Below, piece after piece: positions 1 to 54,883 of a DNA stretch of 54,883 nucleotides. Position 1 is the first letter of the stretch. Each line of letters starts with the position of its first letter. The DNA comes from Gammaproteobacteria bacterium (GTDB taxonomy: Bacteria > Pseudomonadota > Gammaproteobacteria > GCA-2400775): positions 1 to 54,883 of the forward strand of contig JAADIY010000009.1 in NCBI GenBank assembly GCA_013151045.1, in the 5' to 3' direction. The notes below the pieces were generated by a model. That model worked only from the letters and a program-made list of their open reading frames with translations, was not told where the DNA came from and did no database searches. Made by a program: the position numbers and the translations under genes.

Positions 1-2
1 TG

Positions 3-641
3 ATGGGTATCTACGGTGGCACCTTTGATCCTATTCACTTTGGTCATTTGCGTTCAGCTTTAGATGTTGCCGAAACACTTTCTTTGTCTCACGTTTTAAT
101 GGTTCCAAGTGCGTCACCACCACACCGGCAAACGCCTGAGGTTTCCGTTTCGCATCGCTGGGAAATGTTGTCTTTGGCCTTGGGTGAGCAAGATATTTTG
201 CAAGCAGATGATAGGGAGATCAGGCGAGAAGGACCTTCTTATACTTACGATACTTTGGCAGAAGTGCGGGCCGAAGTCGGTGACACACCACTTTGTCTGA
301 TTCAAGGTGGCGACGTGTTTGCACAGCTAGATACTTGGTATCGCTGGCAGGAATTATTGGGTTTGGCGCATATCGTTGTTATGCGCCGTGCTGGACAGCA
401 AGTGCAGTGGAGTGATGCAGTCACTCAGCATTACCGTAGTGCTTATCAGGAAGATGGTGCAGTATTGTCGTCACAATCAGCAGGGTGTATCTGTGAGATA
501 GATGTGACGCCTGTGCAAATATCGGCAACTGATATTCGGCAACGATTGTTAGAGAATAAATCGGCTAGGTATTTAGTGCCGGAAAACGTGTATTCATATA
601 TAGAAAAAAACCAGTTATATCAAGGTGTGTCAGAAGTTTAG
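3..641 (+). CDS. nadD: nicotinate-nucleotide adenylyltransferase (start may lie before the window)
   Basis: Transfers AMP from ATP to nicotinate mononucleotide to give deamido-NAD, a late step of cytoplasmic NAD synthesis. The nucleotidyltransferase signature is visible: GGTFDPIHFGH at residues 5-15, with the HxGH histidines, and the ISATDIR motif at 173-179. The length of 212 aa is normal. The ATG at position 3 opens directly into the first beta strand, whereas many NadD proteins carry a few residues before it, so the true start could be just outside the window. rsfS follows after about 50 bases, a common pairing in gammaproteobacteria. Confidence 0.93.
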   Translation: MGIYGGTFDPIHFGHLRSALDVAETLSLSHVLMVPSASPPHRQTPEVSVSHRWEMLSLALGEQDILQADDREIRREGPSYTYDTLAEVRAEVGDTPLCLIQGGDVFAQLDTWYRWQELLGLAHIVVMRRAGQQVQWSDAVTQHYRSAYQEDGAVLSSQSAGCICEIDVTPVQISATDIRQRLLENKSARYLVPENVYSYIEKNQLYQGVSEV

Positions 642-689
642 GCAGCTATTGATATGCCAAATACTTTTAGAGAGAACAGCGGGTAAATT

Positions 690-1052
690 ATGGAATTGAG
701 TGTTCAAGTAGATAATATGAAAGACAAAATTGTTGAAGCGCTGGATGATTTGAAAGCGCAAAACATACTGGCTCTGGATGTGCGTGGGTTGACGTCGATA
801 TCGGACTATATGGTTATCGCCAGTGGTACCTCAGATCGTCATATTCGTTCCATCGCGTCGAAAGTTGTTGAAGAGCTGAAGAAGGCCGGACATCAACCAC
901 TCGGTGTTGAGGGGGAGAATGAAGGCGAATGGGTGTTGGTGGATTTTGGTGATGTCATTGTTCACCTTATGCTTCCACAGGCGCGCGAGTTCTATAAGTT
1001 AGAAAGTTTGTGGGATATCGACAGCCAGGAAGAGCGCGAGCAAAGTCAGTAA
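690..1052 (+). CDS. rsfS: ribosome silencing factor RsfS
   Basis: Binds ribosomal protein L14 (uL14) on the large subunit and blocks joining of the 30S subunit during starvation. The 120-aa protein shows the family core: ALDVRGLTSISDYMVIASG near residues 29-47, then EGENEGEWVLVDFGDVIVHL and the terminal REFYKLESLW. A second ATG at 717 (MKDKIVEAL) would give a start closer to some homologues. The first ATG is kept because it follows a GAGAGAA stretch. It sits in the usual nadD-rsfS-rlmH order. Confidence 0.93.
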   Translation: MELSVQVDNMKDKIVEALDDLKAQNILALDVRGLTSISDYMVIASGTSDRHIRSIASKVVEELKKAGHQPLGVEGENEGEWVLVDFGDVIVHLMLPQAREFYKLESLWDIDSQEEREQSQ

Positions 1053-1092
1053 GGCATTTTAATTCTTACTTTCCGTCCTCTTGTAATAATTT

Positions 1093-1563
1093 ATGCGCAT
1101 ACATCTTATTAGTGTTGGTACTCGTATGCCGGCTTGGGTGAATGATGCTTACCATGATTTCTCTAAGCGTTTGCCCCATGAATGCAGTTTAGTGTTACAA
1201 CAAATAGAAGCTGGCAAGCGCGGTAAAAATACAGATATAAAGCGTCTTATTAGCGGCGAAGGTGATCGCATGCTCGCAGCGATACCAAAAAATGCTTTGT
1301 GTGTTGCCTTAGATGTAGAAGGTCAGCAATGGGGCAGCGAAACACTTGCTGATACGTTGAGCGAGTGGATGGCCAGTGGTGATGATGTGGCGTTGCTCGT
1401 CGGCGGCGCGGATGGCTTGGCGCCAGCGTGTTTGCAGCGTGCGACAGTGCGCTGGTCCTTATCTAAGTTGACTCTGCCGCATATGTTGGTTCGTGTTGTG
1501 CTAGCTGAACAGGTATACCGGGCTTGGAGTATCGGCCGTGGTTTACCTTATCATCGCGGATAG
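1093..1563 (+). CDS. rlmH: 23S rRNA pseudouridine-1915 N3-methyltransferase RlmH
   Basis: SPOUT-fold methyltransferase that modifies pseudouridine 1915 in helix 69 of 23S rRNA, acting on the assembled 70S ribosome with S-adenosylmethionine. At 156 aa it has the expected length. It shows the SAM-knot glycine segment LLVGGADGLAP and the conserved tail RAWSIGRGLPYHRG, whose final YHRG is typical. It follows rsfS by 40 bases and precedes maf by 15 bases, so the three are probably co-transcribed. In many relatives the next genes are mrdA-rodA; here maf follows instead. Confidence 0.95.
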   Translation: MRIHLISVGTRMPAWVNDAYHDFSKRLPHECSLVLQQIEAGKRGKNTDIKRLISGEGDRMLAAIPKNALCVALDVEGQQWGSETLADTLSEWMASGDDVALLVGGADGLAPACLQRATVRWSLSKLTLPHMLVRVVLAEQVYRAWSIGRGLPYHRG

Positions 1564-1578
1564 TGGTTAATCATTACC

Positions 1579-2184
1579 GTGTCTTACGATATTTTTCTGG
1601 CCTCTTCATCACCGCGCCGAGCTGAATTACTACAGCAGATAGGTATCAGTTTTCAACGCTGTAGTGCTGATATAGATGAGGCGCAATTGCCTGGCGAGTT
1701 GGCCCAGGACTATGTTTGTCGCCTTGCCACAGAAAAAGCGCGCGCGGCGCATCAACGAATAGATGATAAATGCCGCCCTGTGCTGGGCGCAGATACTATA
1801 GTTGTGCTTGAGGGGACTATGCTTGGTAAGCCTAAAGATAATGAGCAGGCTGGGCAGATGTTGGCACGTTTATCGAATAACTGGCATGAAGTGTTGACGG
1901 CAGTGACTGTGATCGGCGAAGGTGTCGGTTCGACTGAAACACGGCTTGAGCAGCTATGCAGTCTGACGCGTGTTCATATGCGTGAGCTGACCAATGATGA
2001 AATTATCGCTTATGGTCGTCATGAGGTCGTATTGGACAAAGCCGGCGCGTATGCGGTGCAAGGTATTGCCGCGAGTTTTATTGATCGCATCGAAGGTAGT
2101 TATTCAGGCGTGATGGGCTTGCCGTTGTATGAGACAAGCGAATTATTGAAGCGATTTGGCATTAACGTGCTTAGGCGCAATTAA
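1579..2184 (+). CDS. Maf-family nucleoside triphosphate pyrophosphatase
   Basis: Maf proteins hydrolyse non-canonical or excess nucleoside triphosphates (dTTP/UTP or modified NTPs) to monophosphates. The diagnostic N-terminal loop ASSSPRRAELL is at residues 8-18 and LGADTIVV in the middle third. Start is GTG at 1579, 15 bases after rlmH. The gene directly precedes RNase G, the classic yhdE-rng arrangement, which favours the YhdE (dTTPase/UTPase) branch over YceF, but the specificity residues were not compared, so no symbol is given. Confidence 0.9.
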   Translation: MSYDIFLASSSPRRAELLQQIGISFQRCSADIDEAQLPGELAQDYVCRLATEKARAAHQRIDDKCRPVLGADTIVVLEGTMLGKPKDNEQAGQMLARLSNNWHEVLTAVTVIGEGVGSTETRLEQLCSLTRVHMRELTNDEIIAYGRHEVVLDKAGAYAVQGIAASFIDRIEGSYSGVMGLPLYETSELLKRFGINVLRRN

Positions 2185-2208
2185 ACTGATATTTAATGAA
2201 GAAAAATA

Positions 2209-3717
2209 ATGAATAACGAATTATTAATCAATGTCACGCCTCGTGAGACGCGAGTAGCTTATGTTGAAAACGGACTGTTGCAGGATGTTTTTATCGAGCG
2301 CTCAGGGCGTCAAAGTTTAGTTGGCAATATTTACAAAGGCAAAGTGTGTCGAGTCTTGCCAGGAATGCAAGCTGCTTTTGTTGAGGTAGGCCTTGATAGA
2401 ACGGCTTTTTTACATGTATCAGATGTTGCGGGCGCGCCAGCACGTGTCCATGTCAATGGCGATGCTGATGGCACAAGTAATGATGGCGGTAATGGTCATA
2501 GTGCGGCAAGCGAATACGATATTGCCGAGCTATTAAAAGAAGGCGATGAGATTTTAGTGCAGGTCACCAAGGACCCGATAGGGACTAAAGGCGCGCGTCT
2601 TACCATGCATCTATCGGTTGCGTCACGTTTTTTGGTGTATATGGAAAACATGGACACGATCGGCATTTCGCAGCGTATTGAAGGCGAAGAAGAGCGTGAA
2701 CGTTTGCGTGAGTTAGTGCGTCAAGAGAGTGATGATAGTGTCGGTGGTTATATAGTGCGCACGGCGGCAGAAGGTGCCAGTGCAGAACAGCTACGTGCGG
2801 ATATGGATTTTTTGCAGCGCTTATGGCGTTCCGTTCAACGTCAGGCGAAAAAAACCCCAGTGAGCAAGGTGGTACACGAAGATTTACATTTGGTGGTGCG
2901 CACCATTCGAGACATGACGTGGACGCAAGTGAATAGAATCCGTATTGATTCACGCGAAGCTTATAAAACGGCAGGTGAGGTAGCGAAGAAATTTATTCCT
3001 GAGCTATTGTCGCGCATCGAATATTATCCGGGCGAGCGGCCCATATTTGATTTGTATTCAGTTGAGGATGAAATTCAACGCGCGCTTGACCGAAAAGTGC
3101 CACTTAAATCGGGTGGCTATCTCATTATTGAGCAAACAGAAGCAATGATCACTATTGATATCAATACAGGTGCTTATGTTGGTAGCCGCAATCTAGAAGA
3201 AACGATTTATAAAACCAATTTGGAAGCCGTGCATACGCTGATGCGCCAGCTTCGCCTACGAAATTTGGGCGGTATCATTATTATCGACTTTATTGATATG
3301 GAAGAAGAAGAGCATAAACGCCAAGTGTTACGTGCTTTAGAAAAAGCAGTGGCGTTGGACACAGCAAAAACAGCGATTACTGAGGTGTCACCCTTGGGCT
3401 TGGTCGAAATGTCACGTAAGCGTACGCGTGAAAGCCTTGGCCAATTATTGTGCGAGTCGTGTCCTTCTTGTGATGGTCGAGGTACGGTCAAAACGGCCAA
3501 AACGGTATGTTATGAAATCCTTCGTGATATTTTGCGAGAAGCACGTCAGTATGATGTGAAGCAATATTTGGTTTTGGCGGCACGCGAAGTCGTCGACTTA
3601 TTTCAAGATGAAGAGGCTGCAAGTATTGCCGAGCTGGAAGAGTTTATTGGCAAGCCTATTCGTTTTCAAACTGAACCGCTCTATTTTAGAGATCAGTTTG
3701 ATGTTGTATTGATGTAA
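2209..3717 (+). CDS. rng: ribonuclease G
   Basis: Endoribonuclease of the RNase E/G family, involved in 16S rRNA 5' maturation and mRNA decay. The N-terminal S1 domain (about residues 35-130: LVGNIYKGKVCRVLPGMQAAFV) is followed by the catalytic core with the Mg-binding aspartates (ITIDINTGAYVG and IIIIDFIDM) and a cysteine-rich link (CESCPSCDGRG). The length of 502 aa fits RNase G, lacking the long C-terminal scaffold of RNase E. Inside the S1 domain (about residues 81-102) is a Gly/Asn/Asp-rich insert that looks like a flexible loop. Confidence 0.95.
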   Translation: MNNELLINVTPRETRVAYVENGLLQDVFIERSGRQSLVGNIYKGKVCRVLPGMQAAFVEVGLDRTAFLHVSDVAGAPARVHVNGDADGTSNDGGNGHSAASEYDIAELLKEGDEILVQVTKDPIGTKGARLTMHLSVASRFLVYMENMDTIGISQRIEGEEERERLRELVRQESDDSVGGYIVRTAAEGASAEQLRADMDFLQRLWRSVQRQAKKTPVSKVVHEDLHLVVRTIRDMTWTQVNRIRIDSREAYKTAGEVAKKFIPELLSRIEYYPGERPIFDLYSVEDEIQRALDRKVPLKSGGYLIIEQTEAMITIDINTGAYVGSRNLEETIYKTNLEAVHTLMRQLRLRNLGGIIIIDFIDMEEEEHKRQVLRALEKAVALDTAKTAITEVSPLGLVEMSRKRTRESLGQLLCESCPSCDGRGTVKTAKTVCYEILRDILREARQYDVKQYLVLAAREVVDLFQDEEAASIAELEEFIGKPIRFQTEPLYFRDQFDVVLM

Positions 3718-3804
3718 TTATTTGTAACGTACGCGAATGTTGATCAGATTATTGAGTCTTAGTCGTTATGACAGGTCTGATTGCCATTTTTGGGTGTTTG
3801 TGAG

Positions 3805-6800
3805 GTGAGCGTATTTCGCAACTCTTCTTCGTTTTTGCTCTATAGCTTAGGTATTGTCGTCGTCGTTGCGGCAATTACTTTAAGTTTAGTGCGGCTTGTT
3901 ATTCCCTATGCTGACGACTTTAGCCGGCAAATTCAATCTGCAATCAGTGAACAAGTCGGCCGTGATGTTTCAATAGGTCAGATTGATGCGTCGTGGCACC
4001 ATTTTAAACCCCAAATAGAATTAGAAAATGTCGTGATTGCACTGGCCGACGAACAGACTTTAGAATTTGGTCGGGTATCGCTAGGCGTTGATATTATTGG
4101 TTCGTTTTTGCAGCGTGGCTTAGTCACTAGAGATATTCGCTTAGCGGGGTTTGAGGTGAATATTATTGAAGCGGCTGATGGTCACTTGGCTATGGTCGGT
4201 TTAACTGAGTCCAAGAAACCTTCTGGTGAAGAGAAGAATAAAACTTTACTGCGTTGGTTGTCTAAGCAGCAGCAGGTTGTGATAGAGAATGGCACTTTGT
4301 ATTTTACCAGTGAACGTAAGCCAGAGTTATTGCAAATATTTTCGCGCGTGGGCGTCTACTTTGTTGGGGCAGATGACGAATATCAGGTAGCTGTGCAGGC
4401 CGATTTACCACCCTCTTTAGGTAAAGGTGTCGAGCTGATTGCTGATTTTGATGGTTTCCCTTTATTAGATGCTGATTGGTCAGCACAGAGTTATCTAAAA
4501 TTTGAACAATTTTCAGTGGTGGGTTTGGCCAAAGATTTTTTAAGCTCAATGTTGGATGCAGATAAAGTGAAGGGCGGTGAAGTTGATCTTGAGCTATGGG
4601 CTGAGATAGGCAGTAATCGCTCAGTTGTCGCGCAAGGCAGAATTGCGGCAGAGAACTTGTGGTATGGCTCTGAGTCATCGATGGATTTTGCTGGAGAGTT
4701 AATTATTAATTCTCTAACCGCAGACTATGCCCTGCAAAAAACGGGTGATGAATGGGCAATGGCGCTTGAGCCGCTGCGTTTATCCAGGGTCGGTGCATCA
4801 GAGCAAACCTTCGATTTGCAGATGCGTTATAACAACGATGCGCAAGACCGGTCATTGTTGTTAGGTGTAGGCGCGTATGATGCTAATGAATTTTTAGACC
4901 TTGTGAAGGCGGGCCCATTTCTTTCTTCTCAGCAATTAAAAAGCATCGAAAATATTAGCTTTGGTGGGCAAGTAAGCCATACGACTTTTCATTGGCAGCC
5001 GGGTAATGAAAGTAAGCTAGCACTCTATGCAGAGTTTGATAATGCATTCATACAAAAATCTGAAAAGCTTCCTGGGATCGATAGTATAAATGGTTATGTC
5101 AGTTATCAAGATGATGTTGGCCAACTGTATTTGTCTGCAGCGTCGAGTACCTTTGATGCGCCACAATGGTTTCGTGATTCGCTTGAGTTTGACGAGCTAA
5201 AAGTTGACGCAGGATGGATGCGTTCAGATAAAGCATTATTTTTTGATGTTACTAATATTGTTATTAGCAATGCAGATCTGAATATAAGAGGGGGGGCTTT
5301 TTTTCGTGCTCCAACCGATAAGGCATTGTCGCCTTATATTGATTTGGCTTTGTCATTAGAGCGGGCTGATGTGTCTCAGCGGTCGCGTTATTTGCCTGCT
5401 AAAATTATGCGCCCTAAGTCATTAAAGTGGTATGACCGTGCGCTTAAAAAAGGGCAGATATCTAAAGGTGTTATTGCCTTAAAAGGCCCTCTTAAAAAAT
5501 TTCCTTTTAAAGAGGGTGACGGCGAATTCGTGGTAGACCTGCATATTGACGACGGTGAACTTGAATATGCTAAGGGTTGGCCCGTTATAGAAAACATTAG
5601 CGCAGACCTGAGTATTCATAACGCCAGTGTCGATCTTACTTTAAATAAAGGTGTTGTGATTAATACAGATCTTACTAGTGCACACATGTCGGTGCCAGAC
5701 TTTACGAAAAAGCCTGCGACAATGACGATAGTCAGCACAGCAGTAGGTGATAGTGCCGATGCCTTATTATTTCTTGATCAAAGCCCGCTAAAACAACGCT
5801 TTGAGAAAGCGCTAAAGGTGCTTAATGTAGAAGGTGATAGCACCTTAGCCTTGAAGTTAGATATACCACTACCTGGGCCGGTTAAGGTTTATGGTGAGCT
5901 TGAATTAACTGATAATCGTTTGTCTATTGCTGATGGTGAGTTTGTCGCTGAAAATATCGACGGTACATTGAGTTTTGATCACCAAGGCTTGTATGGCGAG
6001 GCGATTGCGGCGGATATATTTGGTATGAGGGCGTTGGTTGATCTTGAGCCAGTGGTAAAAGACGCTGACCGAGGAACTCATTTTTCTGTGACTGGTGAAG
6101 GGACTATTGAACAATATGCCAAACTTAGTGGGTTGTCTTGGCTAACGAAAATGTCGCAAGGAAAGTCTGCATGGAAAGCAGATGTGACGATTATTGGCGA
6201 TAGGCCCGAGATTTACGTTGAGTCAGATATGGTTGGGATATCCAGCCAGTTTCCGTATCCGCTCTCTAAGCAAGAAGATGATGTTAAGCATTTTTCTATG
6301 GCGACGGTATTGCCTTTTGGTAGCGAGACTGTCTCATTGTCATTCGGTGAGCGTATTCACGCCGAATTAAACCTGAAGCAGGGTGATGAAGGTGGTGAGC
6401 TTTCGTTATTAAATGTTGGTCTTGGTGGTAAACCAGAGAAGCTGATAGTAGGCTCTGAAGGGATAGTGGTTAACGGTAGTGTCGATGAATTTGTATTGGA
6501 AGACTGGATAAATGCATCAGGCCAATTATTTGATGAGAGCCAGTCAGGTGATCCCTTGTCTATTAGTATTAATGCTAATGTAGATAATTTGGATGTATTT
6601 GATTATCGCTGGGCTAATGTGCGCATTGAGGCGCTGCAGCGAAAAGGAAATTGGCAAGCTTCATTGCTTGGTGATGGTCTCAATGGGGAGGTAAAAACCA
6701 CAGTAGTAGATTCTAACGTGCATATCAGCCTTGCTATGGAGCGTTTAGCTTTAGCAGTAAATGAAGATGATGGGCCGGCGGGGAAAGCTTTGGCGGATGG

Positions 6801-7689
6801 TGACCTGGATCCTCGTGACACACCTACTGTTGATGTCAGGATCCAGCAATTTAGCTATGGCGATTTTGAACTTGGTGAGCTGGCATTTAAAACGAGTAAG
6901 GTTAAGCAAGGACAACATATTAAAGATATTGCACTTCGCACACCCAATTTGTTATTGGCGGGTGCCGGAAATTGGACGCAGGTGGCTAATAAGCAGCGCT
7001 CCTCGTTTAATGTTTCTGCAGAGACTAGCGATCTTAGTGCGATGTTAGATGATTTTGATTATGCTGTTGAGAATGTTGATGGTGGTGCGACAAAAGTTGA
7101 TGCTAATGTATTTTGGCAGGGAGTGCCGACGAGTTATAGTCACGAAAAACTGAACGGTCAGTTAGCCTTATCGATCAAAAATATTAGTTTTAGTGATATT
7201 GATCCGGGGGCGGGCCGAGTGTTTGGTTTGTTAAGTATTCAGGCGCTACCGCAACGTCTTAGCTTGGATTTTTCTGATTTGTTTAAAAAGGGATTAAAGA
7301 TCAATACTATTAAGGGGCACTTTGTCGTAAAGAATGGCGATGCCGTGACGGATGATTTGGTTATGAAAGGCCCTGCTGCACGCATTGATATCGCAGGTAG
7401 AATTGGGCTGGTTGAACAAGACTACGACCAAGTTATGGCGGTAACGCCAGCGGTGAGTTCGAGTTTACCATTGGTGGGCGCTGCTGTTGCTGGCCCGGCA
7501 GGTGCGGGTATCGGTACCGCAATTATGTTTTTACATAAACTATTTAATCCAAAAATATTGCACTATAAATACCAGGTCAGTGGTTCTTGGCAAGACCCTG
7601 AGGTGACTTTATTGAGTGCTGCTAAGTCGCAAGATAAGACAAAAACAAAGAAACACAGTGAAAGTGATGATGCAAGCAAAGCAAACTAA
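3805..7689 (+). CDS. yhdP: YhdP family AsmA-like envelope protein (TIGR02099)
   Basis: Very large (about 1294 aa) protein with one N-terminal membrane anchor (FLLYSLGIVVVVAAITLSLV) and a long periplasmic part of repeated beta strands. This is the AsmA-like architecture of inner-to-outer-membrane lipid bridges; YhdP, TamB and YdbH move phospholipid to the outer membrane in E. coli. The end (PLVGAAVAGPAGAGIGTAI then FNPKILHYKYQVSGSWQDPEV) is typical of the family. An upstream TTG at 3781 is in frame, but GTG 3805 places the anchor at the usual distance. It follows rng as in pseudomonads and overlaps the next gene by 20 bases. Confidence 0.92.
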   Translation: MSVFRNSSSFLLYSLGIVVVVAAITLSLVRLVIPYADDFSRQIQSAISEQVGRDVSIGQIDASWHHFKPQIELENVVIALADEQTLEFGRVSLGVDIIGSFLQRGLVTRDIRLAGFEVNIIEAADGHLAMVGLTESKKPSGEEKNKTLLRWLSKQQQVVIENGTLYFTSERKPELLQIFSRVGVYFVGADDEYQVAVQADLPPSLGKGVELIADFDGFPLLDADWSAQSYLKFEQFSVVGLAKDFLSSMLDADKVKGGEVDLELWAEIGSNRSVVAQGRIAAENLWYGSESSMDFAGELIINSLTADYALQKTGDEWAMALEPLRLSRVGASEQTFDLQMRYNNDAQDRSLLLGVGAYDANEFLDLVKAGPFLSSQQLKSIENISFGGQVSHTTFHWQPGNESKLALYAEFDNAFIQKSEKLPGIDSINGYVSYQDDVGQLYLSAASSTFDAPQWFRDSLEFDELKVDAGWMRSDKALFFDVTNIVISNADLNIRGGAFFRAPTDKALSPYIDLALSLERADVSQRSRYLPAKIMRPKSLKWYDRALKKGQISKGVIALKGPLKKFPFKEGDGEFVVDLHIDDGELEYAKGWPVIENISADLSIHNASVDLTLNKGVVINTDLTSAHMSVPDFTKKPATMTIVSTAVGDSADALLFLDQSPLKQRFEKALKVLNVEGDSTLALKLDIPLPGPVKVYGELELTDNRLSIADGEFVAENIDGTLSFDHQGLYGEAIAADIFGMRALVDLEPVVKDADRGTHFSVTGEGTIEQYAKLSGLSWLTKMSQGKSAWKADVTIIGDRPEIYVESDMVGISSQFPYPLSKQEDDVKHFSMATVLPFGSETVSLSFGERIHAELNLKQGDEGGELSLLNVGLGGKPEKLIVGSEGIVVNGSVDEFVLEDWINASGQLFDESQSGDPLSISINANVDNLDVFDYRWANVRIEALQRKGNWQASLLGDGLNGEVKTTVVDSNVHISLAMERLALAVNEDDGPAGKALADGDLDPRDTPTVDVRIQQFSYGDFELGELAFKTSKVKQGQHIKDIALRTPNLLLAGAGNWTQVANKQRSSFNVSAETSDLSAMLDDFDYAVENVDGGATKVDANVFWQGVPTSYSHEKLNGQLALSIKNISFSDIDPGAGRVFGLLSIQALPQRLSLDFSDLFKKGLKINTIKGHFVVKNGDAVTDDLVMKGPAARIDIAGRIGLVEQDYDQVMAVTPAVSSSLPLVGAAVAGPAGAGIGTAIMFLHKLFNPKILHYKYQVSGSWQDPEVTLLSAAKSQDKTKTKKHSESDDASKAN

Positions 7690-8515
7690 ATTTAATATAG
7701 CGGCCATTCAAATGGCATCGGGCCCCAGTGTCAGTGCAAATTTGATGGAGTCGGAGCGACTAATTAATATAGCGGTAGAGCGTGGCGCCAAAATCGTGGT
7801 GCTGCCAGAGAATTTTTCGTTTATGGGCATGGCAGAAAATGAGAAATTACGCGTGGCCGAGGTTGATGGTGCTGGGCTGGTGCAAGATTTTTTGTCTGCG
7901 CAAGCGAGTAAGCATGGAATTTTTTTGATTGGCGGGACAATACCGCTAAGTACGAAAAGCCCTAAACATATTCGTGCGGCGTGCCTCGTTTATGACAGCT
8001 CAGGAGAGCGAGTGGCGCGCTATGACAAAATGCATTTATTTGATGTCAATCTTGAGGAAAGTAACGAGCAATACGCTGAGTCAGAAACAATAGAGCCGGG
8101 AGATGAGGTATGTTGTGTTGATACGCCTTATGGTCGATTGGGGTTGGCGGTGTGTTATGACTTGCGTTTTCCTGAACAGTTTCGTCAGATGGCGGAGAGT
8201 GGTATTGACATTATTGTGTTGCCGTCGGCGTTTACCGCGATTACAGGTAAAGCGCATTGGCAGCACCTAGTCTGTGCAAGAGCTATAGAGAATTTATGTT
8301 ACTTGATTGCCCCAAACCAAGGTGGTTATCATGTTAGCGGTCGTGAAAGTTACGGGCACTCGATGGTTATTGACCCATGGGGTGGTATTGTCGACAGTTT
8401 AGATAGTGGGGCTGGTGTGGTCGTCGCTGAGATTGATCGTGATGTGATTGATCGTGTGCGGAAAAACTTTCCAGTACTAGAGCATCGCCGTTTAGGTTGT
8501 CGGTCACCATTTTAA
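7670..8515 (+). CDS. carbon-nitrogen hydrolase (Nit1/YbeM-like amidase)
   Basis: Nitrilase-superfamily amidase; the closest known role is hydrolysis of deaminated glutathione (metabolite repair). The Glu-Lys-Cys triad is visible as LPENF, YDKMHLFDV and VCYDLRFPE. The reading frame is open further upstream, but the ATG pair at 7667/7670 gives the usual short N-terminus (QTKFNIAAIQMASG). The gene overlaps the end of yhdP, implying translational coupling. About 281 aa, normal length. The substrate cannot be fixed from sequence alone. Confidence 0.88.
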   Translation: MQAKQTKFNIAAIQMASGPSVSANLMESERLINIAVERGAKIVVLPENFSFMGMAENEKLRVAEVDGAGLVQDFLSAQASKHGIFLIGGTIPLSTKSPKHIRAACLVYDSSGERVARYDKMHLFDVNLEESNEQYAESETIEPGDEVCCVDTPYGRLGLAVCYDLRFPEQFRQMAESGIDIIVLPSAFTAITGKAHWQHLVCARAIENLCYLIAPNQGGYHVSGRESYGHSMVIDPWGGIVDSLDSGAGVVVAEIDRDVIDRVRKNFPVLEHRRLGCRSPF

Positions 8516-8539
8516 TTTTTTAGTTACGGGATTGAAGCT

Positions 8540-9346
8540 TTGTCATCAGATATTATTTTGACGATTAAAGACCTCCAGTTTAAATATGGAGAGCGTGTGA
8601 TCGCCGATGGAATGGACGTGCAGATTCAGCGCGGAAAGATTACGACCATCATGGGGCCAAGCGGTACAGGTAAAACGACTTTGCTACGCATGATAGGCGG
8701 TCAGGTTAGGCCGCATGCTGGCAGCATATCCTACGAAGGAAAAAGTATTCCTGATTTGGGTAAGAACGAGCTGTTGCAGGCACGTAAAAGCATGGGGTTG
8801 TTGTTTCAGGCTAGCGCCTTGTTTACCGGTTTAAGTGTGTTTGACAATGTTGCCTTCCCGCTGAGAGAACATACAAAACTATCGGAGCAAATGCTCAGTC
8901 ATTTAGTTTTGTCCAAGCTTGAGGCGGTTGGTTTGCGTGGCGCCGCACAATTGATGCCTGCTGAGCTGTCAGGCGGTATGGCGCGACGAGTGGCTTTGGC
9001 GCGTGCATTTGCGCTTGATCCGCGTTTGATGATGTATGACGAGCCTTTTGTTGGCCAAGATCCAATTACCATGGGTGTTATTACGCGTTTAATAAAGTTG
9101 CTTAATGATAGTTTAGGTATGACCAGTATTATCGTTTCGCATGATGTTCATGAGGCAATGACCATTTCAGATTATGTCTATATGATTTCGGAAGGAAAGG
9201 TGATCGCGAGCGGTACGCCGGATGAATTACGAGAATCTGATTCGCCTTGGGCGCAACAATTTTTGCGTGCTGAACCTGATGGGCCTGTTTCATTTCAATA
9301 TCCGGCAAAAGATTATCAGTCTGATTTGTTTGCTAGTGTCGAGTAA
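8540..9346 (+). CDS. mlaF: phospholipid ABC transporter ATPase MlaF
   Basis: Cytoplasmic ATPase of the MlaFEDB complex that moves phospholipids between the inner membrane and MlaC. Walker A is GPSGTGKTTLL (about residues 40-50), the signature is LSGGMARRVALARA and Walker B is LMMYDEPF, followed by the switch histidine in IIVSHDVHEA. Start is TTG 8540, preceded by an ACGGGA-type ribosome site; no closer ATG fits the family N-terminus. First gene of mlaFEDCB. Confidence 0.95.
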   Translation: MSSDIILTIKDLQFKYGERVIADGMDVQIQRGKITTIMGPSGTGKTTLLRMIGGQVRPHAGSISYEGKSIPDLGKNELLQARKSMGLLFQASALFTGLSVFDNVAFPLREHTKLSEQMLSHLVLSKLEAVGLRGAAQLMPAELSGGMARRVALARAFALDPRLMMYDEPFVGQDPITMGVITRLIKLLNDSLGMTSIIVSHDVHEAMTISDYVYMISEGKVIASGTPDELRESDSPWAQQFLRAEPDGPVSFQYPAKDYQSDLFASVE

Positions 9347-9393
9347 TACGGTTGAGTAATTATGATAGTGTTGATCAAAAGAGAGAGTAAGTA

Positions 9394-10176
9394 ATGTTTG
9401 AGCCGATACGGCTTATCGGTGAGGCTGCCTTGCGTAAAATCGCGCGTTTAGGTCAGGCAAGCTTATTTATATCTCAAGTCATTGCTAGTTTGCCGATGCT
9501 GTTGCGGCGTTTTTCATTGGTGGTCACGCAGCTCTATGAGGTCGGCGTATTATCGATAGCGATTATTGTCATCTCAGCGCTTGCAGTTGGCATGGTGCTG
9601 GGGTTGCAGATGTTTTATACCCTGCGCGATTTTGGCTCTGAACAAATATTGGGTCAGGTGGTGGCCTTATCACTGGTGCGTGAGCTAGGCCCGGTATTGG
9701 CGGGTTTGTTGTTTGCTGGTCGTGCTGGCTCGGCCTTGACGGCTGAAATAGGCTTGATGAAAGCAACAGAGCAGTTGTCCAGTATGGAAATGATGGCGGT
9801 AGACCCTATCAAACGTGTCGTAGCGCCGAGATTCCTCGCTGGTGTGCTTTCAATGCCATTGTTGGCCGCTATGTTTAGTAGCGTCGGAATTATTGGTGGC
9901 TATTTAGTGGGCGTCGGTTTGTTAGGTGTTGATAGCGGTGCCTTTTGGTCGCTTATGCAGGCCAATGTGGATTTTTATGATGATATTCTTAATGGCATTA
10001 TTAAGAGTTTTGTTTTTGGCATTATTATCACCTGGATTGCAGTATTTGAAGGCTATGACGCTAAGCCGACTGCAGAAGGTGTAAGTAGGGCAACGATGCG
10101 TACAGTGGTGCACAGTGCTTTCGCTGTATTAGCTTTTGATTTTATATTAACTGCGCTGATGTTTGGAGGGAATTAA
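9394..10176 (+). CDS. mlaE: phospholipid ABC transporter permease MlaE
   Basis: Integral membrane permease of the Mla complex, forming a homodimer that passes lipid to the MlaD ring. The 260-aa protein has several hydrophobic segments and the family signature FGSEQILGQVVALSLVRELG and GPVLAGLLFAGRAGSALTAE in its central part. It starts 47 bases after mlaF and ends three bases before mlaD, consistent with one operon. Confidence 0.95.
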   Translation: MFEPIRLIGEAALRKIARLGQASLFISQVIASLPMLLRRFSLVVTQLYEVGVLSIAIIVISALAVGMVLGLQMFYTLRDFGSEQILGQVVALSLVRELGPVLAGLLFAGRAGSALTAEIGLMKATEQLSSMEMMAVDPIKRVVAPRFLAGVLSMPLLAAMFSSVGIIGGYLVGVGLLGVDSGAFWSLMQANVDFYDDILNGIIKSFVFGIIITWIAVFEGYDAKPTAEGVSRATMRTVVHSAFAVLAFDFILTALMFGGN

Positions 10177-10179
10177 TCC

Positions 10180-10641
10180 ATGTATAGCAGAATGACCGAA
10201 ATCGCGGTTGGGTTGTTTGTCGCGGCAGGTATTGGCGCACTAGTGATGTTGGCAATGAAGGTAAGTAATCTCGGCGCGTTTTCAGACACTGAAGGTTATA
10301 TTGTTAATGCGCGGTTTGAAAATATTGGTGGTCTTAAGGTGCGCTCTCCAGTTCGTCTTGGCGGTGTGAGGGTAGGGCGTGTTAACGCCATCAACTATGA
10401 CCAGGACCGTTATGAGGCAGTTGTTGAGATGACAATTGCCGATGGTTATGACCGTTTACCTATTGATACGGCAGCGAATATTTTTACATCAGGACTATTA
10501 GGCGAGCAGTATATTGGCTTAGAGCCAGGGGCCGAGGAAGAGTACCTCGATTCAGGCGATGTTATCGAATTGACGCAGTCAGCGATTATTATCGAGCAGC
10601 TGATAGGCCGGTTTTTATTGAATGAGGCGGGGTCAGAGTAA
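10180..10641 (+). CDS. mlaD: outer-membrane lipid asymmetry protein MlaD (MCE domain)
   Basis: Periplasmic MCE-domain protein anchored in the inner membrane that forms a hexameric lipid-conducting ring on MlaE. An N-terminal transmembrane helix (VGLFVAAGIGALVMLAMKV) is followed by the MCE domain (YIVNARFENIGGLKVRSPVR, then GVRVGRV and SGLLGEQYIGLEPG). At 153 aa it is the usual short single-MCE form. Upstream is mlaE and downstream, after 120 bases, mlaC. Confidence 0.95.
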   Translation: MYSRMTEIAVGLFVAAGIGALVMLAMKVSNLGAFSDTEGYIVNARFENIGGLKVRSPVRLGGVRVGRVNAINYDQDRYEAVVEMTIADGYDRLPIDTAANIFTSGLLGEQYIGLEPGAEEEYLDSGDVIELTQSAIIIEQLIGRFLLNEAGSE

Positions 10642-10761
10642 TCAGATTAAGCTGTTGTTGGGCTTGCCTATGGCAGAATTGAGGCCAAACTTAGGCTTAA
10701 AGTTAGTTGGTTTGTTTCTAGTTAAAGATATTTAGTATCGTTTTTTATCCAGGAGATTTCA

Positions 10762-11394
10762 GTGTTAAGAGCGCAGAATGTAGGGTTGTTTTTACTTGCT
10801 AGCATTCTTTTCGTTGGCGTTGCTGTGGCGGAAGATCACCCGGCACAACAATTAGTCGCCAATACAACAAGCGAACTGTTGGCGGCTTTCCAGACAGAAA
10901 AAGAAGCCATTGAAGCAGATAGTGCCGTGTTGCGTAGCATTGTCGGCGATAAAATACTCCCGCATTTCGATTTTGTTCGTATGTCTAAGCTTGCTTTGGG
11001 TAAATACTGGCGTCGTGCAACGGTGTCTCAGCGCAAAGCCTTTGCTGTGCAGTTTAGAGAATTATTGGTGAATACTTATGCAAAAGCCTTATACCGCTTT
11101 GCAGATGCTGAGGTGAGTTACAAGCCCGCCCGCTTTAAGGAAGGGGATAAGTATATTGATGTAACAAGTTTAGTGAGTGTTGGAGACGAGCCGGTAGAAG
11201 TGACTTATCGCTTGCATCAAAAGAAAGGGGCTTGGAAAGTATTCAATATCACCATTGAAGGGGTTAGCCTGATTACCAATTACCGCAGTACCTTTTCCAG
11301 CTTCGTGTCGAGGAAGGGTATTGATGCTTTGGTGGCAGATCTAGAACGAAAAAATAAGCTTGTCGTAGACGAGGATGATGATGGCTCAGCTTGA
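10762..11394 (+). CDS. mlaC: phospholipid-binding protein MlaC
   Basis: Periplasmic shuttle that carries phospholipid between the outer-membrane MlaA complex and MlaFEDB. It has a cleavable signal peptide (hydrophobic core VGLFLLASILFVGVAVA, cleavage likely after AVA) and the family core KILPHFDFVRMSKLALGKYW and ITIEGVSLITNYRSTF. Start is GTG 10762 behind CAGGAGA, a strong ribosome site. Its last codons overlap the start of mlaB. Confidence 0.93.
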   Translation: MLRAQNVGLFLLASILFVGVAVAEDHPAQQLVANTTSELLAAFQTEKEAIEADSAVLRSIVGDKILPHFDFVRMSKLALGKYWRRATVSQRKAFAVQFRELLVNTYAKALYRFADAEVSYKPARFKEGDKYIDVTSLVSVGDEPVEVTYRLHQKKGAWKVFNITIEGVSLITNYRSTFSSFVSRKGIDALVADLERKNKLVVDEDDDGSA

Positions 11395-11680
11395 GTATCG
11401 TCTTGATGGGGATCAGTGTCGTTTGTCCGGAGCGCTCAGTTTTGACACGGCTGCTGAATTTGAGAGTCTTATTGCTAGTTTGGCGGGGCGTTCTGAAGAG
11501 CTGATTATTAATTTAGCTGAAATTTCGCATGCGGATAGTGCGGCCACTGCATTTATGGTTGAGTTGTATCGTCGAGTGAGTTTGGCTGGTGGTCAAATAA
11601 GTTTTGTTGAAGTGCCGCCGCATATTTTATCGGTGCTAGCGATGACGAGTCTTGATACTATTTTGCCCATCGCAGCATAA
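11381..11680 (+). CDS. mlaB: STAS-domain protein MlaB
   Basis: Small cytoplasmic STAS protein that binds MlaF and stabilises the transporter. The roughly 99-aa protein shows the STAS pattern, LSFDTAAEFESLI then LIINLAEISHADSAATAFMVEL. Three consecutive ATGs stand at 11375, 11378 and 11381; the last is preferred because GAGG at 11371-11374 then lies six bases upstream. It overlaps the end of mlaC by 14 bases. Confidence 0.88.
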   Translation: MAQLEYRLDGDQCRLSGALSFDTAAEFESLIASLAGRSEELIINLAEISHADSAATAFMVELYRRVSLAGGQISFVEVPPHILSVLAMTSLDTILPIAA

Positions 11681-11751
11681 ACTTAGCTATCTGGTGCTAA
11701 TGCTTGATAGTGACCTTATGCTAGAATAAGACCTATTTACGGATCAGAATC

Positions 11752-11988
11752 ATGCAAGCGCCACAAATTGAACAAATGATATTAGCGGGATTGCCTGGTG
11801 CCAACGTTCAAGTCAAAGGTGATGACGGCGTTCATTTTGAAGCAGTAGTGGTAGCAGAAGCATTTCGCGGCAAATCTATTTTAGAGCAGCACCGCATGGT
11901 GTACGGCACTTTAGGTGATAATGTAGAGAATGCGGCGATCCACGCGATAGCGTTGAAAACACGAGTTCCAGAGACAGAGACCGCTTAG
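11752..11988 (+). CDS. ibaG: BolA family protein IbaG (YrbA)
   Basis: Small (78 aa) BolA-like protein thought to act with monothiol glutaredoxins in Fe-S cluster handling and acid response. The conserved helix-strand pattern is seen: IEQMILAGLPGANVQVKGDDGVHFEAVVV, followed by FRGKSILEQHRMVYGTLG with a conserved His. Its place between mlaB and murA is conserved across gammaproteobacteria and supports the call. Confidence 0.92.
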   Translation: MQAPQIEQMILAGLPGANVQVKGDDGVHFEAVVVAEAFRGKSILEQHRMVYGTLGDNVENAAIHAIALKTRVPETETA

Positions 11989-12086
11989 AACTAAAGAATT
12001 ATAATTTAATAGACTATCAAAATGGTTGCTATCGAGCTTTACGATAGAACAACACAATTCATTGACCCATTAATCAAATTGCCTAA

Positions 12087-13355
<1,269 letters not shown>

Positions 13356-13371
13356 GGATTGATGATTATTT

Positions 13372-14007
13372 ATGAACGATAATTTAACAATTGCTGTCTC
13401 GAAGGGGCGTATTTATAAAGAGGCGCTGCCGCTGTTGGCCGCTGCCGGTATTGTCCCTACCGAAGATCCTGATACTAGTCGTAAACTTATTATTGATACC
13501 AATGAGCCTGGTGTTAAGCTAGTTATTATCCGCGCTGCTGATGTCCCAACATTTGTCGAATACGGGGCTGCCGATGTCGGTATTGCAGGTAAGGATGTGT
13601 TGGTCGAGTATGACGGCAATGGTTTGTATGAGCCGCTCGATTTAAAGATAGCGAGTTGTGCATTGATGCTGGCAGGTGTGCCTGATTCTAATCAGCGTCA
13701 AGCGCGTATGCGTATTGCGACAAAATATGTTCGCACGACTCAGCAATATTATGCCAAACAAGGTGTACAGGTAGAGATTATCAAGCTTTATGGCTCAATG
13801 GAGTTGGCGCCAATAGTCGGTTTATCAGATCTGATCGTTGATTTGGTGGATACAGGTAATACGCTTCGCGCTAATGGCTTAGTGCCTATGGAGCATATTA
13901 TGGATGTCAGTTCGCGCCTGGTTGTCAATAAGGGTTCGATGAAAATGAAGCAGTCGCGTATTAAACGCTTGATTGAACAGATTGGAGCAGCGGTTGAGGC
14001 CAGTTAG
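13372..14007 (+). CDS. hisG: ATP phosphoribosyltransferase, short form (HisG-S)
   Basis: First step of histidine synthesis: joins ATP and PRPP. At 211 aa it lacks the C-terminal regulatory ACT-like domain of the long form, so by family knowledge it needs the HisZ subunit for activity. The motif [18 protein letters not shown] is the PRPP loop and [12 protein letters not shown] the ATP-binding area. hisZ is not in the window; in relatives it often lies near purA. Leads the his cluster. Confidence 0.95.
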
Positions 14008-14012
14008 TACAA

Positions 14013-15314
14013 ATGGTTGATATAAGACGATTAAAGACAGCGTCTGCTGATTTTTGGCAGGAGCTAGAAGACGTTAGAGCGTTTGACGACGCTGATGATT
14101 TGGCCGTTAATAATACGGTTCGTGACATCCTTAAGGATGTGCGCGAGCGTGGTGACGCCGCGCTTATCGAGTATACGCAACGTTTTGACCATCTAAGCGT
14201 TGCTAGTGCACAAGAGCTGGAACTGTCGGCTTCTCGTCTCCAACAAGCATTAGAATCTATTCCTGAGCAAGAGAAACTTGCTTTAGAGCAAGCGGCTCAA
14301 CGTTTACGTGATTACCATGTTAAACAAAAAAGTGATTCCTGGGATTACACCGAAGCGGATGGCACTTTGCTTGGTCAAAAGGTGACACCTTTAGACCGTG
14401 TTGGCCTTTATGTGCCAGGTGGTAAGGCTGCATATCCTTCGTCTGTGCTAATGAACTCTATTCCGGCGAAAGTTGCTGGTGTAGATGAGTTAATCATGGT
14501 GGTGCCAACACCGAACGGCATATTAAATGAGTTAGTGTTGGCGGCAGCGGTAATCGGCGGTGTGGATCGCGTATTTACTGTTGGTGGCGCACAAGCCGTT
14601 GCGGCGCTAGCTTACGGTACAGAAACAGTCCCTGCCGTTGATAAAGTTGTTGGTCCTGGCAATATTTATGTTGCCACTGCAAAGCGTATGGTTTTTGGCA
14701 CGGTTGGTATCGATATGATAGCGGGCCCATCAGAAATATTGGTGTTGGCTGACAGCAGTATGCCGGCTGATTGGATGGCGATGGATATGTTTTCGCAATC
14801 AGAGCATGATGAAGATGCGCAGGCTATTCTGATTAGTACGGATGCTGGCTATATAGAACAAGTCGAGCAAAGTATTAATAAGCTGTTACCAGAGATGGAG
14901 CGCCGCGAAATTATAGAAGCTTCGTTAATCGGTCGTGCGGCGATGATTGAGGCAGAAACTATTGATGATGCGATGGCGGTAATCAACTATATTGCCCCAG
15001 AGCATTTACAGTTATCTGTAGAAGATCCTAAGAGTTTATTGCCAAAAGTGCGCCATGCTGGAGCTATTTTTATGGGCCAATCGACGGCTGAGGTGTTGGG
15101 CGATTATTGCGCTGGCCCTAACCATGTCTTGCCCACGTCTCGGACAGCACGTTTTTCATCTCCGCTTGGCGTATATGATTTTCAAAAGCGTTCTAGTCTC
15201 ATTATGTGTTCGCCAGAAGGTGCTTCAAAATTAGGCAAAATTGCATCGACATTGGCTCGTGGCGAAGGCTTGACGGCTCATGCCCGATCGGCCGAGTATC
15301 GCATTAAAGAGTAA
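14013..15314 (+). CDS. hisD: histidinol dehydrogenase
   Basis: Catalyses the last two oxidations from histidinol to histidine with NAD and a bound zinc. Motifs include [43 protein letters not shown] and [13 protein letters not shown] (with zinc ligands), and the terminal HARSAEYR. The length of 433 aa is normal. It begins 5 bases after hisG. In pseudomonads hisC follows hisD, but here hisB follows directly. Confidence 0.96.
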
Positions 15315-15347
15315 TTACTTTGCTATAGTAGTAGCTTGGAGAAAGTC

Positions 15348-15947
15348 ATGACAGATCGTAAAGCGTCGGTAAAACGCGATACGCTAGAAACTCAAATTGA
15401 GGTTAGCATTAATCTAGATGGTAGCGGTCACGCTAAGCTAGATAGTGGTATCCCTTTTCTTGATCACATGATGGATCAGATTGCACGCCATGGTTTGATC
15501 GATCTTGAGGTTAGTGCTAAAGGCGACCTTGCAATTGATGATCATCACACCGTAGAAGATATTGGTATTACCTTAGGCCAAGCGCTGTCCGAAGCGATTG
15601 GCGATAAGCGTGGTATTCGTCGTTATGGCCATGCTTATGTGCCGTTAGACGAGGCCTTATCTCGTGTTGTCATTGATTTTTCCGGGCGCCCTGGCCTTGA
15701 ATACAATATTGATTTCCCGCGCTCTAGCGTTGGTGGTTTTGATGTTGATTTGTTCCGTGAGTTTTTTAGCGGAATGGTTAACCACTCATGGGTCACGCTG
15801 CATATTGATAATATTCGCGGTGACAATGCCCACCACATTATTGAAACCGTATTTAAAGCTTTTGGACGAGCTTTACGTATGGCGATAGAATTTGATGCGC
15901 GTAGCGCAGACGTAATTCCATCAACTAAAGGTAAGCTTTCGGGTTAA
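15348..15947 (+). CDS. hisB: imidazoleglycerol-phosphate dehydratase
   Basis: Dehydrates imidazole glycerol phosphate to imidazole acetol phosphate. This is the stand-alone dehydratase (about 199 aa) without the N-terminal histidinol-phosphatase domain of enterobacterial HisB. Metal-binding repeats are visible as [34 protein letters not shown] and NAHHIIE. ATG 15348 is chosen over an upstream TTG because TTGGAGAAAG sits just before it. A separate histidinol phosphatase must be encoded elsewhere. Confidence 0.95.
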
Positions 15948-15990
15948 GAGGCGAGTCTTGTTTGACTATTGGCTACGAAATAAATAAGTT

Positions 15991-16632
15991 ATGAATTCCG
16001 TTGCAGTTATAGATTACGGCATGGGCAATTTACGTTCAGTGTCTAAAGCGCTAGAGCATGTAAGCCCAAACGCCTTGGTGCAGGTCACCAATGATCCCAA
16101 GATTATTGCAGAATCAGATCGTGTGGTGTTTCCAGGCGTTGGTGCCTTGCGTGAAGCGATGGCAGAACTAAAACGCTTATCACTCGATGAACTAATTAAA
16201 GACCTAGTTAAAGAAAAGCCTTTTTTAGGCATCTGTTTGGGTATGCAAGCCTTGTTCGATTCTGGTGAGGAAAATGGTGGTTGCGATGCTCTGGGGATAT
16301 TGCCCGGCACAGTAGACTACTTTGGCCAGAACCGTAAGGATGAAAAGGGTCAAAAGCTTAAGGTTCCGCACATGGGTTGGAGTATGCTAGATATTAAGCA
16401 GGATCACCCAATGTGGCATGGAGTCACACCAGGAAGCCGTTTTTATTTCGTGCACAGTTATTATGTCGTTGCTAATGATGCTAATCATATCGCTGGTGTT
16501 TGTGATTACGGCGGTGAGTTTTGTGCGGCAGTGGCGGCGCCAAATATTTTTGCAGTGCAGTTTCATCCCGAAAAAAGCCAAGATTTGGGTTTGCGATTAC
16601 TTGATAATTTTATGCAATGGAATGGACAATGA
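15991..16632 (+). CDS. hisH: imidazole glycerol phosphate synthase, glutaminase subunit
   Basis: Class I glutamine amidotransferase that feeds ammonia to HisF. The oxyanion/nucleophile motif FLGICLGMQALF carries the catalytic Cys, and VQFHPEKSQ carries the catalytic His and Glu. The start MNSVAVIDYGMGNLRSV is typical. The length of 213 aa is normal. It lies between hisB and hisA, as expected. Confidence 0.96.
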   Translation: MNSVAVIDYGMGNLRSVSKALEHVSPNALVQVTNDPKIIAESDRVVFPGVGALREAMAELKRLSLDELIKDLVKEKPFLGICLGMQALFDSGEENGGCDALGILPGTVDYFGQNRKDEKGQKLKVPHMGWSMLDIKQDHPMWHGVTPGSRFYFVHSYYVVANDANHIAGVCDYGGEFCAAVAAPNIFAVQFHPEKSQDLGLRLLDNFMQWNGQ

Positions 16633-16678
16633 AAGCAATGGATTTGTTTGATAGCGTAACAGAGGTGAGGAAAACATT

Positions 16679-17422
16679 ATGCTGTTAATACCAGCGATTG
16701 ATCTTAAAGGTGGTAAATGTGTCCGCTTACGCCAAGGTAAGATGGATGATGAAACGGTGTTTTCAGATGACCCGGTAGCGGTGGCGCAACGTTGGGTTGA
16801 AGCGGGTGCCCGTCGTTTACATCTGGTTGATCTAGATGGTGCGGTACAAGGGCGGCCAGCGAATGCTGAAATAATTCATCGTATTGTCGATGCGGTGCCG
16901 GATATTCCCGTGCAGGTTGGTGGTGGTATTCGCGACGACGATACCATTCAAGCGTATCTTGATAGTGGTGTCAGCTATGTGATTATTGGTACAACTGCTG
17001 TGACCGAACCGCATTTTGTTTCTGATGTTTGTGCTGAATTTCCAGGTCACATTATTGTTGGGCTTGATGCAAAAGACGGTAAAGTCGCCATTAATGGTTG
17101 GTCAAAACTGTCTCATCACGATGTCATTGATATGGCTCAACATTTTGAGCGCGATGGCGTTGAAGCCATTATCTATACCGATATCAGTCGTGATGGCATG
17201 ATGGATGGTGTCAATATTGAGGCAACGGTGAAGTTGGCGCAAGCCATAACGATTCCCGTCATCGCTTCGGGTGGTATTACCAATATGGATGATATTCGTA
17301 AGCTTTGTGCTGTCGAAGAAGAGGGTGTGGTTGGAGCCATTAGTGGCCGAGCCTTATACGAAGGGACTCTGGATTTGGCTGCTGCACAAAAAGTGGCTGA
17401 CGAGTTATCACCAAAAAAATAG
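16679..17422 (+). CDS. hisA: phosphoribosylformimino-5-aminoimidazole carboxamide ribotide isomerase
   Basis: TIM-barrel isomerase of the histidine pathway. The half-barrel signatures are [19 protein letters not shown] at the N-terminus with the first catalytic Asp, [13 protein letters not shown], and [15 protein letters not shown] with the second Asp. It is 247 aa, starts 46 bases after hisH behind a GAGGTGAGGAAAA region, and is followed by the paralogous barrel hisF. Confidence 0.96.
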
Positions 17423-17446
17423 CCTGTAGATTAGATAGCAAAGATC

Positions 17447-18220
17447 ATGGCTTTAGCCAAACGTATTATTCCTTGTTTAGACGTTGATAACGGGCGCGTT
17501 GTCAAAGGTGTCCAATTCGTTGATATTCGCGATGCCGGTGACCCGGTTGAGGTGGCGCGACGATATGATGCACAGGGTGCTGATGAGCTAGTATTTTTAG
17601 ATATTACCGCTAGTCACCAAGGTCGCGACACAATTGTTAGCGTGGTCGAGCAGGTGGCAAGCGAGATTTTTATCCCCTTGACCGTGGGCGGTGGTATTCG
17701 CGCAGTTGACGACGTTGGCCGCATGCTTAAGGCGGGCGCTGATAAAGTAGGGATTAATACGGCTGCAATTGCAGAACCGGACTTAGTGCGCCGGGCTGCT
17801 GATAAATACGGCACTCAATGCATTGTTGTGGCAGTTGATGCACGGCGCGTTAGCGCAAAAAGCGAGTCGCCATATTGGCAGGTTTATACTCATGGGGGCC
17901 GTAAAGAGACCGGTATCGATGTGATCGAGTGGGTGCAGCGTATGGCGCAATACGGTGCTGGAGAGATTTTGCTCACCAGTATGGACCGAGATGGGACTAA
18001 AGATGGCTTTGATCTTGAATTAACGCGTTCGGTGAGTGATTCGGTAGGAGTTCCCGTTATCGCATCAGGCGGTGTAGGCTCGCTGCCACATTTGGTAGAT
18101 GGCGTTGTTGAGGGCCATGCAGATGCAGTATTGGCGGCCAGTATTTTTCATTATGGTGAGCACAGCGTGGGTGAAGCCAAGCAATTTATGGCCTCAGCAG
18201 GCATTGAAGTTCGTCTCTGA
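17447..18220 (+). CDS. hisF: imidazole glycerol phosphate synthase, cyclase subunit
   Basis: TIM-barrel cyclase that uses HisH-derived ammonia to make imidazole glycerol phosphate and AICAR. Signatures: [20 protein letters not shown] with the catalytic Asp, [17 protein letters not shown], and [18 protein letters not shown] with the second Asp. 257 aa. Unlike in many gammaproteobacteria, hisI does not follow; the next gene is hisE after 96 bases. Confidence 0.97.
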
Positions 18221-18316
18221 GACCCAATACTGTTTCTAGTAGGGCACGAGAAGAGTGCTTTTGGCGCAAACATTGGTTGAAAAGCATTATAAAAGCGATT
18301 AACGTGGCCGGCTACG

Positions 18317-18640
18317 ATGAGTGATGTCTTAACCAAGTTAGAAGAAGTGCTGCAAAGCCGCAAAACGGCTGATTCTGGCACGTCCTATGTTGCTAGCCTC
18401 TATAAAGCTGGAGAAGGCAAGATATTAAAGAAGATTGGTGAAGAGGCCGTTGAGGTGATCATTGCCAGTCAGAGCGAAACACGTGAACAAGTGGTCTATG
18501 AAATGGCTGATTTATGGTTTCATACCCTCGTTTTATTGGTTCACAAAGGTATACCAGTGTCGGAAGTGACCGACGAGCTGGCTCGACGCTTCGGCGTTTC
18601 TGGTATTGAAGAAAAGGCGTCGCGAGCTGAAAATGGCTAG
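18317..18640 (+). CDS. hisE: phosphoribosyl-ATP pyrophosphatase
   Basis: Removes pyrophosphate from phosphoribosyl-ATP, the second step of histidine synthesis. The MazG-like helical core is visible with metal-binding acidic residues: ILKKIGEEAVEVIIAS and EMADLWFHTLVLL. It is the 107-aa monofunctional form, not fused to HisI. It sits directly before tatA, an arrangement known from Pseudomonas, where hisI normally precedes hisE. Confidence 0.95.
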   Translation: MSDVLTKLEEVLQSRKTADSGTSYVASLYKAGEGKILKKIGEEAVEVIIASQSETREQVVYEMADLWFHTLVLLVHKGIPVSEVTDELARRFGVSGIEEKASRAENG

Positions 18641-18676
18641 CGGTGACAGATAAAAACAGGTTGTTGGAGAGAAGTC

Positions 18677-18931
18677 ATGGGTGGTATCGGTGTTTGGCAG
18701 TTATTGATCATTTTAGTGATAGTGCTGCTCTTATTTGGCGCAAAACGTTTGCGTAATGTCGGTGGTGATTTAGGTAGTGCGGTCAAAGGTTTTAAGAGCG
18801 CGATGAAAGACGGCGAAGCAGGTGTTGATGCTAAGCTTGAAAAAACCGACGCGAGTGATGTGATTGAAGGTGAAGTTGCCGAAAACAATGACACAGCGAA
18901 AAGTGTCTCAGCAGAAAAAGATAAAGTTTAG
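18677..18931 (+). CDS. tatA: Sec-independent translocase subunit TatA
   Basis: Pore-forming subunit of the twin-arginine translocase, which exports folded proteins. One N-terminal transmembrane helix ([22 protein letters not shown]) contains the [14 protein letters not shown] hinge, followed by an amphipathic helix with KGFKSAM and an acidic tail. 84 aa. A GAGAGAAG ribosome site precedes the ATG. Likely cargo within this window is ActB1, which has an RR signal. Confidence 0.95.
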
Positions 18932-18966
18932 TCGCTACCCTATTTGTAGCGTAAACAGGCCTTTAT

Positions 18967-19278
18967 ATGTTTGACATCAGTTCTTGGGAAATCTTGGTTA
19001 TTGCAGCCATAGCCTTAATTGTCGTTGGTCCGGATAAGTTTGCTGGCTTGATACGCAATGCGGGGCAGTGGGTTGGTAAAGCGAAAAAGATGGCTGCCAG
19101 CGTCAAGGAAGAGATCAAGAACGAAGTTGATAAAGCAGAAGAGCTGAAAAAACTTGCTGGTGATCAGGAAGAGCTTGCTGAATTGCATGATACGGTGAAC
19201 CAGCTCAAAGACTCTATCCCGGTTGAAAATGGCACAAGCAATTCTGTGCCGACCGACAAGAAAACCTCATCAAGCTAG
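18967..19278 (+). CDS. tatB: Sec-independent translocase subunit TatB
   Basis: Forms the Tat substrate receptor with TatC. It starts MFDISSWEILVIAAIALIVVGPDKF: the conserved early helix with the glutamate after SSW and the VGP hinge distinguish TatB from TatA. A charged amphipathic helix and a Ser/Thr-rich tail follow. 103 aa, 35 bases after tatA and 39 before tatC. Confidence 0.94.
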   Translation: MFDISSWEILVIAAIALIVVGPDKFAGLIRNAGQWVGKAKKMAASVKEEIKNEVDKAEELKKLAGDQEELAELHDTVNQLKDSIPVENGTSNSVPTDKKTSSS

Positions 19279-19317
19279 CTTATGCTAGTCCTTTTTTAGC
19301 CGATCTACTGAAGTAAT

Positions 19318-20109
19318 ATGGCCACTGAGAAATTTCCACCAGAGATAGAATCGCCCTTCATGGAGCATTTGAAAGAGGTGCGCGATCGCTTAGTGAAAGT
19401 GGTCCTTACTATTCTTGTTATTTTTGTTTGTTTATTTCCCTTTGCGGGTGAAATTTTTAATGCGTTAGCTGCGCCGCTATTAAGCGTTATGCCTGAAGGC
19501 GCGACGATGATTGCGATTAATCCAATCTCACCATTTTTAACACCCTTAAAAACAATTTTAGCTTTAGCGGTTTGTATTGGTATCCCTGTTTTGTTTTACC
19601 ATGCATGGGCATTTATTTCGCCTGGCTTATATAAGCACGAAAAGCGTTTGGCTTTTCCTTTAGTGTTATCTAGTACATTGCTATTTTATACCGGTATGGC
19701 ATTTGCCTATTTTATAGTATTCCCTTTGGTGTTTAGTTTTTTGCAAGGTGTTGCTCCTGAAGGTGTCTCGGCGATGCCAGATATTGATTCTTTCCTCGGC
19801 TTTGTCATTAAAATATTTTTTGCATTTGGCATAGCATTCGAAGTGCCTATTGCGACGATATTGGTCATTAAAACGGGAATGACTACAGTTGAGAGTTTGA
19901 AAGAAAAGCGTGCCTATGTCTTTGTTGGTGCCTTTGTTATAGGTATGCTATTAACACCGCCAGATGTTATCTCTCAAACTTTGTTGGCGATTCCAATGTG
20001 GTTATTGTTTGAGGCTGGTCTTATCTTCTCAAGATACTTTACTGCTGAGAAGACAGAAGAAGAGCTGGCTGAAGAGAAGGCGGCGGAGCAGAGGAATACT
20101 GACGTTTAA
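19318..20109 (+). CDS. tatC: Sec-independent translocase subunit TatC
   Basis: Polytopic membrane receptor for twin-arginine signal peptides. Conserved cytoplasmic start FMEHLKEVRDRLVKVV, then PFLTPLKTILALAVCIGIPV, FYHAWAFISPGLYKHEKR and LLTPPDVISQTLLAIPMWLLFE. Six transmembrane helices are expected in 263 aa and the hydrophobic pattern agrees. The stop abuts the stop of the convergent tautomerase-like gene with no spare base. Confidence 0.96.
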   Translation: MATEKFPPEIESPFMEHLKEVRDRLVKVVLTILVIFVCLFPFAGEIFNALAAPLLSVMPEGATMIAINPISPFLTPLKTILALAVCIGIPVLFYHAWAFISPGLYKHEKRLAFPLVLSSTLLFYTGMAFAYFIVFPLVFSFLQGVAPEGVSAMPDIDSFLGFVIKIFFAFGIAFEVPIATILVIKTGMTTVESLKEKRAYVFVGAFVIGMLLTPPDVISQTLLAIPMWLLFEAGLIFSRYFTAEKTEEELAEEKAAEQRNTDV

Positions 20110-20493
20110 TCAAATATCAATTTTATAGCTTAATTTTGCTTCATCTCCGGTTATGCCTCGAAAGCCCCAACAATGCGTGGCTTGTTCCATTATTGTAATT
20201 TCAATGTCGATTGGTGCAATGGCTAACTTGTTCTCGATTTCTTTAAACAAAGATTTAATTAACAGCTTTAACGTCTCCTTTGAACGACCTTGCATCATAT
20301 TGATTTCGATGACGGTATAGGCTTCGGATCGGTCGCTTGGATAATAATAATCTGATTTATCCATTGGTATGAAGCGGTGGGCGCGTTTATCCGCAGGCAG
20401 ATCTAGTGTTGATTGCATGCAAGAATGAATAACATCAGATAACTTCGATTTTATCGGGTTGAGTTTTTCTTTTAATCCATACACCTTGACCAT
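20110..20493 (-). CDS. tautomerase-family protein lacking the usual Pro1
   Basis: A 127-aa protein resembling the Tautomerase_2/MIF-like family: VKVYGLKEKLNPIKSKLSDV near the start, YTVIEINMMQGRSKETLKLL, then IEITIMEQATHCWGFRG. Family members are small beta-alpha-beta proteins whose catalytic base is the proline exposed after removal of Met1. Here the ATG at 20493 gives MVKVYG without that proline. A TTG at 20526 would extend the frame but overlap the protease upstream. It is 7 bases after the degS-like stop, so co-transcription is likely. Substrate unknown. Confidence 0.75.
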   Translation of the reverse strand: MVKVYGLKEKLNPIKSKLSDVIHSCMQSTLDLPADKRAHRFIPMDKSDYYYPSDRSEAYTVIEINMMQGRSKETLKLLIKSLFKEIENKLAIAPIDIEITIMEQATHCWGFRGITGDEAKLSYKIDI

Positions 20494-20500
20494 ATTCGGA

Positions 20501-21676
20501 TTAGTTTGCCTGAGGTCTCTGTCCAATAGCAGTATTCAATTGTAAGGCTTGGCGGTCACGAATCACTTCAATGCTTAGAGTGGTGCCGGGCGAGGTTTGC
20601 GCCACCTTATTCATCATGTCCCTGCCGTTAGAATAATTGATACCGGCAATGCCAACGATAATGTCACCTGAGCGAAAGCCAGCAAGGTGCGCAGGCCCAT
20701 TTTCTAAAACACCCGCAACAAGAATTCCATTGGGCCGGTTCAGATTGAAGGATTGTGCTAGTCGCGGCGTGATGTCTTGTATTTCAATGCCTAGCCAGCC
20801 GCGTATAGCGTGACCATTGGCAATAAGATCCTCTAAAATTTTGGTCGCAACACTCGTGGGAATAGCGAAGCCTATCCCTTGAGAGCCCCCGCTTTTAGAA
20901 AATATAGCGGTATTGACCCCGATTAGCTGGCCAAAGGCGTTGATTAGTGCGCCACCTGAGTTGCCAGGATTAATCGCAGCATCGGTTTGAATAAAGTTCT
21001 CAAAGGTCGTGATATGAAGACCGCTGCGACCAGTTGCGCTAACAATACCCATAGTGACCGTTTGGCCGACGCCAAAAGGGTTACCGATAGCCAGCACAAC
21101 GTCACCAACAGCAAGTGTCTGTGATTGGCCGATGGTGATTACAGGTAAGTCATCGAGATGGATTTTAAGCGCAGCAAGGTCAGTGTCAGGATCTCTACCA
21201 ATGATAGTGGCCTTGGAGGTGCGGCCGTCAGCAAGAGCGACAAGAATTTCATCTGCGCCTTCAACAACGTGATTATTGGTTAGCACATACCCTTCTGCGC
21301 TGACAATAACGCCCGACCCTAAGCTGTTCTCTGCGCGTTGCCTTGGTTGTGAGCTAAAGCCATTGCCAAAAAATCTGCGAAAGAAAGGATCGTCTAGCAT
21401 CGGATTACGACGTTCGCGTATGATCTTAGTCGTATGAATGTTAACAACTGCAGGTGCAGCCAAATCAACCGCTGTAGCGTAGGACACGGGTCCACCGATA
21501 GGGCCATTGCTTTGTTCAAACTCAGCAATAGTAGGGCGCGCTTGTTGGTTTAGGCTAATGCTTTTGCGTTCAAAGACATGGGGTTGAAACAGCAATAAAT
21601 AAATGAACGCTACGATAAGGCCGATAAAGGCGCCTTGAGCGAGATGGAGTGAAAACTTTCGAAGAGATTCTGGCAT
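20501..21676 (-). CDS. degS: DegS/AlgW-type periplasmic serine protease
   Basis: Membrane-anchored trypsin-like protease with one PDZ domain; in relatives it senses misfolded outer-membrane proteins and cuts the anti-sigma factor RseA/MucA. An N-terminal anchor (GAFIGLIVAFIYLLLF) is followed by the catalytic triad: His in TNNHVVEGAD, Asp in DPDTDLAALKI and Ser in NPGNSGGAL, then the PDZ region (GWLGIEIQDITPRLA). 391 aa. In Pseudomonas algW lies in the same his-tat neighbourhood, which supports the call. Divergent from the nif3-like gene. Confidence 0.9.
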   Translation of the reverse strand: MPESLRKFSLHLAQGAFIGLIVAFIYLLLFQPHVFERKSISLNQQARPTIAEFEQSNGPIGGPVSYATAVDLAAPAVVNIHTTKIIRERRNPMLDDPFFRRFFGNGFSSQPRQRAENSLGSGVIVSAEGYVLTNNHVVEGADEILVALADGRTSKATIIGRDPDTDLAALKIHLDDLPVITIGQSQTLAVGDVVLAIGNPFGVGQTVTMGIVSATGRSGLHITTFENFIQTDAAINPGNSGGALINAFGQLIGVNTAIFSKSGGSQGIGFAIPTSVATKILEDLIANGHAIRGWLGIEIQDITPRLAQSFNLNRPNGILVAGVLENGPAHLAGFRSGDIIVGIAGINYSNGRDMMNKVAQTSPGTTLSIEVIRDRQALQLNTAIGQRPQAN

Positions 21677-21742
21677 ATAGACGGGTGTTTCGATGAAAGC
21701 GAATACAATAGCTCAATGGTATAACAACTAAGGGATGAAAGC

Positions 21743-22504
21743 ATGGTAGAACGGGATCAGTTAGCTAACTATTGCGCTGAATTACTCGACGTGTCGAGTC
21801 AGCGTGATTATTGTCCCAATGGTTTGCAGGTTGAGGGCAAGTCTGAGATTCGAAAAATTGTCAGTGGTGTGACGGCTAGTCAGGCCTTGGTTGAGGCCGC
21901 GGTAGCTGCTGGTGCGGATGCCTTGTTGGTGCATCACGGTTATTTTTGGAAGGGTGAGGGGCAATGCATTGTCGGGTCAAAATATCGTCGTATTGCTAGC
22001 CTGATATCGGCTGAAATCAATCTTTATGCTTATCACCTGCCGTTAGATATCCACCCGCAACTAGGCAACAATGCGCAATTGGCGCAGCATTTAGGCCTGA
22101 CTTATGGTGAAGCTATTGGGCCTGGTTCAAATCCAGAACTGGTGCGCCACGCCGAATTAGCAAAAGCCCACAGCGATATTGACGTTTTTACCCAGCATGT
22201 AGGCCAAGTACTGGCGCGTCAGCCGTTACTGATAAAAGGCCATGATCGGCCTGTGCAGAGTGTTGCTTGGTGTACCGGAGGGGCACAGGACTATATTGAG
22301 CTGGCAGCAGCGGCAGGTGCCGATGTCTATATCAGTGGAGAGGTGTCTGAACGCACTTTTCATGCTGCAAAAGAGCTAGGCATTCATTATTTGGCCGCGG
22401 GTCACCATGCGACTGAGCGATATGGGGTGCAAGCATTGGGAGCTCAATTGGCCAAGCAGTTTCGTCTCGATCATGAATTTATCGAAATTGATAATCCAGT
22501 ATAA
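21743..22504 (+). CDS. Nif3-like dinuclear metal-centre protein (YbgI family)
   Basis: Member of the NIF3/YbgI family, which forms hexameric rings with a two-metal site; its cellular role is not settled (often labelled GTP cyclohydrolase I type 2). Metal-ligand motifs are visible: ADALLVHHGYFWKG early, LYAYHLPLDIHPQLGNNAQL in the middle, and HYLAAGHHATERYGV near the end. 253 aa. It is divergent from the DegS-like gene, the neighbourhood seen around algW in pseudomonads. Confidence 0.9.
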   Translation: MVERDQLANYCAELLDVSSQRDYCPNGLQVEGKSEIRKIVSGVTASQALVEAAVAAGADALLVHHGYFWKGEGQCIVGSKYRRIASLISAEINLYAYHLPLDIHPQLGNNAQLAQHLGLTYGEAIGPGSNPELVRHAELAKAHSDIDVFTQHVGQVLARQPLLIKGHDRPVQSVAWCTGGAQDYIELAAAAGADVYISGEVSERTFHAAKELGIHYLAAGHHATERYGVQALGAQLAKQFRLDHEFIEIDNPV

Positions 22505-22991
22505 AAGACGGTTCCACTGCTGTGAGTATTTGCCGCGTTATAATGATTTTGTTTGAGAAACAACACCTTCCGTGGCTTTGCTGAAAAACACTCGCGATTT
22601 TAAAGGGATTATTGCGCTATTTGGGTGCGTTAAAACCACTCGTTCATGTGGAGTTAAGATTGACAGCTTGGCCCGAACTAGTCTAGGATGCCGCCCTCTA
22701 ATCACCGCTGTGGGGGCGCTTTAAGCCTTCGTTTCGGAGTTCAGTAAAAGCGCATACCGGAAGATACCGGTGCGGGGGCAAGCTTTATTGGTTTAAGCCA
22801 AAAGTGTTGTTACCAACGTAATGATCGCTGTACGCAGTTGGCTCTGCTTAATAGTGGCACTTATAGGTAATATTATTTTCGAGCGATTTATTGCTCGTTG
22901 TGGCTTTTGTCTTTCCTCGTTTTATCTGCATTTTCTGAATCTTTTTAGATTATTACTCGCATCACCCTGCGTGAGAATTTGAGGTAACGTT
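22505..22991 (+). promoter_or_regulatory. long leader and candidate promoter of the ACIII operon
   Basis: This 487-base gap holds no credible gene. A sigma70-like promoter is visible: TTGACA at 22660-22665 and TAGGAT at 22684-22689, 18 bases apart. Transcription from it would give a leader of roughly 300 nt before actA. The leader contains a direct repeat of ATACCGG (around 22755-22771) and small inverted repeats such as TTGGTTTAAGCCAA. No known riboswitch is recognised. A GAGG ribosome site precedes the actA ATG. Confidence 0.5.
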
Positions 22992-23609
22992 ATGCCGTAT
23001 GGTCTGATTCCTGGAAAGGTGTCACAAAGCATTCGCAACACTGTGTCGCGTTTCAACAAGGTATTTGGCTTGCTATGCCTACTAGTGTTTTTTGCTGGTA
23101 GTGCTAGTGCAGAAGTGCCGAATGCCGTACCGCCGAAAGGCGATCACGACGGTAAACACGTCGAACAACCGATTGAGTTTCCCCATGATATTCATGCTCG
23201 GGACAACAAGATCAACTGCATGTATTGCCACACTTATGCGCGCCGCAATAACGTTGCTGGTATACCACCGACCAGTAAATGCATGGGTTGTCATACAGTC
23301 ATTGCGACGGATAAGCCGCGCATCAAAAAATTGACTGAGTATTGGGTTAATAAAGAATCGCCTAAATGGAAAAAAGTGCATGATCTGCCAGATTTTGTGC
23401 ATTTCAACCACGAGAAACATTTGAACCGCTTTATCTTCAACAATGAAGGTATGGAGGTTGAACGTGCTGACGAAGTGTGTGCATTTTGTCACGGTGAAGT
23501 TAAAGAGATGACTGTTGCACGTAAGGTGAAGCCACTAACTATGGGCTTTTGTCGCCAATGCCACGAAGACAACAACGGCCCGTCCGATTGTTGGAAGTGT
23601 CACAAATAA
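22992..23609 (+). CDS. actA: Alternative Complex III pentaheme cytochrome ActA
   Basis: Multiheme cytochrome subunit of ACIII, on the periplasmic side, passing electrons from the B subunit to acceptors. Five CxxCH heme sites are visible: CMYCH 76-80, CMGCH 97-101, CAFCH 163-167, CRQCH 187-191 and CWKCH 200-204. A hydrophobic N-terminal segment (VFGLLCLLVFFAGSASA) acts as anchor or signal. The 205-aa size and five hemes match ActA. First gene of a seven-gene operon; its heme attachment needs the Ccm system encoded at 40-47 kb. Confidence 0.92.
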   Translation: MPYGLIPGKVSQSIRNTVSRFNKVFGLLCLLVFFAGSASAEVPNAVPPKGDHDGKHVEQPIEFPHDIHARDNKINCMYCHTYARRNNVAGIPPTSKCMGCHTVIATDKPRIKKLTEYWVNKESPKWKKVHDLPDFVHFNHEKHLNRFIFNNEGMEVERADEVCAFCHGEVKEMTVARKVKPLTMGFCRQCHEDNNGPSDCWKCHK

Positions 23610-23646
23610 GCGCGCGTCTGACGCAAGTGTAGAGGACGATTTTTAA

Positions 23647-25896
23647 ATGAGCACATATAAAGTTAAACGTAGAGATTTTCTGAAAATCACCGGTTTAAGC
23701 GGTGCTTCTGCGGCATTAGCAGCTTGTGATATGCCCACCACGGTTACCCTGGAAGAAGGTGAAGAAGACGTTGTTTCTTACCTAATGCCAGAAGAGTATG
23801 TCATTCCAGGCATCGGTGTCTGGTATGCATCAACCTGCCAGCAGTGCGATGCGGGTTGCGGAATTCTTGGCCGGGTTCGTGAAGGTCGGGTGCTGAAGTT
23901 AGAAGGCAATCCTATCTCTCCAGTCAATAAAGGCGGGCTTTGCCAAATTGGTCAAGCAGCGCTGCAAGTTCATTACAACCCAGATCGTCTAAAGCAGCCT
24001 AAGATTCGTCAGGGAGGCAAGCTTGTTGATGCTACCTGGGGCGAGGCGTTTGCTGAATTAACGTCGAATATTGGCCCAGACTCTGGAATGGATGGTTCGC
24101 GTATCGCCTGGTTGACTGGCACGGTTAGTGGCCATCAGCGTGTGTTGATGGACGCTGTATCTGAAGCGGTAGGTGGTGCAAGTCACTATGCGCATGAAAC
24201 GCTTAACGATACTGTTGTTGATAAGGTTAATGCAGAAGTTTACGGCAGCGCTAATGTTCAATATAAAATTGCTGATGCGCAGTCAGTGTTATCGATTGGC
24301 GCAGACTTCTTAAGTACATGGGGATCATCAGTTCATAACTCAGTGCAATATGGTCAATTCCGTGATGCGCCGCGTGGAGTGTTGATCCAGGCTGAGCCGA
24401 AAATGACGGTTACCGGCGGTAGTTCAGATTTATGGTTGCCAGTGCGCCCAGGCGCAGAAGGTAGCTTAGCAATGACTATTGCGGCTGAATTAGTGGCTAG
24501 CCATGGTGCTGATGCCAAGCTTCTGCCAGCAGCGATTGCGGGTCAATTGAGTCAGTACAGTGTCGCTAATGCTGAAGAGCAAACAGGCGTTCCTGGTGAT
24601 TTAGTTAAGCAAGCTGCAAAATTCTTGGCCACGCGCGCACCCAGTTTGGTGATCGCAGGTGGTACTGCCGCAGCGCATGAGCATGGTTATGAAGCGGTTA
24701 CCGCTGCTGCCATGCTGAATGTGTTGTTAGGTAATGTGGGTAAAACAGTTATTCCTCTTGCTGAGTTTCCATACCCAGCGTTGGCACCGAAAAAAGGTGA
24801 CACTGCCCAGTTAGCTGCTTTTGTTAAAGCTGCCAAAGGCGGTGACATTAGTGTGGCACTGATTACGGGTGCTAACCCTGTTTACACGGCGCCAGATCAA
24901 TTAGATATAGCAGGCGCATTGGACGCAGTTAAAGTTAAGGTCGCGTTTGCAGAATTTATTGATGAAACATCATCGATGGCAGATATCATCCTGCCGCTGC
25001 ACTCAGATATGGAATCATGGGGCACTCATGTTGCTAACTATCAAGCAGCCGACCCAATGATCAGTTTGCAGCAGCCTTTGATGGAGCCGCTTTATCCTGA
25101 GACACGTAGTCTTGGTGATATCTTATTAGAGACAGTAAAACTGTATAACAGCGAGCAATATGGTCCGTTTGCTGATTACTATGCGTATCTGCGTAATGTT
25201 GTTTCAGCAGTGCCTGCGGTAGCTAAAGAAGGCGCGACTGACGAAGCGTATTGGCAAGCAGGTTTACAGAAAGGTATGTTGAAAGTGACGGCTCCTGAGC
25301 CATTCCCTGCCGTAGTAGCCAAAGCTGCAAATGATGAGGAAGTTGCAGATACCTCTGTCGAGGTTGCGGCTTTAGTATTGCCTGTTTATAAAAAAGATAA
25401 AGACTATCCACTTAGCTTAGTGCCAGCAGCGACAGGTCGCTTAGGTGATGGTCGTTTTGCTAACTTACCTTGGTTGCAAGAAGCTCCGGATTCCATTACT
25501 AAGATCGTATGGAACTCCTGGGTAGAAATGCACCCAGCGACTGCTCTTCACTATGGCTTGAAGCAAGGTGATATTGTTGAAGTCAGCGGTGAGCAAGGTA
25601 GTGTTAAAGCACAAATTTATTTGCATAAAGGTATTAACAAAGACACTGTTGCTATTCCAATGGGTCAAGGTCATACCGAGTATGGTCGTTATGCGACTGG
25701 CCGTGGTGTTAACCCGTTGAAGATGATTGTTGCTACAGCTGATGCGACAACAGGTGAATTGGCTTTATGTGCAACACGAGTCTCGGTAAGCAATACCGGA
25801 CGTAATGAAGAACTGGTCAAAATGGGTGGTAGTGAGACTCAGGTTGGCCGCAAATTGGTTGGCACTATCACTGCCGATCAGTTACGGCGCGTATAA
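23647..25896 (+). CDS. actB1: ACIII molybdopterin-oxidoreductase-like subunit ActB1
   Basis: Large periplasmic subunit related to molybdopterin oxidoreductases; in ACIII this domain carries no Mo cofactor. An N-terminal twin-arginine-type motif (KRRDFLKITGL, residues 7-17) is followed by LAAC, a possible lipidation Cys at 27. An iron-sulfur site follows as C64-x2-C67-x3-C71-x27-C99. 749 aa. In many organisms ActB is one fused protein of about 1000 aa; here the Fe-S domain is a separate gene 15 bases downstream. Confidence 0.9.
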   Translation: MSTYKVKRRDFLKITGLSGASAALAACDMPTTVTLEEGEEDVVSYLMPEEYVIPGIGVWYASTCQQCDAGCGILGRVREGRVLKLEGNPISPVNKGGLCQIGQAALQVHYNPDRLKQPKIRQGGKLVDATWGEAFAELTSNIGPDSGMDGSRIAWLTGTVSGHQRVLMDAVSEAVGGASHYAHETLNDTVVDKVNAEVYGSANVQYKIADAQSVLSIGADFLSTWGSSVHNSVQYGQFRDAPRGVLIQAEPKMTVTGGSSDLWLPVRPGAEGSLAMTIAAELVASHGADAKLLPAAIAGQLSQYSVANAEEQTGVPGDLVKQAAKFLATRAPSLVIAGGTAAAHEHGYEAVTAAAMLNVLLGNVGKTVIPLAEFPYPALAPKKGDTAQLAAFVKAAKGGDISVALITGANPVYTAPDQLDIAGALDAVKVKVAFAEFIDETSSMADIILPLHSDMESWGTHVANYQAADPMISLQQPLMEPLYPETRSLGDILLETVKLYNSEQYGPFADYYAYLRNVVSAVPAVAKEGATDEAYWQAGLQKGMLKVTAPEPFPAVVAKAANDEEVADTSVEVAALVLPVYKKDKDYPLSLVPAATGRLGDGRFANLPWLQEAPDSITKIVWNSWVEMHPATALHYGLKQGDIVEVSGEQGSVKAQIYLHKGINKDTVAIPMGQGHTEYGRYATGRGVNPLKMIVATADATTGELALCATRVSVSNTGRNEELVKMGGSETQVGRKLVGTITADQLRRV

Positions 25897-25911
25897 AAGG
25901 GGTTTCTACTT

Positions 25912-26760
25912 ATGTCGTTAGAAAATGTCCTAAAAAACTGGTCTAAGTACCGTAAAGGTCATGAGGAAGGCGGTTTCCACGATTATGAACATATGTGGGG
26001 CATGTCCATTGATCTTGATAAGTGCACAGGCTGTAATGCTTGCTCTGTTGCCTGTTATGCAGAGAATAATATCGCCGTTGTTGGTGAAGAAAAATTCTCA
26101 AAAGGTCAGGGTATGCACTGGTTGCGTATTGAGCGTTACTGGGATGAGCCTGATCTAGGCGAAGACAAAATCAACGAATATCAAATTCATGGTGCCAGTT
26201 TTATCCCCATGAATTGTCAGCAATGCAATGCGGCGACCTGCGAGCCAGTGTGCCCAGTTGCAGCGACCTATCACACACCCGATGGTTTAAATGCTCAGGT
26301 TTATAATCGTTGTATTGGTTCGCGTTATTGTTCAAATAACTGTCCGTACCGTTTACGTTATTTCAACTTCTTCTCTTATTACGAAGATTCATGGCCAGAG
26401 CCATTACAAATGCAGCTCAACCCTGATATTTCTGTTCGTGATAAAGGCGTGATGGAGAAATGTACTTTTTGCGTACAGCGTATCCGTAAAGCAAAAGACG
26501 AAGCAGCACGAGAAGATCGCGATGTATTTGATGGCGATGTCAAAACAGCCTGTCAGCAAAGCTGTGCGACACAGGCCATTGTCTTCGGTGACTTGATGGA
26601 TAAAAACAGTGCCGTGACAAAAGTTTGGGCTAAGCATGAAGTGGCGCTAGGTAAATCTAGCCAAAATAAAGCGAACCCGGATAACCGTGGTTATCGAGTC
26701 TTAGAAGGACTGAATACTGATCCATGCGTCATGTTCTTAGAACGTGTTCGTGAAGTGTAA
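25912..26760 (+). CDS. actB2: ACIII iron-sulfur subunit ActB2
   Basis: Ferredoxin-like protein equivalent to the C-terminal part of fused ActB, carrying several Fe-S clusters that link the quinol site to the cytochromes. Cys clusters in order: CTGCNACSVAC, CQQCNAATCEPVCP, CIGSRYCSNNCPYR, then CTFCVQRIRKAK with a later CQQSC. No signal peptide is seen, so it probably travels to the periplasm with the RR-bearing ActB1. 282 aa. Confidence 0.9.
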   Translation: MSLENVLKNWSKYRKGHEEGGFHDYEHMWGMSIDLDKCTGCNACSVACYAENNIAVVGEEKFSKGQGMHWLRIERYWDEPDLGEDKINEYQIHGASFIPMNCQQCNAATCEPVCPVAATYHTPDGLNAQVYNRCIGSRYCSNNCPYRLRYFNFFSYYEDSWPEPLQMQLNPDISVRDKGVMEKCTFCVQRIRKAKDEAAREDRDVFDGDVKTACQQSCATQAIVFGDLMDKNSAVTKVWAKHEVALGKSSQNKANPDNRGYRVLEGLNTDPCVMFLERVREV

Positions 26761-26814
26761 GGGATCTGGTATTTAACCGGATAACAGAGAAACTCAAGAT
26801 TAGCGAGTAATCGA

Positions 26815-28224
26815 ATGCATACGAAAGATATCAACGAAAATCTACCGTGGGCGCAAATCAATAAAGATGTGATGCGGAGTATGATGAATCCGCGCAAGGC
26901 TTATTGGGTTGCAATTGTCGTCTGTATTGCCATGATTTCCTGCGCAGTTGCTGCAGAAATCTACCAATATAACGTCGGTATGGGGCCAGCTAATCTAAAT
27001 TGGCCGCACATGTGGGATTTGTATATCGCCACTTTTATTTTCTGGATTGGTATGAGCCATTCTGGAACTTTGTTGTCAGCGATATTGCATATTATTCATG
27101 CTGATTGGCGTAAGCCGATTTATCGTTTTGCTGAAGCTATGACTACGTTTTCGCTAATGACTGCGGGTATATTCCCAATTATTCATATCGGTCGTTTATG
27201 GAATATGTATTGGGTGCTGCCTTATTATAGTGACCGCGGTATCTGGCCTAACTTCCGCTCACCATTGGTATGGGATGCGTTTGCGATTTCAACTTATTTG
27301 ACTTCATCAGCCTTATTTCTGTTTATTGGAATGATTCCTGATCTAGCGATTTGCCGTGATAACACGACTGGCTGGCGGCGCAAGTTGTATGGCATTCTGT
27401 CATTAGGTTGGCGTGGTGATGACCGTCAATGGCGTAACTTCCGTCGTACTTATTTGTTAATGGCATGTTTCCTCATCCCATTAGCGGTGTCAGTGCATTC
27501 TATTGTGTCGTCTGACTTTGCTATGTCGATTATGCCTGGTTGGCATGTAACAACCTTCCCTCCTTATTTTGTGGCGGGCGCTTTGTATTCAGGTTGCGCG
27601 GCGATTATCACCTTGTTTATTTGCTTACGTTATTTCTTCCGTTTGGAAGACTATATGACGACTGCAATTTTGGTTAAGACTTGCAAGCTGACTTTTGCTA
27701 TCGCAATGGTCTGGACTTACTTGAACCTAATTGAGTTTGCTTCAGTTTGGTATGGTCATAACGCAGTTGATAAAGAGTTGTTGTTGTCTAAATTCAACGG
27801 ACCTTATGCACCGTATTTTTGGCTGATGTTGTTCTGTGGCTCGGTTGTACCGTTTGCCTTAGCGTTTGAAAAATTACGCACGCATTTACCAACAATGATG
27901 GTGGTTTCGTTGGTGCTTAACCTGGGTATGTGGTTAGAGCGCTGGATGATTGTGACACCTACTTTGTCACAGGGTTACCACCCATTTGCCTTTGATGTGA
28001 TGTGGCCAAGTATGATTCAGTGGGCCATTATTTTTGGTAGCTTTGGCTGGTTTGGGCTGCTGTTCTTAATATTCGTTAAAGTATTTCCTTGTGTTTCAAT
28101 GTATGAGGTTAAGGAAATGTGTTATCACCGCAAGCGCGAAGCAATGGGCATTGGCCATGGTTCGACTGCAGGTGGGGCGGCTGGCTCAGTGCCGGCGTCG
28201 AAGTCTGATTTAGAGGGGACTTAG
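26815..28224 (+). CDS. actC: ACIII membrane subunit ActC (NrfD-like)
   Basis: Polytopic NrfD/PsrC-family membrane protein (469 aa, about ten hydrophobic helices) that provides a quinol-oxidation site. Segments such as WDLYIATFIFWIGMSHSGTL and WEARLY-equivalent regions around VHSIVSSDFAMSIMPGWH are typical of ActC. It follows actB2 by 54 bases and is adjacent to actD. A second, diverged NrfD-like subunit, actF, closes the operon. Confidence 0.9.
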   Translation: MHTKDINENLPWAQINKDVMRSMMNPRKAYWVAIVVCIAMISCAVAAEIYQYNVGMGPANLNWPHMWDLYIATFIFWIGMSHSGTLLSAILHIIHADWRKPIYRFAEAMTTFSLMTAGIFPIIHIGRLWNMYWVLPYYSDRGIWPNFRSPLVWDAFAISTYLTSSALFLFIGMIPDLAICRDNTTGWRRKLYGILSLGWRGDDRQWRNFRRTYLLMACFLIPLAVSVHSIVSSDFAMSIMPGWHVTTFPPYFVAGALYSGCAAIITLFICLRYFFRLEDYMTTAILVKTCKLTFAIAMVWTYLNLIEFASVWYGHNAVDKELLLSKFNGPYAPYFWLMLFCGSVVPFALAFEKLRTHLPTMMVVSLVLNLGMWLERWMIVTPTLSQGYHPFAFDVMWPSMIQWAIIFGSFGWFGLLFLIFVKVFPCVSMYEVKEMCYHRKREAMGIGHGSTAGGAAGSVPASKSDLEGT

Positions 28225-28225
28225 C

Positions 28226-28750
28226 ATGAGTAAGCGTCGTGTACTTGGCTTGTTCGATGGGTTTGATCCGGCTTTTGCCGCGATCAACGATATCAAAGCA
28301 GGTAATGTGTCTGGTGTGAAACTGGATGATATCGAGGTGCTTTCCCCGATAGAGCATCCTGATATTGATGAAGTCTTAGAGCACCGTAAATCACATGTGC
28401 CTAAATTCACTTTGTTAGGTGCTTTGACCGGAATGACTTTTGGTTTCTTGTTTTTAGCGGCAGCTCAGGCAAACTTTTTGGTGCAACCACAAGGTGGTAA
28501 GCCAGTGATACCGCTGCCGTCAAATATTGTTTTGACGTATGAAATGTTGATTTTGTTTGGTGTTATTTTTACGCTGATTGCATTTTTGACAAGCGCACGT
28601 TTACTGCGCAAGCGTAACCCGCTTTACAGTGAGCAAGTGACGGTTGATCAAGTTGGTGTTGAAGTAACGCTGGATGAATCTGACTTAGTAGGTCTAAAAG
28701 AGTCCTTTGCTAAGCACGGTGTTCTTGAAGTTCGCGAGGGAGCACTGTAG
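28226..28750 (+). CDS. actD: ACIII membrane subunit ActD (DUF3341)
   Basis: Small ACIII subunit (174 aa) with an N-terminal soluble part (RRVLGLFDGFDPAFAAINDI) and two transmembrane helices (FTLLGALTGMTFGFLFLAAA and MLILFGVIFTLIAFLTSARL), the organisation of the DUF3341 family. The C-terminal domain after LLRKRNPLY is periplasmic or cytoplasmic depending on topology. One base separates it from actC and none from actE, suggesting coupled translation. Confidence 0.9.
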   Translation: MSKRRVLGLFDGFDPAFAAINDIKAGNVSGVKLDDIEVLSPIEHPDIDEVLEHRKSHVPKFTLLGALTGMTFGFLFLAAAQANFLVQPQGGKPVIPLPSNIVLTYEMLILFGVIFTLIAFLTSARLLRKRNPLYSEQVTVDQVGVEVTLDESDLVGLKESFAKHGVLEVREGAL

Positions 28751-29350
28751 ATGAAACGTTTAGCTATAGTATTGTTTATTGCACTACCAATGACGGCATT
28801 TGCCTGGCCTTGGTCGCAAGACATGATGAACCAGCCAAGTATCAAGCCCCAGGAAGGAACAATGGCACCTTTCCCTAGACGCTCTGTACCTTATTCTATT
28901 CCTTACGGTGGTGAACTAACACAAGTTGCTACTCGTGAAGAAGCACGGGATTTGGTTAATCCAGTTGCTGTGAGTGCTAAGTCATTAAAGAAAGGTAAGC
29001 AGTTGTTTAAGATTTACTGCGGTGCTTGTCATGGTCTGCAAGGTAAGGCAGATGAGTCATCGCCTATCGCTGCAAAAATTGGCGCGATCCCGCTGATCGG
29101 AGATTATGTGCAAAAGGATATGACGGAAGGTTGGATTTGGGGCACGATTACCTATGGTAGTTATGTTATGCCAGCCTACGGAAGCCCAACAGGTAACGCT
29201 GAAGGTAGGGGCTCAAACGACCTGACTGTTGAAGAGCGTTGGCATGTTGTGAACTATCTTCGTAATCAGTTAGTTGCTGACGCCAACGGCGGTACAGTGG
29301 CCACAGAAACTGCGCAAGCATCAACTGATGCTGCTCCAGCAGTCAATTAA
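28751..29350 (+). CDS. actE: ACIII monoheme cytochrome c ActE
   Basis: Class I-like cytochrome c with one heme site, CGACH, following KGKQLFKIY, and a probable distal Met in YVMPAYG. It has an N-terminal signal (LAIVLFIALPMTAFA). No obvious lipobox Cys directly after the signal, unlike some lipoprotein ActE proteins. It passes electrons from ActA towards a terminal oxidase or soluble carriers. 199 aa with an Ala/Thr-rich tail. Confidence 0.9.
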   Translation: MKRLAIVLFIALPMTAFAWPWSQDMMNQPSIKPQEGTMAPFPRRSVPYSIPYGGELTQVATREEARDLVNPVAVSAKSLKKGKQLFKIYCGACHGLQGKADESSPIAAKIGAIPLIGDYVQKDMTEGWIWGTITYGSYVMPAYGSPTGNAEGRGSNDLTVEERWHVVNYLRNQLVADANGGTVATETAQASTDAAPAVN

Positions 29351-29363
29351 TTAGGGTGATCTG

Positions 29364-30401
29364 ATGGAACTTGCATTTGGTAATTGGTCGGTTTTAACGA
29401 CAAACTTTTTGATTATTTTGTATATGGCGCTAGGTGGTGTAACGCTATCGTCGATATTGCATCTGTGCAACGGTAAGTGGCGCTTTGAAGTGCGTGATAT
29501 CGCCTGCTCAATGGCGGTGTTATTTCCCCTAGCCTTTATATTGATGTTGATCTTGCTGGTTAACGGTGAGAATACTTTCCAGTGGTTAGCAGGTGCTCAT
29601 GATGGTGATGCACATTTGCCCGTATGGCATGACTACACGTTCTTAGTGCTGCGCCAAGTTATCGGCTTTATTGCTATTTTTGTGTTGTATAGAGTGTTCA
29701 TTCGCTTTCAAAAGCTAAGTGAAATTGATAAATCCTATAAATCGCAGCGCCGTTTTCGTAATATTGCTTTGTTAATTCCATTCGCATATGTGACCTATGG
29801 TTCGATGATTGCTTGGGATTATGAAATGACTATGTGGCCGAATTGGCACAGCGCGAGTTATGCATTCTATCATTTCCAAAGTAATTTCCATTTGTATCTA
29901 GCGTCTTTTACTATCTTGTTGTATCTACTTGCGCGTAGCGGCAAGTTAGCCACACCTTTGGACGAGCCTAAGATCTTTAACTACATGGCCCAATTCATGT
30001 TGGGTATGACGATTCTTTATACCTACCTTTATTTCACGCAATATTTGATCATGTGGTACGGCCGTTTTCCAGAAGAGATGGCGCGTTTCAATAACATGAT
30101 GTTTTATGATTATGCGAAAATTTGGTGGGCATTCTTGATGCTTAAGTTTGTTATTCCATTCTGTACATTTGCGCTGACGCCAAACCGACATAATCCACAC
30201 GTGATTTTCTTGGTGGCGTGTTCAATCGTTGTGGGTACATGGCTAGAGCGTTATACCTGGATATCGGGTTCTATCCAGGGTGAATACCACATCCCAATGA
30301 CGCATTGGTTTGATATCGTCGTTACTGTATTGATTGCTGTTGTGGCATTTTTAGCAGTACGATGGTCGCTTGCACGCAACGGGTTGCTTAAAGTGTCATA
30401 A
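29364..30401 (+). CDS. actF: ACIII membrane subunit ActF (NrfD-like)
   Basis: Second polytopic membrane subunit of ACIII, distantly related to ActC and lacking a clear quinol site in the family. About ten hydrophobic helices in 345 aa; characteristic segments are WHDYTFLVLRQVIGFIAIFV, YGSMIAWDYEMTMWPNWHS and YLYFTQYLIMWYGRFPEE. Last gene of the act operon and followed by a strong hairpin. No cytochrome oxidase genes follow, although they often do in other ACIII clusters. Confidence 0.9.
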   Translation: MELAFGNWSVLTTNFLIILYMALGGVTLSSILHLCNGKWRFEVRDIACSMAVLFPLAFILMLILLVNGENTFQWLAGAHDGDAHLPVWHDYTFLVLRQVIGFIAIFVLYRVFIRFQKLSEIDKSYKSQRRFRNIALLIPFAYVTYGSMIAWDYEMTMWPNWHSASYAFYHFQSNFHLYLASFTILLYLLARSGKLATPLDEPKIFNYMAQFMLGMTILYTYLYFTQYLIMWYGRFPEEMARFNNMMFYDYAKIWWAFLMLKFVIPFCTFALTPNRHNPHVIFLVACSIVVGTWLERYTWISGSIQGEYHIPMTHWFDIVVTVLIAVVAFLAVRWSLARNGLLKVS

Positions 30402-30427
30402 TCATATTCAATAAGATGTAAGACAGC

Positions 30428-30457
30428 AGAGCGCCCCTTAGCAGTAAGGGGCGCTCT
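30428..30457 (+). terminator. hairpin after actF
   Basis: A perfect 13-bp stem (AGAGCGCCCCTTA / TAAGGGGCGCTCT) with a four-base loop (GCAG) lies 27 bases after the actF stop. The run of T that usually follows an intrinsic terminator is weak (ACTCATTTA), so it may act as a 3' stability element as well as a terminator of the act operon. Confidence 0.65.
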
Positions 30458-30578
30458 ACTCATTTATGGGTTACGGAAAGTTTGCTTAACGCAGCGAGTC
30501 GTAGCCGCTATTGGCGAGACAGCCTAGTTTGGGTTCTTTTTGCGCCACTGATTTTTAAACTTAACGATGGTAACTATT

Positions 30579-31253
30579 ATGCAAGACGCCAAAATCGCTC
30601 CTTCAATTTTATCAGCAAACTTCGCCAAGCTCGGTGAAGAAGTTGATAACGTTCTCGCCGCTGGCGCAGATATCGTTCATTTTGATGTGATGGATAACCA
30701 CTATGTGCCGAATCTGACTATTGGTCCTTTGGTTTGTGAAGCTTTACGTAAGCACGGTGTGACTGCCGAGATCGATGTCCATTTGATGGTTAAACCCGTG
30801 GACCGTGTTATTGGCGATTTTGCTGATGCCGGTGCGAGCTTTATTACTTTTCATCCGGAAGCTAGTGAACACATTGATCGCTCACTGCAGTTGGTTCGTG
30901 ATCGCGGCTGTAAGTCTGGTCTTGTTTTTAACCCAGCGACGCCATTACATCATCTCAAGCACGTGATGGATAAAATCGATATGGTTTTATTGATGTCAGT
31001 TAATCCGGGTTTTGGTGGACAATCATTTATTCCGGCGACATTGGATAAGCTTCGCGAAGCACGCCAGTTGATTGATGAAAGTGGTTACGATATTCGTCTT
31101 GAAATTGATGGTGGCGTAAAAGTCGACAATATTCATGATATCGCCGCAGCAGGTGCTGATACCTTTGTTGCTGGTTCTGCTATTTTTGGTGCGGATGATT
31201 ACAAAACAGTCATCGATAAAATGCGTGCAGAAATCGCACGTGCACACGGTTAA
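30579..31253 (+). CDS. rpe: ribulose-phosphate 3-epimerase
   Basis: Interconverts ribulose 5-phosphate and xylulose 5-phosphate in the pentose phosphate pathway. Metal and substrate motifs: [47 protein letters not shown] and EIDGGV. ATG 30579 ([11 protein letters not shown]) matches the usual short N-terminus; an in-frame ATG at 30567 cannot be excluded. It is followed by gph and trpE, the conserved rpe-gph-trp order. Confidence 0.95.
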
Positions 31254-31265
31254 TTGTAGATAAAT

Positions 31266-31946
31266 ATGTTTCAACGCTTACCTAAAGCGGTATTGATCGA
31301 TGTCGACGGCACCATGGTTGATAGTGTGCCGGATCTCGCTTATTGCGCTGATGAAATGATGAAGGCGCTAGGTATGGCTGCCCATGGCGAAGATAAGGTT
31401 CGCCATTGGGTGGGCAATGGTGTGGAGCGTCTTGTCCGCCGCTCATTGATCGGTCAATTAGATGGTGAGCCCGATGAAGCATTATTTGAGCGAGCCTATC
31501 CACTATATCTTGAGCTTTACGAAGCGAATACCTGTGAGCGCAGTGCGCTATATCCAGGTGTTAGAGAAGGAATAGACTATCTTAAAAATGCTGGTGTGCG
31601 AGTTGGTTGTGTGACGAACAAAGCTGAGCAATTTACAGTGCCACTGTTAAAGACATTGAATCTGTATCAAGATTTTGAAATTGTCATTAGTGGTGACACG
31701 TTAGCAAAGAAAAAACCTGATCCAATGCCGTTATTACATGGCGCGAAACATTTCTCGGTAGCGGCGAATGAGGCGATGATGATTGGCGATTCAATCAGCG
31801 ATGTTAAAGCAGCGCGCGCCGCAGGCTTTGATATCGTCTGCATGACTTATGGTTATAATCACGGTGTTGATATTAGGGACTCTAAGCCCGATGCCGTGAT
31901 AGACAGCATGGCAGAACTGTCTGGACTGTTCCCCGCGGCGGCTTAA
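31266..31946 (+). CDS. gph: phosphoglycolate phosphatase
   Basis: HAD-superfamily phosphatase that removes phosphate from 2-phosphoglycolate, a product of DNA 3'-end repair. HAD motif I is DVDGTMVDS (about residues 12-20), motif II VGCVTNK, and motifs III/IV KKKPDPMP and MIGDSISDVKAARAAG. 226 aa. It starts 12 bases after rpe and ends 15 bases before trpE. Confidence 0.92.
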   Translation: MFQRLPKAVLIDVDGTMVDSVPDLAYCADEMMKALGMAAHGEDKVRHWVGNGVERLVRRSLIGQLDGEPDEALFERAYPLYLELYEANTCERSALYPGVREGIDYLKNAGVRVGCVTNKAEQFTVPLLKTLNLYQDFEIVISGDTLAKKKPDPMPLLHGAKHFSVAANEAMMIGDSISDVKAARAAGFDIVCMTYGYNHGVDIRDSKPDAVIDSMAELSGLFPAAA

Positions 31947-31961
31947 AAAGGGTTGGCTTTG

Positions 31962-33464
31962 ATGCAATACGAACAATTTAAGCATCTAGCAAGTCAAGGC
32001 TATAACCGTATTCCGGTTATGCGAGAAGTTAGCGCAGATCTTGATACGCCATTGAGCGTTTATCTAAAGTTGGCTGATGCGCCTTATTCTTATTTATTTG
32101 AATCGATGCAAGGTGGCGAGAAATGGGGTCGCTATTCCATTATCGGTTTGCCGTGTCGTAGTCACGTACGTGTTGACGATCATGATATTCAATACATCGA
32201 AGAAGGGCGTGTATTAGAACAGGCTACCGTGGCTGACCCACTAGCCTGGCTGCAATCATTTCAAGCACGGTTTCGCGTTCCTGACTTACCTGACTTACCG
32301 CGTTTTAATGGTGGCTTGGTGGGTTTTTTTGGCTATGACACTGTTCGTTATATTGAGCCAAGGTTAGCAGACAAAGAACATAACGATAGTATTGCCACAC
32401 CGGATATTCTATTGATGGTGTCGGATGAAGTCGTCGTGTTTGATAACCTTGCTGGCAAAGCCTATATGGTGGTCTACGTCGATTTGGCGCGCGATGATGC
32501 TTGGGGTTATGCGCAATGGCGTTTAGATGGGTTATGCGAACAGCTCAGAAAACCATTGGCTTATACCGCATCGAAGTCCAGTGATACCGAGGTACGAGAA
32601 GAAGACTTTATTTCAGGTTTTAGTCAAGAAGGCTTTGAGTCGGCTGTAGAAAAAGCCAAGCAATATATTGTCGATGGCGACATTATGCAGGTGGTGTTAT
32701 CGCAGCGTATGACGATAGACTTTGATGTTGAGCCCATCGAGCTCTACCGAGCTTTGCGCAGCCTTAATCCGTCTCCCTATATGTATTATCTCGATATGTC
32801 TGACTTCCATATTGTTGGTTCATCGCCAGAGATTTTGACGCGTTATGAAAACGGTGAGGTCACAGTGCGACCTATCGCGGGTACACGTCGTCGAGGTAAA
32901 ACAGAACATGAAGATCAGCGTCTAGAAAAAGAATTATTAGCAGACCCAAAAGAATGTGCTGAGCATTTAATGTTGATTGATTTAGGCCGTAATGATGTGG
33001 GTCGTGTTGCAACTACTGGCAGTGTCAAACTCACCGAAAACATGCTCATTGAGCGCTACTCGCATGTGATGCATATCGTGTCGAATGTGGTTGGTGAGTT
33101 AAAGCCTGAATTGAATGCTTATGATGTATTACGCGGGACATTTCCTGCAGGAACAGTGAGCGGCGCACCGAAAGTGCGCGCAATGGAAATTATTGATGAG
33201 CTAGAGCCGGTGAAGCGTGGCATTTATGCTGGTGCTGTGGGTTATATCGGTTGGAATGGCAATATGGATACCGCCATAGCAATTCGAACGGCAGTGATTA
33301 AAGACAAGACCTTACATATTCAAGCGGGCGCAGGAATCGTTGCGGACAGTGTTCCCAGCCGCGAATGGCAGGAAACGATGAATAAGGGCCGAGCGATATT
33401 CCGTGCTGTGGCACTTGCTAAGGCAGGTCTTACGAGTAACGATTCGTATAATGAAGATGAGTAA
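31962..33464 (+). CDS. trpE: anthranilate synthase component I
   Basis: Converts chorismate to anthranilate using ammonia delivered by TrpG. The chorismate-binding core is clear: [47 protein letters not shown] and [20 protein letters not shown]. About 500 aa. ATG 31962 is chosen over a TTG nine bases upstream because an AAAAGGG site precedes it. No leader peptide or attenuator space exists between gph and trpE. Confidence 0.96.
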
Positions 33465-33490
33465 GGCTTAGCTTACAAAGGTTTCGATGC

Positions 33491-34072
33491 ATGCTGTTAA
33501 TGATTGATAATTACGATTCGTTTACTTATAACTTGGTGCAATATTTTGGCGAGTTAGGTGAAGATGTGCGCGTCCATCGTAATGATATGATCGATATTGA
33601 CGCGTTAAAAGAAATGAAACCTGATCGCATTGTTGTTTCACCCGGCCCTTGTACGCCTAATGAAGCGGGTATTTCCTTAGAGTCTATTGAACGTTTTGCT
33701 GGGCATGTGCCGATTTTGGGTGTGTGTTTGGGCCACCAAAGTATCGGTCAGGCCTATGGTGGTAAAATTGTTCACGCTAAGCAAATCATGCATGGTAAAA
33801 CTTCGATGATTCATCATAATAATAAAGGCGTGTTTGCTGGCTTGCCGAGCCCTTTCGAAGCAACGCGTTACCACTCATTAGTGATAGCGTCAGATAGTTT
33901 GCCTGATTGTTTGGAAGTGACAGCATGGACAGAAGATGACAATGGCGAACTCGATGAAATCATGGGTGTGCGTCATAAAACTGATTTGGTCGAGGGGGTT
34001 CAGTTTCATCCGGAGTCGATTTTAAGTCAGCATGGTCATGATCTTCTGCGTAACTTTATTGAAATGTCTTAA
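33491..34072 (+). CDS. trpG: anthranilate synthase component II (glutaminase)
   Basis: Class I amidotransferase that supplies ammonia to TrpE; in many bacteria it also serves PabB in folate synthesis. Start motif [20 protein letters not shown], nucleophile Cys in [17 protein letters not shown], and His-Glu in [12 protein letters not shown]. 193 aa. 26 bases after trpE, 46 before trpD. Confidence 0.96.
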
Positions 34073-34118
34073 GCGAAAGGCTCAGCAAAATACTTGTAAG
34101 TCATAGTGTTAAATAATA

Positions 34119-35141
34119 ATGAATATTCAAGCAGCTATTAAACAACTGACAGAGCGTGGCGATATGTCGCGTGAGGCAATGACAGCGGTCATGCGCGACA
34201 TAATGAGTGGTGAGGCAACCCCAGCACAAGTGGGTGGTTTCCTTATTGCGTTGCGCATGAAAGGTGAAACCGTTGATGAGATTACCGCTGCTGCTGGCGT
34301 TATGCGCGAGCTGGCGACAAAAATAGAGCTTGATAAGCCTTATTTAGTTGATACCTGTGGTACAGGTGGCGATGGTGCCAGTACTTTTAATATTTCTACG
34401 GCAGTGACGTTTGTTGTTGCCGCAGCAGGTGGCAGTGTCGCTAAGCATGGCAACCGATCCGTCTCAAGTTCAAGCGGTAGTGCTGACTTGCTAGAAGCCG
34501 CAGGTGTTAACTTGGCGTTGACGCCTGAGCAAGTAAAAACGTGTATCGATAAGTTAGGCGTTGGGTTTCTTTTTGCGCCGATGTATCACAGCGCAATGAA
34601 GCACGCTATTGGACCGAGAAAAGAAATGGCGGTGCGCACTGTCTTTAATTTGTTAGGCCCGTTGACCAACCCTGCATCTGCGCCGAATCAAGTATTGGGC
34701 GTGTTTGCTAAGGAATGGTTGGAGCCGCTGGCTTATGTGCTTAAAAATTTAGGTAGTCGACATGTCTTAGTGGTAAATGCTGATGATGGTTTAGATGAAA
34801 TCAGTATTGGCAGTGCAACGAATGTTTGCGAGTTGAAAGACGGTAAGGTGTTGAGCTATCAAATAACACCAGAGCAGTTTGGACTACAGCGCGCGGATAT
34901 TGCTGAATTAGCGGTTGATAACGCAGAGCAGAGTTTGGCGAAAATAAATGAAGTGTTTAGCAATGCGGTTGGTCCAGCGTTAGATATTGTTCTGCTTAAC
35001 TCCGGTGCAGCGATTTATGCAGCAGGGTTAACCGATACTATGCAAGCAGGTATCGACAAGGCACGTGAATGTATCGCCGACGGCGGCGCAAGTCGTAAAC
35101 TGGCCGCGTTGATCGAAACCAGCAATGAGATGGGTGCTTAG
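34119..35141 (+). CDS. trpD: anthranilate phosphoribosyltransferase
   Basis: Transfers the phosphoribosyl group from PRPP to anthranilate. Signatures: [18 protein letters not shown] (PRPP loop), [19 protein letters not shown] and [20 protein letters not shown]. 340 aa, stand-alone, not fused to TrpG. The next gene, trpC, begins one base after its stop codon. Confidence 0.96.
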
Positions 35142-35142
35142 C

Positions 35143-35955
35143 ATGGGAGATAGTCCTACCCCTGATATTTTGGCGCGGATTATTACGCGTAAAATAGAAG
35201 AAATCACTGAGAGCTGTGAGAAAAAGCCGTTATCAGTATTGGCGGCTGAAGTAGAGCACTTAATGCCTGCGCGCGGATTTTATAAAGCCATGCGTGCAAA
35301 GATCGATGCGGGTGATGCGGCGGTTATTGCCGAGATTAAAAAGGCGTCTCCTAGTAAGGGTGTGCTACGAGAGAACTTTGACCCGATGACAATCGCGCAA
35401 AGTTATCAGCAGGCAGGGGCCGCGTGTTTGTCAGTGTTAACAGATGTCGATTTTTTTCAAGGCTCTTTAGATTATTTGTCGGCGGTGCGTACATGCTGCG
35501 ATCTGCCTTTGTTGCGCAAAGACTTTATGGTTGATCCCTATCAAGTGTATGAAGCCCGTGTTGCAGGTGCTGATGCTATTTTATTAATCGTAGCTGTGCT
35601 TGGTGATCCGTTAATGCATGAGTTGGCTGCTACCGCAGCTAACCTGGGTTTAGATGTTTTGGTAGAAGCGCATAATGCTGAAGAGCTTGATCGCGCCCTA
35701 CAGCTAGATACACCATTAATTGGCATAAATAACCGTAATTTGCGTACTTTTGATACGAGCTTAGATACGACGCTGGATTTATTAGAGCGTATTCCTGATG
35801 ATCGCTTAGTCATTACCGAAAGTGGAATTCATACGGCTGCTGATGTATCGCGACTGCGTGAGAGCGATGTCCATGCTTTTTTGGTTGGTGAAGCTTTTAT
35901 GCGCGCAGAAAACCCAGGCGATCAGTTGCAGGCATTGTTTAGCACGGCGGGTTAA
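35143..35955 (+). CDS. trpC: indole-3-glycerol phosphate synthase
   Basis: TIM-barrel enzyme closing the indole ring. Motifs: [15 protein letters not shown]-type segment ([20 protein letters not shown]), [45 protein letters not shown] and [12 protein letters not shown]. The frame opens upstream, but ATG 35143, one base past the trpD stop, is the sensible start (about 270 aa). Monofunctional, not fused to TrpF. Convergent with crp, four bases apart. Confidence 0.95.
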
Positions 35956-35959
35956 GTGT

Positions 35960-36595
35960 TTAGCGTGTGCCAAACACAACCATCGTTTTGCCGTGCGCGG
36001 TGATAAGCCCTTGCGCTTCCATAGTTTTCAAAACGCGACCAACCATTTCTCGCGAGCAGCCAACAATTCGACCAAGCTCTTGTCGAGTGATCTTGATCTG
36101 CATGCCGTCTGGATGAGTCATCGCATCAGGTTGCTTGGTTAGCTCGAGTAATGCGCCAGCGACACGACCGGCAACATCCATAAAGGCGAGGCGTCCGACG
36201 TTGTTGCTGGTTCGACGCAAGCGAAGGGCCATTTGTGATGCCAGTAAAAATAGAATTTCAGGATCATCTTTAGCAAGACGGCGAAATTTCTCGTAGCTGA
36301 TCTCAGCAATTTCACAGGCACCACGTGCTCGAATCCATGCGCTACGTTTGGCATCGTTATCAAATAAGCCCATTTCGCCAAAAAAATCGCCTTCGTTGAG
36401 ATAGGCTAATACAATTTCACGACCGTCATCGTCTTCGATGAGTACGGTAACGGATGCTTTAACGATATAATGCAGCACATCAGGCGTATCGCCTGCGTGA
36501 ATGATGATATTTTTGTTGTTGTAATGGCGTCGATGACAATGGCTAAGAAAGCGATCGATCATCGGGTTAGTAAATTTTTGGACTAATTGCCCCAT
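35960..36595 (-). CDS. crp: cAMP receptor protein (CRP/Vfr)
   Basis: Global transcription regulator that binds cAMP. The N-terminal cyclic-nucleotide domain contains [20 protein letters not shown], with the phosphate-binding Glu and Arg, and the C-terminal helix-turn-helix contains [20 protein letters not shown], nearly identical to E. coli CRP, followed by ISAHGKT-like [14 protein letters not shown]. 211 aa. Its position after trpC and next to an OsmC gene matches vfr in Pseudomonas. Confidence 0.95.
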
Positions 36596-36701
36596 TGTAG
36601 CTTCGCTCCGGCACAGAAGGTTTGTGCACCTTGAATCACAGTTAACCTTATAGCGGCGTGAGTCCGGGTCACTTTATTATTAATCATATGGGAGAAAAGG
36701 C

Positions 36702-37127
36702 ATGAATTGCCGGATAAAATGGGTCGAAGATGCTATGTTTGTAGGCGAGTCTGATAGCGGCCACGCTGTGGTAATAGATGGCCCGCCAGACGGTGGTGGA
36801 CGCAATATGGGTATGAGGCCGATGGAGCTGCTGCTGCTGGGAATGGGCAGTTGTAGTGCTTATGATGTTGTGCACATATTAAAGAAATCACGTCAGCCGG
36901 TAGCTGATTGTGTCGCTGAGCTCAGTGCTGAACGCGCTGATACGGTTCCTAAAGTATTTACCAAAATTCATATCCACTTTATTGTGAGTGGTAAAGGTTT
37001 GGCTGAATCATCGGTGAAGCGAGCAGTCGAATTATCGGCTGATAAATATTGTTCGGCGTCAATTATGTTGGCGAAGGCGGCTGAGATTAGCCACGATTTT
37101 GAAATAATTGATATGGCTGACGAGTAA
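36702..37127 (+). CDS. OsmC family protein (YhfA-like)
   Basis: A 141-aa OsmC-like protein. This family includes peroxide-reducing thiol enzymes with two Cys; here the expected positions are MGSCSAYDVVHILKK and KYCSASIMLAKAAEI, each with one Cys. A neighbour of crp in E. coli (yhfA) and Pseudomonas too, in divergent orientation, which supports this subgroup. Physiological substrate unknown. Confidence 0.88.
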   Translation: MNCRIKWVEDAMFVGESDSGHAVVIDGPPDGGGRNMGMRPMELLLLGMGSCSAYDVVHILKKSRQPVADCVAELSAERADTVPKVFTKIHIHFIVSGKGLAESSVKRAVELSADKYCSASIMLAKAAEISHDFEIIDMADE

Positions 37128-37178
37128 GCGCTCGGCAGTTACGTCAACAGTAGTAAACGATTTTACGAGGAGAAAATA

Positions 37179-37616
37179 ATGCAACGCCCTGAATCAAGTG
37201 GCCGGCTACATCATGTGGCGCTGTCTGTCATCAATATGGAGAAGTGTGAGAAATTCTATATTGATGTGTTAGGTATGACGGTTGAGTGGCGCCCTGATGA
37301 TGACAATGTTTATTTAACATCAGGCCATGACAGTTTGGCCTTGCATCGTTCGCGTCGTGAGCCCAACCCGAGCCGTATTCAAAAGCTAGATCACATCGGG
37401 TTTGTTGTTGATAGCCCCGAGCTTGTGAGCGAATGGTTTAAATTTTTGGTAGAAAATGACGTGCCGATTGTGGCGAGACCTAAAGAACATCGTGACGGTG
37501 CTCATAGCTGCTACTGTTTAGACCCTGATTCAAATAAGGTGCAGATTATTTATCATCCACCTTTAGCACCTAAAGTAAAAAAGGTTGAAGACGTCGGAGA
37601 AGTTGAGGCTAGCTAA
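37179..37616 (+). CDS. VOC-family (glyoxalase/dioxygenase-like) protein
   Basis: A 145-aa protein with the paired beta-alpha-beta-beta-beta fold of the vicinal-oxygen-chelate family: LHHVALSVINMEKCEKFYIDVLGM in the first half and LDHIGFVVDSPELVSEWFKFL in the second, with possible metal ligands His (HHVAL), His (DHIGF) and Glu/Gln near VQIIYHPP. Substrate unknown. The last four bases overlap the end of the convergent coq7. Confidence 0.85.
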   Translation: MQRPESSGRLHHVALSVINMEKCEKFYIDVLGMTVEWRPDDDNVYLTSGHDSLALHRSRREPNPSRIQKLDHIGFVVDSPELVSEWFKFLVENDVPIVARPKEHRDGAHSCYCLDPDSNKVQIIYHPPLAPKVKKVEDVGEVEAS

Positions 37617-38257
37617 ATATAGCGCGCGCTTATTGTCATTAACTTTGCCGATAAGCTCATTAATTTTTTAATGGGTATAGGCAGGTCTTCAGCACCTGAT
37701 GCGCGTGCGGCGGCGGCATGTTCGCCTTCATCGTGTTGCATTTGCTGCAATATGGCGCGACTTTTTTCATCTTGCTCTGGTAGCTCGTTAAGATGTTCTT
37801 CTAGGTGTTTCATGACCTGGTGTTCGGTTTCTTCAATAAAGCCATAGCTCCAGCGATCACCACTTTGGCCGGCGAGAATGCCAATGGCAACAGACCCGGC
37901 GTACCAGATGGGGTTTAAATGGCTGACACGGCTATCGAGTTCGTTGAGGCGTTGTTCGCACCAGTGGAGATGATCACCTTCTTCGGCAGCGGCTTGGCGC
38001 ATTTGCTGTTTGGCATCAGATGATTTGGCGCTAAGAGCTTGGCCAAGATAAAGCCCTTGTGCTGCGACTTCGCCAGCGTGATTGACGCGCATTAATGCGG
38101 CTGACAATTTCTTTTCGTTCTCATCTAGAGCCTTGTCTTCAATTTTGGCGGCAGGGTTAGCACGAAGAGCAGGCGCGCTGCTAGCGTCTTTACTCAGCAG
38201 GTTTTGAATGTCGCTGAGAAAGTGATCTAGGCGTGAATACTGGCGTTGAGAATGCAT
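37613..38257 (-). CDS. coq7: ubiquinone biosynthesis di-iron hydroxylase Coq7
   Basis: Hydroxylates 2-polyprenyl-3-methyl-6-methoxy-1,4-benzoquinol at C5 (C6 in other numbering) in ubiquinone synthesis. The ferritin-like di-iron ligands appear as MRVNHAGEVAAQGLY, EEGDHLHWCEQRL, ETEHQVMKHLEEH and DEGEHAAAARASG. 214 aa, the Coq7 form found in Pseudomonas and relatives in place of UbiF. Provides the quinone used by ACIII. Confidence 0.94.
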   Translation of the reverse strand: MHSQRQYSRLDHFLSDIQNLLSKDASSAPALRANPAAKIEDKALDENEKKLSAALMRVNHAGEVAAQGLYLGQALSAKSSDAKQQMRQAAAEEGDHLHWCEQRLNELDSRVSHLNPIWYAGSVAIGILAGQSGDRWSYGFIEETEHQVMKHLEEHLNELPEQDEKSRAILQQMQHDEGEHAAAARASGAEDLPIPIKKLMSLSAKLMTISARYI

Positions 38258-38351
38258 AATTTGTCGAGAGTTTGTGTTGTTGAAGAGTATACTCGCTCGC
38301 TAATTATCGGGCTAGCCGCTATTTTTATAGCTGGATTTAAGAGTAATTATT

Positions 38352-38660
38352 ATGAGTTTTTATAAGCATCACGTGTTTTTTTGCACGAACCAACGTAGCG
38401 ATGGTCGTGCCTGTTGCCAGGATAATGGAGCCAGTGAAGTCAGAGATTACGCTAAAAAGCGCATCAAAGAGCTAGAATTATCCGGTGAAGGCAAGGTGCG
38501 CATTAATAGCGCTGGGTGTCTTGATCGCTGTGATTCAGGCCCAGTATTGGTGGTATATCCAGAAGAAACTTGGTATACCTTTGTTGATAAGGAAGATGTC
38601 GATGAGATTATTGACGAGCACCTTGTTAACGGGCGTTCGGTGCCGCGACTACAGATCTGA
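38352..38660 (+). CDS. thioredoxin-like [2Fe-2S] ferredoxin
   Basis: A 102-aa protein of the thioredoxin-fold [2Fe-2S] ferredoxin family. Four cysteines in the expected arrangement: FFCTNQRSDGRACC near the start, then AGCLDRCDSGPVLVVYPE. These proteins are small cytoplasmic electron carriers; partners are unknown. It has its own upstream space divergent from coq7, so probably its own promoter. Confidence 0.88.
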   Translation: MSFYKHHVFFCTNQRSDGRACCQDNGASEVRDYAKKRIKELELSGEGKVRINSAGCLDRCDSGPVLVVYPEETWYTFVDKEDVDEIIDEHLVNGRSVPRLQI

Positions 38661-38673
38661 GATTATCTGACGG

Positions 38674-38679
38674 TATAAT
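38674..38679 (+). promoter_or_regulatory. possible -10 box for rplM-rpsI
   Basis: A perfect TATAAT lies about 78 bases before the rplM ATG. The hexamer 17 bases upstream (ACAGAT) is a poor -35, so the assignment rests on the -10 alone. Confidence 0.35.
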
Positions 38680-38756
38680 CGATAAGGCCTTGTAATTGAG
38701 TTGTATCTAAGCTAACATTTGCCACCCTTTTTTTGGATGTCCTACCGGATAAGTTA

Positions 38757-39185
38757 ATGAAAACGTTTAGCGCAAAAGCAGAGACCGTAACGCGTGACTG
38801 GTTCGTCATAGACGCCAGTGGCAAGACTCTAGGCCGCACAGCTACTGAGATCGCACTTCGTCTGCGTGGCAAGCATAAAGCCGAATTCACCCCGCATGTT
38901 GATACTGGCGACTATATTGTCGTAGTTAATGCTGAGAAAATTGAAGTGACTGGTAATAAAGCAAAAAATAAACTTTATCATCATCATACCGGTTATATCG
39001 GTAGTCTTAAGACCATCAACTTTTCTGATTTGCAGAAAAAAGCGCCGGAGCAAATAATCATTAAAGCCGTTAAAGGCATGTTACCGCGTAACCCATTGGG
39101 CCGTGCAATGATGAAAAAACTCAAAGTTTATGCTGGCCCAGAGCATCAGCATGCCGCGCAACAGCCTATACCATTAGAAATCTAA
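38757..39185 (+). CDS. rplM: 50S ribosomal protein L13
   Basis: Large-subunit protein uL13. Recognised by [20 protein letters not shown] at the start, [29 protein letters not shown] and [23 protein letters not shown] 38757 gives 142 aa, the exact length of the E. coli protein; a longer in-frame start at 38733 is not supported. Operon with rpsI. Confidence 0.98.
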
Positions 39186-39205
39186 TAAAGCAGAGATACT
39201 GACTC

Positions 39206-39598
39206 ATGGCAGAACAGACCCAATTTTTTACCGGACGCCGTAAAACATCTAGCGCCCGTGTTTCGATCAAGCCTGGTAAAGGTGAGATCACCGTTAATAA
39301 ACAACCGTTAGATATCTACTTCGGTCGTCAGACTGCACGTATGATTGTGCGTCAGCCACTAGAAACCGTTAATCTCTTAGGTAGCTTGGACGTTAACGTT
39401 CGTGTTAAAGGCGGTGGTGGTAGTGGTCAAGCTGGCGCGATTCGCCACGGTATTGCTCGAGCCTTAGCTCAATACGACGAAACATTTCACCCTCTGTTAC
39501 GTAAAGCAGGTTTTATTACCCGTGATGCACGTAAAGTAGAGCGTAAGAAAGTCGGTTTACGTAAAGCGCGTAAGAAACCACAGTTTTCCAAGCGTTAA
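39206..39598 (+). CDS. rpsI: 30S ribosomal protein S9
   Basis: Small-subunit protein uS9 whose C-terminal tail reaches the P-site tRNA. Start [20 protein letters not shown], middle [21 protein letters not shown], and the basic end [14 protein letters not shown] are all typical. 130 aa as in E. coli. In pseudomonads and many relatives petABC (cytochrome bc1) follows rpsI; here it does not. Confidence 0.98.
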
Positions 39599-39621
39599 CA
39601 ACGCACCGGTCTTCTGGTATC

Positions 39622-39653
39622 AAGGCATCCCCGTTTTTCGGTGATGCCTTTTT
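39622..39653 (+). terminator. intrinsic terminator of rplM-rpsI
   Basis: A 12-bp stem with one mismatch (AAGGCATCCCCG / CGGTGATGCCTT), loop TTTTT, ends in a short T run, 24 bases after the rpsI stop. It separates the ribosomal genes from the tRNA-like sequence immediately downstream. Confidence 0.8.
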
Positions 39654-39657
39654 ACAT

Positions 39658-39731
39658 TGGGGGATAGTCTAGTGGTAGGGCTGCGGACTCTGACACCGTC
39701 AACCTAGGTTCGAGTTCTTGTCACCCAGCCA
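39658..39731 (+). tRNA. tRNA-Gln (CUG)-like gene, possibly degenerate
   Basis: A cloverleaf with anticodon CTG in the loop CTCTGAC can be drawn, with D arm GTC..GGC, T loop TTCGAGT, discriminator G and encoded CCA. But it has mismatches: G5-A68 in the acceptor stem (TGGGGGA against TCACCCA), A31-A39 in the anticodon stem (GCGGA against ACCGT) and T50-T64 in the T stem (CTAGG against TCTTG), plus extra wobble pairs. A working tRNA-Gln would normally pair fully, so this may be a decaying second copy. Confidence 0.6.
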
Positions 39732-40026
39732 AAAAATAAATGGATCCGTGGAGTAATTGATGGGTCTTAACGTTATTATTGAAAACGTTGAGACGAAAGA
39801 GTCGTTGAATTTGCTCAAAGGCTCTAGTTTGTAATGAAATGTAGGGTTCTTACTACAGCGTACTATTTACCGCAGATAAGATTGCCGCGCTGCTGGAAAA
39901 TCACCAAAATAGTTGTCAACGCGCTGGCTAGCCGAACCTAATAATTTATTAATTCACGTTATGGCCGAGCCTTTCAAGCTCTCCATCAGGTATAATTCGC
40001 CCCCTTTTAGTTACCGGTGACACGCT
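39732..40026 (+). other. intergenic stretch without a convincing gene
   Basis: Between the tRNA-like sequence and ccmA. One 24-codon frame (39760-39834, starting MGLNVIIENVETK) has a GGAG site upstream but no recognised homologue. A perfect TATAAT at 39991-39996 may be the -10 of the ccm operon; its -35 is weak. A short open stretch near 39860-39930 (FTADKIAALLENHQ) lacks a start and ends quickly, so it may be decayed coding DNA. Confidence 0.4.
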
Positions 40027-40647
40027 ATGTTGCAAGTCAGCGGCCTGTTCTGTGAGCGGGGCGACCGACAATTACTCGATGGTTTAAGTTTCTCGCTTGA
40101 ACCAGGTCGGTTGTTGCATGTACGTGGTGCTAATGGTGCTGGGAAAACCAGTTTATTACGCATTATTGCTGGGTTATTATTACCTACTGCTGGCGAGGTG
40201 CTGTGGCAGGGTAAGCCAACTAAACAGCAGCGCGAAATTTATCACAGCGAATTGCTTTACCTTGGACACTTAGACGGTGTTAAGGGAGACCTTTCCAGTA
40301 TCGAGAATCTCCGTATCGATAACGAGCTGCTTAGCGCCAATGCCAGCGAAGACGATATGCTGGCAGTCTTAGATAAAATAGGCTTACGCGGATTTGAGGA
40401 CGTTTATAGCAAGCAGTTATCGCAAGGGCAGCACCGTCGCGTGGGGCTTTGCCGCTTATTAATGAGTCGCGCTAAGTTGTGGGTGCTCGATGAGCCGTTT
40501 AACGCGCTGGATGTCAAAGCCGTAGCTTTGCTTGTAGGGTTAATTGAAGCTCATTTAGAACGCGGTGGTATGGCCTTGTTGACAACTCATCAGGATGTTC
40601 CTTTATCTAGCGAGCGCGTTAGCGAAATTACGCTGGGAAAGGCCTGA
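40027..40647 (+). CDS. ccmA: cytochrome c maturation ABC ATPase CcmA
   Basis: ATPase of the CcmABCD complex, which releases heme-loaded CcmE. Walker A GANGAGKTSLL (about residues 38-48), signature LSQGQHRRVGL, Walker B LWVLDEPFNALD. 206 aa. First gene of ccmABCDEFGHI; ccmB starts five bases after its stop. Confidence 0.95.
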   Translation: MLQVSGLFCERGDRQLLDGLSFSLEPGRLLHVRGANGAGKTSLLRIIAGLLLPTAGEVLWQGKPTKQQREIYHSELLYLGHLDGVKGDLSSIENLRIDNELLSANASEDDMLAVLDKIGLRGFEDVYSKQLSQGQHRRVGLCRLLMSRAKLWVLDEPFNALDVKAVALLVGLIEAHLERGGMALLTTHQDVPLSSERVSEITLGKA

Positions 40648-40652
40648 ATCCT

Positions 40653-41321
40653 ATGATTGCTATCTTTCGTACTATGCTTTCGCGTGAACTGACACTGGGG
40701 TTGAGGCGCAAAGCGGATGCGCTGATGACGCTGTTTTTCTGTGTCATTGTCGCCAGCATGTTTCCTTTGGCGGTAGGTCCAGAGCCTGCGCTACTCAAGA
40801 CAATGGGCCCGGGCATTATCTGGGTGGCGGCATTATTGGCATCACTATTATCGCTTGAACGTATGTTTGGCGCAGATTATGTCGATGGCACACTCGAGCA
40901 AATGGTTATTTCTCAGCATCCTTTACCTGTGATTGTGTTTGCCAAAGTGTTAGCTCACTGGTTAACTACGGGCTTACCGCTGGTGCTAATTTCTCCTTTA
41001 TTGGCATTGCAGTACGGTTTGGAAGCGCAAGATGGCTTAATTCTTGTGGCAACATTACTGATTGGTACGCCGATATTGAGTCTGCTGGGCGCAGTCGGCG
41101 CCGCATTAACACTGGGCTTACGCGGCGGCGGAGTACTAATTTCGCTATTAGTATTACCGCTGTTTGTACCGGTGCTGATATTTGGTGCGGCTGCGGTGGA
41201 TGATGCAGCAGCAGGTCTATCGATAGAGGGCCATTTCTCGTTATTGGGTGCAATGTTGGTTGCCGCGTTAATTTTAACCCCCTGGGCCGTAGCATCTGCA
41301 CTACGAATTTCGATAGAATAG
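40653..41321 (+). CDS. ccmB: heme exporter permease CcmB
   Basis: Six-helix inner-membrane protein, partner of CcmA. The start TMLSRELTLGLRRKADALMT and the internal DYVDGTLEQMVISQHPLP are family hallmarks. 222 aa. It should be followed closely by ccmC, but about 300 bases containing an inverted-repeat element separate them here. Confidence 0.94.
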   Translation: MIAIFRTMLSRELTLGLRRKADALMTLFFCVIVASMFPLAVGPEPALLKTMGPGIIWVAALLASLLSLERMFGADYVDGTLEQMVISQHPLPVIVFAKVLAHWLTTGLPLVLISPLLALQYGLEAQDGLILVATLLIGTPILSLLGAVGAALTLGLRGGGVLISLLVLPLFVPVLIFGAAAVDDAAAGLSIEGHFSLLGAMLVAALILTPWAVASALRISIE

Positions 41322-41335
41322 TGGGTTCGGAGTAG

Positions 41336-41616
41336 GGCCTGTTAACACTATAAACATGGTAGCGTTGCCGCCCCAAATCGGGCCAGGCGAGGCGCGAGGA
41401 GAGAGATTTAGTGGTGCTAAATGAACGACGAGTAACGCGGCCTGGCCCGATTTGGGGCGCAACCCGAAGGGACGGGACTATTTTCCCGCAGTCCTGCGTT
41501 GTACCCCGAGGGCACGTAGTAGTTCGCTTGTGTGCCGCAAGTACACGGCGTTCACTACGCCTTGTTCTGCGAGAAAATGGCCGCCGTCGCTGCCATTTTT
41601 ATAGTGTTAACAGGCC
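41336..41616. mobile_element. MITE-like inverted-repeat element between ccmB and ccmC
   Basis: A 281-bp sequence bounded by a perfect 19-bp terminal inverted repeat, GGCCTGTTAACACTATAAA at 41336-41354 and its complement at 41598-41616; with mismatches the repeat extends to about 37 bp. Inside are further inverted pairs: 18 perfect bp at 41371-41388 and 41440-41457, and a 12-bp pair (11 matching) around 41480 and 41568. It has no transposase or credible gene. It splits the ccm operon, lies six bases before the ccmC start codon, and would be transcribed into a highly folded RNA. Confidence 0.8.
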
Positions 41617-41621
41617 ATATC

Positions 41622-42359
41622 ATGAAGATTAATTGGTTTAAATATGCCTCACCGGCGAGCTTTTATCCGCTAGCCGGTAAGATGATCCCCTGGTTTGCTA
41701 TTCCTGCTCTAATACTGGCAGTAATAGGCATGGTCATGGGCTTGTTTGTCTTGCCGCCTGATTTTAAACAGGGTGAGTCTTATCGTATTATTTTTATTCA
41801 TGTGCCAGCTGCGTGGATGTCTATGGTCATTTACCTAGCGATGGCCTTTTGGGCCATTATCGGCATGATTTGGAATTCACGCTTGTCATCAATGATGGCC
41901 ACTGCGTTGGCCCCGACTGGCGCAATTTTTTGTTTCTTGGCGCTGTGGACTGGCGCCTTGTGGGGTAAGCCGACCTGGGGTACTTATTGGGTATGGGATG
42001 CGCGTTTGACCACCCAATTAATTTTACTGTTCATGTATTTCGGTTATATGGCTCTACATGCTGCGATTGAGGATCCGCGTCGTGCAGCGCGTGCCAGTGG
42101 CCTATTAGCTATTGTAGGTGCGTTTAACGTCCCCATTATTTATTTCTCAGTACAATGGTGGAACACCTTGCATCAAGGTGCATCGGTGACACCGACTAAA
42201 TCAGAGATGGCAGCATCAATGGCCTCAGTGATGTTGTTGATGGCAATAGCTGCATGGCTCTATGCCATTGCAGTCACCTTGAAACGTGTGCGCTGTGAGA
42301 TTTTAGACCGTGAGCGTCATGCCGCTTGGGTGTCAGAACTTGTTGACGAGGCGAAATAG
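41622..42359 (+). CDS. ccmC: heme exporter/handling protein CcmC
   Basis: Six-helix membrane protein that presents heme to CcmE. The tryptophan-rich WWD-type motif is WGTYWVWDARLTTQLIL, preceded by GALWGKPTWGT. ATG 41622 (MKINWFKYASPASFYPLAG) is the true start; the frame stays open upstream through the inverted-repeat element and would add about 30 unrelated residues. About 245 aa. ccmD follows with three bases between. Confidence 0.94.
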   Translation: MKINWFKYASPASFYPLAGKMIPWFAIPALILAVIGMVMGLFVLPPDFKQGESYRIIFIHVPAAWMSMVIYLAMAFWAIIGMIWNSRLSSMMATALAPTGAIFCFLALWTGALWGKPTWGTYWVWDARLTTQLILLFMYFGYMALHAAIEDPRRAARASGLLAIVGAFNVPIIYFSVQWWNTLHQGASVTPTKSEMAASMASVMLLMAIAAWLYAIAVTLKRVRCEILDRERHAAWVSELVDEAK

Positions 42360-42362
42360 ACT

Positions 42363-42536
42363 ATGGCCGAGTTATTTGATATGGGTAAGCACACCTGGTT
42401 TGTTTGGGGTTCTTACGCTGTATTTATTGTATTTATTATTGCTGAATTAATACTTTTAGAGAGACGCCGAAGAACCATTTGGCAGCGCTTGAGTCGTATT
42501 AACCGAATGAATTCTGGAGAGAATGATGAAACCTAG
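42363..42536 (+). CDS. ccmD: heme exporter protein CcmD
   Basis: Short 57-aa membrane protein that stabilises CcmABC and release of holo-CcmE. One hydrophobic helix ([18 protein letters not shown], about residues 15-32) is followed by a basic segment [14 protein letters not shown]. The start [20 protein letters not shown] is typical of CcmD. Its end overlaps ccmE by 11 bases. Position, size and charge pattern make the call firm despite low sequence conservation in the family. Confidence 0.92.
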
Positions 42537-42996
42537 ACAAAAGCGAACGGCAATTATCCTCGGCGGGCTTGTTGGCTTGGGCATAGTTGTGGCGCTAGTG
42601 TTAAATGCCTTTCAGGGTAATTTAGTATTTTTCTTTAGTCCGTCGCAAATTGCCGCAGATGAAGCTCCTCACGATCGCTCGTTTCGTTTAGGTGGCTTGG
42701 TCGAAGAAGGCAGCCTGCGTCGTGAAGATGACGGTCTAACCGTTCATTTTTATGTTACAGATACTGCTGAGCGTGTGCCAGTGACTTATACTGGCATACT
42801 GCCTGATCTATTTACTGAAGGTCAGGGTGTTGTTGCCCAAGGTAAGCTTGATGCAGGTGGTCATTTCACTGCATCAGAAGTATTAGCTAAGCATGACGAA
42901 ACGTATATGTCACCTAATGTTGCTGAAGCTTTAGAAATGGCTAAAGGTGAAACGTCTGATAGTCAGATGCCAGGGGCAAGCAGTTTAATCCAATAG
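42526..42996 (+). CDS. ccmE: periplasmic heme chaperone CcmE
   Basis: Membrane-anchored chaperone that binds heme covalently through a histidine. N-terminal anchor ([20 protein letters not shown]), OB-fold core ([33 protein letters not shown]) and the heme-binding His in [13 protein letters not shown] 42526 sits at a better distance from GGAGAGA (42516-42522) than ATG 42523. About 156 aa. Confidence 0.95.
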
Positions 42997-43058
42997 GCAC
43001 TCGCGATTTTTCGTCGTTAATATTAGCTCGCAAATAACAATAATTTAAGGAATTTTCC

Positions 43059-45113
43059 ATGGGTGCAGAGAGTTTACTCCCCGAGATTGGCCATTATTCA
43101 TTGATACTGGCTTTAGGTATTGCCGCTGCACAGGGCTTTGTTTCTCTGGTCGGTGCCCAGCAAGGTAAGTTGTCTTGGATCGCTTTTGCGCGGCCTTCGG
43201 CTAAAGCACAATTCGGTTTTGTCTTGGTGGCTTATCTTTGCCTGACCTGGGGTTTTGTCAGCGATGATTTTTCTATTCGCTATGTTGCTGAACACTCTAA
43301 TTCTTTAATGCCGATGGCTTTTAAGATCGCTGGTGTCTGGGGTGGTCACGAGGGCTCATTATTATTGTGGATGTTGATGTTATCGGGTTGGACGATAGCG
43401 GTAGCCATTTGGAGTAAACAATTACCTGACGATATGGTTGCCCGCGTTTTGGGTGTGCTAGGCATCATTTCTATCGGTTTTTTGATTTTTATTCTTTTTA
43501 CATCAAATCCATTTGAGCGTTTATTCCCCGCAGCGATCGAGGGTCGAGACCTCAACCCATTATTGCAAGATCCCGGCTTAGTTATTCACCCGCCGATGCT
43601 TTACATGGGTTATGTTGGCTTTTCAGTGGCCTTTGCCTTTGCGATTGCGGCCTTAATCAGTGGCCGTTTAGATGCAACTTGGGCGCGTTGGTCGCGACCT
43701 TGGACAACCATCGCTTGGGCATTTTTGACTATTGGTATTGCTCTAGGAAGTTGGTGGGCGTATTACGAACTTGGCTGGGGTGGTTGGTGGTTCTGGGATC
43801 CAGTAGAAAACGCTTCGTTTATGCCATGGTTGGTCGGTACGGCGTTGATACATTCATTAGCTGTGACCGAAAAACGCGGTAGTTTTAAAAGTTGGACAGT
43901 GTTGCTCGCGATTTTTGCTTTCTCGTTAAGTTTGCTGGGTACTTTCCTAGTGCGTTCTGGTGTCTTGGTCTCAGTCCACGCCTTTGCAACAGATCCAACC
44001 CGTGGTTACTACGTTCTTGCCTTCTTGATCGTTGTCGTTGGATCATCGTTGTTGCTCTACGCATGGCGCGCAGGTCAAGTCGGTCTTGGCGGTAAGTTTG
44101 ACATTGTTTCGCGTGAGACCAGTTTACTTGCCAATAATATTATAATGGTCGTTGCGGCTGCAGCTATTTTATTGGGTACCTTGTATCCCTTAATTGTTGA
44201 TTCCTTAGGTTTCGGTAAAATTTCTGTTGGGCCGCCTTATTTCAACGCGATATTCGTTCCTTTGATGGCTTCCGCAGTTGTCGTGATGGGGCTTGGGCCG
44301 CTGATGCGTTGGAAAAAAGACTCCGCTGTTGAGTTGGTTAAGCGGGTGAAAATTGCAGCCTTAGTTAGTTTTGTTGTGGCTTTTTTCTTGCCGTTTACGA
44401 TGGAAGGTTTTTCATTGGGCGCTAGTTTTGGGCTATTGTTATCGTTTTGGATATTTTCTACAGCAGCCTATGGCATTTATGGTCGTTTAGCGAAACGCTC
44501 ATTCGAAGGCTCAATAGGCAAACGTATTGCTAGTGTGAGTCGGTCTTACTGGGGCCAGCAAGTTGGCCATATCGGTTTTGCAGCATGTATTGTCGGTGTC
44601 ACGATGGTGACCTACTACGAAGTGGAGCGTGATGTACGTATGGATATTGGCGATACCGTTGAAGCACGAGGTTACACCTTCCGCTTTGATGGTGTGGTGG
44701 ATGTGCAAGGGCCAAACTATGTGGCTAAACGCGGAATCATTCAGGTGTTAAATGAAGCGGGTGAACCGGTTCGTGAATTAAATCCAGAAAAACGCGTGTA
44801 TACCGTGCAGACCATGCCAATGACTGAAGCAGCCATTCACACTAACCCGCTACGTGACTTATACGTATCGTTGGGTGAGCCGGTTAGCGGTGGTGCATGG
44901 AGTGTTCGTGTTTATTACAAACCGTTTATCGTTTGGCTTTGGGGTGGCGCAGGGCTTATGGCCTTGGGTGGCTTCTTAGCGGTAAGTGACCGACGTTATC
45001 GCATACGCGTTAAGAAAGATGCGATTGAAAAAGATAAGTCACCAGAAAATACTGGGTCAAATGCCGGTGGTGGTGCCGCCGAGGGCGCAATGTCGTTTGA
45101 GGCTAAGCAGTGA
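43059..45113 (+). CDS. ccmF: heme lyase subunit CcmF
   Basis: Large polytopic protein that reduces and ligates heme to apocytochromes. The WWD motif is GWGGWWFWDPVENASFMPWL, followed by HSLAVTEKRG. Conserved early GGHEGSLLLWMLMLSGW and late MTEAAIHTNPLRDLYVSLGE. 684 aa. It starts 62 bases after ccmE; its stop overlaps the GTG start of ccmG. Confidence 0.96.
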   Translation: MGAESLLPEIGHYSLILALGIAAAQGFVSLVGAQQGKLSWIAFARPSAKAQFGFVLVAYLCLTWGFVSDDFSIRYVAEHSNSLMPMAFKIAGVWGGHEGSLLLWMLMLSGWTIAVAIWSKQLPDDMVARVLGVLGIISIGFLIFILFTSNPFERLFPAAIEGRDLNPLLQDPGLVIHPPMLYMGYVGFSVAFAFAIAALISGRLDATWARWSRPWTTIAWAFLTIGIALGSWWAYYELGWGGWWFWDPVENASFMPWLVGTALIHSLAVTEKRGSFKSWTVLLAIFAFSLSLLGTFLVRSGVLVSVHAFATDPTRGYYVLAFLIVVVGSSLLLYAWRAGQVGLGGKFDIVSRETSLLANNIIMVVAAAAILLGTLYPLIVDSLGFGKISVGPPYFNAIFVPLMASAVVVMGLGPLMRWKKDSAVELVKRVKIAALVSFVVAFFLPFTMEGFSLGASFGLLLSFWIFSTAAYGIYGRLAKRSFEGSIGKRIASVSRSYWGQQVGHIGFAACIVGVTMVTYYEVERDVRMDIGDTVEARGYTFRFDGVVDVQGPNYVAKRGIIQVLNEAGEPVRELNPEKRVYTVQTMPMTEAAIHTNPLRDLYVSLGEPVSGGAWSVRVYYKPFIVWLWGGAGLMALGGFLAVSDRRYRIRVKKDAIEKDKSPENTGSNAGGGAAEGAMSFEAKQ

Positions 45114-45670
45114 AATTAAAGCATTTCTTGCCGCTGGGTATTTTTGCAGGGTTAGTTGTGTTTTTGGCGATAGGCTTAACGCTCGATCCGCGTAAGCTAC
45201 CTTCGACCAAAATTGATAAGCCTGCGCCTGATTTTCGCTTGACGCAATTGCTTGATGAGAGCAAAACACTTTCTCCGAGCGACCTTAAAGGGCAAGTATA
45301 TTTGCTCAATGTTTGGGCGTCATGGTGTGTCGCTTGTCGTCAAGAGCATCCCTTATTAATGGAATTGGCAAAGAGCGGCACTATCCCTATTTACGGTTTG
45401 AACTATAAAGATGTGCCGCAGCCAGAAGACCCCTTTGATCACCCGAAGCGTTTGAACGCAGAGCGTTTTCTAACTTTGCTAGGCAACCCATATACCGCTA
45501 GTGCTTATGATGAAGATGGAAGAGTGGCGATTGATTACGGCGTCTATGGCGCACCTGAGACTTTTTTGATCGACAAAGAAGGCATTATTCGTCATAAGCA
45601 TATTGGTCCATTGACAGGCGACGCCTTGGTTAATGAGATCTTACCGCTTGCTAAAAAACTGGAAGGCTAA
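45110..45670 (+). CDS. ccmG: thiol:disulfide interchange protein CcmG (DsbE)
   Basis: Thioredoxin-fold periplasmic reductant for apocytochrome cysteines. N-terminal anchor (LPLGIFAGLVVFLAIGLTL), active-site WASWCVACRQEHP with CVAC, and GVYGAPETFLIDKEGIIRHK with the cis-Pro. 186 aa. GTG start overlaps the ccmF stop (GTGA). Confidence 0.95.
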   Translation: MKLKHFLPLGIFAGLVVFLAIGLTLDPRKLPSTKIDKPAPDFRLTQLLDESKTLSPSDLKGQVYLLNVWASWCVACRQEHPLLMELAKSGTIPIYGLNYKDVPQPEDPFDHPKRLNAERFLTLLGNPYTASAYDEDGRVAIDYGVYGAPETFLIDKEGIIRHKHIGPLTGDALVNEILPLAKKLEG

Positions 45671-46131
45671 TGCGTACGCTTTGTCTATTTCTATTATTGT
45701 TTCTTGTTGCCTCACCATTATATGCAGGTGAAGCTAAACCGAATTCAGAGAACCCAATTATCGAAGCGCGTATGCTCGGTTTATCTAAAGATCTACGTTG
45801 TGTGGTCTGCCAAAATGAATCATTAGCAGGTTCACAAGCACCGCTGGCTGCAGATTTACGCCAAGAAATTCGCAACATGATGGAAGCTGGAATGAGTGAC
45901 CATCAGATTGTTGAGTTTTTTGTTGAGCGTTATGGTGATTTTGTTTTATATAACCCGCCGTTAAAGCCTATCACTTATATGTTGTGGTTTGGTCCGGCAA
46001 TATTGTTCGTCTTAGGATTTATAGCCGTATTTCTTACCTTGCGTAAACGCCGTGCTACAGCAGCGGTTAGCTTGAGTTCAGAAGATCATCATCGTGCTAC
46101 AGAATTATTAGATGATGGAGAGCGGAAGTAA
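45670..46131 (+). CDS. ccmH: cytochrome c maturation protein CcmH
   Basis: Periplasmic thiol protein that interacts with apocytochrome and CcmF. Cleavable signal (FLLLFLVASPLYA), then the redox motif LRCVVCQNESLAGSQAPLA, a C-terminal transmembrane helix (LWFGPAILFVLGFIAVFLTL). 153 aa: the short form, with the TPR part encoded separately as ccmI. ATG overlaps the ccmG stop. Confidence 0.95.
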   Translation: MRTLCLFLLLFLVASPLYAGEAKPNSENPIIEARMLGLSKDLRCVVCQNESLAGSQAPLAADLRQEIRNMMEAGMSDHQIVEFFVERYGDFVLYNPPLKPITYMLWFGPAILFVLGFIAVFLTLRKRRATAAVSLSSEDHHRATELLDDGERK

Positions 46132-47339
46132 TGATCATATTTGGAATCGTCGCTGCGATATTGACCGTGGTGGCGTTAGTTGTTTTATTACCGCCGTTAT
46201 TACGTCAGCATGAGAAGGATGATGTTTCACGTCAAGGCTTGAACGTCACTGTTTATCGTGATCAACTGCAAGAGTTAGATAATGATTTGACGAATGGTTT
46301 GATTAGCCAAGAAGGTTTTGACCAGGCTAAGCAAGAAATTGAATCGGGCTTGTTAAATGACGTCGCAGTACCTGATGATAAAGTAAAAACTGCAGCAGGC
46401 AGTTCCACTACGGCGATTGTCATTGCTTTATTTTTGCCGCTGTTTGCTGGTCTTCTCTATTTTGAATTGGGCGCACCGCAATCGTTGACTGATGAAGAAG
46501 TGACAGCAACAAGTTTGCAATTTCAGAACCAAAATCAGTTACAAGAAATTGTTGTCGACTTAAGAAAGTCTTTGACAGAGGCACCAGAAGACGGTGAAAC
46601 CTGGACAGTATTGGCGCGTGCGCATTTGATGTTGGGCGAATTTCCACAAGCAGTTGGTGCATTTAAAGAGGCTGAAAAGTATGTCACGCCTGATTCACAG
46701 TTCTTTGCTGACTTAAGTGATGCCACCGCTATGGCCAGCGGTGGCAATATGCAAGGCGAACCCGTGAGTTTGTTGCGTAAAGCCATTGAATTAGATCCTA
46801 ATAATGAAAAAGCCTTATGGTTATTTGGTACGGCTGCATTTGAAGCCGGTGATTTAGAAGCAGCGCTTGTGCCTTGGCGCCGTTTGTTGGGTTTGATGGC
46901 AGTGGGCTCTGAGTCTGCCACAACAATGTCGGACAACATTAAACAAGTCGAAGAGATGTTGGCCAATGTTGATAACACACGATTGTCACCTAATCAGGGT
47001 CGTGTCGGCGGAACCATTACATTGTCTGACGAGCTTAAAGAAGAGCTTGGCCCTGAGACAGTTGTTTTTGTTTTTGCTTTAGCTGCGGAAGGCCCGCAGG
47101 TGCCGCTCGCTGCTATGCGTGTGACACTGGCAGATCTGCCATTAGAGTTTACTTTAGATGACAGTATGGCGATGATTCCGGCCATGCGTTTATCTACAGT
47201 GAGCGCTGTTGTATTAACCGCGCGCGCATCAAAATCAGGGGATGCTATTGCCGCAACAGGTGATCTTCAAGGTACACTTGAAGGTGTTAAAGTAGGCAGC
47301 ACCGATAATAAGTTAGTTATTAATACTCTCGTTCCATAG
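46131..47339 (+). CDS. ccmI: cytochrome c maturation TPR protein CcmI
   Basis: Apocytochrome-binding chaperone. Two N-terminal membrane helices flank a cytoplasmic stretch with VTVYRDQLQELDNDLTNGLI (family hallmark), then periplasmic TPR-like repeats (TWTVLARAHLMLGEFPQAVG, NEKALWLFGTAAFEAGDLEA) and a C-terminal beta domain. 402 aa. Last gene of the ccm cluster. Confidence 0.93.
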   Translation: MIIFGIVAAILTVVALVVLLPPLLRQHEKDDVSRQGLNVTVYRDQLQELDNDLTNGLISQEGFDQAKQEIESGLLNDVAVPDDKVKTAAGSSTTAIVIALFLPLFAGLLYFELGAPQSLTDEEVTATSLQFQNQNQLQEIVVDLRKSLTEAPEDGETWTVLARAHLMLGEFPQAVGAFKEAEKYVTPDSQFFADLSDATAMASGGNMQGEPVSLLRKAIELDPNNEKALWLFGTAAFEAGDLEAALVPWRRLLGLMAVGSESATTMSDNIKQVEEMLANVDNTRLSPNQGRVGGTITLSDELKEELGPETVVFVFALAAEGPQVPLAAMRVTLADLPLEFTLDDSMAMIPAMRLSTVSAVVLTARASKSGDAIAATGDLQGTLEGVKVGSTDNKLVINTLVP

Positions 47340-47417
47340 TTGTAATACACTCAATCACTCTGCGTGCCACCTCAGTGATTTGTCAGCATTAAGGTGGTAT
47401 ATGAACAATAGGGCGAA

Positions 47418-48569
47418 ATGAAACTAAGCCAGACAGTTGTTTTGTTTGTAGGTGTTCTTTGTATCGCAGCCGCGGTCACTCTATTATCTGGTCTATTCGA
47501 TAGACCAATGTTTGATGATCTTGTTTTACCCAATAATAATGACCGACCACTGATCACTTCATTTAAAGTGGGCGAAAATAATGTTCGCGCCTTACAGGTT
47601 GTCGGCGACAATGTATGGATTGGAACATCAGGTGGCTTAGTCCGTTTTAATTCTAAGACGGGTTCTCATCATATTTATGATAACTCTGTTGACGGTATTT
47701 TATCGAATGCGGTGTTTCATCTTAGTCAGTATCAGCAGCAGCTATTAGTCGGCACTTATGGTGGCGGTTTGTCGGTATTTGATTTGGCGACAGAGCAGTG
47801 GCGTAATCTAAATATTCCCGATGGCTTAGCCGATCAATTTGTTTACGATATTGACCTTGTTGATAACGGCGATATTTGGATAGCCACCTGGTCTGGTGCT
47901 AATCGTGTTCGCCAAGGTGATTTGTTTGACGCCTCAGCTTGGGATTTATTCACAGTGGAAAATACCAAGGGAGGTTTGCCTAACCCTTGGGTCTACGCGA
48001 TAGAACAAGATAGTAATAAGCATCTTTGGTTTGCTACCGAGGGTGGTCTGGCGCGATTTGATGGTCAAGAGTGGGAAAACTGGACTCATGAAGAGGGTGT
48101 AGGTGCTAGCTTAGAGAAGGTTGAGGCTAGCTTCGATCAAGATAGTATTGATCCCGCAATTCACTCTAATCATCACACAATACAAAAACAGCAACAGGGT
48201 TTGGCTAGCGTCAGTGTGGCCTATAATCCAAATTATATTGTTGCATTAGCAATCAGTGATAACGATACGGTATGGGCAGGGACGTGGGGTGCAGGTCTTG
48301 CTCGTTATGACGGTAAGCAATGGCTGAATTACACGCATGAAGATGGTTTGCCATCAAACCATATTTTTTCATTACATATTGATAAGCAAAAACAACTTTG
48401 GGTCGGTACGTCAAAAGGTCTTTCGCAGCTCAATGAAAGTGGTGACGGTTTTGCCGCGGTCGAACACGAATTGGCGACGAAAAGTATTTTTGCTTTAAGC
48501 GATGATGCAGCGAAAGGTTTGTGGGTAGGCGGCTACGGTGGTGTCAGTCATGTCACAACAGCTGAGTAG
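47418..48569 (+). CDS. periplasmic two-component-propeller-like repeat protein
   Basis: 383 aa with an N-terminal membrane anchor or signal (VVLFVGVLCIAAAVTLLSG) and at least six repeats of the Reg_prop type: VWIGTSGGLVRF, LLVGTYGGGLSVF, IWIATWSGANRV, LWFATEGGLARFDG, VWAGTWGAGLARYDG, LWVGTSKGLSQL. Such repeats form seven-bladed beta-propellers, common in sensor kinases, but no kinase domain follows here. Two blades share the ending (W..YTHEDG / W..WTHEEG). It lies seven bases before a multiheme cytochrome gene, suggesting a shared periplasmic function. Function unknown. Confidence 0.75.
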   Translation: MKLSQTVVLFVGVLCIAAAVTLLSGLFDRPMFDDLVLPNNNDRPLITSFKVGENNVRALQVVGDNVWIGTSGGLVRFNSKTGSHHIYDNSVDGILSNAVFHLSQYQQQLLVGTYGGGLSVFDLATEQWRNLNIPDGLADQFVYDIDLVDNGDIWIATWSGANRVRQGDLFDASAWDLFTVENTKGGLPNPWVYAIEQDSNKHLWFATEGGLARFDGQEWENWTHEEGVGASLEKVEASFDQDSIDPAIHSNHHTIQKQQQGLASVSVAYNPNYIVALAISDNDTVWAGTWGAGLARYDGKQWLNYTHEDGLPSNHIFSLHIDKQKQLWVGTSKGLSQLNESGDGFAAVEHELATKSIFALSDDAAKGLWVGGYGGVSHVTTAE

Positions 48570-48576
48570 ATGCACG

Positions 48577-49380
48577 ATGCGATACCACACACTATTTATA
48601 GTGTTGGCCTTGATGTGTATGAACAGCGCAAGCGCCGAGAACTTAGGTCAAAGTGTTTACGAAAAATATTGCACGCCTTGTCATGGCGACAGCGGAGATG
48701 CTAATACGGCGGCCAGTCGAGCATTGAACCCAATGCCACGTAATTTTACTCAAGCTGATTTTATTAATGATTTAACACGAGAGCGAGTGATTGACGTGGT
48801 GAGCAATGGTCGGCCTGGTACAGCTATGGTCGGTTGGCAAAAACGCTTAAGCCGTGAACAGATTGAAGCGGTATCTGATTATGTCCGACAGCGCTTTGCT
48901 AAAAATGTGGTGATGCCAAAATGTGCGAGCTGTCATAGTAAAAAAGATGGCTACGCCCTTGGTGAACAAGTTTACCAAGCACGGTGCTATTTTTGTCATG
49001 GTTATGATGGTCGCGCGAATACAGAAGCGTCGCAATATTTATCGCCACCACCAAAAGATTTGCGCAAGGTGAAAATGTCGCAAGCCAAGTTAGCTAAGGT
49101 TATTAGTCTAGGTAGAGATGGAACGGCGATGATGCCGTTTAGAACCGTTTTATCTCAGCGCGAAATTGCAGCGGTGGTGGTGTATATTACAGACGGTTTT
49201 TCCGGCAATGTAGTTAATAAGATTGATTGCTATCATAGCGAGAACAACGGTTGGTCGATGAGCTATGATCCAGCACTGCCTGATGCAGACAAGCCGAAGG
49301 TATGTTTAAGCTGTCATGAAGCTAAGCAGCCAAAACCGAGACTGGTTTGGCATAGTAGTGTGACCAGCGATAGCGACTGA
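48577..49380 (+). CDS. tetraheme cytochrome c with a duplicated class I domain
   Basis: 267 aa with signal peptide (FIVLALMCMNSASA, cleavage after residue 20). Four CxxCH sites: CTPCH 32-36, CASCH 116-120, CYFCH 137-141 and CLSCH 243-247. The two main domains are duplicates (CHGDSGDANTAASRALNPMP versus CHGYDGRANTEASQYLSPPP), each with a possible Met ligand (GTAMVGW, GTAMMPF). ATG 48577 is chosen because it directly precedes the signal peptide. Electron partner unknown; maturation needs the adjacent Ccm system. Confidence 0.85.
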   Translation: MRYHTLFIVLALMCMNSASAENLGQSVYEKYCTPCHGDSGDANTAASRALNPMPRNFTQADFINDLTRERVIDVVSNGRPGTAMVGWQKRLSREQIEAVSDYVRQRFAKNVVMPKCASCHSKKDGYALGEQVYQARCYFCHGYDGRANTEASQYLSPPPKDLRKVKMSQAKLAKVISLGRDGTAMMPFRTVLSQREIAAVVVYITDGFSGNVVNKIDCYHSENNGWSMSYDPALPDADKPKVCLSCHEAKQPKPRLVWHSSVTSDSD

Positions 49381-49433
49381 TGGCGTTTCTACCACTATAA
49401 TAGTGGCCAATACGATTTTACTAAGTGAGTCTC

Positions 49434-50474
49434 ATGTCTGAAATAATTAAGGTTGGTGTGGTGGGCGCAACGGGTTATACCGGAGTCGAATTACTACGCT
49501 TATTATCAAGCCATCCTGGTGTCGAAATTACGGTTGTTACGTCGCGTAGTGAAGCCGGTCGGCCAGTGGCTGATTTATTTAGCAATCTACGTGGGCATAT
49601 TGATCTGCGTTTTGTCGCGCCAGACCTTGATGATCTCACTGAATGTGACTTAGTGTTTTTTGCAACGCCAAACGGTGTTGCTATGACCATGGTGCCAGAA
49701 CTATTGGATGCTGGAGTTAAGGTCATAGACATTGCCGCAGATTTTCGTCTACAAGATGCCGATGAGTGGCAGCATTGGTACAAGATGGAGCACGTCTGTC
49801 CTGATTTATTAGAAGAAGCGGTATACGGCTTACCCGAAGTTAATCGAGAGCAAATTGCCGATGCTCGCTTGGTAGCAAACCCAGGTTGCTATCCAACGTC
49901 GGTGCAGTTGGGTTTTCTGCCGCTTATCGAGCAAGGTCTGGTTGATGCTGAGCACCTTATTGCAGATACCAAATCAGGGGTTAGCGGAGCAGGGCGCCAA
50001 GCTGCGGTTGCTACATTGTTAACGGAGGCCAGCGAGAATATGAAGGCCTATAATGTTGATGGTCACCGCCATTTGCCGGAGATTACCCAAGGTTTGAGCG
50101 CTATTAGTGATAGCCCGGTAGCGCTAACGTTTGTGCCGCATCTTACACCGATGATTCGCGGTATCCACGCCACGCTTTATGCCGATTTGATTGTTGATGA
50201 TGTCGATTTGCAAGAACTGTATGAAGAATATTATATTGATGAGCCTTTTGTTGACGTATTGCCGCCGGGCGTTAGTGCAGAAACGCGTTCGGTCAGAGGT
50301 TCCAATATGTGCCGTATTTCAGTTTATCGACCACAGGGTGGTGATGTTGTTGTGATTACATCGGTGATCGATAACTTGGTTAAAGGTGCTGCCGGTCAAG
50401 CGGTGCAAAATATGAATATCATGTTTGATTTTGCCGAGACCTGCGGCCTAGAGAGCGTGGCGATTATTCCATAG
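49434..50474 (+). CDS. argC: N-acetyl-gamma-glutamyl-phosphate reductase
   Basis: NADPH-dependent reductase in arginine synthesis. Rossmann motif [18 protein letters not shown] at the start, catalytic Cys in [14 protein letters not shown] and His in [16 protein letters not shown] 49434 gives about 346 aa; an in-frame GTG at 49425 would add three residues. Followed by erpA, a common pairing in gammaproteobacteria. Confidence 0.95.
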
Positions 50475-50500
50475 GCCCCCATAAGCTTCATAGCAGGGGC
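50475..50500 (+). terminator. weak hairpin after argC
   Basis: GCCCC at 50475-50479 can pair with GGGGC at 50496-50500 across a 16-base loop, followed by GTTT. Weak, but at the right place between the argC stop and the erpA promoter. Confidence 0.3.
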
Positions 50501-50516
50501 GTTTCGTAGCATAGCA

Positions 50517-50549
50517 ATACTTGACTAAATTAGTCAGGTATTATACCCT
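50517..50549 (+). promoter_or_regulatory. erpA promoter with an IscR type 1 site
   Basis: The 25-bp dyad at 50517-50541 (half sites ATACTTGACTA and TAGTCAGGTAT around AAT) fits every position of the IscR type 1 consensus as I know it from E. coli. It covers the -35 hexamer TTGACT (50521-50526); TACCCT at 50544-50549 is 17 bases further and can serve as -10. This implies that holo-IscR represses erpA when Fe-S supply is sufficient. iscR itself is not in the window. Confidence 0.8.
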
Positions 50550-50578
50550 ATTGTTGATAGAGTAAACTGAGGTTCCAC

Positions 50579-50953
50579 ATGGAAGCATCCCAGACTAATT
50601 CAGACATCACTAGCGAAGACCAAGAGTCTCCCGTTATCTTTACTGATAGCGCGGCGTCTAAGGTTAAGCAGTTGATAGAAGAAGAAGGCAATGACGCATT
50701 GAAGCTGCGAGTATTTATCAGCGGCGGCGGTTGTTCTGGCTTTCAGTATGGTTTCACTTTTGATGAATCAATCAATGAGGGTGACATCACGGTAGAAAAT
50801 ATTGGGGTGAGCTTGTTGGTAGACCCAATGAGTATGCAGTATTTGGTCGGTGCTGAAATCGATTATAAAACGGGTATTGAAGGTGAGCATTTCATTATTC
50901 GTAATCCTAATGCAACGACTACCTGTGGTTGCGGCTCTTCCTTTTCAGTTTAG
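50579..50953 (+). CDS. erpA: iron-sulfur cluster insertion protein ErpA
   Basis: A-type carrier that delivers Fe-S clusters to apoproteins such as IspG/IspH. HesB fold with the three conserved Cys in [11 protein letters not shown] and [10 protein letters not shown]. 124 aa; the acidic N-terminal tail of about 15 residues precedes the conserved [16 protein letters not shown]. Last core gene before the accessory region. Confidence 0.95.
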
Positions 50954-50987
50954 TCGATAATATATTCCCCGTATTATTGAGTGCGCT

Positions 50988-51009
50988 AAGCCCGGCTTGA
51001 ATCGGGTTT
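50988..51009. terminator. hairpin between erpA and relE-like gene
   Basis: AAGCCCG pairs with CGGGTTT (one wobble) across an eight-base loop, 35 bases after the erpA stop and near the end of the convergent toxin gene. On the + strand it ends in TTT only, so activity is uncertain. It may serve both directions. Confidence 0.45.
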
Positions 51010-51127
51010 GGCATGCTGTGCATCTTATTCCTATCGAAACTATATCCGCTGAATTTCTCATGTAGCGTATCGTGCGTCGTTCTGCATCTAGAATAAAGAC
51101 TTTGTTTGCGTCCGTTTAAGTTAATTG

Positions 51128-51391
51128 TTAGCTGTTTTTATATGCAACACTTCTGTGAGCTACTTTTACAACTATAATAACAAGCTCTGTTTCTTGAATT
51201 TCGTAAATAATACGATACACGCCTTGCCTTACACGATAACGCTCTTGCCCTGAGAGTTTGATGCATCCCTCTGCTCTTGGATCAGAGCTAATAAGCTCTA
51301 CGCGTTTTAAAATGCGTTTTATATCTTTTTTGGGAATGTTACGAAGGTCTTTTACTACAGATTTCTTAAATACAAGGCTATATTTTGCCAT
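51128..51391 (-). CDS. RelE/ParE-family toxin
   Basis: An 87-aa protein with the RelE-like mRNA interferase pattern: YSLVFKKSVVKDLRNIPKKD, CIKLSGQERYRVRQGVYRII and a terminal basic/hydrophobic strand (VVKVAHRSVAYK). It likely cleaves mRNA at the ribosome, but the catalytic residues were not confirmed. The antitoxin gene overlaps its start by 14 bases. The stop TAA is part of the attC core (AGCTAAC on the minus strand). Confidence 0.85.
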   Translation of the reverse strand: MAKYSLVFKKSVVKDLRNIPKKDIKRILKRVELISSDPRAEGCIKLSGQERYRVRQGVYRIIYEIQETELVIIVVKVAHRSVAYKNS

Positions 51392-51611
51392 GTAATTTTA
51401 AATCCTCTAGTAGCTCCTCATAACTCAATGTTGATTCATTGGCTCTTTGTGAAAATGCCTTTAAATCTTCCTGGTCTTCGCTCAAGGCAACACGTACAGC
51501 TTCGTTAACCACCTCGGATACAGATTGGTGGGTAGTTGCGGCTTTAATTCTTAGCGCTTGATGAATCTCAGTTTCAAAATAAACAGTTGATCTTTTTGAT
51601 AATTCACTCAT
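51378..51611 (-). CDS. ribbon-helix-helix antitoxin
   Basis: A 77-aa protein with an N-terminal RHH/CopG-type DNA-binding part (KRSTVYFETEIHQALRIKAA, then SVSEVVNEAVRVAL) and a C-terminal acidic, flexible part (SYEELLEDLKLHGKI) that would neutralise the toxin. ATG 51611 is preferred to a TTG 21 bases upstream because it yields the normal start of the RHH strand. Probably represses its own promoter. Confidence 0.85.
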   Translation of the reverse strand: MSELSKRSTVYFETEIHQALRIKAATTHQSVSEVVNEAVRVALSEDQEDLKAFSQRANESTLSYEELLEDLKLHGKI

Positions 51612-51634
51612 ATGACTATACCTCGCTTGCACGA

Positions 51635-51663
51635 AGGGTAGCGCTATAACGTTGTAACGTCAA
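51635..51663 (-). promoter_or_regulatory. toxin-antitoxin promoter with TAACGT repeats
   Basis: On the minus strand TTGACG (51658-51663) and TACCCT (51635-51640) are 17 bases apart. In the spacer two TAACGT copies on the + strand (51647-51652 and 51655-51660) could be the operator for the RHH antitoxin. The cassette thus carries its own promoter, as usual for integron toxin-antitoxin cassettes. Confidence 0.6.
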
Positions 51664-51673
51664 GACGTTTTGC

Positions 51674-51760
51674 GGCTAACGGCCAAGCTCACTGGCAAAA
51701 TAAAGCTGCGTCCGTTCCTCACTACGCTTTATTTTGCCAGTGAGTAGCGCCTTGTATGGC
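51674..51760 (-). other. attC-like site (downstream of the 156-aa gene)
   Basis: An imperfect hairpin with a perfect 19-bp inner stem, CTCACTGGCAAAATAAAGC at 51688-51706 and its complement at 51726-51744. Minus-strand end is GTTAGCC with CTTGGCC before it; the other end is the degenerate GCCATAC followed by AAGGCGC, as in canonical attC sites (GCCTAACAAGGCGC). A further GTTATAT stands at 51790-51796, five bases after the stop codon of the cassette gene. Confidence 0.7.
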
Positions 51761-51801
51761 TCTTTTTGATGAAATCACTATAGTCACTTGTTATATGTGT
51801 T

Positions 51802-52272
51802 TTACTTAACACCACAAGCTGCAACAATACTTCCAATGATGAAGCTGAAAAATGAGATGTAACCAAAAATGTAAGGGGCTACTGGTTCCCCAGTTTTTGT
51901 TTCATCAGATTTTGTTAGTGCACCCCAACCAATTTTTTCATCATAGTAGTCGCCGACTAATTTTTGGTAATGAGAAAATAGACTTTCTACATTATGAACC
52001 ATATATGCTTTATAAACACCAACAGAAATAATGCCGATAAAAAATATTGCCACAGCTAGTTTAGCTAGTAATTGAGAATCGCCATTACTAGCAATTGCAC
52101 CAAGATAAGTAAGTACAGCAACAGCACCGCCTGCATTTGTAGCAAATAAATATTTTATTGCTGATTCAGCTGAATCTTTTGATAAAGAATAAAGCTGAGA
52201 CCAACGGTGATTAATATGGTTATCTCTTGATCTTCTTAATTCTGGAGATAATTTTTCATCGGAGTATTTCAT
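51802..52272 (-). CDS. cassette-encoded membrane protein, function unknown
   Basis: 156 aa. A charged N-terminus (SPELRRSRDNHINHRWSQLY) is followed by three hydrophobic segments: GGAVAVLTYLGAIA, LLAKLAVAIFFIGIISVGVY and PYIFGYISFFSFIIGSIVAA at the C-terminus. Not recognised. ATG has an AGGAAAA site upstream, immediately after attC core GTTATAT. The C-terminal segment resembles one in the neighbouring cassette protein (52380-52739). Confidence 0.65.
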   Translation of the reverse strand: MKYSDEKLSPELRRSRDNHINHRWSQLYSLSKDSAESAIKYLFATNAGGAVAVLTYLGAIASNGDSQLLAKLAVAIFFIGIISVGVYKAYMVHNVESLFSHYQKLVGDYYDEKIGWGALTKSDETKTGEPVAPYIFGYISFFSFIIGSIVAACGVK

Positions 52273-52285
52273 TATTTTCCTTTAC

Positions 52286-52375
52286 ATATAACGACCACAA
52301 TAAGCGGTTGGGGAAACGCGCAGCGTTTTCACAGTCCGAGTGAGAAAAGCGAACGACTTGATTGTGTTGTTAGGT
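52286..52375 (-). other. attC-like site (downstream of the 119-aa gene)
   Basis: 90-base site with ACCTAAC and GTTATAT as outer cores on the minus strand, matching RYYYAAC and GTTRRRY with one deviation. CACAAT/ATTGTG and AAACGC/GCGTTT pair in the stem, with unpaired bases on one side as in attC. GCGTTTCC in the centre resembles the motif in Vibrio attC repeats. The stop codon of the cassette gene lies five bases outside. Confidence 0.8.
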
Positions 52376-52379
52376 GCAT

Positions 52380-52739
52380 TCAGCCCCATTTGTCCATCTT
52401 CTTTTTTACGTTTGAGTGTATATAAAGACCGAACAAGACTGACAATATTGCTGATAATTCTGTCTTACCTTTGCCAACAATATAGCGGAAGACTGGATAA
52501 ATTAGTAACGCGGGCGCCAGTAAAAAGGAAAGCGAAAAATAGAGAGGTAGGTACTTTAGATCATCATTCGATAGCTCTATGCCCATTCCTATCGCGCCCA
52601 CAACAAATGAGGCTAAACCAGAGTAGCCAAAGACCCAACCTGGTATTTTTCCATCAGCTGCTAGCTGGTCTGAGGAGAGTTCATTCTCGTCTATTTCGTA
52701 ACCAAGTGCTTTTCGTGTTTGTATCGTTTTCCTATCCAT
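52380..52739 (-). CDS. cassette-encoded membrane protein, function unknown
   Basis: 119 aa with two to three hydrophobic segments (PGWVFGYSGLASFVVGAIGM, LPLYFSLSFLLAPALLIYPV, LSAILSVLFGLYI) and a charged N-terminus with KALGYEIDENELSSDQLAA. Not recognised. The ATG is seven bases inside the attC core GTTAGGT at 52747-52753, the usual cassette geometry. Confidence 0.65.
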   Translation of the reverse strand: MDRKTIQTRKALGYEIDENELSSDQLAADGKIPGWVFGYSGLASFVVGAIGMGIELSNDDLKYLPLYFSLSFLLAPALLIYPVFRYIVGKGKTELSAILSVLFGLYIHSNVKKKMDKWG

Positions 52740-52760
52740 GACGTGAACCTAACGTTTACA

Positions 52761-52822
52761 CAACCAAGGGTTCAGTGTACTTGAAAACATTATCTACTCA
52801 CTTCAAGTACGCTTACCCCTTG
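52761..52822. repeat. 60-bp palindromic repeat, copy 1
   Basis: Arms CAAGGGTTCAGTGTACTTGA and TTCAAGTACGCTTACCCCTT pair imperfectly around a 16-base centre. A second copy in inverted orientation lies at 53768-53821. Copy 1 sits between an attC core and the truncated intron gene, so it marks a junction. Confidence 0.7.
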
Positions 52823-53118
52823 ATTTTCGCTTTGGACTTTCCGAATACTACCGGCCTTTACCCGGATTGGGTGAATGGATACGCAGGCGCATTCGCATGT
52901 GCTACTTAAAACAGTGGCGTAAGCCGCGTACACGTATTCGCAATCTCATTAAACTGGGCACTAGGACTCTAACAGCTGTGAGTCTTGGGCTAAGCTCTAA
53001 AGGTCCGTATCGCTTGGCAAGAACACTCGCTATGCAATCGGGAATGAGCAACAAGTGGTTAGCGAAACAAGGACTCGTCTCTGTAAGAGAACGATGGATC
53101 AAGTTTCATTATGCTTAA
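52822..53118 (+). pseudogene. C-terminal fragment of a group II intron maturase (RT)
   Basis: Only the maturase end remains: FGLSEYYRPLPGLGEWIRRR, then IRMCYLKQWRKPRTRIRNLI and the basic SNKWLAKQGLVSVRERWIKF before the stop. This is the GIIM/X domain of group II intron proteins; the reverse transcriptase part is missing, and the frame enters directly from the palindromic repeat. The complete protein would be roughly 420 aa. Opposite in orientation to the cassette genes. Confidence 0.85.
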
Positions 53119-53191
53119 CGAACCGCCTAGTGTGAACCCGCATGCTAGGTGGTGTGGGGACTGGGGTTTAGAGACTCCCGGTGACCCGATT
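53119..53191 (+). ncRNA. group II intron domains V and VI (3' end)
   Basis: Directly after the maturase stop. Domain V stem: ACCGCCTAG (53122-53130) with CTAGGTGGT (53145-53153), one wobble. A second hairpin (CTGGGG .. CTCCCGG) fits domain VI, and the end is ACCCGAT. The 3' boundary is near 53190, next to TTAGCGG, which is the complement of an attC core; class IIC-attC introns insert exactly there in this orientation. Confidence 0.75.
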
Positions 53192-53711
53192 AGCGGAAAT
53201 ATACATACCAAGTCACACCAATTGCTATTAGTATTAGTATAGCACTATAGATTCTTGCTAAAGTTTCAGAGTCAACTCCATTCCCCTCAAATGATAGCCA
53301 TAACAAGACTAACAAAATACCTGCTGTTACAAGAAAAGCATAAAATCCAATTGCTAGTAGCGGCCATTCAAATATGGCACAAGAAAACCCAAAAAGCAGG
53401 CCATAGAAGACTGCAGCCAAAACTAATGCCACTTCTGCTGCCTTGTAGCCGATTATATTTCTAAAAGTAGAAATTTGACTTGATGTACGGCCAGCGATTA
53501 CGATTAATAGCCCTATACTTATAATGGAAAAAACAGATATCAGATGGAAGCTTTTCGGTGCTGAATTTTCAGTGACGATGCTTTTAACTGTTTCTTGAAG
53601 ATTATGATATGGCAATTTGTATAGCAGACCTAACACTACACCTAACGCAAAACACCATAAAATGGCATAGCTGAATCTAATTAATATTCCTCTGAATGTT
53701 CTCTCTTCCAT
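53190..53711 (-). CDS. cassette-encoded membrane protein, function unknown
   Basis: 173 aa from ATG 53711, with four or five hydrophobic segments: FSYAILWCFALGVVLGLLY, FHLISVFSIISIGLLIVIAG, ALVLAAVFYGLLFGFSCAIF, PLLAIGFYAFLVTAGILLVL and IYSAILILIAIGVTWYVYF. An upstream GTG/ATG frame starting at 53774 would run across the attC core and is not favoured. The stop TAA coincides with the intron-attC junction. Not recognised. Confidence 0.65.
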   Translation of the reverse strand: MEERTFRGILIRFSYAILWCFALGVVLGLLYKLPYHNLQETVKSIVTENSAPKSFHLISVFSIISIGLLIVIAGRTSSQISTFRNIIGYKAAEVALVLAAVFYGLLFGFSCAIFEWPLLAIGFYAFLVTAGILLVLLWLSFEGNGVDSETLARIYSAILILIAIGVTWYVYFR

Positions 53712-53722
53712 AATTTTCAATC

Positions 53723-53762
53723 CGCTAACGTCGGTGTCATTTACGTCCAAAGTGTTGGACAC
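53723..53762 (-). other. partial attC-like site upstream of the 173-aa gene
   Basis: On the minus strand GTTAGCG (53723-53729) precedes the cassette ATG by 11 bases, with GGACGTAAATGACACCGAC before it. GTCCAA/TTGGAC at 53747-53762 forms a small hairpin. The outer partner core is not found; palindrome copy 2 and the IS110 element lie where it should be. Confidence 0.5.
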
Positions 53763-53767
53763 AACCA

Positions 53768-53821
53768 CAACCAAGGGGTCAGTGTACTTGAAGTGAGTAG
53801 ATAATATTTTTCAAGTACACT
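53768..53821. repeat. 60-bp palindromic repeat, copy 2 (inverted centre)
   Basis: Left arm AACCAAGGGGTCAGTGTACT matches copy 1; the centre GTGAGTAGATAAT is the reverse complement of that in copy 1 (ATTATCTACTCAC). The right arm ends at TTCAAGTACAC and then diverges, which probably marks the left end of the IS110 element at about 53821. Confidence 0.65.
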
Positions 53822-53852
53822 TGTATCTTAAAACCCCGTTAAAATAGTCCCC

Positions 53853-53913
53853 GCTTGTCAGCCTGTCGAGACTGAAGGTAATTGAACCTGTGGGTCAGTC
53901 AAAGGCGGCAAGC
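53853..53913 (+). ncRNA. candidate IS110 bridge RNA stem
   Basis: A nested stem can be drawn: GCTTG/CAAGC (53853-53857, 53909-53913), GCC/GGC (53861-53863, 53904-53906), GACTG/CAGTC (53870-53874, 53896-53900) and GGT/ACC (53877-53879, 53886-53888), separated by asymmetric internal loops (TGTCGA/AAA and AA/TGTGGGT). IS110 elements encode a bridge RNA in the non-coding left end that pairs with target and donor DNA through internal loops. Structure and location fit, but only pairing by eye supports it. Confidence 0.45.
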
Positions 53914-53920
53914 ATTTTAA

Positions 53921-54883
<963 letters not shown>

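Follow-up and report, generated by a model that had tools for sequence, protein, structure and literature searches.

How does a stretch of maturase-like sequence come to lie in an array of integron cassettes, on the strand opposite to theirs, with a palindromic repeat at one end and an attC core at the other? The window, by which we mean the whole stretch of DNA analyzed, comprises 54,883 nucleotides of contig JAADIY010000009.1 from a gammaproteobacterial draft genome (GCA_013151045.1). From the letters alone, positions 52822-53191 had been read as a truncated group IIC-attC intron inside an attC site (henceforth the sequence-only reading). The fragment is real, but its limits had to be redrawn: the start assigned to it lies in the palindrome, which ends with positions 52822-52825; the next five positions (52826-52830) read TTCGC; homology to introns begins at 52831; and the last intron base is 53190. 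The parts of the fragment are the following:

52831..53190, plus strand: 5'-truncated group IIC-attC intron, the last ~360 nt of ~1850 (by homology; the full-length relative L011 measures ~1850 nt)
52831..53118, plus strand: last 95 codons of the maturase that the intron encodes, in an open frame up to a stop codon common to the relatives
53122..53153, plus strand: domain V, with the two-base bulge TG on its 3' side
53157..53187, plus strand: domain VI, with a bulged A at 53184

The frame 52822-53118 matches the Pfam GIIM model (PF08388; E=2e-4, positions 41-75 of 80), and tblastn against other (gammaproteobacterial) genomes recovered relatives of the maturase tail with identities of up to 91% over 94-95 residues. 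Against L002, dN is 0.06 and dS 0.8, which indicates that selection acted on the tail during most of its past; from these sequence comparisons, the fragment probably died recently. The locus lacks domains I-IV as well as a full reverse transcriptase, in all ~1490 of some 1850 nt. A complete copy of the intron, which the sequence-only reading had suggested seeking, was not found in the 1.95-Mb assembly. The fragment is thus a relic of a IIC-attC intron by descent rather than an active intron, and neither splicing nor retrohoming would be expected of it without domain I.

Since Rfam returned no intron model in the region at either threshold, domains V and VI were established by comparison with relatives instead. 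Positions 53120-53190 fold at -36.7 kcal/mol (z -4.7), and over 25 relatives 99.2% of the positions assigned to pairs are indeed paired, with 9 of the 24 pairs changed on both sides. The covariation score across these relatives is 0.352, against 0.112 for shuffles (reached in 0 of 500) and 0.03-0.10 for structures slid along the alignment, in which pairing falls to about half or less. The bulged branch-point A at 53184 is invariant in the 25 sequences. The maturase C-terminus and domains V/VI named in the sequence-only reading are therefore borne out by the GIIM match, the tblastn relatives, and the covarying fold alike.

In a maximum-likelihood tree of maturases, the fragment falls into a clade of 19 sequences with a support of 100/100, which includes the introns of an aadA2 integron (L107, NZ_CP015503) and a blaIMP-4 integron (L110, NZ_KU051709) as well as that of a congener (L111), and which is separate from the class C introns of Bacillota and Bacteroidota. 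This placement in the attC clade identifies the fragment as a IIC-attC intron by descent and upholds the class proposed from the letters; its best matches are IIC-attC introns, not introns outside the attC group. The two integron introns, of the S.ma.I2 / Kl.pn.I3 type of mobile integrons, resemble the fragment in maturase clade, in the sequence and structure of domains V/VI, in the CCCGAT/T 3' end (here and below, the slash marks the boundary), in the attC R'' target, and in an orientation opposed to the cassettes. On the other hand, they are full length (~1.9-2.0 kb) as against the 360-nt remnant seen here, their maturase tails are 48-51% identical to that of the fragment, and the fragment lies in a chromosomal cassette array. 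Another 5'-truncated IIC-attC intron among cassettes is likewise oppositely oriented; it lies at a contig periphery, whereas the break in the window lies inside the contig, at a repeat. Two further introns were noted in passing. One is an intron in the Shewanella baltica OS223 plasmid pS22303 (L108 1088-4077) that is split by ISSba20 (IS21 family), with both intron ends present; the other is the 5' end of another IIC-attC-like intron in a congener (G003; L094 2731-2826), behind an attC-like hairpin and cut by the contig end.

Around the fragment, a strict scan finds a single convincing attC in the array (52286-52375), the remaining attC features being read by eye:

51128..51632, minus strand: toxin-antitoxin cassette with a ParE-like toxin
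51674..51760, minus strand: attC-like site with R' GTTAGCC and arms CACTGGCAAAATAAAGC, read by eye and missed by the strict scan
51802..52272, minus strand: cassette ORF
52286..52375, minus strand: intact attC, from the strict attC scan
52380..52739, minus strand: cassette ORF downstream of the broken attC
52747..52753, minus strand: R' core GTTAGGT of the broken attC, where the next cassette starts
53190..53196, minus strand: attC R'' core CCGCTAA, with the 3' exon TAGCGG from 53191
53190..53711, minus strand: cassette ORF upstream of the broken attC, coding for a small protein with no family above cut-off
53723..53729, minus strand: R' core GTTAGCG, start of the cassette 53190..53711

The fragment, on the plus strand, thus runs against the cassette ORFs, all on the minus strand, as had been claimed, and it sits between the two cores (R'' and R') of one attC. 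In the minus-strand sequence ...TTTCCGCTAA, R'' and the stop codon that ends the cassette ORF 53711-53190 overlap. Elsewhere in the genome, contig C7 carries an integron integrase gene (L091 154-1143; G000:C7:154-1143), interrupted by an in-frame TAG and lying directly upstream of lexA at the contig end; its orientation fits the window array being its cassettes.

The 3' boundary connects the fragment to its target. Nearly all of the listed relatives read ...CCCGAT/ followed by T, mostly as TAGGC, TAGCC, or TATGCC, i.e. the bottom strand of attC R''; accordingly, the last intron base is placed at 53190 and the 3' exon reads TAGCGG. The boundary in the window, CCCGAT/TAGCGG at 53190/53191, lies beside the attC R'' core, and the end at TTAGCGG reported by the sequence-only reading is therefore confirmed as a boundary common to the relatives, with no indication that it lies elsewhere. 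The target of IIC-attC introns is TTGT/T in R'', with the 3' side at the IBS3 T (PMC7923331); R'' of the window copy (GTTAGCG) is an imperfect match to the consensus GTTRRRY. Full-length relatives start with GTACGCCC and are preceded by the hairpin of an attC bottom strand and by TTGT or a sequence close to it, the plainest case being the class 1 integron copy L107, next to aadA2, in which the left flank ends ...GCCTAACGCCAGAATTAAGCCG..CGGCTTGAATGAATTGT. From the window copy this hairpin and the TTGT are gone, such that its own 5' junction is not visible, and the R' core survives.

These observations are best explained, at a probability of about 0.9, by retrohoming of a IIC-attC intron into an attC of the chromosomal integron, followed by loss of its 5' part at a REP-like repeat. 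The intron would have retrohomed from RNA into the attC bottom strand between two cassettes, at ...TTGT/TAGCGG, and for this reason would have come to lie opposite to them; the uninterrupted attC before insertion would read ...TTGTTAGCGG. The 5' four fifths of the intron, i.e. domains I-III and the greater part of domain IV, including the bulk of the reverse transcriptase, would have been lost later, and the middle of the attC together with them. One end of this deletion appears to have been fixed at the palindrome, via either transposition-linked deletion or recombination between repeat copies. The remnant (maturase tail, V, and VI) should neither splice nor move, and the broken attC probably fuses its two neighboring cassettes into one unit, since an integrase could presumably no longer separate them.

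The repeat occurs twice in this part of the window:

52762..52825, minus strand: palindromic repeat copy 1, 64 bp, at the truncation point
53769..53821, plus strand: palindromic repeat copy 2

From the left, the order is R' core, palindrome, the 5 nt TTCGC, and fragment, with R' and the next 8 nt remaining before the palindrome. The proposal that the 5' part was lost at copy 1 thus stands as to the position of the breakpoint, which is 5 nt from the palindrome; a causal role of the palindrome in the loss may be the case but goes beyond the position itself. Beside copy 2, an IS110-family transposase is split between two frames at the contig end (window 53936-54881). The palindrome is dispersed in five copies in this genome and has relatives in two congeners; a search of plasmids and viral contigs returned none. 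We considered whether it might be the attC's own hairpin and rejected this, as other copies in the genome have no attC cores around them. The copies on contigs C23 and C24 (L089 1168-1232 and L090 84-149) abut reading frames seemingly cut at their 5' ends, as if the repeat marked deletion junctions. In being a short dispersed hairpin repeat, it resembles the REP/REPIN palindromes that go with RAYT transposases (PMC3116915, PMC3733652), from which it differs in its few copies and in that no GTAG tag could be established at the base of its stem. Y1-type transposases are present in four congeners; a search of this genome (G000) found none, and for lack of such a cognate RAYT we call the repeat REP-like only. 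In one congener (G004), the gene of a Y1 (RAYT-like) transposase is flanked by AAGGGGTCAGAGT / ACTCTGACCCCATTGATC repeats (L112 440-520 and 1240-1320), which resemble the outer arms of the palindrome. At another locus, L017, CTGACCCCATTGATCAG is seen at an intron truncation point.

What is new here is that the truncation point lies at a 64-bp palindromic repeat and that a second IIC-attC lineage has been cut there too. The latter is represented by another 5'-truncated IIC-attC intron in the same genome, on contig C30 (L088 2245-2735), which at its start abuts another copy of the palindrome, oriented as in the window (wider coordinates of the locus: L088 2184-2735, G000:C30:94683-95234). Its 3' end reads CCCGAT/TAAGCC, beside a HigBA toxin-antitoxin pair encoded on the other strand. 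At the amino acid level it is 74% identical to the blaIMP-4 integron intron L110 and 51% to L011, which is in the clade of the fragment; belonging as it does to a different lineage, it must have been truncated independently. Its domain V carries an insertion with GGAAGTGCCCTTGGGGTAG that it has in common with L007 4313-4331 (Thiodiazotropha) and with none of the other loci compared, and a search of viral contigs and of 369 genomes from this class found no further case.

Immediately upstream of their break, 4 of 12 internally truncated copies (that of the window, C30, L010, and L007) have a strong hairpin, with a score of at least 11; of 150 random control positions in these loci, 4 attain a score of 10 (binomial P about 2e-4, in a small-sample test that is post hoc, the pattern having been seen beforehand, and whose controls include coding sequence). 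Leaving out this genome, the count is 2 of 10 (P about 0.03). The hairpins of L010 and L007, which stop 2 and 7 nt short of the break, likewise recur as dispersed repeats within the respective genomes; some of the remaining breaks lie at insertion sequences. With four of 12 truncated copies, from three genomes and with different repeats, broken no more than 7 nt away from a dispersed palindrome, one could conceive that hairpin repeats set the point at which IIC-attC introns are cut off, either because REP-type palindromes preferentially land in, or bring about deletions of, the 5' part of the intron in single-stranded attC arrays, or because the reverse transcriptase switches templates to hairpin-bearing ones. 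We regard this generalization as decidedly improbable at present, and the palindrome at the truncation points as a lead and not a result; it is also the sole part that goes beyond the expected.

The same coincidence could arise if the copy had been incomplete from the start: reverse transcription, beginning at the 3' end, would have stopped early, with the cDNA end joined to nearby hairpin DNA or the template switched to a palindrome-bearing RNA. The combination of intact 3' ends and variable 5' ends in many copies fits such target-primed synthesis, and in four copies the end is no more than 7 nt away from a hairpin repeat. However, a simple aborted insertion should keep the 5' exon, i.e. the attC hairpin and TTGT, whereas here only R' and 8 nt are left, and TTGT adjoins the fragment in none of the four junctions. 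An aborted insertion that left its 5' exon whole is accordingly rejected, there being neither TTGT nor attC hairpin, and because the 5' exon is missing along with the intron's 5' part, we consider truncation at birth in general unlikely and prefer later deletion.

Doubts of another kind concern the assembly and the class of the intron. The genome is a draft of 62 contigs, the repeat occurs five times in it, and several intron copies in other genomes stop at contig ends, so that the association might in principle reflect contigs misjoined inside the 64-bp palindrome. Yet in both contigs where palindrome and intron meet, their junction is unique sequence, the palindrome copies differ in bases, and a misjoin within the repeat would alter the left flank and not the abutment; we hold such an artefact to be very improbable. 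That the fragment derives from a terminator-type class C intron with a coincidentally attC-like flank is more improbable still, to the point of being negligible. The maturase domain is indeed common to all class C introns, and the PDB match by sequence is the reverse transcriptase of the non-attC intron GsI-IIC; against this, the fragment groups at 100/100 with attC residents to the exclusion of the Bacillota and Bacteroidota class C introns, its domains V/VI and 3' end are as in the integron copies L107 and L110, and cassette cores lie on both sides.

The relic itself is ordinary, being the dead last fifth of an RNA element of a known, self-copying kind that targets integron recombination sites. 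The known set of attC-targeting introns, a family also resident in clinical resistance integrons, thereby gains a chromosomal relic, which illustrates one end state of such an insertion: a dead 3' stub, a broken attC, and two cassettes that are probably tied together. The repeated coincidence of 5' breakpoint and palindrome offers a concrete and testable clue to the way in which group II introns of bacteria may become truncated.
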